A stretch of 64,000 nt of DNA. Source: Agarophyton chilense. Its lineage: Eukaryota; Rhodophyta; Florideophyceae; Gracilariales; Gracilariaceae. Location of the stretch: positions 62,001 to 126,000 of the forward strand of contig JARGXX010000036.1 of NCBI GenBank assembly GCA_030374765.1. Reading direction: 5' to 3'. The translations under genes were made by a program, and so were the position numbers. The stretch's first letter is position 1; each line of letters begins with the position of its first letter. The notes beneath the pieces were generated by a model. It was not told the origin of the DNA. It worked only from the letters and a program-made list of their open reading frames with translations, and ran no database searches. Shown piece after piece: positions 1 to 64,000 of this stretch.

Positions 1-133
1 GAATGATGAGAATATGTAAAAGTATCATCCCAAAGGATGGTTTCTTTTACATATTGTCATTGATCAAAAGAGATATCCAACTTCCGAAAAGGGTCAGGGA
101 CACAATAACGCAAAGGGCCCTGAGCTTCATTAT

Positions 134-1452
134 TCACATCGAGAACCTTGTTGTCCAAAGATTAAACTCATGACTGGAAGATAATTGCGGTTCCTGTTCT
201 TCTAAGTAACTTGGTACGAATTGAGTACATCGCTCTTTGACAAGCACCTTGATTCGATGAAGCAACCCGCCATAGCTCCAATTCTCTACACCATCGTAGT
301 TCGGATCGCGTGACCGGCACATTTCGTAAACTGCATCCACAAAGCTTCTAGTCATGATGCCGTTGCTTTGGTGGGTTTGTTTCCCGCCGTTCTCTACATT
401 CACGGGAACCAACATATCGGCAGATAGTTGATGGTCTGCAGATCCACTGAACAAGACGCAACCTCCTGCGGCCTTGTGTTGGTACTTCAGGTGGCGAGGA
501 GGTAACCGTTCCCCATTCCGAAATCTTGCAGAACCGTTTTTGTCGTACACGACAGGAAGGTCGCATATGGTTCCGCTTTTGCAGGCGTCAACAATCGCAG
601 TTACCTTGGCGCCTTCTGGCACAGCCTTTACGAGACGATTGTAAATAACATCATCCAGTATCGGTCCGACACTTCGAATTCTTAACCTTCCCTTATGATC
701 GTACAGGGGAGTTGGCACGAAATCGATGGGCATGATGCACTTGAGGCAAGAAGGGAGCGGTACAGGTCAGAACAAGTCGAAGTTTTAATACAAGATGTTT
801 GGCTACATACCTGATCATAGCCAGTCTCAATCTCATCCCCAGATTTATCTTGCACCATCTCGCCATGACCAGCATAGAAAAACACAGCGCTATCACCAGC
901 AACGATTCCCTCTGTTAACCAGCCGAGCTCGTGGATAATAGCCGCGCTGGTGGGCTGGCTAACTGAATACATGCCCGCAGGTAAGGGTTCATCACACAAA
1001 ATATGAATTTCAGACTGTGGAAAGCCGAACAAGGGCCCGGAAAGCAAGTCGAACATGGCTAGCACATCATTTCGGGCGCCAGGGACCGGAGTGAGGTGCT
1101 TGTGATTTTTGTAACAGATTCCAACAAGCAATGCTTTCCGTCGACGCAGCTTGGCATCATAGGAGGTAGTGGCACGCGCCACGAAATCTCGGGCGGCTGG
1201 GGATATGGACTCACCGCTGAAGCGGGGGCGCGGGATGCATACCGGAGCTGAGGCTGTCCGGTATGGGGTGTTCGCTGGAGAGGTGGAGGGTGTCGGAGAG
1301 GCCGAGTGCGATTTGTTTGATGGGGAGAGGTTTCTGTTGAAGTGGGGGGAGGCGGGGGGAGGGGCTTGAGGATGAAGAGTACCGAAATTAGAGTCGGAGG
1401 ACCTTAAGTGTCGAAGGAGCTCTTTTTGTGCCGGGGAACGCTTCTTACTCAT
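134..1452 (-). CDS. Type I metacaspase, two exons (1452-811 and 739-134)
   Basis: Metacaspases are caspase-fold cysteine proteases that cleave after Arg or Lys and act in stress, cell death or protein quality control, usually in the cytosol. Exon 1 (214 codons) has a Pro/Ser-rich N-terminal prodomain of about 90 residues, then the p20 domain with the catalytic His in YAGHG (about residue 196). Exon 2 (201 codons plus stop) has the catalytic Cys in VDACKSGT (about residue 267) and the p10-like C-terminus. Joining at CAG|GTATGT and CTCAAG|TGC keeps phase 0 and rebuilds the family block GYDQ-CIMPIDF, which decides the splice. The joined protein is 415 residues, normal for type I. I see no LSD1-type zinc finger in the prodomain. 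The usual DCCHSG is DACKSG here, with catalytic Cys retained. I chose the ATG at 1452 because it opens the prodomain, but an upstream exon cannot be excluded. No stops interrupt it, unlike the surrounding elements. Confidence 0.88.
740..810 (-). other. Spliceosomal intron of the metacaspase gene
   Basis: On the minus strand this 71-base segment begins GTATGT and ends CTCAAG. It contains in-frame stops, and removing it joins the His-bearing and Cys-bearing halves of the protease in phase 0. It is the clearest splice evidence in the window. Confidence 0.85.
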
Positions 1453-2339
1453 GGAAATAAGTGTGGAGGAGGAAAGTGGAAAAAAGTTCCGTGCAGAAAG
1501 GACTCACAGATGGCCCATTATTCTTGACGAGGTGCGTTCTCGAGGGTGGGGAAGGGGAAAAGAAACGTGTGAGTCTCTACGTTTGGTAACTAGCTAGAGA
1601 TACGAATGGGTGGAACGTGAGCGCATGATGATGCGCTGACGGAGCCATGCGTGGCTAGGTAAGATACCCTTCGTAGATTAAAAAAAAGTTGAATAAATTC
1701 ACGACGGGATATCTTTGGGTGCCATCTTTTGACGCCGTGAGGGGCGCACCACCGGCACACGCAGCGGGTGAGCACGAGTGTCGTCTCCAGTTGGGAAACA
1801 GGCCATCCGTTACGGGCGCGGCCCATGCGCAGTCGCCCCATCGGCTGCGGGGTGCGCTTCCCGGCCGCAGTGAGATCGTTGAATTGTACTTGTCCTACGC
1901 TACCTTCGTGTACCCCAACGGTACCCATCGGCACTGCGTGAAGCATCACTCTGCCAACAAATGATACGTCGTTTGCACTGCAAGTGGGACACCCGCGCCA
2001 GTCGCGCCTATCACACACACCCCTGCCTTGCTCAGCCGCACAGCCGCACCGCCCTCTATTTCGTGTAATAACACCCTGACGTTGGTAATTTCTCCACCCT
2101 TCCCTCACACGCGTCGCTTCTCCTTTTTCTTCGCAAGCACACGTTGAATGCATGGTTACTTCCAAGAATTCGTGAAATAGCTTCGTTGTTTGTTGTGGGC
2201 ATCTTGCATTTTCTCTGCTTAGCTGCGCCCCGTGAAGCCGCCTGCGCGGCAGCAGCTCGTTTCCGGGCTTTGTTTCATCTCTCGCGCTCTAGCGTTCTAT
2301 TCCCATACGCGCAGCACCTTCGTCGCGTTGTGGTGTAAA
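1453..2339. promoter_or_regulatory. Intergenic region between two divergent genes
   Basis: This 887-base stretch lies between the starts of the metacaspase (minus) and an unknown protein (plus), so it should hold the promoters of both. Several open frames cross it on each strand, but none has recognisable protein content. A pyrimidine-rich stretch occurs around 2100-2130. I could not identify a TATA box or other defined site. The call rests on gene layout only. Confidence 0.4.
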
Positions 2340-3296
2340 ATGGATGATGCCAACCAGGAAACTCCAATCCAAAGTCCGCGAAGTCCGTTGTCAAGTGAAA
2401 TTAACTCTCTGTCCGAATATCAACTCAAGAAGCTTACTCGAACTAATACCAGAAAGAATGTAGGCGGAAGAAAAAAAAGGTTTTTCTCCCAGCTGGAGCG
2501 TGTGTGTCGACGCCTGGAGCTCCTCAATGTCAACCCCAAAGTTAACCCGAGCCCGCAGAACCATTCACTGGATGCAATACCAGTAGTAAATCCCGATGGT
2601 TCATCATTTACAGCTCAATCTGATAGAAAGGAAATCCCCCTCCCCGAAACCGACCACAAACATCCGCAAGGAGCACGATTTCAGGAACAGACGGCGTTTG
2701 ACGACATTCGAATGCCAAGAAGAGCACAGACGCCCAGGTTTGCGAAGGATACTCCTTTTGCACGAAGTGACCGCTCTCACACTCCGGAACCCTCTGTGAG
2801 CCCAACTTCCAGCACGAAAGACGACGACTTTGAAATTGAACCGGCATCCGTCTATGCTGCGCACGAAGGAATCCCATCAACTACTCTCACAACAAAGTCA
2901 TTTCGCTCCGTGAGGATTTCAACAGAAGTAACAATTCTAGATTACGGGCCGCAAAACAAGAAAGGTGAAACAACGCCTCTATCTATTTCCACTATGCGTC
3001 GAACTGAACATCCGAGCAGAAATGGAAAGTGCTTTCATCTTCGTGGTCGCCTCGCAAATGACAACCAGTTTTCTCGCGCAATGAGCGCAATGGAGAGAAA
3101 TAATTTGGTTCGAAAGATGGACAATCGTCATCCAGATGACCCAAAACTGAACTCGGAAAGTGCCATGGGTGCTGCCGGAGTACAACCAAGAAATTCAAAT
3201 GCTACCCACAGGCTTAACATGGATTCCTCCGGAGCTGGCAATCCAGTAGCCCAAAAAGCTAGAGCCCCATTGGATTCAGAAGCGAGTGAATTATGA
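2340..3296 (+). CDS. Hypothetical basic, low-complexity protein
   Basis: I do not recognise this gene. From the ATG at 2340 it encodes 318 residues. The same frame is open upstream to an ATG at 2232, but that extension looks like leader sequence. The N-terminal 100 residues contain a short basic, helix-prone segment (GGRKKRFFSQLERVCRRLEL, about residues 42-61). The rest is hydrophilic and rich in Ser, Thr, Pro, Arg and Asn, and is probably disordered. There is no signal peptide, membrane segment or known catalytic motif. It runs divergently from the metacaspase and ends 440 bases before the Tc-like transposon. Its intact length supports a real gene. It could also be an exon of a larger gene. 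Confidence 0.5.
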   Translation: MDDANQETPIQSPRSPLSSEINSLSEYQLKKLTRTNTRKNVGGRKKRFFSQLERVCRRLELLNVNPKVNPSPQNHSLDAIPVVNPDGSSFTAQSDRKEIPLPETDHKHPQGARFQEQTAFDDIRMPRRAQTPRFAKDTPFARSDRSHTPEPSVSPTSSTKDDDFEIEPASVYAAHEGIPSTTLTTKSFRSVRISTEVTILDYGPQNKKGETTPLSISTMRRTEHPSRNGKCFHLRGRLANDNQFSRAMSAMERNNLVRKMDNRHPDDPKLNSESAMGAAGVQPRNSNATHRLNMDSSGAGNPVAQKARAPLDSEASEL

Positions 3297-3739
3297 GTCG
3301 ACAGATTCCTTTCTGAATGATGTGAGATAGCTTACCCATGAGCCCATGTTATATTAACATCTAGTTTTCCAAAGTGATTTCGAGCTTTTGTAAATACTTC
3401 TTAACTTGGCGGAATTCTTTTCTACTCCCACTGTTTATGGCCTCCATTCTCGCCAGTAGATCATCTTTTAGAGAAAAGCAATCGAGGTGACCGCTCTTTT
3501 CCCCCCTCTAGTTTCCTCCCGTCTCAGAGACCATTAGTATCTTGTTAATTTTGTTTGGGCGAGCCCAACTCTTCTTTGAAGACTGAAAACAAAGCGCTCT
3601 CTGTTCAAACGGGCAAGAATTTATGTACCCATGTCTAATCTGGCTTTGAAGGTTTTTAGGAATTACCTTCGTCCTTCGGAGGGCCTTGATAGAACACGAA
3701 GAGACAAAAACGTCTTGAAAAAAGTAGTCATGCAATGTA
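3297..3739. other. Intergenic, no feature seen
   Basis: AT-rich sequence lies between the hypothetical gene and the TA target site of the Tc-like transposon at 3738-3739. I see no convincing gene or RNA here. Confidence 0.4.
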
Positions 3740-3868
3740 CAGTGCGTTTCAAAAACATATCCCTTTACAAAAACTGCGCCAAAAAGGCATTTCACGTACT
3801 GTAGAGCACATTTCACAACAAATAAAAACCACTAAGTCAATAATCCTGTTTCAAAAGTATATCCTTTA
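3740..3868 (+). repeat. Left terminal repeat of the Tc-like element, with two direct sub-repeats
   Basis: The outer motif is at about 3746-3766 and the inner motif at 3848-3868. Both read GTTTCAAAA followed by a CATATCC- or TATATCC-like block ending CTTTA. The 102-base spacing equals that at the right end, which indicates paired transposase-binding sites. Confidence 0.75.
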
Positions 3869-3897
3869 TACAATCATTAGCTCAATTACAAGAGAAA

Positions 3898-3912
3898 GCG
3901 GCCTTCGGCCGC
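3898..3912 (-). terminator. Helitron 3' terminal hairpin
   Basis: GCGGCC-TTC-GGCCGC is a perfect 6-bp stem with a 3-base loop, 17 bases inside the CTAA end. Helitron 3' hairpins mark the end of rolling-circle transfer. The usual spacing is about 10-12 bases, so this one is slightly long. Confidence 0.7.
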
Positions 3913-4530
3913 AGGCGGCGCTGCGCGCCGCGGTCGTTCTGCTCGACTATTTCGTTTCTATGAAGCTTATTATACTATGATTGAGCTTTTAGTAGCGTTT
4001 GTAGCTCTAAGCGTAGCCTTTTGCAGAGAAAAAAGGCCAAACTTGCTGAAGATTCTATTATTGACAGTGTCGACGTACAATGATGGATCATAGCAGGTTA
4101 TCGGCTACTAGGAGCGCTGTGCCGTTTAGCATTAGCTGGTGCACGATATATTAAAGATATATCGTGAAACGAGCTCTAAAATGTATGGTGAGCTTGGTTA
4201 ACGACATTTTATTTTAAAAGCAATGGGGCAGTTGTAGCATATTATGCCGTTCAAACTGCCTCCGAAACTGTAACTTGCAGTGTCGACGTAAAGGCACGGA
4301 CTTAGCAACTTGACTGCCGCTAGCGGCGCTGCGCGCCTTAGCAGCGGCCGCGGTACGCATATATTTTCGTTTGAACTGCCGCCAATACTATTACTTGCAT
4401 TGTAGACTTAAAGTGACAGACTATGCAACTTATCGGCCGCTAGTGACGTACAGGCAAGTACTTTGCAACTTGACGGCCGCTGCTAAGGCGCGCAGCGCCT
4501 TAGCAGCGGCTGCGGCACGCACAGTGGCGC
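3913..4530. repeat. Helitron 3' subterminal inverted-repeat cluster
   Basis: GC-rich palindromes (around 3913-3935, 4319-4360 and 4476-4510) alternate with AT-rich spacers that repeat a TTGCAGTGTCGACGTAAAG-like block at about 4061, 4274 and 4397. The strongest hairpin, 4476-4510, has a 16-bp perfect stem (GCCGCTGCTAAGGCGC) around GCA. No protein is encoded here. Confidence 0.7.
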
Positions 4531-4715
4531 CGGATATCTCTTTGTAGCACGAGAATGCATTGGTTTCAAACTATCTTGGTGATTTGGCTTTTTATAGCTC
4601 CGTGCGTCTCTAATCCAAAATGGGAAAAATTTTGAAGATCAAAACAGGTTTACACGCAAACAAAAAGAAAAACGTAACATTTTTTTTGGCTGAGTGTTTG
4701 AGCACTGATTCATAT

Positions 4716-7700
4716 CTACGTAGTGGGGTGAGGATTGCAAAACCCTATAGCCTCAGGAAGCACTGGATTTATTAGTGGAACTGGCATCGGATGTATCGTC
4801 TGTGGATTGTCAGGCGTAAGGCTAGAGTCGTGCAGTAACAACACATGCTTATTCCTTCGCACTCGTGACAGCGCCACATACAGCTGACCTGCACAGAAGA
4901 AATTTGATCGCACATCAACAACTAAACCGTTCAGATTTTTGCTCTGTCCTTTGGGAACTGTCTTCGAATCATAGGAATGTCTGCAAAGGAAAACTCAAAA
5001 TCAATGCGATGCAGCACTTGTGACTCGATTACTTGACCGTTTTCGTTGAACCTTGCCACATGCATCGTAAACTGATCCACACGAACTACGACAAACATTT
5101 TTCATTTACCAACACTGGATGCAGAACGTTTCGAATAACCATCACAGGAACACCAATTTTGAGGCACAGGTTGTGTGGAGGGATACCAGTAGGAGCATAT
5201 TCATAGGCAAACTCAGCCACAATAGTGTCCGAAATATCCGACTCGGCAGTCTGCGCTCGAAGTGGCTGTACTGTAGTTGCGGATTGCAAAGTGATTTGCT
5301 CACCCGGAAAAAGATTCAGGGCAGCAGTATTGTGTTCATCCACCAATTGATTTGTGGATGCAATTATCATTTTGCTGAGATCTACATCTTCTTTGCGCCG
5401 CGTCGTGACCCACTTCCACACAAACGTATATACGGTTTGCATCACTCCAGTAGACTGCAGTGGAGGTGGTATAGTACTCGAGATGGTGTTGCGCGCAACG
5501 GCACGCAAAAAAGCCGCAAACCCCGGATCATCTTCTTGGCGAACTTGTTCTTTGAGATAAAGAACTTGCACAGAGGAATCTGTCCAGAGATTGCTTTTCC
5601 ATGGCAGCTCGTTCAAAATGTTTGTATACACTCTTCGAACGTTCCCACCCGCCTCAGGCTCCATGTACGACTGTGGCACAACAGGAAGCAACTGTGAGTA
5701 GTCGCCGGCGAACACAATAGACAGTCCACCGAAACATGGCGGTTGCGTTTGTGTTTGAGAACTTCGCAAGTCTTTGAGTAGCACGTCCATGAGCTCAAAC
5801 AACCTTCTGGAGAGCATCGAAACCTCGTCAAGTACGAGTAGCTGTAGATTGCGCAAAAGTTCCGCTCGTTGAGACCGAGGACCGTACTTGGACAACAGTG
5901 AAAGTTGTGTAGTAGTACTGTCTTTATCTCCCACACCCAAACCAAGCAGACTGTGCAATGTGCGAACTCCCTCGTAAAGGGATGCAGCGAATCCCGTTGT
6001 AGCTGTCAATTCAACTAGCATTCCTTTTGATTCACATATATCCCGCAACAAATTCAACATATACGTCTTTCCAGTGCCTGCAGATCCTTGTATAAAGAAA
6101 ACGTTTCCAGGAGTGGTCAGACGATCTTGATCGGATTGCTGTCGGAGTTCTAAATCATTCACAATCGTATCCAGAACGTGTTTTTGTGTTGGTTTCAATG
6201 TATTATACCTGGATTGCAGTGTGCTTGCATTTCGCACCACTCTTAATTGGCGAGTGACTACTGCACGATCAGTCTCAGTTTGTTCCTCATTTTGCTGGAT
6301 ATATTGAACAAAGAAGCTATGCTCACGGAGCAAACGACCTCCATGGTGGTCAGATATGCTAATAATTCGTCGATACATTTCCAGCTTTCGCTGTTGTTCA
6401 TCCCCGGCGTGAATATCGCTGCACAGCGCCTCCCAGTGATCAACAACCATTTTCTCTGCATCTGCGCCTTGCTGATACAGCGTAACTACCAACCGCCGCA
6501 GTTCAGATGAAGTGCTGTATATTTAAACTGCCTCTTCAAACGCAATGGCAAACTCTGTACCGTCACTGAGCAGCCCGCTTGCGATCGCTGCTTCCCGAGA
6601 TGTGGAAAGCTGCTGTCCGTCAATGGTCCTCGCATCTTCGTAAGAACTTGAGGCGCGATTCATAAGTAATAAACGCAGTGAGAAAAGCTCTATTTCGGCA
6701 GGAACGACGGCTCGAATTCTGGCGACGCACTGATTCTCTTCTGACCTCTCCACGACATACATCGACGGATCACAATCGTCTCTCGGCACTTGAGTACTGT
6801 CTCCATCAAACTGATTGAGTACACTAGTTGGGAGGGTTTCATACAGGCGCACCTTTTCATAGTAGGAGAGGTAATCAAGACTGGCATATGTCTCAGGTCT
6901 CTGAAAGTACCCTTCCAGTGTTGATGGCTGTAAAGCCGTGTGAATGTCATTAAAGCTGCGAAGAACAAAAGTTCTCTCTCCCTCCAAATGTAATGCAAGT
7001 CGCTCAACAGTGGGCAGAATGGAGACGTGACGAAACTCAAAGATTCGCCAAGCAGCATTCACGGCACCCACCACACGTGCCCGCATGTAGGCACGGATTT
7101 CATTCTGCACCACAGCTGGTTGTTGGGTATCTGTACCCGATTCATTCTGGTTGCTAACATTCAGAGCAACTTCTTGTGCTTTGGGCTGCTTAAAAGCATA
7201 CTTCATGAGGTACGCTACCGCTCCTCCACCCTGCGTGCGCTCTACATTGATGTGTGAGCGGTACTTCTTAGTGAGTGTAGGATTGTATGGCACGATTTTG
7301 AGATCTTCTTCATTTCTTCTTCGGTAAACAACACAGTTTGTTCCTTCTTCGATGTATGTTTCTTGGACAATCATTGTGCTATCGTACCCAAATCGGCAAC
7401 AACCTGCACGATTACGACAATATGAAGAGTGGCGGTTGCGGTGCGTAGATAAAACGAGGGCGCGCAGTTCGTCATCTTCCCCTGGACTTGGTACTTCGGC
7501 TCGAATCAGACTGTCAATGGCATCTACGTCTTCTATTACACCTCCTTCTAACCATAGCAGGATGTGATGGTGCGGTACGTTTCGTTCTTGAAACTCCAGC
7601 TTTGCTGCAAGTCCCAAGCACTTGGACCCAAATAACTGTTCTGAATTCTTTTCGAGGTCTTTCACAATATCGTTGATGTACTGGTTGTAAACTCTGGCAA

Positions 7701-9858
7701 CCAAGTCTGGGCGGTCAAACGGGCGTGGACGATTAGCTGGTGCTGTGAAAGCACTCCGATGAGTCGTATCCATGCCTAAACGCTTCACATCCGCTCGCCA
7801 TACGTTCATTGTGACGGTGATGAATAGCGAAGGGGGTCCTTTTCTTGCCACAATCGCTTTCACATCCTGTCGCTTACTTTTCCAGTACTTAGAAAAGTTC
7901 ACTGAGTCATCAGGAAGCAAAATGCGTCCCATAAGCCTGAATTGCGCGTCAGTCATTCCGCCAGTCGATTGATTTTGCGCTTGAACGATTTCCGTCTCTT
8001 GAACTATGCGTGCTTGCTGCTGCCGTTCTAGTTATTGAAGTCGCATGTCTTCAATGTTCGTTTGTGTGCGAAGCAACCACATTTTCATTAATGGACCACA
8101 ATTAAGCAAAAATTTATCTGAATACAGTCGACGCTTTGCATTTTGTGCCCAAGTAAGCTTCTGAAGATTCCACTGATCGAAACCGAGCCCTGAGCTTTCT
8201 TGCGTACCATTTCGTGCTTGCGGACACAAACGCAGGTCAAACGGTTTATGCTCGTCGCCATACGGGTACAGAAGGGGAAATGTACCTCTCTCTGCTAGCA
8301 TAGAAGACGGTTTCAGCAATTTATACCGCACTCGGGTGTTGCTGTTTGAGTTTACTGCAGCCCCTGCTTGTTCCGTGTCGCCTGTGATAGCTGCGTGTTC
8401 TTCCGTAACTGTGCCCTCAGTCAACTGAGGCACCTGGGCCTCGACATGGTATAGACCGCCTGGATCGACTACGAAGGTTCTCATCATGGATGGTCCAGCT
8501 CCAGGAGCATCTTCGGACATCGGACCTGCACCTACGTTGTCACCAAACACTGTTGCAGTTCTGGTGCCCTCATATCCGCGCATTATCACTCCCTCGTTCG
8601 CAGCTTGCGAGCTTACGTCAACCGTATTTTCTTCTTGTGCCTGCATTTGCTCCGTTGTCAGCATCGCTCGATACCGCTCTCGCACCACATCAGGTTTGGG
8701 CTGAATCACCTCGTAAAGTCTCGGAACCATGTGTTTCACGTTGATGTCTTGGATAAACGCTCGCAGGTTTGCTCGTGTATAGTGAGCAGGATCCAGAGAA
8801 GGAGGCCCTGCGCCCCAAAGAAAACTATACCGCGTGCTGCTCTGTCTGTGTGCCGGGAGAGGGAGTGCTGCAGTTCCTTCTAGTCTGAGAAACGAAGGGC
8901 CACATCCTGTGACATAGGACATGTCCATAAACGCTTGAGTGGTGGCAAAAAGCGTATTCAAGTTTAAGGAGTTCGAGTGGAATGCTCTTGAACGGCATAT
9001 GCTTCGTATTTCTTCATTAGTATGGCGTCTACGAAATGTGACCCCCCATCCTGAATTTCGTTTCATGCCACAACAGACTCCATGTACCTCTTTTCCTAAA
9101 AGCACACACCCACACCACTTGCAACTATGAATTCGTAACGTCCAGTCTTCGTACGGACACGAACCATAGGTGTGTGAAAACTCACCGCATCTTCTGCATC
9201 TGCGGGTTCCTACGGTGGACAACGTCTCAAACTCAGGAATGCTTGCACGAGTGGCTGGATCAATCCATGCTTGAGCAGCATCGGAATCCCATGCGTAGTA
9301 AACGCGATACAATCCACGATCTGGACGTCCGGCAAACAGCATGACGGTCGAATCAAGCTCTTGGAGCGATTGTTGTTCTTCTGAATGAATAGCAAAAGTA
9401 GAAACCTGCTGAAGCTCTGATTCAGCGGATGGTGCGGGAGCTGGAGTGATTTCATCTTCTTCAACTTCCATCGGAGCAGGCATCTCTTTTTCGACATGAG
9501 CCCGAGGATGGTTTTCAGTGGTTCTCGTAGTACTTGGAAGTGATCCACCGATGATTGGAGCTGTAATGATTTCATCTTCGTTCAAATCCGCGACGACGAC
9601 TGGATCTTGCACATGCTGACCAGTTTCGTTTACTTGTACTTCATCTGGAGCATCTTCGACAGTAACCGTTACTCTTTCGGGCCCTTCCACTCCTGCGATT
9701 GTCGCGCCTCTGTTTTCTCCAGAACCTCTTCTTCTTCGTCTCCATCTCACGCCTCCATAGTTTTGTCTCTCTTCTTCTTCTTTATTCATTTTATTTTGAG
9801 CTTGTGCTAGCTCTTCGAATCTACGACAAAGTTTATGTAATATAAAAAACAAACACAA
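4716..9858 (-). pseudogene. Helitron Rep/helicase (RepHel), nearly intact
   Basis: The product nicks and rejoins element DNA (HUH endonuclease) and unwinds it (PIF1-type helicase). A single frame from 9858 to 5086 (about 1,590 codons) is broken only by TAA at 8032-8034 and TAA at 6523-6525. Domain order: an acidic N-terminus; a Cys-rich zinc region (CRRCGEF, CKWCGC, near 9180-9070); the Rep domain with ITVTMN, VPHHHILLW (metal-binding His, near 7570) and YLMKY (catalytic Tyr pair, near 7200); then a SF1 helicase with Walker A GSAGTGKTYML (near 6080), LDEVSML (near 5830) and FAGDYSQLLPV. A frameshift near 5090 and loss of part of the last helicase motifs separate the tail (GQLYVALSRVR, 4900-4860). 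The true start may be the Met at 9789. Only two stops in 4.8 kb suggest a fairly young copy. Confidence 0.85.
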
Positions 9859-10664
9859 CTAAACCGTGTGAAGAAAAATGTTTGATCTTTGGTTGTAGTT
9901 TGTTGCTTTGCACCCACCGGGGCTGGTTGCATGCAGCTGTCTTAATTAAAAAAAAGCTGCAAGACTTATATTACCCAATGCAACTCATGCGCAGCACAGG
10001 GACTCTCGACACACTTCTGTTGAAAAGTGACGGACGAAGTGTGCCCAGCCGGTTTTCAAGCCGTATGCCGTTTAACCCGCGTCCGGTTGTTGGGATGGGT
10101 TTTCTATTACTCACGGCAACACTCCCTGACACGCAATGGAGCAAGCGCTTTCCAGCCCTCAGAGGTACGACACGGCGGCCGCCCCAGACCCTGCACAGCA
10201 AGGTCTGCTGGTATAAGGTCTGGGAAACCATCAAGACTTCCTGAATCGCCGTCAAACGATCAGTGTACCACGCAGCACCTGACTTTTCCCAGATCCGTGG
10301 TATTCAGTGGTTTTTACTACGATGGCGGACTGCACACGAGCTCGGCCTTGCCTAGGTCCCAGGGCAGTCACAGCACTCAGTCTCTTGTCATAGAGTGCTG
10401 TGGCCCATGCCTGAAATTTGGAGGTTTTTCTTGTGGTTAGGGTCAAGAGCCGAGTTGTCTGACCCGGTTCATCAGTGCACCATATATGCTGTTTTGGAGC
10501 CTGAGGGTCGGAGGTGTAACGTATTCTGATTGGTCGGCACTTGGGCGGCGCACGGCAGTGTAGCAAAGTGCACTCGATAATTATTATTGGGTGGGAGTGC
10601 ATTTGCGTGCCACGGGTCAGACGTGTAGGGAGATTTGGCGCGAAGGGGCCCCCCCTCATACTGA
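9859..10664 (-). other. Helitron 5' leader, no gene seen
   Basis: The stretch between the Helitron 5' end and its RepHel frame presumably contains the promoter. Open frames in it have no recognisable content and I see no repeat of note. Confidence 0.5.
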
Positions 10665-10684
10665 TGACAATCATTACTAGGGAG

Positions 10685-11692
10685 ATGGCTCGTGGCGCAC
10701 CTCTGACACGCTCTAAACAGATGGAAATCATGGAATTAGTAGGTCAGTGTATGATTCCAGCAGATATAGCCCGAAAACTCAAGCGCAGCCCAAAAACAAT
10801 CAGCAACTTCATCAAAAACCCCGCTACATACGGATCAAAGCGTTCAAACGGCCGTCCTACGGCACTATCCCCGGCGGATAAGCGTGGAATTAAGCGAGAA
10901 CTATGCCGCAACACTTCATCTTGCGGGAAAATTGTCAAAAATCTAAATTTGCCTCTATCAAAATCTACAATATAGTTTAAAGTCAAACGTCAAAATTTTT
11001 TTCAAGTACACAAAAATGAGGAAAACTTTTTTCAAAAAGATAATCACAAGAAAAAAAGAGTTTAATTCTGTGCTCAAGAGGCTTATTGCAAAACGGAATG
11101 GAATAATTTTATCTTTTCCGACGAAAACAAGTTTAACCTTGATGGTCCAGATTGCTATACATTTTATTGGCATGATCTTTGAAAAGAGAAGAAAGAATTT
11201 GTGACCAGGCATTCAGGAAGCGCATCAATAATGGCTTGGGCTGGAATCTCTACGAAAGGAGCAACTGATATGGCTTTTGTTGAAACTACAATGAACTCTG
11301 AAAAGTATGCTGAGGTTTTAGAAAACTTTCTTTTACCTTTTGCATACTGTATGCACGGAGAAAAATTCATTTTTCAGCAAGATAATGCACCTGTGCATAA
11401 GTCAAATTCTATGAAACAGTGGTTCAATAGTCTAAATGTATCGGTTTTGGAATGGCCTGCGCGCTCTCCTGACCTCAACCCTATCGAAAGCATTTGGTGA
11501 ATGTTGGCCCGAATGGTTAATGAGCAAGGAAGGCAATATGATGCAGTATTTGATCTAAAAAATTGTATCAAAGATTGGTGGGAAAAGATTGACTGTAATT
11601 CTATCAATCGTTTTATAGAATCAATGCCAAAGCGTTTTATAAGTGTTATACAGGCTAAGGGAGCAAAAAATACTGAACTCGCGTTAAAATAA
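10685..11692 (+). pseudogene. Tc3-like transposase, four in-frame stops
   Basis: This is a cut-and-paste DDE transposase acting on its own inverted ends. One frame of about 335 codons runs from the ATG at 10685 to TAA at 11692. An N-terminal helix-turn-helix region (ARKLKRSPKTISNFIKNP) matches the Tc3-type DNA-binding domain. The catalytic domain has LDGPD (first Asp), QQDNAPVH (second Asp) and SPDLNPIE (Glu), with 34 residues between the second Asp and the Glu, giving DD34E. The frame is never shifted. It is interrupted by TAG 10973-10975, TAA 11063-11065, TGA 11180-11182 and TGA 11498-11500. The TGA at 11180 stands where an Arg (CGA) would be expected after WHDL. The Helitron sits 20 bases before the start codon and separates the gene from its left end. 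Confidence 0.85.
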
Positions 11693-11704
11693 AAAGGATG
11701 CACT

Positions 11705-11832
11705 AAAGGTTGTGTTTTTGAAACAGTTTTTTTACTTGATAATTTTTTCACACTGATTTTGTCAGTTTTACTGTATCCAAAACGTCGATTTTTGGAAAAT
11801 TTGCGCGAGGGATATGATTTTGAAACAGACTT
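11705..11832 (-). repeat. Right terminal repeat of the Tc-like element, with two direct sub-repeats
   Basis: Read on the minus strand, the outer motif (11826-11807) and inner motif (11724-11705) match those of the left end and have the same 102-base spacing. The element ends at 11832, next to TA at 11833-11834. Confidence 0.75.
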
Positions 11833-11834
11833 TA

Positions 11835-14800
11835 TGAAACACAGACAGAAATGGCAAATAACCATTATTAAATACTGCAACAAACCTTATTTTTTTTCTC
11901 TGGGGGTCGCTGAGGAAAATCCCTCCCTATGAATCAATTTGAAGGGGTCGTGTCAGTCCTCTCCTTGCTTACTACTAGAATTGAATTAAATCTATCGGGC
12001 CGCGTTTGTACTGTCCGCTCTTGAATTGGCGCGAGAGTCGAATCGAAGAAGGTACGCGAATGCAAGGCAGAAGTGCAGATTTGCTTCTGTCTAATGCACT
12101 CGATTCCACCCGTCCAAGCGTACCCAAACAGTATTCAAAACCAAAAGCAATCAATTCAGCACAGAATTGAATGTGTCCATGACTAACAAATAGAGCTTCT
12201 GTAATGCGTGAGAATTCATACTCCGTATGTGATTGGAAGGCACTAACTATTTTCTTTTACTTCGATCTCCTCGTCGTCTGTTGCCTAAGTTCTGTTCTGT
12301 ATTGTAATGTTGTTTGACACCGTACTTATCTGTAACCAATCGAGTGCCAATGAAACTGTCTCAAAAACGGTTCAAGCTTTGGCAGTGTGGGCGCTATCTT
12401 TAAATGTGACGCTGTATGGTGAATATTACAGTAAACTTTGGCGAAAATAAGCCTTTTCCGTTACCGAATGGCTCAGAAAGATGAAATGAGATATTAATAT
12501 TTCGAAGTAAACTTGTTCTTCTCGATCTTCTTAAACCGACGCAGCCAAAGACTTATGTCAATAGTCACTAGAGGTCAGACACCCTGGCTTCCGGTCAGAC
12601 ACATCAGATGTGTATCGATGTTTAAGCCTTTCTATTTCGGCGTTAACTAGAACCAGGCTTTCACAATCACTAAAATGCTTCATAAGGAAAAGTAATAACA
12701 AAATGATATGTTTTCACTTATACTCTAAGCTGGCCTTTTGTATGAAAAACAACGCGGGACCACTTGTAGCAGATTCCCGTTTAGTACTTGATCCCACATT
12801 TTCACCAATTCTCTACGATTGTCACAGGCTTTTCAACCTGTGGAGGCTTTCTAAACACACCCATCACCGTTGGTACACACAGACCGTCTCCAGTTCACGC
12901 CAATGGCGCTTAAACCGGTACAGTGGGCTGATAGGGGTGCTCCACTCGGCGGCCGATGCCTCACTGGACTACTGTACTGCTGCCAACGCCTCACAGATTT
13001 TTATAATATATGGGGTTGATCTTCCAGCGGTAGTCGCCTCACTGGACCCCAGGCGGAAAACGCCTCACCTTTTGATAAAGTTGAAGGGTTCTAATTCAAA
13101 GAAAAATATTGTTTTAGGGATTCAATTGTTGAATGAAGTGGACCAAAAGAGAATTCGGAGACATCAGAGCGCTTTTTATAGAGACCTAGAACCTCCAAAA
13201 CGGATCTGAAATGTATTACTACTCGATGGTTACTACTATGTGCTTCTACGTTACTCTAATCGCTTCTAGTAGCTTCTAAAGCAGCACACTAAACAATAAG
13301 AATATAACAACTATATTATTTTCCCTAATGCGCCATTATGGCTTTCGAAGCCAGTGGTGAAATGCAGTGTGCAGATCCTGCTGGCACTCCATAAACGTGT
13401 GTTCCAGTAATGCTGGGACACCGTACACATTACCGGACCCACAGGCAGCAAGGGCTTTTATGCGTTCTAAGACCGAAGCAACACGTGGCAACACGGCAAC
13501 GCGGAATCGTTGAACGTTTCTGCTTTGCCTTCCCGCCCTTCTGAGGGCGACAACATTTCCCATTCCTGTCCAAAGACTTGTGTCGTTCTAGACACGACTG
13601 CGATGGCTTGCAGTAACATCATTCAGCTTCAAATGAGTTTGTGTGATTGCTACACGGTCCACTAAAGCATTTTTTTTCATTTTCATGAGCCATGCGCATC
13701 CAATGGTGACATAATGGTTAAGCGAAGACAAAGAGTTCCACCTTCCAATAATTGGAATATTTTTGCTGCTTTCCATTTCATAAAATCATGTAAAGCGTCT
13801 ACATTCCGGGCAGTTAGTCGTAATCTTCAAATACCCCAAGTGAAAATTATTATCGCCTAGTTTGAGTCGCGCGGCATATATATTGTATTTCAATCCAAAC
13901 ACTCTTTTTTTTGCTTTTTTGAGGTTCCTCATGTAGCACCAAACTATTTCTATCACAAATTTGTCTTGTATAGGCACGAATTAAAAAAGCCCTGATTTTG
14001 CATCAACAAGAGTTATCACTTCTGTTTATAGTCCATATGCGCTTCTTCGATGATCACTCGGAAAAACTATGTTTTCAAGTGATAGCTTAAATGCTTCTCT
14101 TACACAAAGGTACCGTGCTCAGATAAGTGCAAACAGGCGGTAGCTTCGTCAAAATAAGGATTTTAAAGTCTCACTATTAAGACGTACGCAATGTAGTGGT
14201 TACAGGATGTTAACGTTTGGATTTTTTTGCCCTACTTCAATAGTTAAGGTTTTGCCGTGCCAGTGGAACTCTTATCGTGTACATTTATTAATGATATATA
14301 GTGTATAGAACTTTTAAAATTTCTGGTGTAGACCTGCACGGAGATCATGGTGATATGTGGATATAATAAATGACGCTGGGCCGGAAAATTCTTATACAAA
14401 ACATAAAGGTTAAGATATTAATTATTTTGTACGTCTGTTACCCTATAGATGACTTTATCATATCTAGCTATTGTTTTTAAATTCAGTTTTAGCGCCCTGA
14501 GCGGGATTAGCGCGATTAAAAAATGCTGGTGCCAAAACGCTGGGTATCTGTTTGCGTTTTTATATTGTAAGAGACGTTCTCAGTCAAAAATGTGCTTTTT
14601 CTGGTTTGTTTCCTGCTTTCGATGTTTTGAAACGGATTAAATGGTTCAAAGGTAAAATCAAAACATAATAAAGATGTTTTGTTAAGACTTAGATATTTTC
14701 CACGGATGTGCTGTGTAAAACAAGCACCGCTATAGAAAACATATAATTTTTTATTCATGCGGCCTGCCCATGTGCTGTACACGTAAACATACACCCGTCT

Positions 14801-15600
14801 CACATCAGATAGAATTGGAAGAAACAATATTAAGACAGATAGTTGAGAATGCATTTCCAGCCTCCTTGAATAGTTTAGATATTGACCATTGTATTATACA
14901 CGTATGTTAATATAACTCTAATACAGTACTTGATACTATGGAGTGTCTCGGCGATTGTTTCTTGAAGGCAAATAATCTCTTCAACTAGGGGTACTTGGTT
15001 CTTGAATTTTTCGCCCTTGCGGGTACTTTAACGCTTCGGGAATAGTTCGCATAGTATACGAAATTCCTGTGGTATTTTGGATGCACTTTGAATCGAATGA
15101 TCACAATGACCAAATTCACTATACGGCATTCATAATCTATTTTTCGTTCTGTACTCGGTAATAAGATTTGATGAGAATAGAGACCCCCTCCCACCCTTCC
15201 AAAAAAAATAATTAATTTCGGAAGTATATGGGAGGTCTGCCATTGCAAAATTTTTTACAGCACATATCATTTACGCACAAGTTTGTAGACTCGTAAGGCT
15301 GCCATAATTGCTATGGTCTCGAGAGTATTACTCCCCAAAGAATCACGGCACGTACTTTAGCGACCAACATAGCGTCCCAGTCGTAATTAAAGCGCACAGC
15401 CTGCTGCGGTCGCGCGTACTCACTTAGAAAAGATGTACCGGCCCTTTGGAAATGGCGTCGTAACGCATTTAGTTCTGCGTTCTCGGCTCCAAGCGTCTTG
15501 CTATAGTTTGCTGAAGGGGTTCAACGCAATTTAGACGATCACAATCGCAGCCTTGCTCCCAGTAACTGCATTTCAAACATCCACTTTTCTTTAATCTTTA
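11835..15600. other. 3.8 kb without a supportable gene
   Basis: This AT-rich region has scattered frames up to 199 codons (for example 12610-13209 plus and 13336-13776 minus). None shows motifs, a coherent start context or similarity to other parts of the window. A host gene with small exons or an ancient transposon relic cannot be excluded. Confidence 0.35.
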
Positions 15601-15604
15601 ATAG

Positions 15605-16560
15605 ATGTGCGGATCAAGAGTGTTTCTACAACTTTCGACTCACGCGCCGCGATATCGAGCACATGGTGTGGGCAGTAGCATAACCAAGATCCAAGATGCA
15701 TACAAACCGTATCCGATACATATTGAAGCCAATCCTAGCGACCTGAGTTGTACTTCGCCACATATTCTCTCATGTAAAATGGGCGGACCTGGAGCTTATC
15801 TTCTGCAAGGAAGGCCTTATTTATCCGAGATATATTGGGAGGCACTGTAGTTGATGTGGAAAGCTAGTAAAGAGGTTATTGGAAGCATATCTATTCCATT
15901 TATGCAAGAACGTGTGGCAAAGTACGCGCGTGTAATCTACGACAAAATGCATGCACTTCCGAACTGCGTTACATTCATAGACGGGACGGTGCTTGGTATT
16001 GCTTGTCCAAAAGAACATAGGCGACAGACTATTATGTACAACGGGCCTAAACACAAACATTCTGTCAAGTATCAGGCTGAAAACACCCCTAACGGGTTAA
16101 TCCTACATGTTTGTGACCAAATAGAAGGACGTCGGCACGACTGGACCGGACGTTGTACGTTAGGAGTGACTTGGACGATTCTCTTTCTTCTGTATTTTAG
16201 GTGGCCGACACAAAGTATTGTACCTATGGGGATTCAAGCTACAATGGGCGTTGGTATTTAGAATTCTTTTTTTCCAAGGAGAATCGTTAAACACAGCACA
16301 GAAAGCGTTCAACAAAGCCCCGTCGTCGAAAAGGATTACGGTAGAGTGGATAATAAAAGAGATCAAGATGCCTTTTTCTGTCGTGGATTTCAAGCGCAAG
16401 ATGAGAACACTGCAGAGCCCGATTGGATTGCTTTTTCTTTGCTTCATTTTCTCGAGCAACGGTCGCAATTACATTTATTCCAACCAGATATCGCAGTACT
16501 TTGCGTGCCTCTCTCCATCACTCGAAGAATAATTGGTCATACACACAGAACATTAAGATA
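15605..16560 (+). pseudogene. PIF/Harbinger transposase, frameshifted
   Basis: Harbinger transposases are DDE enzymes that work with a Myb-like partner. The frame at 15851-16261 contains FIDGTVLGIA (first Asp), then a GPKHKHSVKYQ block and EGRRHDW, the usual order of the family. After a shift near 16150, YGDSSYNGRWYLE (second Asp) follows in another frame. The third acidic residue is in ITVEWIIKEI (16330-16370), with DFKRKMRTLQSP after it. At least two frameshifts and a TAG near 15848 break it. The N-terminal helix-turn-helix part is not clearly visible. The partner gene lies convergently at 16785-17654. I found no clear terminal repeats, so element limits are unknown. Confidence 0.72.
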
Positions 16561-16784
16561 GCCGAGCGGATATTGCGAGTAACAAGTTCGCGAATTCCTG
16601 CTTGTGGGCTTCAACGCGGATTTGTTGTGCAGAAACGCTCCGCGAGGAGAAAATTGCGCTCCTCTGCAGCGATTCCACAAACTCTAAGCTCCAAAAGGCA
16701 CCGCAACGCCTGAAAACCATACTTCTGTTGAGACTGATAAGACCCTAGTAGAGCCTGTACTTTCTTCAACTCTAGCTCGCTGTT

Positions 16785-17654
16785 CTAATGACGATACAAG
16801 CGACGCCCTTCTCGGTCTTTACGTCGCTCTTCTTTCTCTACATCAAACTTATGACATTCGAACTCCAGCTGATCACGGTCCAAGTCAATGCGGGCCCATT
16901 CCGACTGTCTCAGCGAGTCACAAAACGCTGAAAGCTCTGCTCCGATACCACCACTTCGTCCCTTCCTGTGATTCTGGAAGATTTTAAGACTACCGCCTGA
17001 GTCACTGCCTGAACCTTCTTTGTTGCTCTTAAAATCGGTTGAGGGCTTTCTGTTGCGGGACATGGAAGCGGCGACAAGTTCAGCCCCCACAATCTCTTTC
17101 TGTTCCTCTTTTTTCGAAACCTTGCCCGTCCTATCTCTCTTCTCTCGCTTGGGATCCTCCTCAGCTGCACACATTTGCGAAAGGAGCTTGTTAAGCTTCC
17201 TTTTTTCACCCCCACCCATTTCAGAACGCAAATGTTTGCGCCCGTTTTTTTTCACAGCAGCTTCTTTTAGACATGTGTAGCGATCTTTTCAATCTTTCCA
17301 AATGAATTTTCAGGTCATGCTTGTGTTAGAATTGTAGCGCATAGCTACTGCTTCATAACGAGGACGTGATTGTCTATAAGGGGCTTTTTTATTCTTAGCA
17401 GCCGCCACCTCCTGTACAGTGACAAGTTCCTCCAGAGGCAGTTCCTTCCAGCGATGGCCGCTGTTGTTGCGGCGCTCTTCATCATGCGTAGAGGATGTCG
17501 CAACGGAGGCTGGATAAATTGGCGTAATGTCCGGCACAGCCTGAACAGCTTTTTCATCAAGAACTGTCCGTACGAGCGCGATAGACGCAGGCATCAGAGG
17601 CCGGGCCGCCGATGTAGGATGCGTAGGAGACGACAAAGCAGCGTCGCTGTCCAT
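16785..17654 (-). pseudogene. Harbinger Myb-like DNA-binding partner, two stops
   Basis: In Harbinger elements a second gene codes a Myb/trihelix-like protein that binds the ends and brings the transposase to the nucleus. This frame starts at 17654 and runs to 16785 with only two TGA stops, at 17310-17312 and 17289-17291. Around them the order is YEAVAMRYN, the two stops, then DRYTCLKE, which fits a degenerate Myb-like helix pair. The C-terminal half is basic and charged (KREKRDR, EERRKDREGRRLY) with a probable coiled coil, as in this partner family. Function is inferred from the neighbouring Harbinger transposase and the convergent layout. Confidence 0.6.
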
Positions 17655-18263
17655 AGCGGGGGAGAAGGTTATGGGTTCGGTTTGTTAGGGATGCACATTA
17701 CAGGCTACATAAAGGCTGCTGTTGCTTTTTCAAGGTGGTATCTCCTTCCCAACCAAATTAAATCTCTCATGGATGTGCATCTTCATCACAGACTCGTGAC
17801 AGAACGTGCTCATTTGAGCCCGGTTTGTCACGAGCCGAAAGGGGGAATTCTGCAAGGGTGCTGCCACTTCAAAATTTATTCCTCACACGCTACAGGTATG
17901 AGGCTCACAATCGCCGACGTATGGTCACTAACACTTCTGACAAAGATTGTAGATTAGTATTAAATTAATAGCACTGTAACACTGTACACTTGTATGGTGT
18001 GACCCCCAAATACGTAATTCGTTTGCTTTAGAATAATTGTTTGGTGGCACACCACACTTTACAAGTTACGGTAAAGAAGCTCCTTTGCCTCTGGCGCAAT
18101 AAATAGCGCTTGTCTCATATGAGGAAGGCAGAGGCCAACGATCAACCACCTTACCACCATCTTGGTGTTCGCTAGGAACCCTAAATTCGCTATCGACTAA
18201 GAAGCAGCCAAAGCATCTGTGCTACTCGTAATTGAGCTAAAGGTCTTTTTCCGAAGATACGTT

Positions 18264-18930
18264 TGTAGTATTCTACTATGTCGGGGAATCCGATAGGATG
18301 ATTTTTCGCGAAGTCGCGGTTGGAACTCATAAGTGAGTGATGTCATCAAACTTGTGATATGAAACGGCACACCGCGTAGGATGCCAGGAGGCAGGGTACA
18401 TTAGTCGAACACGTGGTATCCAGAGTGTACTGGCTTGCAACGGCGCATGTAGTGGCGATCCACGTGGCTGGTTTTACTACCCTTTGTAGCTAGACGTCCA
18501 TTAGGGACCCTACCCATACAGTGGTTCGGCTAAGGTGCTGACCACTGGGTATTATTTATATATTTATTTGGGCACTCACCCTGGCACACAGTATATTGTG
18601 TACCAGAGATGAGCGCCTACTCCAAGTAAAGGAGACAACATGGGCATCATGACTATTCTGTTCCTCGCCTAGGATTCCTTAACTGGAGATCCAGACGAGC
18701 TATAATAGATAGTCAACCCCCAACCACTTCACGAGCCGTCTCGTACCTACTTTCCCTCAGCGATTTACAGTTGCACTGTTCACCCTCGCTGGAGATTAGA
18801 TGCCTTACACCCCACTTCCAGCTCGCTGGTGTTTTAGCTCTACCACCCCTTTTACTTCGCTGCAAGCGACCCATCGGCAGTCCGAACGCTGTCGCAGGTG
18901 TCTGCTCTCTCCGTTAGAGCGGATACTACA
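18264..18930 (+). repeat. Gypsy-1 5' LTR
   Basis: It begins TGTAGTATTC and ends GGATACTACA, and matches 28324-28998 throughout. It is followed by the primer-binding site. Confidence 0.93.
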
Positions 18931-18932
18931 AG

Positions 18933-18948
18933 TGGTCTCCCGACTTAG
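18933..18948 (+). promoter_or_regulatory. Gypsy-1 primer-binding site
   Basis: TGGTCTCCCGACTTAG starts two bases after the LTR, and its TGG would pair with a tRNA CCA end. Gypsy-3 has the same block (CGGTCTCCCGACTTAG) at the same place, which supports function. I could not identify the tRNA. Confidence 0.7.
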
Positions 18949-19145
18949 AACGACTGTGGTCAGCTGCACTGAACAATTCGTTTCTGGAACGTGGAATCAA
19001 TATCGATACTTGGAAGAAGTGGAATCACTACAGTTATTGATTATCAAACCACCTCGGGCAATTGCGGAATTCATCGTGGTTGAACACGTGGTCGAGAAGT
19101 CGAAGACACGATTTGGTTCGCACCTGGACTCAGGTTTGTTCTAGG

Positions 19146-21290
19146 ATGCCGAAGACCCGAAGCCAGTCGAGTACTGGTCGCCCCGGTCCTGCGGGACCAC
19201 CCCCGAAACCGAGGCTCGCCTCATCTGTTGAAGCCGGAGAGCCGCTGTATCGTCAAGCGATGTCGTGCTCACTCTCGGTGAATGATGAACGAGTTCTCTC
19301 GGATGTACCGGCCCCTGTGGCAGCGGCAGTCGCGCCCACCACAGAAGCCGTAGTTGACCCTGAGGTCGTAGGACCTCAAGAAGAGGATGATTTGCGCAGG
19401 GAAGTGTGTCGTCTCAAGTCTGAGTCAAGCGCTTCGCGTGTGCGCATGGTTGCGTTGGAATCGCAGATCGCTGCTCTTATTGCTGATGCTGAACAATTAC
19501 GCAGTGCGCATCAAGCACTCGTTTGTCAAGACGGTGGGAAGCAGGTCTCTGCATCAATTAAAACACTACGTGAGGATTTGAACCATCTACTGGAGAGGTA
19601 CGGGAATACGCCCGATGTGCTACCCGGCTTAACCGTGGATGTAGAGGAAGTCCTCACTCGAGTTAACCCTCGTTTAGAACGCCTGGAGGCGGCAGTTCAT
19701 GCGCAGACTGCTGCTAAACCAGTCGTGCTGGAAGAGGAAGGAGCTCCTTTGGAGGAAGCTCGTTCGAAGAAGTCGAAGTCACGACGTAAGAAGCGGAAGT
19801 CCGCACGTGATTCGAGTGATGAATCGTGAAGCACGGAGGGTTTCAGTTCCAGAACTGATGATTCAGATACGTCAGATGACGACGACAGTGATGATGGTCA
19901 TCGAAGGTCCTGATCTCGGAAGAAGAACACGTCTTTGTGGTTAATGAGAAAAAAAGGCTCACCTTACAGAGGATTGAAGGTGCTCCAGTGCACGAATCCG
20001 CTTTATTGGAAGGTCCTGAATTACAGGTACTACCGTCTGAAGGTGAAGAGCAAGAAGCGCTCAGGACGCGACACCTCGAAGGTGAAGGATCACATCAAAC
20101 GATTGAAGATCGGCCTTAATGATTTAACATTTGATGGGAAAACTCCCATTCTCGTTATCGAGTTTCTCACTCGATTCGTTGCCGAAGCAGACACTCTAGA
20201 GATGAGTGAACCACAGGCATTTGTGTCTTTACCACACTTCCTGAAGGGTTTTGGTTTAGAGCAATATCGTTCCGTATGGGGATCATTGACAGCCGATGAA
20301 GGCGGCGTTATCTCATGACCAAAGGCGGTGCAGTATTTGCTGCGCAGTTACGCGACACCAAACGCGATACACCAGGCGATCCTGGACCTAAGGGATGTGA
20401 CCCAAAAGCCTGAGGAGGGCGAAGCTGAGTACAGCTCAAGGCTGACCAAAGCTTCAGTCCGCTATGGAAACGTCCACTCCACGGAGGACAAGATTACCTT
20501 GTACATCGACAGGCTGGACCCGAGCATCAAGTCGTTGGTAGCTCGATATCGAGAGAAGAATAGAAGAGTCTCTTTTTTGGAGTTATTTCAGTTTGCGAAA
20601 GCTGAAGGAGACGCGGCAAGAGCGCGTGGTAGCCCACGTCGCTCAGTGGCTTTTGGAACCTCAATGGGTAAGGAGAAGATCTCCGCCAGAGTTAATCAGC
20701 GCAGCAAACTGCTACATCTGGAATCTCCAGTTGACTCGCGAGATTCGTCGTTTGAACCCAAAGGGAGTGACTCGCATGAGGAGGCGGTCCATTTAATGGA
20801 ATATACGGACTCTTCTGTACCTACAGTGGATCTCCCACACTCGGAGTCTCAGGAAGAGGAAGCCCTAATGGCTATGGAGGGCAGTCGCCCTATGTACCGT
20901 CCCTACACGGTGCCTCCACAAGGAGGTTTTAAGAACGGGAAACCCGGATGGGTGGATACTCGCACGGCATACCGTTCACAACCTATGTTGACCAACCGTC
21001 GTGACGGTTTGATATGTTATTCATGTTATGGAAAACACCATTTGAGTGCAGAATGCACGCTTCCTGCAAAGGATCTGAGTCGTATCATGACGAATTATGA
21101 AGCACTCTCAAAAGAGGAAAGGAGCCGCGTACCGGCGGGCATGTATTGGAAAGCCAAAAGTTGGTTTTCTCAGACACCAATGCGCCGGACTGACAAGCCA
21201 GTTGCTCAGAATGCTGAAGTGTTACAACCCGGAACCCCGTTTGGAAGAGGCACCTTTGAGGCGAATAAGCCGGTGCTACCAGAAAGCTAA
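19146..21290 (+). pseudogene. Gypsy-1 Gag, three in-frame TGA stops
   Basis: Gag is the structural capsid/nucleocapsid protein of the retrotransposon particle. One frame runs from the ATG at 19146 to 21290 (about 714 codons), interrupted by TGA at 19827-19829, 19911-19913 and 20316-20318. At 19911 and 20316 the TGA sits where CGA (Arg) would fit. The N-terminal part is Pro/Ala-rich with a predicted coiled coil around 19390-19500, then a Lys/Arg-rich segment. The middle (about 20100-20600) resembles the Ty3-type capsid region. The C-terminal zinc knuckle CYSCYGKHHLSAEC (CX2CX4HX4C, near 21020) is the nucleic-acid-binding motif. Pol follows 80 bases later in another frame. Confidence 0.85.
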
Positions 21291-21369
21291 GTGAGGGAGC
21301 CCCTAGGGGGTCGGCACTAGTCGATCCCGTAGAGCTGACCAGGGAGAGCTGGCCCCCTGCTCCTGCGCT

Positions 21370-24300
21370 TTGAAGCCCAAGATTCTCTTGTGGCCTCCCA
21401 AATTTCCGCCGTATGGAATCAATCCGCCGGATGGAAAGCGAGTACAGTTTGACTGTGAGTTACATCGTCCTTGGAGACGTTATACTTGCCCGTCAAAACG
21501 GGAAAGTTACCTCATGATAGTGTCTAAGAGAAACTATAAGGTCTATGCTGACATCGGCTCTGACAGGAATCTGTTATCTCGTCGATTGACTATCCTGGAC
21601 ACTGGTGCTGGTCCGAACTTTATACGGGAATCGGAGCTCGCTCCTGCTGACTTGGAACGTATTCGATACAGTCATATACCGTACATCCGGGATGCCAACA
21701 AAAATGCCGTGATGACACTGGGAACAGTTCGACTCGTGGTGCGTTTGGGACGCTTTGTAGTCCTAGTCGACTTCATCGTCTGTAAGACGTTAGTTGCACC
21801 AGTTGTACTGGGATTTGATTATTGCAACAAGTTTGTCGAAGCCATTCGCACGCGAAGAAAACTAGTGGAACTAGATGATGGATCAATGGTACCAATTGTT
21901 TGCAAGCCAATGCGTCGTTGCCCCGAAGCACCTCCACTCCCACCATCTATGGAATAGGGGAAATCCCGAGGACATGTCTCGCCGAGGATTCGAGTAGCGA
22001 AGAGTGCTATGCTGAAGGCGCAAACCCAAACTTGGGTTCAAATAAGAACAGAACGACACAAACTCGTGGTAATTCAACCGAATAATCGGATGTACGAATC
22101 CCGTGGATTGCTAGTCGCTAACGGTATTGTTCAGGTTGATCCTGGTAGCCCCTTTTGGGTACCAGTGAGTAACTTCACCGATAACGATTATCAGATACCG
22201 AAGAATCAGGTTGTTGCAACAGCTTTGCCTCATCCCACAGTGGTGGTCCCTACTCATATTTCTACTGCAGAAGTATTGGGATTAACCCATGTCAGTGACA
22301 CAGACGAAGAACTGCAAACTTCGTCTGGAGATCAATTGCAAACGGCAAAGGATCCAGAGAGCCTGGTCGATGAGCTAGACTTAGCACATGTGTCGGAACA
22401 CTACAGAGCGAAGATCAGTTCTATGCTGAAGAAATATACATCCATGTGGAGTGGAAAACTAGGAGAGATCTCCGCTACGGAACACCACATTGATTTGATC
22501 CCAGGGTCACGACCCATCCCCCAACCACCCTACAGAGCGGGACCGCGAACTCCCCAAATCGAGCAGGAGAATGTCAGCAAAATGCTGGAAGAAAGAGTAA
22601 TCGAAGCAGCTCAATCTGCTTGGGCCGCACCAGTGGTGCTGTGATTCCGAAACCTGATGGTTCTTTACGATTCTGTATCGATTATCGAAAACTGAACGCA
22701 GTTACAGTTCGGGATACATACCCGTTGCCTCGAATGGACGAATGTATTGACAGATTAGGAGAAGCGAACGTGTTCACCACGTTGGACGCCAACTCTGGCT
22801 ATTGGCAGGTGCCTGTAGCGGAAGAAGACCAAGAAAAAACCGCATTTGCGTGTCACTCCGGTCTCTACCGTTTCAAAAGGATGCCCTTTGGCTTAACGAA
22901 TGCACCGGCTACTTTCAGCGTACTCTGGACATCTTGCTCTCAAGATACAATTGGAAGACTTGTTTAGTCTATTTGGACGATGTGATCATCTTTTCCCAGG
23001 ATGTGGAAAGCCATTTACGTCATGTCGAGGAGATCCTCAAAGCAATACAGAGCGCAGGTATCACCTTGAAGTTCAAGAAATGCGAATGGTTCGCTGGCAC
23101 CGTCCGATACTTAGGACATGTGATCAAGCGAGGACAGCTTGTCATTCAAGAAGCACAAACTGCGGCTCTCCGCGAAGTACAATCTCCGTCGACACAGGAG
23201 CAATTGCGTTCTTTCCTCGGCTTTTGCAACGTCTACCGACGATTCGTGCCGCGATACTCGCATATAGCGGCACCGCTCAACGCAAAGCTGTGTAAAGGGC
23301 AACCAGTACAGCTGTAACAATTCAGACAAGCTGAAGTGGAAGCGTTCGACACGGTTAGGACAAAGTTTATTACAGCCCCAGTCTTGGCGCTGCCCATCCC
23401 AAACCTGCCATACTCAGTGGATACCGACTCTAGCGAGTACCAAGTAGGGTGTGCCCTTTTTCAAACAAACCCTGATGGTGAACGCAAACCCATTGGTTAC
23501 TGGCCAAGATCGCTGAACGCAGCTGAGAAGTTGTATTCAGTTTCAGAAAAGGAATGCCTTGCAGTCGTTTGGGGTCTAACCATATTGCGACCGTATCTCC
23601 AAGGAGAACGTTTTACCGTCAACACGGATCATTCGTCTCTACGATGGTTACTGTCCATTACAGAGCCATCTGGTCGTCTCACACGATGGCGCGTACGCCT
23701 TTCTGAATTCGATTTCGAAGTGAAGTATAAGAAGGGTTTGGCCAATGTCCAAGCTGACGCGCTATCGCGACTCAAAACACTGGGCGAAACCCAAGGCGAA
23801 ATCGATGAAGAGATACCTTTCTTCCACATGGAGACCCATTCACCATCTTTTGAAGAAGAGGAACAAGAGACCCTTGATGATTATACGGATGCAGACCCGT
23901 TCCTTGCATTAGCAGACACTGACCATTCAGTTCTACTCGAGCGAATCTCGTGCACTGAGCTCCTCAATGAGCAACACGCCGATACGTTTTGTTCGTCGAT
24001 ACGCTCTCGTCTTAACGGAGCGGAGGAGCTCTCCTTTTCACTCGATTCAAAAGGAAGACTGTTAAGACATGTCTAAAAGCATGATCAAATCGTGATTCCA
24101 CACGTCTTGAAGAGTCGAGTACTCCATCTGGCGCACTGCAGCAGGCTGTCTGGTCATCCAGGAGGAACGAAGTTGTTCATGACTCTGAGAAGAGATTTTT
24201 ACTGGCCTACTTTGGCAATGGACTGCCATGCTACAGTGCGGTTGTGTACAACATGTGCGAAGAATCGCGTGAAGCTTTACAGGAAGCGGAAACCGATGAC

Positions 24301-26111
24301 GTTATTCCAGGCGAAAGCGCCTTTACAATACATCAGTATCGACATCCTAGAGGAATTGTTTCGCTCAAGGCGAGGTTATCGCTACCTATTGGTAATCACC
24401 GACCGCTTCTCGAAGCTAGTGCGGACTGTGCCTCTGAAGTGGATAACCGCAGCCGTAATCGCACAGGCGTTTATCAAACACTGGGTTTTTATATACGGAC
24501 CACCAGAAGTTCTGTTATCAGATAATGGGAAGCAATTCGTTGCAAAGTTGTTTCAGAATGTTTGCCGCATTATGGGCATTCCAAACGTGTTTACCACGAC
24601 CTATCATCCGCAATGCAACGGTCAGGTGGAGCGTTTCAACCGCACGCTGATAGCAGCATTACGAAACTACATCGCGGACCACCCGAAAGAATGAGACATG
24701 TTTACTGATACCCTGTGCTACTCGTACAATACGCAAGTGCATACCTCTACAAAGACGGCACCGTTCGACCTCGTGCTCTCACGTAACCCTCCAGCTTTAC
24801 CGGTTGCGCTCGACCACGAGACAGAATTGGACGCGCCGACCCCGGCTAAATACCATCTGAAATGGAGGAATGACCTGAAGGCCAGAGCGGAAGAAGCCGC
24901 TAAGGAGTTATCAAAGACGCAAGCTCGCTATAAGCGAAACTATGACGCCAGAAGGCGAAGAGGAAATCCGGCAATCCGAGTAGGAGGTCCCGTCTTCGTG
25001 CGAGTTGAAAGACCGGACAAACGGGAAGAATCTCGTCGTAAGTTGTTGCCGATAGCGGCTGGACCCTTCAAAGTGGTGGACCTTGATGAAGACACAGTGG
25101 TCATCAAGACAGGTGAGGACGTTGAACGTGTATCGCGCAATCGCGTTGAAGTCGCGCCTGATCCGCAAGTGGAAGTCCAGGTATCTGGTAGAACTAAGGA
25201 GGCAAGTGCGATGGAACGTCAAGGCAGAAACCCAAGTGACTCTGGGGAGAGTGAACCGCCACCAATGGCTCGAGCGGAGGAGAAAGCTCCTGATCTCCCG
25301 CCGCCGGCGGTTGCGTACGCCAATCACGGACAGCTTTCCGAAATATCGGGATATGCCCCGTGGCACGCGCACACCCGTCAGTACAGAAATGGAACCTGAA
25401 AACAGGAAAGATGTTTTGGAGTTTGACCCCAAGGACTTGGAAACGAGTGCACGCGAAAACGCGCCTTTGCCGCTTCAGGCTGAACCGTCAGGTGAAGCGC
25501 CACTCGCTGTTCCGCCGATATCGGCTCCCATCCCTCGTGGGCAGGAAGAAGAAGAGGTATCGTCTCCTGTTGTGGTGCAAGCTCCATCGTCCACCGAACA
25601 GCGGTCAGAATCGGATAAACCGAGGGAAGTTCATCCACGAATAGAATTGAGAAGTAGCAAGAGGTACGCTTCTATGGAACCTGGAAAACAGGATAGCTCT
25701 TTATCTGAGAAAGGTTCTCAAGGAATGAGTACACTGCCCCTGCGGGCAGAACAACATTTAGTCGACGAGCGAACGCTTTGCGACGCTGAGACTGCTAACA
25801 CAGAGACGCTTGGGTCAGCCTTAAGGCATTTCAATCCTGTTAACAGGAGTCTCGCGCCAACAGCGAAAGCATTGGGAAACGTCCAGGAATATGATAAGGA
25901 TCGCATATGTGAACATGGCGAGCATGAAGATACTAGAGAATTACTGTATCGAGTCCGTTGGTACGGTTTTCCTCCGGAAGCGGATACGTGGGAGCCTATA
26001 GCTCATATCCCCCATTCGCAGCTCGTGCAATATCATCGACGCATGCGATTACCACTCCCAACGGAGATCGACTCCTCGATAGTCGGGCTCATGGGCAGAT
26101 CCCATTTCTAA
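21370..26111 (+). pseudogene. Gypsy-1 Pol: protease, RT, RNase H, integrase, chromodomain
   Basis: Domains in order: aspartic protease (LDTGAGPNFI, near 21600); reverse transcriptase (VYLDDVIIF, near 22970); RNase H (DTDSSEYQVG near 23420, and DHSSLRWLL); integrase with H2C2 zinc site (HLAHCSRLSGHPGG ... LCTTCAKN, 24130-24260), DDE residues in SIDILEE, LLSDNGKQF and QVERFNRTL; and a C-terminal chromodomain (RICEHGEHEDTRELLYRVRW, 25900-26050). Chromodomains can steer integration to marked chromatin. Breaks: TAG 21955, frameshifts near 22640 and 22915, TAA 23315, TAA 24074, TGA 24692 and a frameshift near 25390. The catalytic YLDD is intact. No clear ATG opens the frame, so Gag-Pol expression probably used a frameshift or readthrough. 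Confidence 0.9.
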
Positions 26112-26225
26112 GTATGTGTTCCACAAAAGTAGTAAAAACTCGAAAGGCAAGAAGAAAACAAGAAGTCATGTGGAAGAAAAGTGAAAACACGCAAGCACAG
26201 GACATTTACTGATTATCACCTAGGA

Positions 26226-26368
26226 AGAACTCGAGAAGCGAGAAGAAGGATTTGAGAACTCGAGAAGCGAGAAGAAGGATTGAGGAACTCGAGAAGCGAG
26301 AAGAAGAAGTTAAGAAATCGAGAAGCGAGAAGAAGAAGTTAAGAACTAGAGAAGCGAGAAGAGATGAA
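26226..26368 (+). repeat. 28-29-bp tandem repeat, five copies
   Basis: The core AACTCGAGAAGCGAGAAGAA is repeated five times with small changes, in the spacer between the convergent pol and antisense frames of Gypsy-1. It is purine-rich on the plus strand. It may separate or terminate the two transcripts, but I have no direct evidence. Confidence 0.85.
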
Positions 26369-26472
26369 GACTAGAACATAAGAAGGGAACGTGAAGACAC
26401 AAAGTCACCGGAGTTTTATTGGTATCAATATATCACCGCAAGGGTGTTGACCAGGAGTCTTTTCTAGGATTA

Positions 26473-28299
26473 TCAAAAAGACGTGCGAGCACGCAGGTTC
26501 GCAAGAACCTGTGCGCGATCACCCTCAACTTGGTCCACGGGAAAGCCCGCATCTAAGAGGAACTGCCTCAGCGGATCCAATCCTGGATCTTCGACCGGCA
26601 CTGCACTCCGTTGTGAGGTAAACACATGAGAGTACTCTTGAGCAACTCCCGCCGCTGCCAATTGATCGACGGAAGTCGCTACGCCTGCCAGCTCTGGCTC
26701 TTCCTCGTAACCGAGTTCAGCCTCAGCTCCCGGCGCTTCCTCATACGGTTCCTCTCCGTTCTCGGATGGAGTACCATCGTACACGTATCCAGTAAGCTGG
26801 TTCGGTGGCATGTCACGCGGGTTCTCCCGAAGAAAGCGAGCCTGCTCGGAGGTGATCAATTGGCGCGTCCAGGGGTCGTACCAAACGAAGTCTTCAGCAC
26901 TTGTTGTTCGCCCAGGAGAATGGTCGTAGTGTCTTGCACGGGTTTCGCGAGTAGATTGATCAGCTGGCACTCCAGACAAATCGACACTGTCGATCAAATC
27001 CACAAGATGGAGGAAGTTGGCATGGTTCGCACGGGATCCCAGGACAAGGGAAAGATCGAGTTCTCTCGCATGCTTTCGCGTTGTGGGCAACATGTACCAA
27101 ACTCTAAAGGTATCATAAGCATCCCACAGGAGGAACACGGCCATCTTGGCGATAAACTCGGTATAAACCACCGTCCAATATCCCGAGAACGGGCCGTTAA
27201 CCAGCGCGGAACCGATGTAGGAGATCACCGGTGGGAGCTCCACAGGGCAACCAAGAGGACTCTCGATATCCGCCCAATGCTCCGGGATACCGATGTAGTG
27301 CCCAAAGCGCGCGTTTCGCCGGATGCGGTGAATCTCGATCATTTGATACGGCACGACATAGCCCAAACGTGACCGAGTACGACGTTGCCAACGGGGATAA
27401 TCCCAATAGGGAATTTCACGCTTTCGAAGGAAGCGGAACTACGCACGGAGAAGAGGTTGCTGAAAGCAGAGAGCTGCATCACGCACACCGCGCACACTGC
27501 GCCAACCGCTAACATCGACTTCGACGAGTGTCTCGATATACGAGTAACGTAAACCGTTGGTACGGGCTTTCCATGTATCTAGTTCTCATTCCTGCGGGAG
27601 GAGAACCGTACTGATGAATCGGTGAAGACGCTGGTAAATCAGCTTGGTGAACCGCGTACGGGCTTCGGACAACGTTTCCGTTGAATATCGTGCAATCGCG
27701 TTGTCTGGCAAAGCAATATAACTCGCCCAGTCGTCCCTATAAATCGCGTGTTCCGGAAGACCGTCAGGGAAGTACCCACCGTGTACATACTGTTGTATCA
27801 ACGCGTCATCGCGGATAGCAACTGGATCAAACCAGGGCGCTTGCGCGAAAAGTTCAACGTTGTCGAGGGGATCTCGTCCATAGAAATCCGCAGGGTGCGG
27901 GTAGCTCCGCTGAGCACGAAGAGAAGGAGCTCGAATCACACCCGCAGAGGCGACGTAAGCCGCGTTCGGCATCGGAGCCACGGTTGGCTGAGGTAACGGT
28001 ACCGACCGGAATCCGATGTACGGGGTGGGGAACGAACGGTATGGACCGAGTTGAGCAGTAGGCTGCGACGCAAAACCAGCAGTGTTGGACGAAGCCCCAG
28101 AAGGCACATCCTCAGAGGAGGCCTGAAACGGGCTGGACCCGGCGTTCGGATCTATCGCAAGAGATCGAGCTGAAGAGCGTTGAGGAACAGAATGCTGTTG
28201 AGAACTGTAAGAGTTGGTCGGGCGGCGAGGAATTCGTGATGACGATGAGTACCCGGAACACCGGTCCGACTGCTTATAAACGCTTCTTGCGTCCCCCAT
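26473..28299 (-). pseudogene. Gypsy-1 antisense ORF (aORF1), unknown function
   Basis: A 608-codon frame lies on the strand opposite gag-pol, starting 25 bases inside the 3' LTR and ending 361 bases from the end of pol. It is interrupted by only two stops, TGA at 27586-27588 and a TAG near 27437. The N-terminal 80 residues are Ser/Pro/Arg-rich. The middle has an aromatic-rich region with DPLDNVELFAQAPWFDP and IYRDDWASYI. A hydrophobic stretch follows (YWTVVYTEFIAKMAVFLLWD, near 27180-27120), which could be buried or a membrane segment. The C-terminus is acidic. I recognise no known domain. Decayed and distant homologues in the same place in other elements argue that it was a real protein. It may be an env-like, anti-silencing or DNA-binding accessory. 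Confidence 0.7.
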
Positions 28300-28313
28300 G
28301 GTTCGGGCTTAAT

Positions 28314-28323
28314 GAGGGGGGTA
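28314..28323 (+). promoter_or_regulatory. Gypsy-1 polypurine tract
   Basis: GAGGGGGGTA directly abuts the 3' LTR, where the plus-strand primer of reverse transcription is expected. Confidence 0.6.
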
Positions 28324-28998
28324 TGTAGTATTCTACTATGTCGGGGAATCCGATAGGATGATTTTTCGCGAAGTCGCGGTTGGAACTCATGAGTGAGTGA
28401 TGTCATCAAACTTGTGATATGAAACGGCACACCGCGTAGGATGCCAGGAGGCAGGGTACATTAGTCGAACACGTGGTATCACGAGTGGACTGGCTAGAAA
28501 CGGCGCATGTAGCGGCGATCCACTTGGCTGGTTTTACTACGCTTTGTAGCTAGACGTCCATTAGAGACCCTACCCATACAGTGGTTTGGCTAAGGTGCTG
28601 ACCACTGGGTACTATTTATATTTTTATTTGGGCACTTACCCTGGCACACAGTATATAGTGTACCAGAGGTGAGCGCCGACTCCAAGTAAAGGAGACAACA
28701 TGGGCATCATGACTATTCTGTTCCTCGCTTAGGATTCCTTAACCGTAGAACCGTAGATCCGAACAAGCAATAATAGATAGTCAACACCCAACCACTTCAC
28801 GAGCCGTCTCGTATTTACGTTCCCTCAGCGTTTTACAGTTGCACTGCTCACCCTCGCTGGAGAGTAGTGGCCTTACACCCCACTTCCAGCTCGCTGGTCT
28901 TGTAGCTCTACCACCCCTTTTAATTCGTCACAAGCGACCCATCGGCAGTCCGAACGCTGTTGCAGGTGTTTGCTCTCTCCGTTAGAGCGGATAATACA
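28324..28998 (+). repeat. Gypsy-1 3' LTR
   Basis: It begins TGTAGTATTC and ends GGATAATACA. It is preceded by a purine-rich tract and followed by the ACGTT duplication. Confidence 0.93.
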
Positions 28999-29003
28999 AC
29001 GTT

Positions 29004-30440
29004 CTCCTTTGCGTTGTTTACGGCTTTCTTTATTGTTTGTTTCGTGCGTTCTTTTTGTTGTTTTGTTCCTATTTTTGTGAGTGCAAAAGGGTCTTCGAGC
29101 TGATTTCGTGTGTCTTACGTACCGCTGTACTTGGAATATTATTTCGTGCATACATTCATCGTTTCGCTCTTGAGGTTTCTCTAATCATCTCATTTCACAT
29201 AGCGCTTTTCAAGGACAGTCGCTCGCAAGGGAACGCCCGCTTCCCGCGATATTTTCTGTCGACATCTACCGGCCATCGAGTCCGTTACAGTCTCTCGTGG
29301 AATACCATAATTTTTACATCATTTACTTAAACAAGAGTTCCACCAACACTGTCTTCGGCTCACTTTGCAAACCGTCTATAAATTACCACACCAATTCTGG
29401 GTTTCTTTTTCTCTCTTGCCTTTCTCATTTTCCCTTTTATTTTACTCCCACTTTCGTGATTTCTGTGCCTATTTTTGATGGTGTTTATTAGGTGGCTCTC
29501 GTGGCGCCAAACTGTCAACATCCTTTTACTGCCTTTATCAGTACTGTCAACTGGTGAACATATCGGAGGATACCCTGCACACGTTTTATGGTTTGTGTCG
29601 TTCCTTTTCTACTCTCCCCTCTTACAGTGAAGTCTACTATCGTACATAGTCTCCATTTTAGACGTGTTCAGCTGTAGATGTTCCTCTTGCTGATTTACTT
29701 TCTTGAGTGGAAGATCCTAACATCTTCGTAACTGTTTTGCCTTGCGGCACTGCACCACAGTAGGAGCGTATTTGTCGGCCACAGAGAGGCCGATGAGATG
29801 CGACTGGTGTTGATCCCATGGTTTATGATCATTTATTATTTTGGCGGAACCGTACAGAGTAACCGATGTTTCATATCGATAAGCGTCGTGAGGACATGGA
29901 TTCTGACAGCCACCTGCACACGTGACACGGCTGGCAACCCAAACGGCGATGAAAGTGCCGGGCACGCGAATAAAGAAATCGAGAAAAATACCTCATGAGA
30001 AGACCAGCAGCGAGATGATTGCGAGGGTACACGTAGACGATGAACTGGATATGCTTTAGTAAATGTTTTAGTTTTTTGGTCAGAATATGTTAGACGTTAC
30101 AGTAAGGCCTGAGCTGCGTTTTATTTATGTATTAAAACTCGGCCGCCACCCTTGAGAATAAACTACAAGCACTTCTTATCTCTTGTCTTTGTCGTCTGCT
30201 CAGGTCACCGATTAACCAGACCCGTTTTCAGCCTTTTTTCCGAGTCATTCATTCACACGACACCCTCATGACCGTTTCATGCCATGACCGACTACCAAGT
30301 CACCCCAAAGTCCCCTGGTGCTCTCTCTTGTACGCATGGCACGCTCATATTAAAATGCTATGAACTGCTCGCATTCTCAGGCTTCTGAAAATACTATTTC
30401 ACACTAGAATCCAAACACAAAGAAGTTTGATTCACAATCG
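29004..30440. other. Intergenic, nothing recognised
   Basis: This stretch lies to the right of Gypsy-1. The first 500 bases are T-rich. No frame shows known motifs or similarity to elsewhere in the window. Confidence 0.35.
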
Positions 30441-30449
30441 AACGGTTTT

Positions 30450-30500
30450 AAAAGAAGTCACGAGTCGAACTCGCAACTCATCACCGATCTGAACTACGGC
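30450..30500 (-). ncRNA. tRNA-like element lacking an anticodon arm (A box, B box, T run)
   Basis: On the minus strand, TAGTTCAGATCGG (30496-30484, A-box-like) is followed after only 11 bases by GAGTTCGACTC (30472-30462, B-box-like) and then a TTTT run at 30453-30450. A complete tRNA would need an anticodon arm between the boxes, so this is not a functional tRNA. It could be a tRNA-derived SINE fragment or a Pol III promoter relic. Confidence 0.35.
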
Positions 30501-30748
30501 ACCGTATCTTGTCGCGTACAACCATGAGGGCATTGCTGACAAAGAATCCATCTCTTCCGCTTTGGATCCCCCATCCGGAGTTTCAAACTCCGCTTTGGAA
30601 TGCCACAGAAGCAGTCGAACCTGCGAGCAAGCCCGAGTCCGCCCACTAGAAACCCCTGAAGAATTACTCCGCGCCAGTTCCTCCCACATCCCCACTCCTC
30701 CTTCAGGGAAGATACCCACGTTTTTACTAAGCATTTCTGTGCGCTTTC

Positions 30749-31252
30749 TTGCGGACGACCCGCTGCCGAACAGATCTCGTGGAGCTCATCCAACTGCTGG
30801 TGGAGAAAGCTCTTTCTCAGTTCCAGATGGAAGTCACCGATAAGGATGCTCAGAGGACCAATATGGCTGCCCTCCTGGCTGCCTCCGAACAGCCTCTCCC
30901 ATCTGAAGTATTTTTAAGCCGAAGAAATACGGAACCAAACGATGCCATTGGGAACCAGCCAGACACGAAAAGTCCGCAGACGGTCCATTCGGCCCCGTTT
31001 TCCCCTTCAGATCACAAAAGCATTGATAGGCACCAACAGGACACGAACAACCCGCACGTGGTTCATTCGGGTGTCTTTTTTCGAGCAGCATCCCTTCAAG
31101 GAGATGAGCAGGGAATTTTGGGCAGTTCTCCCAAAAACGAGAGGAATTACCGCGGCCGCAGCGGCATGTCGAGCAAACCCTCTGATTCGGGTTTGAGAAT
31201 TCTTGCATGGAAGAGCCAGACACGCCGTCAGATGTATAACTTTTCGGGTTAA
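30749..31252 (+). CDS. Unknown open frame beside a gag relic
   Basis: This 167-residue frame has an internal imperfect duplication (QPDTKSPQTVHSAPF and QQDTNNPHVVHSGVF, about 70 bases apart) and otherwise low-complexity content. It lies upstream of the gag relic at 31760-32080 and may be its decayed N-terminal part. I do not recognise it, and it may not be a gene. Confidence 0.25.
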   Translation: MRTTRCRTDLVELIQLLVEKALSQFQMEVTDKDAQRTNMAALLAASEQPLPSEVFLSRRNTEPNDAIGNQPDTKSPQTVHSAPFSPSDHKSIDRHQQDTNNPHVVHSGVFFRAASLQGDEQGILGSSPKNERNYRGRSGMSSKPSDSGLRILAWKSQTRRQMYNFSG

Positions 31253-31759
31253 GACTGCAACTCCGGCTGTACGTTTGTTCAGGACGCAGACTACTGAACG
31301 AAAAGCGACATCGACTCTAGAAGTGATGCATCCGGCAAAATCCGATCGGTATCTTTCCCGGTCAGGTAAGCACTACAAACACCGATTATGGCCGAATTAT
31401 GGCCAAAAACGTGGACGGAATATCTTCGTTTGGGTAAAAAATCTGTGAAAACATATAGCTAGTAAAGATTAGTAGCTTTTTCTTATCAGAAAAAGTCCGA
31501 AATATGGCCAAAATATGGGTTTCCAGCTCAACAAGATATGTTCGTCATTACTACTTATTTGTTATCATAGATTATCGACGTAACCGCCTTCACTTTGTCC
31601 AGATTTAGGCTCTATTTGGGCCCTATTCGATGTTCGTAGGGTGGGCCTGCGTTTATGCGCATCAAGCCGTCGAACAAACTGTTCGCCAAAGTGATGGTTT
31701 TCCATAAGTACTATTTCTCTAATAAGTGATGTAGCTATGAGTCCCACGGGGCCCGTAAG

Positions 31760-32080
31760 ATTTCACGCTACTATAAGACGATGAATATCCAAATGAAGGG
31801 AAATTCATTTTCTTACTCATATCCGATACCGGGTTTGAAATTTCAACAGTGGTTCTTACCACATGCAACCATAACGGACTTACCATCGCAGCTGTGCGTT
31901 GATGATTCCTTTTATTCTTACAAGGCCTTCACGCGCAATTGTGCAGTCTGGTAGCCTGGGTAAATCACGGGCGGTAGACCTACAACGCCGAGAGTCTCTC
32001 CACACACATTCTGAAGTGGTCAACTTCCTGCTGAAAACGTTTGCCACAGACGAGATTATCGCAGATACTTATGCCAAGGT
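31760..32080 (+). pseudogene. Relic of a Gypsy-3-like gag, 5' part (split by Gypsy-2)
   Basis: Broken frames here resemble Gypsy-3 Gag: TTCNHNGLT against its TACDQNCAQ, and SEVVNFLLKTFATDEIIADT against its AQVVHYLLETYATDDVIMDA. The similarity stops at the Gypsy-2 LTR and resumes at 37561 with IILFQQFSGMTKTGFFQKL, which matches the next part of the same Gag. Gypsy-2 therefore inserted into this older gag. Confidence 0.7.
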
Positions 32081-32390
32081 GTAACGCCTGCGGCGCATAT
32101 GCGCCCGACCCGATTGGGAAGATAGTTTAGATATTATGCATGGACCTCATTGGACACTGTACAGCCTCGAGCCTCCACTCTGCTCGAGGCTCGCCCAGCT
32201 TGGGCGGCCTATTTAGTCCCTTAGGTCTCTCTCTCGTTTGAGTCGACGAGGTATCGAACTCACCCGATCCTCTCTAGCCGACCCACTGTGCTTGAGTAAA
32301 CTCCATCCTGTCTGTCTGTTTTCAGTCTTCGGTACTGTACCGACCGTCGGGACTCTATCTATACTGCACGGCCACGCCGGGCAGACTATA
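32081..32390 (+). repeat. Gypsy-2 5' LTR
   Basis: It matches 37250-37560, with about a dozen single-base differences by eye. I could not identify a primer-binding site with TGG after it. Confidence 0.92.
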
Positions 32391-32479
32391 GTGATCGCTT
32401 CAGATTACTGCCAAGTGTGGTTCGAGTACCACAAGACCGTTTTGCACGTTCAAAACACCGATCATTCAAGACGTCAAAC

Positions 32480-35400
32480 ATGGAGGACGCCACGTCTTCT
32501 TCTCTGACCGCCAGGACTGCTCGCACTGCAGGCCCTAGGGTCAATCGTTTCACCATGGCTGCCGAGCAGCCGTTCCTCGCCCGCATGGACCCGGGGTCTA
32601 TCCGCGTGTTTCTCCGCAAGTACGACGCGTACTGTCGCGAACTGACCGCAAGGACTTCGCAGTTCGTCCAAGAGGGGACAGTCTCGCTCGACCCCATCCG
32701 TCCTGTTGGTCTGACCTACTGTGTCGACGCCGAACAGCTCGGGTCCGCCGTGGACTGTGGCTAGATTGCCGACTGCGACGACGTCAAGACCTTAACGGAC
32801 GACCAGTTACGGACCTTTTTGGACGCCGAGTCCGAGGAGTCGAGTGACGCTGTCACGGAAGAGGAACTCGGCCAAATGGTCCTGTCCCTCATCAAGATGG
32901 ACATGTCTGTCAAGTCCACGGAGGGTCGAATGAAACTCCTGTTCATGGAGTACCGCTCGCTCCTCCGGACCAATGGCCTCAAATGGGTCATCGAGAACAA
33001 CCCCAAGGCGGCCATCCGGCACGTCCTTTCGGTCATCAAGCCTCAGCAACTCACTAGTAGGCTGGAGCAGGACATCAAGTTCTCAAAGACCAAGCTCAAG
33101 AGCGACTTCAGTGGCTTTCAGGCGCACGCCATCGGACTATCGCAGGCCTTCGAGCGCCTCAACACGGGCCCCAGAAGTCTCGCAAGTCTGAAGGGAGCTC
33201 CGGAAAGACCACAACGGAATACAAGAAGTCGGCCGCCGGCAATGACATCAAGGCCGGCGGCAAGACCAAAAAGGACAAAGTAAAGACGAAGCACCAGCCG
33301 CCTTCTCCGTGTCCGCTACCGGCCTGTGATGGCAAGAAGCTCATGCATTGGGCCGATGACTGCGAGAACTCAACGGACGCAGAGAAAAAGGCCCTCAAGA
33401 ACATAGTTGCCGCCTCAAAGTCTCGTGATGGCCCAGCGAGGTCGACGCGTTCCCAGACCTCGTCGGCAGGGGCCGCTCCATCGTCTGCATCCAAGACCGT
33501 CGGACGCTTGCAGCGCAAGTCCGACGCGTCCGCACGCGACAACGACTCGCCGTCGTGGAAGATGATCATTATGGACGGCAAGGCTTCCCAAGATGTGACG
33601 GGACGCTGTGACGACGGCAGCGACGAGAATATCGCGTCGTCCAAACTGGCCGTCCATGCTGTGGGCCAAGGTATCGGCAAGATCGACCACATCGACACGG
33701 AGCGAGTCAAAGTCGCGCTGACCAAAGAGGACGAAGCGCCAACGTACACGTTCTCGCGTGCTTGGTCTGTGCCTGTCACGGTCTTACACCTCAACTCCGG
33801 TCGTCTTGCTCTCAAGAATATCCGCTTCCTTGTGGCGGATGACAACGTGACCTGTGAGGACTTGCTGATTGGCCCACCGGTACTGCGCCATCTGCGCGTG
33901 GATACGAAGACCCTACTGGAGGACACCATCACGTCCCTCGACGGGACGGATTGCAGTCCAGATGGACCACCGGGGACCAATGGTGGGCAAGTTAGTCGGA
34001 TTATGATTGCCCGACTCAACCGCGTGCGCGACGACCACGTGAACTCTTCCGCCCCGCTCGACCCGGCGCGCCCCAAGGACAACTACTACAGCGCACGCGC
34101 TGAAGAGAATCCGTTCCCGGATCCGTCCTTGCTAGAACCTATCGATGGGGACCAGCACGAGGACATCAAAACCGCAGTGGACGACATGAAGACAGTCGCC
34201 CAAGACAACGGACTGCCGGAAGAAGACCTCCCAACATTGGAAACGCTGCTTGCTGACCATATGGGCATATTCCGCACGTCATTCTCCTCGAGGCCTCCTG
34301 CTGTAATCCCCGCGCTCAAGGTTGCTCTGACCCGCGACGCCAAGCCCGTCAAGGTCCGTCTGCGCAACTATTCGCAAGACCAAAGAGACTTCATAGACAA
34401 GTTCTCCAAGGACCTCTTCCACCATGGTCTGGCGTACGCGAACCCAACGTCCAAATGGGCCTGCGCGCCGCTCCTTGTGGCGAAGCCAGGCGCCCGCTTC
34501 CGCTTTACAGTGAACCTGTGTTCGGTCAACAAGTTCACCGTCCGGCATCAGTACCCGATGCCGAATCTGGAGCACGAGCTGACCAAACTGGGCACGTCGA
34601 GATATTTCGCGACCTTCGACCTCTCGCACGGCTATTGGCAGCTGCCATTATCCGAAGAGTCACAGGAGTGCCAGTCATTCATCACACCAGACGGCATTTT
34701 CTCCCCGACGCGTGTCCTCCACGGGACGACCAATGCAGTGACTCATCTGCAATCCGCCTTCGTGGGTATCATACCCGCTGACCTCAAGGCCAACATGTTG
34801 TCCTGGTTGGACGATATCCTCATTCATGCACAAACCGTTTCCGGCCTGCTGAAGTCCATTCGGTCATTCTTTGTGGTCTGTGCGGACCACAATATCAAGC
34901 TCCACCCGGCGAAATGCATCCTATTCGCCAAGGAGATACGCTGGTGTGGCAGTCTCGTGTCCAGTTCTGGTCTTCGCTACGATCCGCACCGCCTCGACGG
35001 CCTGCTGTCCATGCAGCCGCCGACCACTGGGGCCAACCTGCAGCAGTTCGTCTGCTCCATACAGTGGGTCAAGCAGGGCATCCCAAGCTTCTCCGAACTC
35101 GTGGCACCGCTGCACGACTTCATGGAACGCATGTTTGACCATGTGGCCAAGCGCACGAAGAGCGCAGTTGCTCGTGTCCTATTCGTAGACCTAGGATGGG
35201 ACAAGACCGAATTGGACGCCTTCGAAGCATGCAAGAACGCTCTCGCGCGTCAGGTCACGCTCGCGCACCGCGACGTCGGCCAACGCTTGTGCGTCTACAA
35301 CGATGCGTCCGATACGGCCTGGTCTGGGATTGTGCCCCAAGTCCCCTTCCCGGACATCGTCAAGCCCCACAAGTACCAACGGCATTCGCCGTTGGCGTTC

Positions 35401-37239
35401 TTCTCGGGACGCTTCAACAAAACCCAGATCGGTTGGTCCGTCCTCGAGAAGGAAGCGTACGCCGTCCTGACCTCTTTGGACCGAATGCACTGGATCGTCG
35501 CGATGCCTGAAGGATTCGACCTCTACACCAACCATAACAACCTCATCTTCCTATTCGACCCGCTGTCGGTGGTCCCCGACATGTCGCAGACGTTGCTGCG
35601 CAAAGTCCTACGTTGGGCCGTGCGGCTGAGCATGTACCGCTACACATGCTACCACATCAAGGGCGACGACAACGTCTGGGCCGATCTTCTGACCCGATGG
35701 TTTACGGTTCCGGCCACTGTGCGCCGCCTCGTGCGCATCCCGGAGCTTCCCTCGTCGTCCAGCACGGACTTCGACTGGCCTACACGGACTACACTCGCCA
35801 AGGTTCAGCAGGTGCACGATGCATCACGCCCTGCGGACCTCGTCCTCAATGACCAACTTTGGACTCTTCCTTCTGGTTCCATCTGGGTCCCGGATGACGC
35901 CGCTGACATCCAGCTCCGGTTGTGCATCATCGCCCATACTGGACCTTCGGGTCATTGCGGCGTTAGCGCCACGGATCAGGCGCTCCTCAAGTCCTTACAT
36001 TGATTTGCGCTCAAGGCGGACGTTTGCGCCTTCGTCCGTGCTTGTATCCACTGTCTGTCGACAGTCGGAGGGGAGAAAATCCAACGTCCTTTCGGCCCGA
36101 CCGTCCACGGCACGAAAGCGAACGACCTGCTCTAGTTCGACTACATCGAGCTCGGAGCCACAGCGCACGGCGACAAGTACGCACTCATGTTGCGTGACGA
36201 CCATTCGGACTACAAGTGGTTCTTCCCGTTCCCTGACACCTCCGCCGAGAACGCCGCCACTGCCATCATCGAGTGGTGTGCCGCTTTCGGCGTCCCTAAT
36301 GGTCTCATGTCCGATGAACCCACTCAATTCAAGAATGAGACTGTCCGTTTGGTCTGAAAGGTTCTCAAGGTGCCGCACCACTTCACCATTCCCTACTGTC
36401 CGTGGAGCAACGGGGCAGTAGAGCGTCTGGGTCGCGAGTTGCTTCGCGTCCTAAGGTCGGTCCTTTCGGAGCTTTTGATGCGCACGACCGAATGGCCTGA
36501 CCTCATCCCCATCGTCCAATCGGTCCTCAACAATTCCCCCTCTCCGCAGAGTGGGAATGTGTGTCCGATCACGGACTTCATGGGCAAAGAACCGACGCGA
36601 CCGGTTCAGACCTTCATGCGAACATCACTGTCCACACCGGTCACGTTGACAGAGGCGCAAGCGGAACGCACCCTCAACGTACAGAAGCTCATCGAGCTCC
36701 GAGACGAGCTTCATCCGCTCGTACAGTCCAATTTGGGCAAACATCACAAGCAAGCAAGAGCCGCTGCGTCGCGTGCAAAACACCCTCACTTCACTGAGGG
36801 TGACTACGTCCTCGTGGCCCGCACCGAATATGGTGCTGGAGACAAGCTCTTCCTTCGCTGGCGCGGTCCTGGCAGGGTCATCAAGGCGCTTAGTGACTAC
36901 GTTTATCAAGTTGAAGACCTCCGGAATGGCCAAATGGATGACGTACACTCGACGCGTCTCAAGTTCTACGGCCACGACGCGATTGACGAGGCAGCCATTC
37001 TGTCTCATGTCCTACAGTCCGTGTCGGGCATGCCTGTCGCCCGCCTAATGGGGCTCGAGGACAGTCCCGATGGTGTCAAGGTCCACGTCCGCTGGAAGGG
37101 AATGGATAACTCCGAGGACACTGTCGAGCCGCTTGAACGTGTGTTCGAAGACGTCCCGATGATGGTCGAGTGCCTACTTAAGCGCAAGGTCACCCCAGCC
37201 CATCTGGTCCAGAAGGCCAGCGCTCTCCTTTCTATTTGA
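32480..37239 (+). pseudogene. Gypsy-2 Gag-Pol, four stops and one frame change
   Basis: Gag starts at the ATG at 32480. A +1-type frame change near 33180 leads into Pol, and the gag frame itself ends at 33283, so this could be programmed frameshifting or a mutation. The nucleocapsid zinc motif CPLPAC-X6-H-X4-C lies at 33308-33362. Next come a protease-like region, RT (FDLSHGYWQLPL near 34620, LSWLDDILIH near 34800), RNase H (NDASDTAWSG near 35310), integrase (zinc part near 35930-36050, FDYIELG, MSDEPTQF, WSNGAVERLG) and a chromodomain (VHVRWKGMDNSEDTVEPLE, near 37085-37140). Stops are TAG 32762, TGA 36001, TAG 36133 and TGA 36355, and three of them cluster in integrase. The 886-codon frame 33343-36003 is uninterrupted. 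Confidence 0.9.
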
Positions 37240-37249
37240 AAGAGGGAAG

Positions 37250-37560
37250 TGTAACGCCTGCGGCGCATATGCGCCCGACCCGATTGGGAAGATAGTTTAG
37301 ATATTATGCATCGACCTCATTGGACACTGTACAGCCTCAAGCCTCCACTCTGCTCGAGGCTCGCCCAGATTGGGCGGCCTATTTAGTCCCTTAGATCTCT
37401 CCCTCGTTTGAGTCGACGAGGTATCGAACTCACCCGATCCTCTCTAGCCGACCCACTGTGCTTGGGTAAACTCCACCCTGTCTGTCTGTTTTCGGTCTTC
37501 GGTACTGTACCGACAGTCAGGACTCTATCTATACTGCACGGCCACGCCGGACAGACTATA
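37250..37560 (+). repeat. Gypsy-2 3' LTR
   Basis: It is preceded by the purine tract GAAAGAGGGAAG at 37238-37249, the likely polypurine tract. Confidence 0.92.
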
Positions 37561-37760
37561 CAAAATCATTCTTTTCCAACAGTTTTCAGGCATGACCAAA
37601 ACGGGATTTTTCCAGAAACTGTAGAAAATACAACTTCAAAGAGGTAATTTCATCTCTAGTCGGCGTTTGAAGTTAATTTTCGTAAAGGACTTATCCAAGC
37701 CAGCCGATCCAAGATGCAAAGTAACCACACGACGCATCCCGCGATCAGTTTCGACGTGAG
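37561..37760 (+). pseudogene. Relic of a Gypsy-3-like gag, 3' part
   Basis: This continues the gag interrupted at 32080. FQQFSGMTKTGFFQKL matches FRQSSKMTESAFAEDL of Gypsy-3 Gag, and RRLKLIFVKDL matches its ERLKRHFIKGL, with a TAG between. Similarity fades after about 37700. Confidence 0.65.
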
Positions 37761-37769
37761 CGCACGGTA

Positions 37770-39686
37770 CTTCGAGTCATAAGGTGACACCCACCATCTA
37801 TACAAGATTTATCAAAACTTGGTTGGCGCGCAGAGAGCCAATCTATCTCTGGTAGAAGGAGATTGGCGATTTAGGCTTTGGTTTATTTTTATTAAATTGA
37901 GTGCATTTGGAGTGTGCATGCACTGCATGGTAAATTTCAATTCTTATAATGTTGTGAACCACATAACTTTAAAAAACCACTAAGATTCTACCTCAAGCTA
38001 CTATAATTCTATTGTTTCAATATACAATAATCTACTAGAATGCTACTGGTGCCGTAACAATGTTTTCCCTAAAAGCAGTTTAAAGGAACCTCCAAAAGTA
38101 GTCATTACACCACTGTGACCAGTGGAACGGTGGGAATGCCGAGTCTCTGAGCGGGAGGAATTCCGATGGAAACGTTGGTTTTGCGCATACCGCACCACGT
38201 AAAGGTGATGATGCGCTGCATCGTATAGTGAACCGTGGACGTCTCAATATTGACCCGCTTCCGAGAAAGTAGTGGAACACCAACTGACGTGTGCTGGTTC
38301 AGTAAAGGAGAAATTATGGGATGCTGCTTTGAAATATCCTTTGTGTGCTGGAGTACAATGGTGTAATAATTTGGGAATAGTGGTTAGATATAAAGGAAGA
38401 CTGGTGCGAATAATCGATTTGATGGTCCCTTACAAACGAAAGTAGTGGTTTTCAAGGGAATGCACTGGTGCGGTACATCCGAAAACACCTGTGTGTGCGT
38501 CAGGTACTGTGGTTTCATATTATAAGGAATCAATAGAATCCCTTCACTGCGCTACACCCAATTCTGTGTACATTGGTGCCCTACAACAGCACGCAACCAC
38601 TGCGCTTGCCAATGGTGCAGGAACCCACAAAAAACCAAAACAGCCTTACAGAGAATTGAGATCCACACCTCATGCACAGAACATGTCGTCCTTTCATCTA
38701 TCCTAAATGCGAAGGGTATCCATCCATCCTCGTCAGTACCTTGTACGTTCCACCATTCACGGCTGTGGTACCGTACTTGGCTGTGCGTTCTTCTCTCACG
38801 AATCGCATCCATTGTCACACGCATGAAGGAAACCCAGGCGGAGCATAACCAATCCAAATCTCAAGAGCTTAATTTTACTTGGCGACCATGTGGTGCCGGT
38901 CGGACCTCTTACCACACGCTTCACAAAATCAAAAACCACATCGTCATAGTCCTTAGCAATCCCAAGTACTACAAATACTTGCTGTATGCCTTCTTCGTCA
39001 TCCCCTGTACATACCACAATATATTCGGCCACGTTTTCCTCTACAATAGATGATATTGGGTCGCCCTCTTTAATGGTGTGGTTAGCATACGGGCACCGTC
39101 GCCCACCCTATTTATCCCCTGATACGTATCTCGCCCGGTGGAACATTACGATGTGATGTCCCTCTTTTCCTTGAGTTCCTGGAATTTCGCCCTCCCGCAT
39201 TTGCATTCTTTAAGAGAGAAGTGCAGCCCAGTTCTGCGCTCGGTCTCGAATAACTTCCTCTCATTCGATGCTTTGTCCTCGTGGAAGATTAACTTGCCCA
39301 CAGTTCCGCAGTATCGTCATGATCGGTTCTTGAAAGCTCTCTCGCATATTCAACCTGAAATTTTGCAGCATTTGAGCTGCAATTCTAGCCGTGTCGTCCA
39401 ATTCGATTGCATAAATCCCCAATAGTCTCCTTTGCAGCTTGTCTCGGCACATTCCCTTGGCATTTTTTCTCCCGTCGAACGACAAGAGTAGATTGTATGC
39501 AGCAACGCTAACCAGTCTCGAGCAATGGCTCTCTGCACTTTCTTGAGGTGCGAGTTGTGAAGCGTATTCCCTTCTAGCCAGTGATTAAATTCTCTGTGAA
39601 CTATCTCCAAAACCATTTCGGAGCTGTTCCGGGCATTTGAAAATTTTGGAATAGTTGGGACGCACATTTCAAGGGCTTGATGGGAG
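37770..39686. other. Unassigned region left of the piggyBac-like element
   Basis: The first part (38040-38520) has many AGTGGT and CTGGTGC motifs in both orientations. The second part (39261-39736) has a minus-strand open frame with EIVHREFNHWLEGN and RAIARDWLALLHTIY, which looks protein-like but unknown and is cut by the transposon. No other gene is evident. Confidence 0.35.
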
Positions 39687-39711
39687 TTGGGCATATCCCT
39701 AATACTTGCAG

Positions 39712-39782
39712 TGTACGATACATCGTACATTAGCAAAAAATCAGAAATGTAGAAAAACAGCTAATGTACGGTGTATCGTAAA
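39712..39782. repeat. Left pair of terminal palindromes
   Basis: The first, at 39712-39729, is a perfect 8-bp-arm palindrome (TGTACGAT-AC-ATCGTACA). The second, at 39765-39782, is imperfect. Start-to-start spacing is 53 bases. They are likely transposase-binding sites. Confidence 0.8.
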
Positions 39783-40024
39783 TTAGTTCCTGTTTTGGGA
39801 ACTTCTTTGAATCATCGCAGCTCTTAAAGGGTGAATTAGAGAGCGATTATGTTCACACCATCTTGAGGAGGAGGCTCTTCTTTACTGTCCACGTGTTAAA
39901 CTAAGCTTAAATCCACAAATTTTGCATTCCAGCGTTCTATCCCTCCTCAGGACCCCTGCGGCACCTCCGAAAGACCACCAAGCCCTCAGAACATTCCTGT
40001 ACTCATCAAAAATACCTAGAAATC

Positions 40025-43000
40025 ATGGCTACTGTCGATATCGCACCAGAAGTAGAGCATAAGGAGGCTAATGACCTGCAGAGCACCCTCGTCGCGGCCA
40101 CGGACGCCACGCGTCCAAAACAGCCTCGTACAGAACTTCGGGGAAGACGTCGTCCCCGTGGTAGTGGAAGGGGACGCCTTCGGGGTCGGAGAGCCTCCCG
40201 CACCCAGTCCTTGTCTGGGACCAAAACATCCGACGGATGGAAACTTAAGCAAGTGGCAGGAGAAAAAGTCCGGATGGACAATGATTTTGTATCTGAAGCC
40301 CTGTCACAGCGTGCAAGATTATTCTGTCGCGCAGCTATCGATCGCCTTGATACCGAATTAAGCGTTCGTCGTCTCTGCCATGCGCGCTCAAGCTATGTCG
40401 TGCTGTTTATGCAGGAGGTTCTTCAACGCTGTTTAGTTTGGCTCAATGAAAAGGGTGTAATGGCTGACACTGGAATAGACCCATTCACGGTTCCTGACTT
40501 ATTTCGCTTCGTGGCTGTCTTTATGTTTTGACAGTGTTCGGGGTTTAGCTTATCAAAAAGTATTAACCTGCTGCAGAAGATGGACTGCCCTGTACCTTTT
40601 CTCGACCTCGTCCGCTACATTTCCACAAATATCTTGGCTTACTCAGCTACCGGACGCGGAGAAAATGGCGAAGCCGTTTGGAACTCCTAGCGGGATCAGA
40701 CTGTGCGTTTAAATGAGTTCGAACGAGCAGCATACCGAATGTCTAGCAGAGTTTTTCTTTCTCCTGCGCATACGTTTGCGACGTTAGATGATGATCTTCA
40801 TGGAACCCGGGCAGTGGACAACCAAGTTAAGCTTCTAAGTTCCCGAAAAGCTGACAAAGAGGGACATTGCGTTGATGCAGTGGCCGACGCTCTCTTTCGA
40901 ATCACTTTATTCGTTCGGTTTCAGCGAAGAGGGGAATCGCAGTCCCTAAATGTGGAGAAACTTATGGAAAATTTACTGGAAATGAGGGGTGAACAGTCGC
41001 TAACGGGTCTAATCGTCACAGCAGACCGCGGTTATGGTAAGTTCAGTATGGTTCCAAGTCTTGCTAAGAAAGGAATCGGCTTTATTTTCATCATGCCTGA
41101 GCATCTCCTGAAAGCCCACCCTTTTGTCGGCATTTCACATTTCATTCCTGCGAGAGAGGATCTAGAGGAAGAGGAATCAGGGTCTGTACAGGGAGATCTC
41201 ATTAATGAACCAGAAGTTAGGGTTGATCCCGACATCTATGACAGAGATGCGGGATTCCTGATTGACGATAGCCCTGAGAAAGGACCGCTCAGCAGGTATG
41301 CAGAAAAGGTGTTTAAAGATGAGCAGTCCGGGCAGCGACAGACTTTTACATCCGTCATGATAAGAGAACGCGGCTCGAAGAAGTTTGCAAAAGTACTACG
41401 GTTTGCTTATTTACTCCCGAATGGCTTGGCAGATCTTGTTAAGTGCTGGATTGCTGTTCCCCGCTCTCAAAGCAATCGCAAATTTTTATTCAGCAAACGC
41501 ACCAACGACGAGAAGCTATTCATACCACAGAGTGATGCAACAGACGACAGGGATACTGTGGAGCTTCACTGCCATGCTCATTGCCGCATTTTAACAGTGG
41601 GACAACGGTGTGCCGACTGGTTCATTCTAAGGCAGTTTAGAATTACTGGAACTACGGCAGGGGCAACGTTATTGGCAGATGCAAACTTCAGATCAGATCT
41701 TAACTTGCCGCCGCCCGGGTCTCCGCATGAGGACACAATGTCTAAGAAAATGAAGAGGTTAGGTGCTTCTTGGTTTAGTTCAGCTAGACCTAATGAAAAT
41801 ATGATGAGAGGAACGTGTAATGAGCAGGCAGTCCTTAATGCTCTTTCCAAAAAACCCTTCGTTCTTAGCATACATGAGTGTGGAATGCTAGCCGATAAAC
41901 AGCACAGCTGGCTGGCCTGTTCTGCAGATGGAATTGCCCGAATCGACTTGGCACAAACTTCTTTTGCGAGCGCCATTGGCGGAGAGGACAATGTGGCACT
42001 TGTTACCGTGGAGATCAAGACGAGTGTAGCCTCGTCGTCCTGAAACAGAGCTTTAAAAAATGTTAGTCTGGATTGAGCATGCGTGAAGGTTGGGGATGCT
42101 TCCGTGCTACAACGCATTCCCCAAGAACACATCGGACAGGTACCGCAGAAGATGTTTATCATCAATACAAACTACAGCATTTATGCAGTCAGCTCCGAGA
42201 CGGCTCTACTTTCTTGTACTCTACTGTATGCCTCTAACGATAAGGTTCAGGCATACAAGGATTGCCTAGTATCTCAAGCTGGACCACTCGTTACATGGGC
42301 GCACACAGACACTCCTGTTGTCCCTTCCTTCGTCGACGTCACCACGAAGCGTTTAGTGAAAGAACGGATGGGGTTTTGGAAACTTATCAATACTCACGTC
42401 ACCAACCACGATGCATTTGTACCTTTAAAACTGTTCAAACACGGAATTCAAGGCATGTATTCGAAAACTAAGGGTGGTGTGGACGGCAGCGCACAGGCAC
42501 GGGCCATTTTAAGAAGTGCCACAACAAAGCTAAAATGGGAGCAGAAAGTTGTTGGCCAAACGCTTAAAACACTCTTCGTGAATTTCTTTTTGGCCTGGAG
42601 GATCATGGAAAAGGATGCCTTGGTGGATGATTTTAAAACCTTTCACAACTTGAGTGCGTTTCGACATGAGCTAAATACTCTTGGTTCACTAGCAGATTTT
42701 TCCGCAGATGCATGTACAGAACTATTAAGATACGCCATTGTTATGTAACTACAGACTGGAATGAAGTATGATGCCTCACAGAGCATTCCCAAAAGTATTA
42801 TCGGGGAGGAGGCCTCTATGTTACGACAAATGGCAAGAAAAAAGCAGAGATACAGACTTCAATTCTTTAATTTTAGTAACGGCACGAAACTTCGCTTAAA
42901 TGTTCCTGGGCATGATCAGAAGCAGCTGCGTGTCGAGAAATGGTGTGCTCTTTGCGGCATGAAGAGAAAAGGCACCCAAGGGTTTAGAGGTCATCGGACA

Positions 43001-43261
43001 TGCTTTCAATGCTGTAACTGTGATGTACTTCTTTGTGTGAGAACATTTCCGGGTTCCCGGCGCTCGTGCTTGGATATTTGGCACTCGAACAGGCGCCTAG
43101 AAGCTAGGCGGCTGTCACGCTCGCCACGGATAACGCCAGAGCCTAGTGGTGGAGGAAATGAAGGTATAAGTGCGTCATCTTCTGACGGTCCGAGTCGTAA
43201 ACGACGTCGTAGCACCGAGTCCGAGCCACGATCTCTACGATCTCGTCTTCGTAGTACCTAG
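40025..43261 (+). pseudogene. piggyBac-like transposase with embedded YqaJ-type nuclease domain
   Basis: One frame of 1,079 codons runs from the ATG at 40025 to TAG at 43261, with stops at 40529 (TGA), 40688 (TAG), 42041 (TGA), 42074 (TGA) and 42746 (TAA). The N-terminus is basic (RGRRRPRGSGRGRLRGRR). The piggyBac DDD core has LDDDLHGTRAVDNQ (near 40785), VTADRGYGK (near 41015) and TKGGVDGSAQ (near 42470). The C-terminal Cys/His domain (WCALCGMK ... CCNCDVLLC ... WH, 42940-43085) is the piggyBac zinc motif. Between the second and third Asp lie FRITGTTAG, RGTCNEQA, CSADGIA and VEIKT, the order of catalytic motifs in YqaJ/lambda-exonuclease PD-(D/E)XK nucleases (41630-42200). A basic tail (RKRRRS) may be a nuclear signal. 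The fusion is in one frame. Function of the nuclease is inferred. Confidence 0.8.
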
Positions 43262-43307
43262 AAATTAGGATAGTCCTACTTTAAACGTTGTTTTGTTGTT
43301 GTTCTAA

Positions 43308-43531
43308 TGTACGGTGCATCGTACATAAAGCAATTTTGCCTCTGTTTGAGGTGACGTGAAACCCATTTTTCCCCATACAAAATGACAGGGATCCCGACCA
43401 CCATTTAGTTTCAAACTTTTCACATCTTCTTCTGACATACTCCATACCATCCCTGTCACCTTGAAAGTTTCCCCAAAAATTCACGAACGCAACTACAACC
43501 ACGTAAACATTAATGTACGATACACCGTACA
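43308..43531. repeat. Right pair of terminal palindromes
   Basis: Copies at 43308-43325 and 43514-43531 match the left ones with one or two changes. Start-to-start spacing is 206 bases, wider than at the left end. Confidence 0.8.
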
Positions 43532-43558
43532 TTACTGAAAATATTAGGGATATGTTGG

Positions 43559-45900
43559 TGAGGATAGGAACTGCAGTCGGAAACGTGGGATTTCAAAAAA
43601 GATCACAGAGAGCTGCCGGCCGGTGAAAATTAGGAAATTTCCGGAATATCCATGGTTTCCTCATCAAGAAGGGTAGAGAAAAAGATGTGCCACGTTTGTG
43701 GACAAGATAGTCCGGGCAAGGCGGGATACAAGACCATAGCGATGAACTGTTTCAAAGAATGCCCCAGGAAAAGCCCGACTTGTTGCCGCGCGTTGCTGCC
43801 ATGGAAGGACAGTTGAATCGTGCTAGACAATGCCGCCACCTGGAGTTGTTAGAAGAGAGAATGAAGTTTTTATGTGTGCAAGGGAAGGTTGACCCCATGA
43901 TGCTACTGGAGTGGCCGCTGAGAAGTGCGAAGAGTGTTCATGGACGGAAAGTGTTTGATACCATGTTACATCGTTCAGAAGCAACAATGCAGTACCTGCG
44001 GGACTTTAGTTTGTTTCAATACGTTTTCCAACATGTTCTTTTCGACTTCTGTGCTCGCAGCGAACCTGGAAGGTAACATGTTCACCGCAAATTCTGGACA
44101 TAAAGCATTGATCGCTACACTCACATGAGGCCTTCATCGTTTTCTCTACAGCAGCCGCTATGATAGCGTGGCTTCGCATTACAAGTGACGCAGACAAAAA
44201 GTCGCTCTTGATGAAGGAAGCCAACATGAATACCAGACGGATGATGCGTGTGTTGGGAGGCGTGCAGTGAAGCTCTGAAAATCTCTAGGGCGCCTTGCGA
44301 GTTTTCGTTTGATGGAGCTGTGCCACCGAAACTGGCCACGGAGATGGAGTAAAAAGAACAGCAGTGGGCTTAGAAACCGCCATTTGGGGTAACGAGAACA
44401 GCGCTTTCGAATGCCGTTCGGTCCTGATGGAGGACTATCCTGGCCTCGACAACGGATGCTCCGGAACAGATATTGCGGAATCTCAAGACATGCACTCGCC
44501 CGCAATGGAGTGGAGATGGGACATAAAAGTGCACAGGAAGCTTCTCATCCTTCAAATCATGGCATCAGAAGGCCTGCGCATAGGTAGGATCACCGTCACT
44601 ATTCCCAGCGCTACATTGCACCATCCAGAACTTGCTCCGATGTTGCGAAGCTACTCAGCAAGCATGTAGCAGCTGGCTTCATAGTGTTGTAAAAACCGTG
44701 TTGTGTTGTAGTAGGCGCATAAGAATACTTAGAAGTTGGGACAATAAGTTGGCCGTTGGTGCATTTCCACGGGTGCCCGTCAGAACTTACACAGAACCTT
44801 ATTTGGTTGACCTTAACAGAAAGGGGTGCTCTGTTTGAAAAAAAGTGGGTCCCTACCACTAATCGACGTCAAACACCACTGTAATTCTAGTGGTTCTGGG
44901 AACCCTTGGACATCACCCGCAACCGAGGAATTGTATTGATTTCGTATCATTAAAATGCCTTATGTCGTTTAGTGGTATCGCAGCACTTTTCCAACTAGTG
45001 CACTTCCTCTTTTAGTGGTACCGTACCAATATTCGCTGGTAGTGAAATGAACCACCAAAATAGTGGTTTGAACTGCTAGAAGGCGGTGGTGTAGTTTTTG
45101 TTGCCAAGCAGCGTGGAATGATTCGCAATTCACTGGCACTCCCTGCAGCCTCTATGGAACTTCCAGAGTAACACTTCCTAGTGTCAAAAAGACAAATGTT
45201 TCGGAGTGACTTCCATCTTCTCTCCACTGAGGTAAGGAAATGAGGCTTCTTTTGCACATAATAGGCATGAATTACATCTTCAAATGCGTTCCTATTCTAA
45301 ACAATCTAAGTAATTGTAGACCTCTTTTTGTTCTCACTTCAGTCGCACGTGTTCACATTTTGAAGAATTACTCCGCGCATACGAAGTGCTGCCCAGAGAA
45401 TCCCCATAGGTCCTCCAGATTGTGTTTCACTATCCCATCGCAATGCAATCCAATAAAATTTCAGGTACAAAATCAGAGCCATCACGCAATCTGTTTTCAA
45501 TCTCCTGAAATCATTTAAACCTTGACTGTTCTCGTGGATGTCAATATTACTGCCCAGATGTAAACCAGCCATAAAAAAAGATTTTCTTCCATTAAGATAT
45601 AGAAAACGATGAATCTCTGCCACGGAGTGGTGAGATCCGTCTTCCCAACAGTTTAGGGAAAGTAATACAACTGTATCTTTCTGTACTAATCGCTATTTAG
45701 GTAAAAAAAGACAGCTGCGACAGAGTTTGGGCTGCCAATGTGCAGCTTACGTCTAAGAAGAAAGGGTATTAGAGCTACAACACCAGCGAGCCGGAAGTTC
45801 GTTGTTAGGCCACTAAAAGCTGGCGAGGGTGAATAGTAAAATGTATACTGACGATGGGACGTCGAACACGAGGTGGTTCGAGAAGTTGCTACGGCTGACA
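43559..45900. other. Unassigned region right of the piggyBac-like element
   Basis: Short frames on both strands (such as 43759-44076 and 44364-44669 plus) lack recognisable motifs. At 44840-45080 AGTGGT/ACCACT motifs cluster again, mirroring 38040-38520. No supported gene. Confidence 0.35.
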
Positions 45901-46136
45901 CTGGCATTCCTCGAAAGAGATTTGCAAATGCGCGCACTGTGGCAAGCCACTCGACCCCTGCCAGAACTCGTACCACTAATATATCTAGCCTCCACGCCCC
46001 CTATTCGGGCCGCCACGTCATATAATCTTACTAATCATACTCCTCATTTTTTAGTTCCACCCGCGATTTCGCTTCATATAATACCATGGGTTTGGCCGGC
46101 AAAACGGAACACTTCACACTCCTGTTATGAAACATG

Positions 46137-47870
46137 AAACACGGGGGGCGCAAGAGGTACTTCAACGCCGTCGGACCGGCTCTCCGGATATTTATCCTCA
46201 TTACTAACTCCTCCCCTTATACAGAAGTCATCTGCTTCGCGACAGTACTCTACGTTTTAATGCTCTTCTATTCAATGCTTTGCAATTAGTAAGAGGGCCA
46301 GGTCTACCTTGTTGCGGGCATGCTTTGGGTTTGTGCCTTCTCGGGCTACATCCAACAATGCTGGTTACAAGACGCAGGAGACTGCTCTAGTCGGTCCATA
46401 CCGTTATTTCCATAAACCGTATCCAAGATCCCGGTCCGTACTCTTACCACAGCCATCCGTGGCTCCAATGCCGAACGCGACTTATGCTTCCTCTGAAGGT
46501 GTGATTCTAGCTCCTTCTCTTTATTCTCGACGGGGCTTTCCACATAGGGCCGATTTCTCTGATCGAGATCCACTCGATAACGTAAAACTATTCGCTCAAG
46601 CGCCCTGCTGTGATCCAGTTGCTATTTGCGATGGCTCTTTGACGTGTCAGTATATAAATGGTTTATACTTTCCAGTTGATTTTACGAAACACGTGATCTA
46701 CAGAAACGACGGGGCAAGCCATATCGCTTAACCTGGCAACGCCATCTCGCGATATTCCACGGAAACTCTACCTGAAACCTGTACTCTGTTTATCAAGCTG
46801 ATTTACCATTGTTTTCCACAATTCGTCACTACGATTAGCCTCCCGCAGAACTGAGATGTAGATATCTAGAAAGCCCGTACGAATGGCAAAGGTTACTTTT
46901 ACATCAAGACACTCATCGACGTCGATGTCGGTGTTTCGCGCGCCATACGAAGTATGCCTGATGCTGCTCTTTGCTATCCAAACCCTCATTTTCATGCCGT
47001 TTTCGGCTTTTCCAGAAAGTGTGATATTCCCAGTTGACAATATCCCCGTTACAAATGTTGTACTCGATCGCGATTGGGTTATTTGGTGCCGCATCAAATG
47101 ATTGAGATCAACCGCACTCAGTTTAATGCGCGCTTTGGGCGCTAAATCTTCAGACCGAACAATTTTGCGGAGTCCTTGTGGTTGAGCTCGGGAGCTCCCA
47201 GCTGAGATATCTTACATAGGATGCTTATGATAACTTTATAGTTTGGTATATGTCACTCACAGCGCGAAGATATGCGAGAGAACTCGATTTCTCCATTGTC
47301 CTGGGATCAGGTGCGAACTATTCCGTCTTTTTCCATCTCGTGGATTTGATAGACACCATCTAGTTGTCGAAAGTGCCAGACGAACAATCTGCTCGCGGAA
47401 CCCATGCGAGACACCACGAAAAATCTCCTTGGTTATCAGCAAGTGCTGGAGACTTCCTATGGTACGACTGCTGATCCCGCCAGTTGATTACCTCCGACCA
47501 TTGTATAGTTTTTCGGGAGAACCTAAGTGACATGCCACTGATCCAGTTCACTGAGTACGTGTGCGAGACCACTTCATCCGATAGGGGAGAAGAACCTTAG
47601 GAGGAAGCACCGGGAATAGAGGCTGAACTCGGTTTCGAGGACGAGACAGAGCCGCGAAGTAGGACGACTTCCGGCGATCGGCCCGAAGTGTCGGGAGTTT
47701 CTCCGGAGTATTTCTTTGAGTTTGCCTAACTACAGAGTACAGTGCCGGTCAAATATCCTAGCCTGGATCCGCTGACGCAGTTTCTCCCAGAATCGGGCTT
47801 TTCCGTGGACCAAGTCGAGAGTGATCGCACACAACGTCTTGACAATTTAGGTGGTCGCATGTCTATTTGA
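46137..47870 (+). pseudogene. Decayed homologue of the Gypsy-1 antisense ORF
   Basis: It matches aORF1 over its length. Near the start GGGGGGCGCAAGAGG aligns with the aORF1 start region. In 46309-46731 the residues DPLDNVKLFAQAPCCDPVAI, TKHVIYRNDGASHIA and QPSVAPMPNATYASSEGVI align almost one to one with aORF1. The end (47770-47870) has a PGSGFSVDQVE-like counterpart of its FPVDQVEGDR. Many stops and shifts break it. It shows that the antisense gene belongs to the family and is not unique to one copy. Confidence 0.75.
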
Positions 47871-48139
47871 TAATTCTTAAATCCGCTCCTACTCCATACC
47901 CTTGCAGTGATGTCTTTTTTACCAGTAAATTTTTTTGCAACTTCCTGTCTACATGTTTCCTTATTTTCTTTTAATCTTCTTTCTTTCTCGAGTTCGAGCT
48001 TTTACTACATTTGTAACCCGTACTTAGAAATGCGGTTTTCCCATAAGTCAGACTAACAAGGAGTCGAGCTCACTAGGGATTATTAATCGCACGCGACCAT
48101 GACATCGCAAGAGGTACGAAAGAGGTATATGAGCTCTAG

Positions 48140-48335
48140 TTCTCTATGCATCCGCTTTAGGAGGAAATCCATACCAACTGATTCGATACAGTAATTGTCT
48201 GGTGTCCTCATGCTCGCCATTTTCACATATTCGATCCATATCATACTCCTGGAAATTTCGTAATGTTTCCGCTGTTGAGACGAGACTTCTAATAACAAGA
48301 TTGAAACACCATGGAGTTGAATTAAGCATCTCTTT
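48140..48335 (-). pseudogene. Decayed Gypsy-1-family chromodomain
   Basis: The residues RICENGEHEDTRQLLYRISW followed by YGFPPKADA closely match the Gypsy-1 chromodomain (RICEHGEHEDTRELLYRVRW). Flanking pol sequence to about 48560 also matches at the DNA level. Confidence 0.8.
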
Positions 48336-48619
48336 GATAGCATTTTAAGCGCCGCTAAGCGTTTGCTCATCGATTTAACAGTCGTTGTGTCCGCGGAGGC
48401 TTTGTACTAACTCCTGGACAACTCTTCTCGCGTAAAGATCTGTCTTGTTTTCCAGGTTCAATAGAAGTATTCTTCTTTCTACGTTTCCGTTTAATTCGTG
48501 GATGCAATCGCTTCGGTCTATCTGATTCTGATCGCTTTTGGGTGCGACCAGCGGAACTACGCGTGTCTAGTTGTAACCATAATTATGTCTGTCTTCGTTA
48601 GAATGAAGTGGGGAGAAGT

Positions 48620-49414
48620 GGCGTTTTCTTTGTGCAATAGACTGCACTTTTCAAATTATCTGAGAGTTTCCAGCACAAAAGGATCCTTTAATTAGTTTTG
48701 GAGACCTATATAGAGCTGAATAAATTTACGGGCTGCTAATCACGCACTTTAATACATTAAATTACTTCTATATTAATAATTAGTGAACCAAAAGGTATAG
48801 GTCAACATTAATACATAGATGTGAAAACTTTGGTGCTATATCACCCGAAAATATGCATCCATTTGATCCCAAGAACACATAGATGGTAACCTCAAAATTA
48901 AAAGATCCTTCCACAATACTACAGCGATGAAGTAAGAGACGCTTCTACGTAATTTGAGAATTTTTTGTCAGAATAACACTGTACACACCAGCTACTAGAA
49001 AAGAGAGATGCAGATAAATCAAAAGTAATGATAAAGTGGTTCAAAATCTTTCTCTGAAAAGTTTTTTTCAAGTGTTTCTCAAACTTGTAAATGTTTTATT
49101 TATGATTTTTTATTGATTGAGTTGCAATCTTGAAAAAAGTTGTATCAAAACCACCAGGCTGATATAAATTTCGGAATTATGTCCTTTTTGCGAGCGGCAC
49201 CGCAAATCTGTTTCGCACTTGTCAAAATATAGGAAGTAAGCAAGTTTGTCGTCACCTACGTATACTTTGCCGAGTAGAAGCCACGCCGACGATCGGAGCA
49301 GTTTATCAACCGCTCCCCCGCACCAGGCCTTGCAATTAATAATACCTCGCGGTCTTCTTCTCTATTTGACTACACGGTTACCTGAAACATATTATACCTA
49401 CAGCTACGGGCAGA
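48620..49414. other. AT-rich, nothing recognised
   Basis: No frame of note, repeat or RNA gene is visible in this stretch. Confidence 0.4.
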
Positions 49415-49812
49415 CTACGCACGCTTCATATAAGATCCATCGCCACCACTTGAAACCCTACGCTTTTTACCTGTTAACAATGTGAAATATTTGTTAACGC
49501 CAAGGCTTCCACCAGCATTTCCCGGTATATATCGAGATAAAAACTGTCCTACGTTCTTATCCACCTCTTCATAATTTAGATTATAAACACAGTAGGTAAG
49601 AAACGTGCGACGCCCCGCCGCGGACAATTCGTTAGTCTTCGTATTTTTGTCAGAGAAGTCCAGAAATGGCAACTCTCCGTTATTACCGGAAACATCGTAT
49701 TTGGAAAAAGTTGCTGTCCAACAGCTCTTATTCTCTCTCCACACTGTACTCAACTTCTGACCACTTCTCTTGACTCTCGGCGGCAAACTAGCATCCACAT
49801 TTTCCACCAGCT
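49415..49812 (-). CDS. Unknown open frame adjoining a solo LTR
   Basis: About 130 codons are open on the minus strand, entering from the solo LTR at 49813 and ending at 49415. The content is hydrophilic with a Gly/Lys-rich end (GKKRRVSSGGDG). It may be the downstream part of the frame at 50316-51060, cut by the LTR insertion. I do not recognise it. Confidence 0.3.
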
Positions 49813-50259
49813 TGTAACGCAATAACGGGTTAAGTCAACATACGGGTCTCGACTGGTGGTAGCGTGGTAGAGCGGGTCCTAAGGTTCGAATCCTTGACGG
49901 CGGCACTCCCAGAGTGCTTGGTGCAATGGGCTGGCGTTTACTGTGTAGCCCTACAGGTTAGAGCTACGGAAACGATGGCCTGAAGACCAAAGGGTGCAAC
50001 TAATATACCAAAGAGGGTTCTTTAGTACCCTAACGGTGCCTACCGTACTCTAAGATAGAAGCGTCACTCGAGCCAAGTAAATAGTATTGGCGAGGCGCTG
50101 AGATCTCCCTGGCACTGTAGTGTTAATCTATTACACTAATTAAAAAAAACTAATAATCTACATGAGTCCACCTGAGGTCGAACCGTACACGTGTCACCGG
50201 CAAGATCCTTCAGGTCCCGGCGGCTTACCGGGCTCAACCGGTATTATCGCTTCTTCACA
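49813..50259 (-). repeat. Solo LTR of the Gypsy-3 family
   Basis: This is a full-length 447-bp copy of the Gypsy-3 LTR in the opposite orientation with no internal region, the usual product of LTR-LTR recombination. The flanks CAGCT (49808-49812) and CGGCT (50260-50264) match at four of five positions as a target duplication. Confidence 0.88.
49857..49896 (+). ncRNA. tRNA-like A/B-box module inside the Gypsy-3-family LTR
   Basis: TGGTAGCGTGG (49857-49867) resembles a tRNA A box. GGTTCGAATCC (49883-49893) is a perfect B box set in a 5-bp T-arm, TAAGG-TTCGAAT-CCTTG (49880-49896). There is no anticodon arm. The same module is in both Gypsy-3 LTRs at 52422-52461 and 62227-62266, always antisense to the element. 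It may be a Pol III promoter or a captured tRNA fragment. Confidence 0.5.
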
Positions 50260-50315
50260 CGGCTCAGGAAACGTATCAAACGGACAAAAGGTCGTATCGT
50301 TGAAACGAATAGCGA

Positions 50316-51060
50316 TTAGTTCCCATAGGTCTGCCTTTCGCACTTCCGCATCTGCTGAGCTCTCGAAAGCGTGGCACTAAGGGATCGAACATGTAGTTTG
50401 GTTTGATCATCATCACGAATGAGGAGAAGAAGTCGGGCAAATTCATCTTCAGAAAAGACTGAAACAGATTTCTTTGACTTCGAAACGGTTTTAGAGCTTC
50501 CTGTTTCACCTCCAATTCGATTAGGGGACTCTACAACTTGCGTGACAGTAGTGCATATGTCGTTGAAATTCAATTTTCTTCGAAAAGACTTTCTTTCGGA
50601 TTCGCTTGAAAACGTAATCAAAAACTTCTCAACCGGTGGTGCCTGAGCTTTTGGAACTTCTTTCTTGACGTTCAAATGACTTCCTACATCCTTTGGGTCC
50701 AACCGACGCATCAGGGAGCATGGAAAAACATTCTTGGACAGTTCTGTGTACACATGGAGCATCATTTGCGCTCGTTAAACATCCTTACTACCACACGGTG
50801 GGCAGCGAACGTCCTTGAGAAGCTGTTGAAGATCTCGACTGCATCTGGTCATAATGAAGTCGTACACAAATTCAAGCTCATCCTGAATTGAATTTATCTG
50901 CAGCGTTTGAGAAGAACTTTTAGTCGGAGACAAGATCGTCTTTGTAGCAGTTTCGCCATTATTCTCTGCGTTTGTGGAAAGATCTCCAGAAAGCTGCAAG
51001 TTGCAGTGCTCTTCATGCTCAGCATGGTCAATTTCGTCATCAGTGTTGATCGCAAGGCCG
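50316..51060 (-). pseudogene. Unknown protein frame with one stop
   Basis: Two open stretches (50999-50775 and 50765-50316) share one frame with a single TAA between them, about 245 codons from 51050. It is hydrophilic, with an acidic start (DDEIDHAEHEEH) and a Lys/Ser-rich middle (SKTVSKSKKSVSVFSEDEF). The solo LTR lies 56 bases past its stop. It may be a disrupted host gene or a transposon remnant. I do not recognise it. Confidence 0.35.
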
Positions 51061-51379
51061 CACAGAAATGAACGTTGGTTTCAAGGAGCAGGAATGTTCG
51101 GTACGGAATATAAGCTCACCAGAAGCAGGTCTAAAACAGAGAGATGGAAGATGTCCAACAGCTGTATATTTGAAGTACAAGTTGCGTCTCGGCGGGGAAC
51201 GCAGGGGAAAATGACAGTACGAGTGCATTTTTTCTGCGAACCAGAACAAGCCAGGGATATGGTGCCCTTCTGGAAGCAAACCGGCGCGGCTCTTTCCGCT
51301 ATGTGGAGCTTCCACAGTAAATGTTGTAGATCTGTTGTCTTTTCATGTATTCGAGAGTCAATTCATGTTTAAATCTAGG

Positions 51380-52058
51380 GTACTTGGATTTTTTCAAAAT
51401 TCAACTTACGGCTACTCTCTCGCGCGAGTAGTCCGGTCACAATAGACTTTAGCCGTGTTCATAATGGTATAAATCGAAGATTGCTCACCTCCTTGATTTT
51501 GTACTGGCACCCTGAGGATGTGGAGTTCGCCAAGAAGGCCCCTCGCTCAAATGATCTCTTCGAGCATTCGCAGCAGAGATGTACTCAGCTTCGCAGGTTG
51601 ACAGACTAATGGTGTATTGCAGAGCTCTTCACCAGTAGATAGAGTTGTCGTTCTGGAAGAGCAGCATATCAGAGACGTAGCACCGGTTTTCTGGGTTGTG
51701 CGCAAAGTCTGCGTCCGTTTAGAATTCGAGGCGTCTGGAATGACCGTAGCGGAAGAAGAGACCATGGCTTCTGATACTGTGTAGGTAGCGGACGACTTCT
51801 TTAAGCATGATCCAGTGATTCCGAGTGGGATGGCGTTGTGTGCGAGCCAAGAAGCCGGTGATGAAATCAATGTCAAAATTGGTGCAGTCGGCGTTGTATC
51901 GAAGGGTGCCAAGTGTTTCTTGGTACTGTTGGCGAAGATACAAAGAGGCTTTGGATAAGGCGAGAGAATTTTGGGGCTAGAAACGGTGGGTGTAGTTGTT
52001 TCGAACACGGTTGGAATGTGTGAGTCGAAGGCGATGCAATAGTTTGTCAATGAGGTGG
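51380..52058 (-). pseudogene. Ty1/copia Pol, 3' part (RT end and RNase H)
   Basis: This continues the copia reverse transcriptase broken at 62316. QETLGTLRYNADCTNFDIDF matches the conserved copia segment after the RT, then HPTRNHWIMLKEVVRYL. RNase H follows with TDADFAHNPENR and SLSTCEAEYISAA (51700-51560). It carries several stops (TAA 51718, TGA near 51640 and others towards 51400). I could not identify the copia 3' LTR. Confidence 0.8.
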
Positions 52059-52063
52059 TTCTG

Positions 52064-52505
52064 TATGAAGAAGCGATAATAACGGTTGAGCCCGGTAAGC
52101 CGTCGGGCCCTGAAGGATCTTGCAGGTGACACGTGTACGGGTCGACCTCAGGTGGACTCATGTAGATTATTAATTTAATTAGTGTAATAGATTAACACTA
52201 CAGTGCCAGGGAGATCTCAGCGCCTCGTCAGTACTGTTTACTTGGCTCAAGTGATGCTTCTCCCTTAGAGTACGGTAGGCACCGTTAGGATACTAAATAA
52301 CCCCCTTTGGTATATTAGTTCCACCCTTTGGTCTTCAAACCATCGTCTCCGTAGCTCCAACCTGTAGGACTACGCGGTAAACGCCAGCCCACTGCACCAA
52401 GTACTCTGGGATTGACGCCGTCAAGGATTTGAACCTTAGGACCTGCTCTACCACGCTACCACCGGTCGAGACCCGTACGCTGACTTAACCCGCCATTGCG
52501 TTACA
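52064..52505 (+). repeat. Gypsy-3 5' LTR
   Basis: It matches the 3' LTR and the solo LTR. It ends GTTACA and begins TATGAAGAAG, where the other copies have TGTGAAG. It contains the antisense tRNA-like module at 52422-52461. Confidence 0.92.
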
Positions 52506-52508
52506 TTT

Positions 52509-52524
52509 CGGTCTCCCGACTTAG
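52509..52524 (+). promoter_or_regulatory. Gypsy-3 primer-binding site
   Basis: CGGTCTCCCGACTTAG begins three bases after the LTR and differs from the Gypsy-1 site only in the first base. Both elements therefore probably used the same tRNA primer. Confidence 0.65.
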
Positions 52525-52539
52525 GAACCTTTGGAATAA

Positions 52540-54846
52540 TTGAACGGACCACTGGAACGAAGAAATATCCGGGTTCTTACCTTTGGTTTAATTCCCCAAC
52601 GGACCAGAAGTACAGAAGCAAACGCCATTATGGATGCAGGAAACGCACCCAACCGACCGAACCATAGGACTCATACGGCAGGACGAAGTGTAACTACAAC
52701 GCCGGCGATGTCGCCTGACCCTCAGGTTCATACCGCTAGTGACTGCAGTAGCACAAGGAGCCAGCCGCAAGAAGTACTGACCCCACTGGATAACTCTGAA
52801 AGAATTCGCCGAAAACCCACGGTGGCAGCGCGTTTACGAGTCCGCTCACCAAGTCCACCTCTAGGCCAGGGACACCTTAAGGAGAAAACCCCCAAGACCG
52901 AAGGAATTCAAGAAAACTTACCCGCAGGTCTTGCTGACCTTCTCTGGCCCCGTCTCCGTGAGCTCTGCTCAACCCACGTGGATTCCATTATAAACGTGCG
53001 ACTCGCTACGGCGATCGTTGACCATTCGGATTACCGCATCGCGCGAATCGTCCCTAAGGTATTGGAGTATGACTTATTCATAGACTCCCTCCTACAGGCC
53101 GTTCGAGAAGCTGTCACACGCCAGGCAGGCAATTTGGTCCCTAGGACTATCCCACCACAAAGTAACCATCCGGCCTCCATATGGCAGCCCCCTACCGAAC
53201 TCCCAGGAGCGGCGGAACTATTCGCCCCTCGACGGGAATACCATCAGGATAACCCCATGGTGCGCCAATCTATAAGCAGATGAGAAGCTCCGCGTGTAGA
53301 TGAGACACAGGTTGCCCATCAAATGAATCCAAGGGCGGGACAACCCAGATGCAGAAGAGAAGCTCGGCGTCTAGAAGGGAGACCGCTGGCCCCACCCGAC
53401 AGATGATACGAGGTACAGCGACCTTAGGGCTCCCTCGGATCTGATAGATGGATTTATCCTTTAGATCCCTCCTCCGCTGGAAAGAAGAAAAGAAGTAACC
53501 GCAAGAGATAGAAGCAAAGAACGATTAAGAGAAGAGACCATTGGGACATGAATGATTCTGACTCGACCTCAACCGAAACGACTGACTCGCAAGTGGATGA
53601 GGTTGCCGTTCGAGGCCTCCCACAACTGAAAACCACAAACAAACTATTCCTTAAGGTTCTACACTATCGGAATCACCGGCTGGCCGACATGTCTGCAATA
53701 TATTCTGGTTCGATGGCTCGTAGAATCGCCAAATGGGCCAGACGGATGGAACTAACCATTACGGACAAGTTCTCGTGTTCCGATCCCATTGCTGTTCTTA
53801 GGTTTCTCAGTTTGTTCCGTACGGCCTGCGATCAGAACTGTGCCCAGGAGGGTGCCACTCTGTACCTCTCCCAATTCTTCCTTACAGGACAGGCGCGTGA
53901 CCGAGTGGTTTCGAAGATATCTGGCACAACTGACCTCTTGATTTCTCAAGAACGTAAGCTCCTCAGGTCATACGCTCAGGTTGTTCATTACCTCTTGGAA
54001 ACTTACGCCACGGATGATGTTATAATGGATGCCCACCAGGAAGTAATATCCTTTAGGCAGAGCTCCAAAATGACCGAATCGGCTTTTGCAGAAGATCTAT
54101 GGAAGAAGGCTCACCGATGTGGAAACGTGTTCTCCGAAGAACGGCTTAAACGACACTTCATCAAGGGGTTGCTCCCTGCCATTCAGACAAATGTGCGCAA
54201 TTACCACACGGAAAACCCGCAATACTCCTTCCAAAGGGTCGTTACCTACGCCAAAGATTATGGTAAAATCTACAGAACCTCCATGTGCAACGCTGATATA
54301 AGCAGGGGAAATGCAACTCCAATGCGTAAACCCAACCAAGCCCATTTGGTTAGCTCCACGGAGTCAGACATGGATGCTTCACTCCATTACGCCGATTCGG
54401 GAGACGTCTTTGCGGTCAATTTCAGTGCTCCTCCGTCCCGGCCCCCATCTTACACCTCCCAGGGAGCTACAGCGACCACTGGACCACCCAAATCTAAGTA
54501 TTTTCCCTTTCCGCCCCGCAAGGACGTTTTTATTCGCTCCCGAGGTCCCTGCTTCCTCTGCCTTTCACTGACCCAACCTTGTGACTGTGCGAGGCATCTT
54601 CCTGAGAACGCACGAAAAACCCTCCTAGCCCTAAGGCAAGAGAATAAACGGGTGCGGAGATCCGAAGGAATGCATAACAGGGCACAGCAACGAACCAAAG
54701 GGACCCCTAGAAGCTCACGCTATGCCACGCGTCCGGACACTCCGATCAAAGCCCCACAGGTCCACGTCATTGTAGATCCTAGGGACGAACCCGTGGAAGA
54801 ACCCTATCTTCAGGAAAAAACGGAAACGCCATCGGAAAACTCCTAG
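52540..54846 (+). pseudogene. Gypsy-3 Gag, four in-frame stops
   Basis: One frame of about 768 codons is interrupted by stops at 53281, 53407, 53428 and 53506, with no shift. The N-terminal third is Thr/Ser/Pro-rich and basic. The middle (53680-54290) is the capsid-like region (SQFFLTGQARDRVVSKISG, RLKRHFIKGLLPAIQTNV) and is also found decayed at 31760-32080 and 37561-37760. The C-terminus has a Cys-rich motif (CFLCLSLTQPCDCARH, near 54550) in place of a standard zinc knuckle, which is unusual. The ORF opens without an ATG at 52540. The downstream part from the ATG at 53548 is uninterrupted. Confidence 0.82.
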
Positions 54847-54896
54847 AGGGACGACTCGAGGCAACTCCTTAATCTTTAAGCCCCTGCCTCATCCAA

Positions 54897-57800
54897 TTGG
54901 ACGGTCATGAGCCAAAGAGCTTCTCATCTCCCAATACAAGCCACCCACAATGGACCACTCAGGATGAACCACAATTGGAACACAGTAACGACCCTGTCTG
55001 TATCCTCAGGAAAGAGAACTATCATGTTCGAGTAACCGTAGGACTTCGTTCCAACAACTCTCGAGTGACCAAAGCTGTATTGGACACAGGCGCTGTTCCC
55101 AAAATGGTTCATCTTAAGCTGCTCCCACTGGGTTGGCAAGATTTCATTCAGGCAAGGAAGACCCCAAGAATTACCGATGCGTCTCGTAGACCAATGGACA
55201 TTAAATGGATAAAACCACTTTACCTCCAGGCACGACAATTCAAAGTCCGCTCCTTGTACGTCCTAACTTAGGCACTGAAGCAATCCTAGGGACCTTCTTT
55301 ATTGACCGATATATTAGGGCCATTCATCCAGGCCTTAGGAAAGTCGCGTTTTACCGCGCACCTTCCATCTCCATAACTGGTTCACCCCGAGGGCCAGAAG
55401 CGAACCACAAACGAGCGGTTGTCTCAGAAAACACGAAGTCTAATATGGTTTGCCTGTCAAAGTCCATAACGATACCCCCGATGACCCAAATCTCTGTATC
55501 GATCCATTCCCAGTCTTCATATCTCGTAATGATTCAGAACCCCCCGAAAACGGTTCTGAAGCACCTTACCTTGATGACCAATGGAGTAATGGACATCCAC
55601 CCCAACAGGTCCTTTTTGGTCACAATCAGCAACTTCCGAGATAAACCCGTCCGGTCACCTAAAGTGACAGTGATTGGTATCACTCTACCCGCGCCCGTGG
55701 TCATTATGGAGGCCCAAATGGATAATCTTGCGACGCCAACTCCCGACTAGGACGTCGACTCTTGGGAAGAGACGGCCGCCATCGGCGAAGAATTTGAATC
55801 CTATAGGCCCCAGGTACTTGATCTCCTCAAGGAAACACAGGCCATGTGGTCAAGTAAATTGGGCACAATCAGAGCCACTACACACCGTATTGACCTTCAG
55901 GATGATGCTAGACCACAGCTTCAGCACCCATACCGCACCGGCCTTAAAGGTAGGGAAATTGTTGCCGACTAGATGGAAAAGATGCGCAAAGCTCAAGTCA
56001 TAGAGCCGGTGCCTCCAAAACAGTCTGAATGGGCAATTCCCCTTACCCTCGTGGCGAAGAAAGATGGCTCCGTCAGGTTCTGTGTCGACTACAGGAAGCT
56101 GAACGCAGTAACCAAGAGGGACTCATACCCGATACCCCGCAAGGACGACTGTCTGGATTCCTTAGGCGAATCTATCGTATTTACCACACTGGACGCTAAC
56201 TCTGGATACTGGCAAATCCCTTTGGCCGAAGACGCGAGAGCGCTTACAACCTTTACAACCCATGTAGATCCGTTCAGATTTACTCGCATGCCCTTTGCTT
56301 TGAAGAATGCACCAGCCACTTTCAAACGGGTAATGGACATTATACTGTCCAGAGTCATATGAAAGTTCGCCCTGGTCTATTTGGATGAAGTTATAATCTT
56401 CTCACGGACCGTAAAAGAGCACTTTCGCCACGTGACGAAGATGCTAACAATCCTACTGGACGCTGGAGAAACACTGAAGCTCCGCAAATGCGCTTTCTTC
56501 CAGGCCTCAGTGGACTATCTCGGTCACGTCGTCCTTCCAGGAAAGCGAAAGGTGGCCACACGGACAACGAATGCGATTCGCCAGGCTAAGCCTCCTAGGA
56601 CCCATACAGAACTACAATCCTTCGTGGGCTTTTGCAATGTTTACCTACGGTTCGTCGAAAGGGTTGCCAAGATCTCGGCCCCTCTAAACGCGAAGCTGAA
56701 GAAGGGAACACCTTCGGAGTTCGAAGCCCTTACAGACGACCAGTACGATGCATTTCAGACCCTAAAGGAGAAATTGCTGAATCCACCCATATTGGCCTTA
56801 CCAAAGCCCAATAGATCTTCCGTCCTGGACACAGATGCCTCTGATGTCCAAGTGGGTTGTGAACTGCTTCAGGAACAGGAGTCACCGAAGGACTATCGAC
56901 CTATTGGCTACTGGAGCAGAACGCTCACCAGCGCGGGGCGAAACTACAGTACGACCGAAAATGAATGTATAGCCATCGTATGGTCCGTATTGACACTCCG
57001 TCCGTACCTCGAGGGAACCAGGTTTACCATTAGGACAGACCATGATTCACTCCGCTGGTTACTCAATATGGCCGATGCTTCGAGTCGCCTGGCTAGGTGG
57101 CACTTCAGACTGTCAGAATAAGACTGCTAGATATCCTCTAGGCCAGGCATCAAGCACCGGGCAGCAGATGCTCTACCGCGAGTCATAACCGACGGATCTG
57201 ATGACACTCCATTGGACGACCTAATTCCTACCCCCTTTACGGACGATTTACCTCAGGGCTATACGGAAACAGATAACCTTTTGGGTAAGGTGCAATCGGA
57301 GGATCCTGAGGTAAATGAGAAATAAGTATACCTATTGGACTGGAAAACAGTACCGCCCGATTCGGTACCACCTCAGGTTCACGCGATAGCCTTGGAGGAA
57401 AAAGAACTCCTCCCTATAACTATTGAGGAACTCCTACAGGCGCAGATCGAAGACGAATACTGCAAGGAAACAGCCCAATTGGTAGGAACCCCAGGATGCC
57501 TGTTCGACTATGACCGATTTGGACTACTATGTCGCCGCTTTCCGCTGGATGGCGCACTCCAACGGGTAATGCCAACTTCGCTAAGGGCGCGAGTCCTATA
57601 CCTCGCCCATTCCTCCCGCTTGGTTGGTCATACTGGAGGCCGACGAATGTACCAGACCCTAAAGATGTTCTTGTACTGGTCACTCATGGCGCAGGACCTA
57701 TGGCAAACCGCATGGAACTGTGCATCGTGCGCACAGATCCGAGCGTCTCGCACCAACCATCAGGCAAAATTGAAGCTCTTCCCCGCCTCAGGTCCGATAG

Positions 57801-59188
57801 AATTTGCGGCAATGGATATACTTGGGTCTTTACCTAAGTCGTCCCATGGGAAACAGTTTGTTTTGGTTATAACCGATAGGTTTTCCAAACTTACCCGAGC
57901 CGTACCCCTAGAAAAGACAACGGGCACGGATGTCGCCACGGCCTTCTTGTCCCACCGGTTATATCCATATGGCATGCCACTCTACCTCCTTACGGATAAC
58001 GGCAGCCAGTTTTTATCCAAATTTTTCTCACACGTTTGTGCGACCTTAGGTATCAAACATGTGAACACTACGGCGCACCACCCACAAACCAGTGGCCAAA
58101 CCGAACGCTTCAACCGCACCCTTCTGGACCGATTCGCGCAGTACGTTTCGGAGCACCAATTAGACTGGGACGACTACGTTGAGCCATTGGTTTATGTTTA
58201 CAACACGCAGGTGCACGCTTCCACGTGGACAACACCTTTCGACTTAAGGCTGACGAGAGCGGCGCTGCCGATAGCTGTTGACCTTCAGGAGTTCATTATA
58301 CCCCAGGACATAGTCGAAGGGATGACTCCGACCCAGGCGAAGCGCTACTCGCGCCGACGCATTGACCGCATCCTCCAATCGGCCAGAACTGTACTAACCA
58401 AAGCCCAGCGGCGCTACAAGTGCAATTTCGACAAAGCCGTTTGGAACACACAGACCTTTGGGAAGGGAGATCTGGTTTACCTGGACCGGCCACGGAAGGA
58501 CAGTGAGGAATTCGGGGACACTACGCCGAAGCTCTTACCTCGCTCTACGGGACCATAAAAAGTCCTTAAGGCCAATGATCACGCCATTACTTTACTCATT
58601 GACGGCCTACAGGACACTGTGTCTATTGACCGCGTAACACGAGCTCCCAGTTCCTCCGGACCAAGAACGTCCCAGCCCCCTGGCCCAACGGTAGCACCAA
58701 GACCTCATGTCGACACTCAAGTCTCCACACCCCTTAGGGCAGTTTCCGAGGACTCGACTTGCCCCACGGACACGATGGTCAAGGCCAACTACTATGACCC
58801 ATCGCTCCCAACTGAATCCGATGGAATCGCACCTCTGGACCACACTGTCCTTCCGGAGGATGAACACCAACAGGAATATGTGATTGAGCGCATAATTTCC
58901 GCCGTTATGGAAGAAGATGGAACTATGCGCTATCGCGTCCGTTGGTTCTGCTACACACCTGAGGAAGATACTTGGAAAGAGCCTCCAACTATTCCTGCTA
59001 ATTTTATCGCCCTCTATTGGCGCAAAACCAGCCACTCGGAGGACGGCATTCAGGAGGGGGCAACCATTGGTCCGATTAATCCTAAAACGCCTCCGAAACC
59101 GCCTCCCGACACGACGGTTCGCCGGAGCACGACTGTTCGTCGTAGCTCCCGCATCAAGGAACAAAGTCAGTCCTTCGGAGACGCCTGA
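54897..59188 (+). pseudogene. Gypsy-3 Pol: protease to chromodomain, seven stops
   Basis: The protease (VLDTGAVPKMVH, near 55080) sits in its own frame. From 55205 one frame runs to 59188 with stops at 55748, 55970, 56360, 57119, 57128, 57323 and 58556 and no shift. RT has DANSGYWQIPL (near 56200), but the catalytic YxDD box reads YLDEVIIF (56378-56400), so the second Asp is Glu. RNase H has LDTDASDVQVG (near 56830). Integrase shows HSSRLVGHTGG ... CASC, MDILGSLP, LLTDNGSQF and GQTERFNRTL (57600-58120). The chromodomain is EYVIERI ... MRYRVRWF ... EEDTWKEP (58875-59000). The domain order matches Gypsy-1. Confidence 0.88.
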
Positions 59189-59360
59189 GGAAGACCTGGG
59201 ACGCTCCAAAGATTGGACAACGTCCCGGGGCACGCACATTTGAGATACAAAAACGACCTTGGGAAAGCACAAGCATTAATTTATTTGACAACTAACAGAA
59301 GCCTAACAGCTCTCGGTATGACTTCAAAGTTCGCGGAAGCGCTTCAAACACCAACAGGAC

Positions 59361-61440
59361 TCACTGGGGCGGCACAGGAGTAACTCCGTCGTCCTCATTG
59401 GAACCTGCAGGAGCGAAACCGGGATTAGGGTCACTCGAGGAGCCAAATGGACCACCCGAAACGGCCGCAGCGAGCCGTGCACGCTTCTTCGGCGGGAACT
59501 CCCCGGAGGAGCTATTGTCACCATCGGAAACCTCCCGGTCACTCAAATTGAGACCAATTCGGGGATCCAAGTCGGCAGTAACCCTCTGGGACATCGCCTG
59601 GGCATTTTGTTCCAGTATATTGACCATGGCGGTCTTCAGGTTCTGACCCTGTTGGGAAACCACGGCGTAGCGAGCCGAGCGACGCGCCCAGGAGCATGCT
59701 TCCCTCAGGGCTGTGGCAATTGCCATCGAGGCCGTGATACAAACGGTACGGCAGACATGACGGAGACTCGCGGCGGCAGCCGTGACCGAAGCAGGAAAGT
59801 GGACCGACGGAGAGGACGGAGCGATGTCGACGCCCCCGGGGGACGTCTGAGCATGTGCCTTGCCTACAGGACTCTCTCTTTCGACAGTAAACTCGCAAGG
59901 AGGAATAGTCACTTGGGCGACGGGCGGTTCATACGAGAGCTTATTCTGAGGAGCAGCGCCCGGAGGAGATCAAGGAGGAGAACCGGTCGGCAATACAACG
60001 GCAGACTCAATCGGAGGATGAACGCCCTCCACGGGTAAGACGAAGGGATCTTCACCAAAGGATTCTCCGTCGGACATGCCAGCAGGAACTAACGGCGCGG
60101 CTTCCACATCAGGCTCGAAGCAAAGATGATCGAAACCAATGGCCTTCGGATAATAGTCGGACACATGACGCCTCGTAATGTCCGATGGTTGATTCCTCAA
60201 GGGCTTGGCGGGAGAGGCACGGGAGTCATCCCGAGCCTGCGGATGCAGCGGAATCGGCGTGAATGAGTCGGTATTTCAGTCACACCAAAGGAACCCGGGA
60301 GTCTTGGCCCACTCCACCTGTAAAACATGATCCAAAAGAGCCTCGGTCTCCTCGACGTCGAACTGAGTCCCACGGACGATGTTTTTATGCCCGGGTTCCT
60401 TAGGAAACGGATCATGATGTCCAAGAGCGGGGTTAGGCGACCTCGAGGACCGGGTATGTTCTCATCATACCACACCATCCAATCCTCCGAAAGGACATTA
60501 CCCCGGATTGCGTATTTCGCGGTATCCAGAAAGACCATGAGGGACATCACGCCGAACTCGACGAAGAGCACCTGGCAGGACAGCCAGGACCTTCGGCCAT
60601 GATCAGCGCCCATGAGTTGGGACGAGTAGTACGCCACCATGGACGGGGTGGGGACCAGAAGGAGCGGCGAGACACGCCAATACACGGCCCATTGGTTCTC
60701 ATTCTCATGGGGTAGGGAAAGGTACAACGGAAGGGGTTTGTCGGCGCTCATGTCGTGGAACTCCAATTGGTGCCAACAAAAGAAGAACCCCAAGGATTGG
60801 CGTAGACGACCATCGGGCTCGTGCATCTCGTTCCAATAGACCCGGTTGGACATCCAGAATAAGTGGTCGTACGGTGGCCAGAAGCACATAAGCGCGAAGA
60901 GGTTGTGACCAGCCGGAGGAAAGCGCACATGAGGCGAGATGAAGTCCGTGCATAGGTCCGAAAGGAGTTTGTTCACCCTGAACTGGTAGTCGGCATCTTC
61001 CTCGTAGTGGACGTACGGCAAATCCTCTTGGACGAATGTGCCAAATCGCGTCGCCGAACGCGGATCCACAGGACAATGCAACCATCGTTTATACCACGAG
61101 ACGCTGCGCGCGTTCTGGCTGCCCCTCTGGAAGTCGGGTATCTGGGCAAACCTTCGGGCGTCGAGATACATCTGGAAAAACCTTTGGTATTCTTACACTG
61201 AGGACGGCAGAATGGCATGACGCACTATCTGCGGGTTTCTTCCGATGGTATGGTCAAAGCGGTCCCCCAGACGCTCGTAGGCCACTTGGTATCCCAAAGA
61301 GCTCCCCGCTGGGTTGTTTGAGGTCAGTGTACCGCTGGTCCCAGGGTGGTCCGCAGGGAAATGAATAGGAGAGCCGGTGGAGGCGACATAGTCCGAAGGA
61401 AGTACGGCGTATCCGGAGGGCTTATAATAAGGTTATTTCG
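59361..61440 (-). pseudogene. Gypsy-3 antisense ORF (aORF3), distant relative of aORF1
   Basis: A long coding region on the strand opposite gag-pol fills the space between pol and the 3' LTR. An upstream part (about 61440-60300) is broken by a TAA near 61195. A frame change near 60300 then leads to LRNQPSDITRRHVSDYYP, which aligns with FLRENPRDMPPNQLTGYVYD of aORF1. Upstream, QVLFVEFGVMSLMVFLDTAK aligns with VVYTEFIAKMAVFLLWDAYD of aORF1. A TGA at 59970 interrupts the downstream part, which ends with an acidic region and PPKKRARL, a possible nuclear localisation signal. Its end is 172 bases from the end of pol. I recognise no known domain. Confidence 0.65.
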
Positions 61441-61863
61441 GCATCGCGCGCAACCAATGGAATGGTACCATGAGAAAAAGACGAAGTAACGGAGTTGACT
61501 CGAACCGACTGACAGGCGTGAACGACGGTGGACGAAGCGCGGAGGGTCGCGAAGGGAAGAACGGAGACGAAGGAAGATCCCAATGGACCGTCTCGGCAAC
61601 GCGACGCGAGGAAAACGCCGGCGATGCACCTATGGCCAGCGCTAACGGCGCGTGACAGTTTCAAACCTTAGGCAAATCACTTGCCCTTCGGCACCAATTG
61701 TCGGCTCACACATCGCCGCATTCCTGCATCCCCGCAGGTGGTGACGACGCGACGTACTGCCGCACCCAATTGTACCGGGAGCAATGAAGTGCACGCGTCC
61801 CGAGCCGCAGTTATGAAACTATCTGGACTTCGCCGTAACGGTCGAATTCTAAGGAGGGAGATA

Positions 61864-62310
61864 TGTGAAGGAGCGATAATACCGGTTGAGCCCGGTAAGC
61901 CGCCGGGCCCTGAAGGATCTTGCAGGTGATACGTGTACGAGTCGACCTCAGGTGGACTCATGTAGGTTATTAAATTAATTTAATTTGTGTAATAGATTAA
62001 CACTACAGTGCCAGGGGGATCTCAGGGCCTCGCCAGTACTATTTACTTGGCTCGAGTGACGCTTCTTCCTTAGAGTACGGTAGGCACCGTTAGGATACAA
62101 AATAACCCCCTTTGGTACATAAGTTCCACCCTTTGGTCTTCAATCAATCGTTTCCGTAGCTCCAACCTGTAGGACTACGCAGTAAACGCCAGCCCATTGC
62201 ACCAGGTACTCTGGGAATGCCGCCGTCAAGGATTCGAACCTTAGGATCCGCTCTACCACGCTACCACCGGTCGAGACCCGTACGCTGACTTAGCCCGTCA
62301 TTGTGTTACA
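61864..62310 (+). repeat. Gypsy-3 3' LTR
   Basis: It begins TGTGAAGGAG and ends GTTACA. The purine tract AAGGAGGGAG (61851-61860) precedes it and TTCTG follows it. Confidence 0.92.
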
Positions 62311-62315
62311 TTCTG
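62311..62315. other. Target-site duplication of Gypsy-3
   Basis: TTCTG here repeats 52059-52063. Removing the element and one copy restores an in-frame copia RT (GFRLQQ-NHLIDKLLH). Confidence 0.9.
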
Positions 62316-64000
62316 CTGCAAACGAAAGCCATTGAGGTGGTACTCAAAGTTCCAGCCCATATATTTGCTTGGTCTGTCGAGTCGTTTCAAGCGGTATTTG
62401 GTTTTCAGTGTGTTGGAAAATGCGTCCGGAAGAGAGGGATGAGATGTGGGTGAGAGAAAAAAATCTGTGATTATAACGATGAGGATATAGTCATGTGATA
62501 TTCGCCAATAGAAAACGCTGGGGTCGTATTTGATGGAATTGTAGCCGTGTGAATTGAGGTGGTTCTATAGTTCTTTGATGTAAATGTTGGCAGCAGGAGC
62601 GGTGCCACGGAGGTTTCCGATGAGTCACTGCACGGATTCAGGATGCTTGAACGTACCATCAAATCAAGGCGGTTGGAAAATGTAAACCTGTTTGTTGTGC
62701 TCGTACTTTTCGTGAAAGTACGCGGCTTTGATATCAAAGTGCTCCAGATGAAGGCGGGGTTCCGCAGCGATTCGGAGAAGGAGACGAGTCGTGGTTTTGT
62801 CAGCATTGTAGGATGAAGTGTCTTGAGGTTCATATTGTTTGTTGGGAAGCATTAGGTCGCCGCAGAGTGCGCGGTGAGCCTTGCGCGCTCTGACTTCATT
62901 CGTTGGTAAGGTTTTGTATCTGTATTACATGGAGGGGGGTAATGGGCATAGTATTGGGAGGAGTGGTGAAGGTCCAGCGAATGGCATCCATTTTGTCGAG
63001 TTGGTCGAGTTCATTGTTATTTGCAGTTGTCAATTCAGAGGCATCTGGATGTTTGGCAGCATGTTTCCGGGATCTAAGTAAGGGTGTGGTATGTGTAACT
63101 GTCAGTGGTAGGGAGCTGAATAATCGTAACAACAAGGTGCATGGATCAAGGCTGAAATCGTATGGTTGGAGGTCCATTGTGCGAATTGTCTGTGTGCGGT
63201 TGAGTGCTAAATTCCAGACATTAATTTGGGTTAGGCTGAGAGGGTGTAGATAATGAACAGGTTCCGAACGGCGATTGAGTTTTTACTTTCGTGGGTGAAC
63301 TCGAAGGATGGTTCGAAGCTGGCCAAATGGGAATAGCTGTGACAGGTTGGGAGGGGAATCGTACCACACTGTGTGGGAAAGATTTTGGATGGAGAAGTGG
63401 TGGTGTAAATTGTACTTCAATGCAGCATCAGTAGTGGCGTCCTGCCAGTAAGTGAGTAGGAGGCGGCTATGAACTAGAGAAGCCCTAGCAGTATTGAGAA
63501 GGGAACTACTGACGCATTTTGCCACGGAGTCTTCCTGTGGTGACAATGAAAAGATGGTTTGAAAAGGGATACTGCACACTGATGACGATTTTTTGAAGGC
63601 CCTGGATGTGATTGTCTTTGCGTTATCTCTTCCGAGAAGGAGGGGCTGTCTGTTGTGGGTGTTGGATATTTGGGTCATTATATTGAGAAGTTTGGGAATA
63701 GTTTCGGACCGAATCTTGAGGAAGTCGATGTGAAGGAAGCGGGAGGCGATGTCGATGGCAACGAGTACATGGCTGTTTCCTTGAAGTGATGGAGGTTTCT
63801 GGTGCCTGCAAATGTCGATTTGTATGTAGACTCAAGGGAACTGAGTGTGAGTGTTACGGTGAGGAGGTTTCAGTTTGCGTTTTCTTTCCCTTCATCCAAG
63901 TCAGTTAAGTTTTGGGGATGTGTGACGAAGTGTAGAAGGGATATTTGGTAGAAGGATGTGCTTGAACATTAATTGTAGTGAACGGGGATTAATATGGCCT
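62316..64000 (-). pseudogene. Ty1/copia Pol, 5' part (integrase and RT), continues off the window
   Basis: Read on the minus strand from the window edge: integrase residues SRFLHIDFLKIRSET-like (near 63740), RDNAKTITSRAFK, then AKCVSSSLLNTARASLVHSR and YWQDATTDAALKYN (near 63500-63400), typical of the copia integrase C-terminal half. RT follows with KHPDA, LEHFDIKAAYFHEKYEHNKQ (near 62720) and YMGWNFEYHLNGFRLQQ (62400-62330). The frame then continues across the Gypsy-3 insertion into 52058 once one TTCTG is removed. Several frameshifts and stops occur. Integrase before RT defines Ty1/copia. Confidence 0.82.

Follow-up and report, generated by a model that had tools for sequence, protein, structure and literature searches.

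Nucleases of the PD-(D/E)XK type occur beside DDE transposases in other systems. In Tn7, the nuclease TnsA makes or completes the second-strand cut beside the transposase TnsB; TnsA belongs to another, endonuclease branch and is a separate subunit or terminal fusion, whereas the element described here carries an internal domain of exonuclease type. Lambda exonuclease, LHK-Exo, and RecE (1avq, 3sm4, 3syy, and 3h4r) are stand-alone recombination exonucleases, while here such a domain lies within a transposase. DNA transposons with a lambda-exonuclease-type nuclease are already known, and both known cases share this feature with the red-algal element. In ISL2EU, a YqaJ exonuclease is encoded by an open reading frame (ORF) of its own, and passages of the source state its function as unknown (PMC4482050). 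As these passages describe it, that ORF neighbours a PHIS-group DDE transposase that bears THAP/HTH, whereas intact homologues of the red-algal element have a single ORF. KolobokE, according to passages of PMC9587614, pairs its transposase with a PD-(D/E)XK nuclease resembling lambda exonuclease. That nuclease lies downstream from the transposase domain rather than between Asp 2 and Asp 3, and Kolobok is another superfamily, with 5'-RR ends and TTAA instead of 5'-CCC ends and ATAT (PMC9587614, in part). For piggyBac itself, passages of PMC7351741 describe attack by the 3'-OH four nucleotides into the flank, resolution of a hairpin that leaves a four-nucleotide flap on the element, and an insertion domain that acts in hairpin and target binding. 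Its excision is seamless, and genome engineering makes wide use of it (PMC7351741, in part).

The window (the whole 64-kb stretch of Agarophyton chilense DNA analysed) contains a piggyBac-related transposase that differs from the piggyBac superfamily (Trichoplusia ni piggyBac, 6x67; piggyBat, 9c0f) in having a lambda-exonuclease-type nuclease between Asp 2 and Asp 3 and in the duplication of ATAT instead of TTAA; sequence similarity is weak. The protein-coding features are as follows.

40025 to 43261, + strand: transposase-nuclease frame with five in-frame stops
40307 to 41167, + strand: helical DNA-binding region and initial section of the RNase H-like domain (alignment columns; piggyBac fold match)
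41288 to 41461, + strand: beta strands (residues 422 to 479) that seem to be the ordinary small insertion domain (model secondary structure compared with passages of PMC7351741)
41576 to 42379, + strand: lambda-exonuclease/YqaJ-type nuclease domain (residues 518 to 785; model and alignment)
42425 to 42784, + strand: closing section of the RNase H-like domain, which contains Asp 3 (codon at 42482), together with the second helical-domain half
42944 to 43084, + strand: C-terminal Cys/His domain, limits approximate, resembling the piggyBac cysteine-rich domain

The original prediction described one continuous frame. Its motifs do share one phase and keep the order described, but the frame is interrupted by stops at 40529 to 40531, 40688 to 40690, 42041 to 42043, 42074 to 42076, and 42746 to 42748. 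Asp 1 and Asp 2 have their codons at 40787 and 41024, and the nuclease residues Trp, Arg, Glu, Asp, Glu, and Lys have codons that start at 41618, 41630, 41822, 41927, 42011, and 42017, respectively.

Structure prediction gave a piggyBac-like fold with a lambda-exonuclease-type domain inside. In both of two structure models the nuclease fold is nested within the transposase fold; the DDD catalytic triad sits in an RNase H-like fold resembling that of piggyBac, in agreement with the alignment, and the nuclease domain has the lambda-exonuclease fold together with the PD-(D/E)XK residues (lambda E85, D119, E129, and K131). The proposed position of a YqaJ-like nuclease between Asp 2 and Asp 3 was thus borne out by the models, the alignment, and the conserved residues. 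We rejected the explanation that the segment is solely an ordinary piggyBac insertion domain, since the models give a nuclease fold. In our own reading, the strands at 41288 to 41461 seem to be the ordinary insertion domain, retained next to the nuclease.

We scored conservation in an alignment of 30 rows (A2; proteins 33 to 50% identical), with gaps excluded from the counts and nuclease positions assigned to lambda residues by motif. In the transposase, Asp 1 is present in 28 of 28 sequences, Asp 2 in 28 of 29, and Asp 3 in 27 of 27. The nuclease residues are similarly constant: Glu (lambda E85) in 26/27, Asp (D119) in 27/27, Glu (E129) in 28/28, and Lys (K131) in 27/28. The positions equivalent to lambda Trp24 (W24) and Arg28 (R28), which contact the 5' phosphate according to passages of PMC7496540, are conserved in 28/28 each. 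The window copy retains all of the scored catalytic and 5'-phosphate residues; it differs by SADG for SPDG, and a Lys replaces one conserved Gln. Conservation of the catalytic residues and of the 5'-phosphate pocket speaks for a 5' exonuclease directed at DNA ends. Both active sites would be functional, with a 5' polarity that we infer from the pocket.

Two alternative roles bear on these residues. The nuclease could make or complete the second-strand cut, as TnsA does, and so replace the hairpin route of piggyBac; the two systems are alike in pairing a PD-(D/E)XK nuclease with a DDE transposase. We regard this as unlikely. A conserved PD-(D/E)XK site in the polypeptide that holds the ends is compatible with it, as is the involvement of the piggyBac insertion domain in hairpin and target binding described in passages of PMC7351741, but the domain belongs to the exonuclease branch, has retained the Trp and Arg that bind the 5' phosphate, and in the models still appears to have the beta insertion strands beside it. 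Alternatively, the domain could be purely architectural, or provide additional DNA binding as part of an enlarged insertion domain that no longer cuts. In DDE/D transposases, the insertion domains found at the same topological place bind DNA (PMC7351741, in part), and the window subfamily has changed SPDG to SADG. Against this stand the catalytic Glu, Asp, Glu, and Lys, near-invariant over 27 to 28 sequences, and we consider such a role quite unlikely.

We searched the host genome (79.8 Mb in 135 contigs) with the open middle piece of the frame and obtained at least 123 matches (94 of the 119 candidates scored). When matches less than 6 kb apart were merged, these fell into at least 66 places: 48 contain both parts, 9 the transposase part alone, and 9 the nuclease part alone. 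The nuclease segment is present in 21 of 21 copies, namely the window copy and 20 fetched loci that were picked from hits to a nuclease-containing query, are thus biased towards having it, and come from outside the nine transposase-only places. The same 21 copies have the first transposase half in 20 cases, the Asp 3 region in 19, and the C-terminal domain in 18. In all 18 copies with both transposase halves, the nuclease lies between them, in order. Pfam DDE_Tnp_1_7 matches the host genome 119 times, and 4 of 4 Pfam YqaJ matches lie inside copies of the transposase-nuclease family. Three loci of other subfamilies, L032, L033, and L035, keep ATATCCCTA at their tips, with very different sequence just inside that has its own short repeats.

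Outside the host, 29 proteins matched at an E value of ≤0.01, and 33 with a family profile, the last of which (P0044; E = 8.6e-5) is an ordinary piggyBac protein without YqaJ. Several homologues are uninterrupted proteins of 1,031 to 1,301 amino acids with all parts in one ORF; the named homologues belong to two red algae, Gracilariopsis chorda and Chondrus crispus. Intact copies are thus present outside the host; those host copies that were translated are interrupted. A transcript-derived protein, P0049 (GEZJ01006395.1), is 95% identical to the window frame over 409 amino acids. It begins at an internal Met and its final residues differ from the window frame, so it indicates transcription of some copy in that source and not an intact copy. 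A nuclease profile found 60 proteins, the last five of which (E = 1.7e-4 to 0.35; 25 to 31% identical) carry Pfam YqaJ and appear to be the only clear outsiders. Among 42 stretches of viral contigs that matched a pattern, none encodes a relative. One homologue, P0032, has an extra C-terminal tail at residues 1158 to 1202 that matches Znf_SCAND3 (E = 4.7e-6; 26.9 bits against a cut-off of 27), and P0010 ends in a similar tail.

Pairwise distances of the first transposase half and of the nuclease are correlated (r = 0.82; alignment A4, using 26 of 30 rows after four with short segments were dropped), a value reached by none of 2,000 permutations. These correlated distances indicate that the two parts were inherited together. 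The architecture and its conservation in uninterrupted homologues, like this joint inheritance, are established at the level of sequence. We rejected nesting by chance, or an artefact from a single rearranged copy, which hardly deserves credence: the window copy is dead and, taken by itself, scores under the Pfam cut-off, but the nuclease is shared by every host copy examined and by the uninterrupted outside homologues, and is inherited jointly with the transposase. The nuclease might instead attack competing DNA of other elements or viruses, as a weapon or as help to the host. The recombination exonucleases of phages include YqaJ and RecE-like enzymes, and the host genome is rich in other mobile elements. 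We nevertheless find this very unlikely, since the nuclease is fused within the catalytic fold and inherited with the transposase, which points to a transposition step.

Selection was estimated at two depths. Close copies within one subfamily gave dN/dS values of 0.56 to 1.99 (14 transposase pairs) and 0.35 to 1.09 (20 nuclease pairs), and host copies within subfamilies thus decay almost neutrally. Among diverged host copies, for which synonymous sites are mostly saturated, the median pN/pS was 0.48 for the transposase, 0.57 for the nuclease, and 0.42 for the Asp 3 region. Median dN/dS, calculated from finite-dS pairs only, was 0.87 (21 of 176 pairs), 0.26 (48 of 190), and 0.23 (26 of 153), respectively. 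The ratios among diverged copies give mild and uneven support for selection.

The relationship to piggyBac was examined at the level of profiles. Pfam DDE_Tnp_1_7 matched 7 of 30 members at an E value of ≤1, the best (8.2e-7) above the cut-off; it was not reported for the window copy, whose own Pfam scores were under the cut-off. The Cys/His pattern is present in intact members, with weak zf-Tnp_2 matches in 4 of 30. In a pairwise protein comparison, only the Cys/His end aligned with an ordinary piggyBac, at 95.9%. When the transposase segment and the Cys/His segment were compared by local hhalign with a small and rough ordinary-piggyBac profile, the result was not significant, though the motif order agrees; the nuclease profile against a single lambda exonuclease gave 28.6% probability over 22 columns. 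The RecE-like exonuclease family matched 13 of 13 tested nuclease segments, in support of the nuclease assignment.

Compared with host copies that are about 96% identical and retain the end, the window copy is homologous from 39690-39693 to 43553-43555, and its outermost bases read ATAT-CCCTAATA ... TATTAGGG-ATAT. From these limits and bases we conclude that the unit is a 3,853-bp transposon between two ATAT tetranucleotides, with the following features.

39697 to 43549, + strand: whole transposon copy, 3,853 bp excluding the flanking ATAT (homology limits and end sequences)
39693 to 39696, no strand: left ATAT, target-site duplication (sequence; the duplication is shown through the L022 empty sites and not the window copy)
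43550 to 43553, no strand: right ATAT, target-site duplication (sequence)
39697 to 39712, + strand: left terminal inverted repeat, CCCTAATA..., matching the right one at 14 of 16 bases (sequence)
43534 to 43549, - strand: right terminal inverted repeat (sequence)
39712 to 39729, no strand: palindromic subterminal repeat 1 (pattern search)
39765 to 39782, no strand: palindromic subterminal repeat 2, one mismatch (pattern search)
43308 to 43325, no strand: palindromic subterminal repeat 3 (pattern search)
43514 to 43531, no strand: palindromic subterminal repeat 4 (pattern search)

The pattern TGTACGRTRYRYCGTACA, with up to two mismatches, has four sites in the 64-kb window, two close to each end of the element (8 matches on both strands against 0.03 expected). 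The 1.2 kb to the left of the element (38493 to 39692) is 74% identical to L051, with shorter matches elsewhere, and the element apparently sits in or beside a dispersed repeat.

Seven copies of clearly different subfamilies have ATAT-CCCTA at both ends and share no flanking bases beyond ATAT. An eighth copy with both ends, L024, has one base changed after the left ATAT; in the remaining 13 sequences, one or both ends were missed with the pattern used. When the flanks of L022 were joined, 38 other places matched across the junction (40 rows, 2 of which are its own flanks), and two of these, the empty sites in L041 and L043, contain a single ATAT. The joined flanks of L032 gave six other places that cross the junction, at the level of matches and not base by base. 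For the window copy, none of 11 other matches crossed the junction; no empty site was found for L033 or L035, or for L025, whose 20 other matches involve the left flank only. That flank resembles one end of a repeat that occurs as a pair 4 kb apart. The target-site duplication is ATAT, directly for one copy (L022) and consistently in others. Because ATAT and not TTAA is duplicated, we call the element piggyBac-related, not canonical piggyBac; of the piggyBac features, the DDD RNase H-like fold and the C-terminal Cys/His domain stand, and the TTAA target does not. L022 lies in the ATAT of a palindrome, TGGCCTCATATGAGGCCA, near the end of the host's ordinary piggyBac-type repeats, and, with the L041 and L043 sites, is apparently a case of one transposon within another's subterminal repeat.

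The window contains other mobile elements. On the - strand, 5089 to 9858 holds three consecutive open stretches, two of which match Helitron_like_N (E = 1.4e-21) and PIF1 helicase (1.4e-36), and is a predicted Helitron-type element. On the + strand, a 980-amino-acid open stretch at 33061 to 36000 has the reverse transcriptase and RNase H matches of a retrotransposon, and chromodomain, weak gag, and integrase core matches at 25056 to 26108, 53512 to 54843, and 57326 to 58555 are further retrotransposon parts.

In our preferred model, to which we give about an even chance, this red-algal piggyBac-related transposon encodes one protein with two active sites, and the nuclease processes the 5'-phosphorylated ends that the transposase makes. 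This agrees with the resecting or trimming role suggested in the original prediction, which the analysis supports. The DDD RNase H-like site, with the helical DNA-binding and C-terminal Cys/His domains, would cut and join transposon ends at ATAT, and the site of lambda-exonuclease type, inserted in the catalytic fold downstream of the beta insertion domain, would trim or digest 5'-phosphorylated DNA ends. Digestion may act on the 5' ends at the cut donor site, whose resection would lead to homologous repair and a restored copy, or the nuclease may remove short 5' flaps on the excised element. Resection of the donor break would favor homologous repair and copy gain over seamless closure. We counted in favor of 5'-end processing the nested folds, the residue conservation, the RecE-like matches, the nuclease in every copy examined, the r of 0.82, the empty-site ATAT, the palindromes, and the transcript-derived protein. 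Against it we counted the interrupted window and translated host copies, the near-neutral decay within subfamilies, the weak local hhalign, the alignment limited to the Cys/His end, and ATAT not being the piggyBac target. Also counted against it is that lambda exonuclease functions as a trimeric ring (PMC7496540, in part), which a transposase complex may be unable to form. A more far-reaching reading, possible but doubtful, is a transposase lineage with its own end-resection enzyme in the catalytic domain, in which a single complex would both cut and resect, and donor breaks would be directed to homologous repair that adds copies.

As far as searched, a piggyBac-type transposase with a nuclease inside its catalytic domain and an ATAT target is new. 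The original prediction knew of no standard piggyBac with an exonuclease at that position, and the literature searched yielded no such report. Passages of the papers naming both piggyBac and YqaJ describe no such element (one paper was judged by its title), and among the matches listed from the red-algal, YqaJ-transposase, and lambda exonuclease-like literature no such title appears; Repbase and subscription journals were outside reach. If the more far-reaching reading is true, this would be the third setting, after KolobokE and ISL2EU, in which eukaryotic DNA transposons captured a lambda-exonuclease-type nuclease, and three captures would point to a general, little-studied step served by such nucleases. 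A piggyBac relative with an end-directed exonuclease and an ATAT target would offer a way to ask what recurrent transposon nucleases do. It would also open the questions of whether such nucleases change donor-site repair and copy number, and of how a DDE/D insertion site can accept a whole second enzyme.
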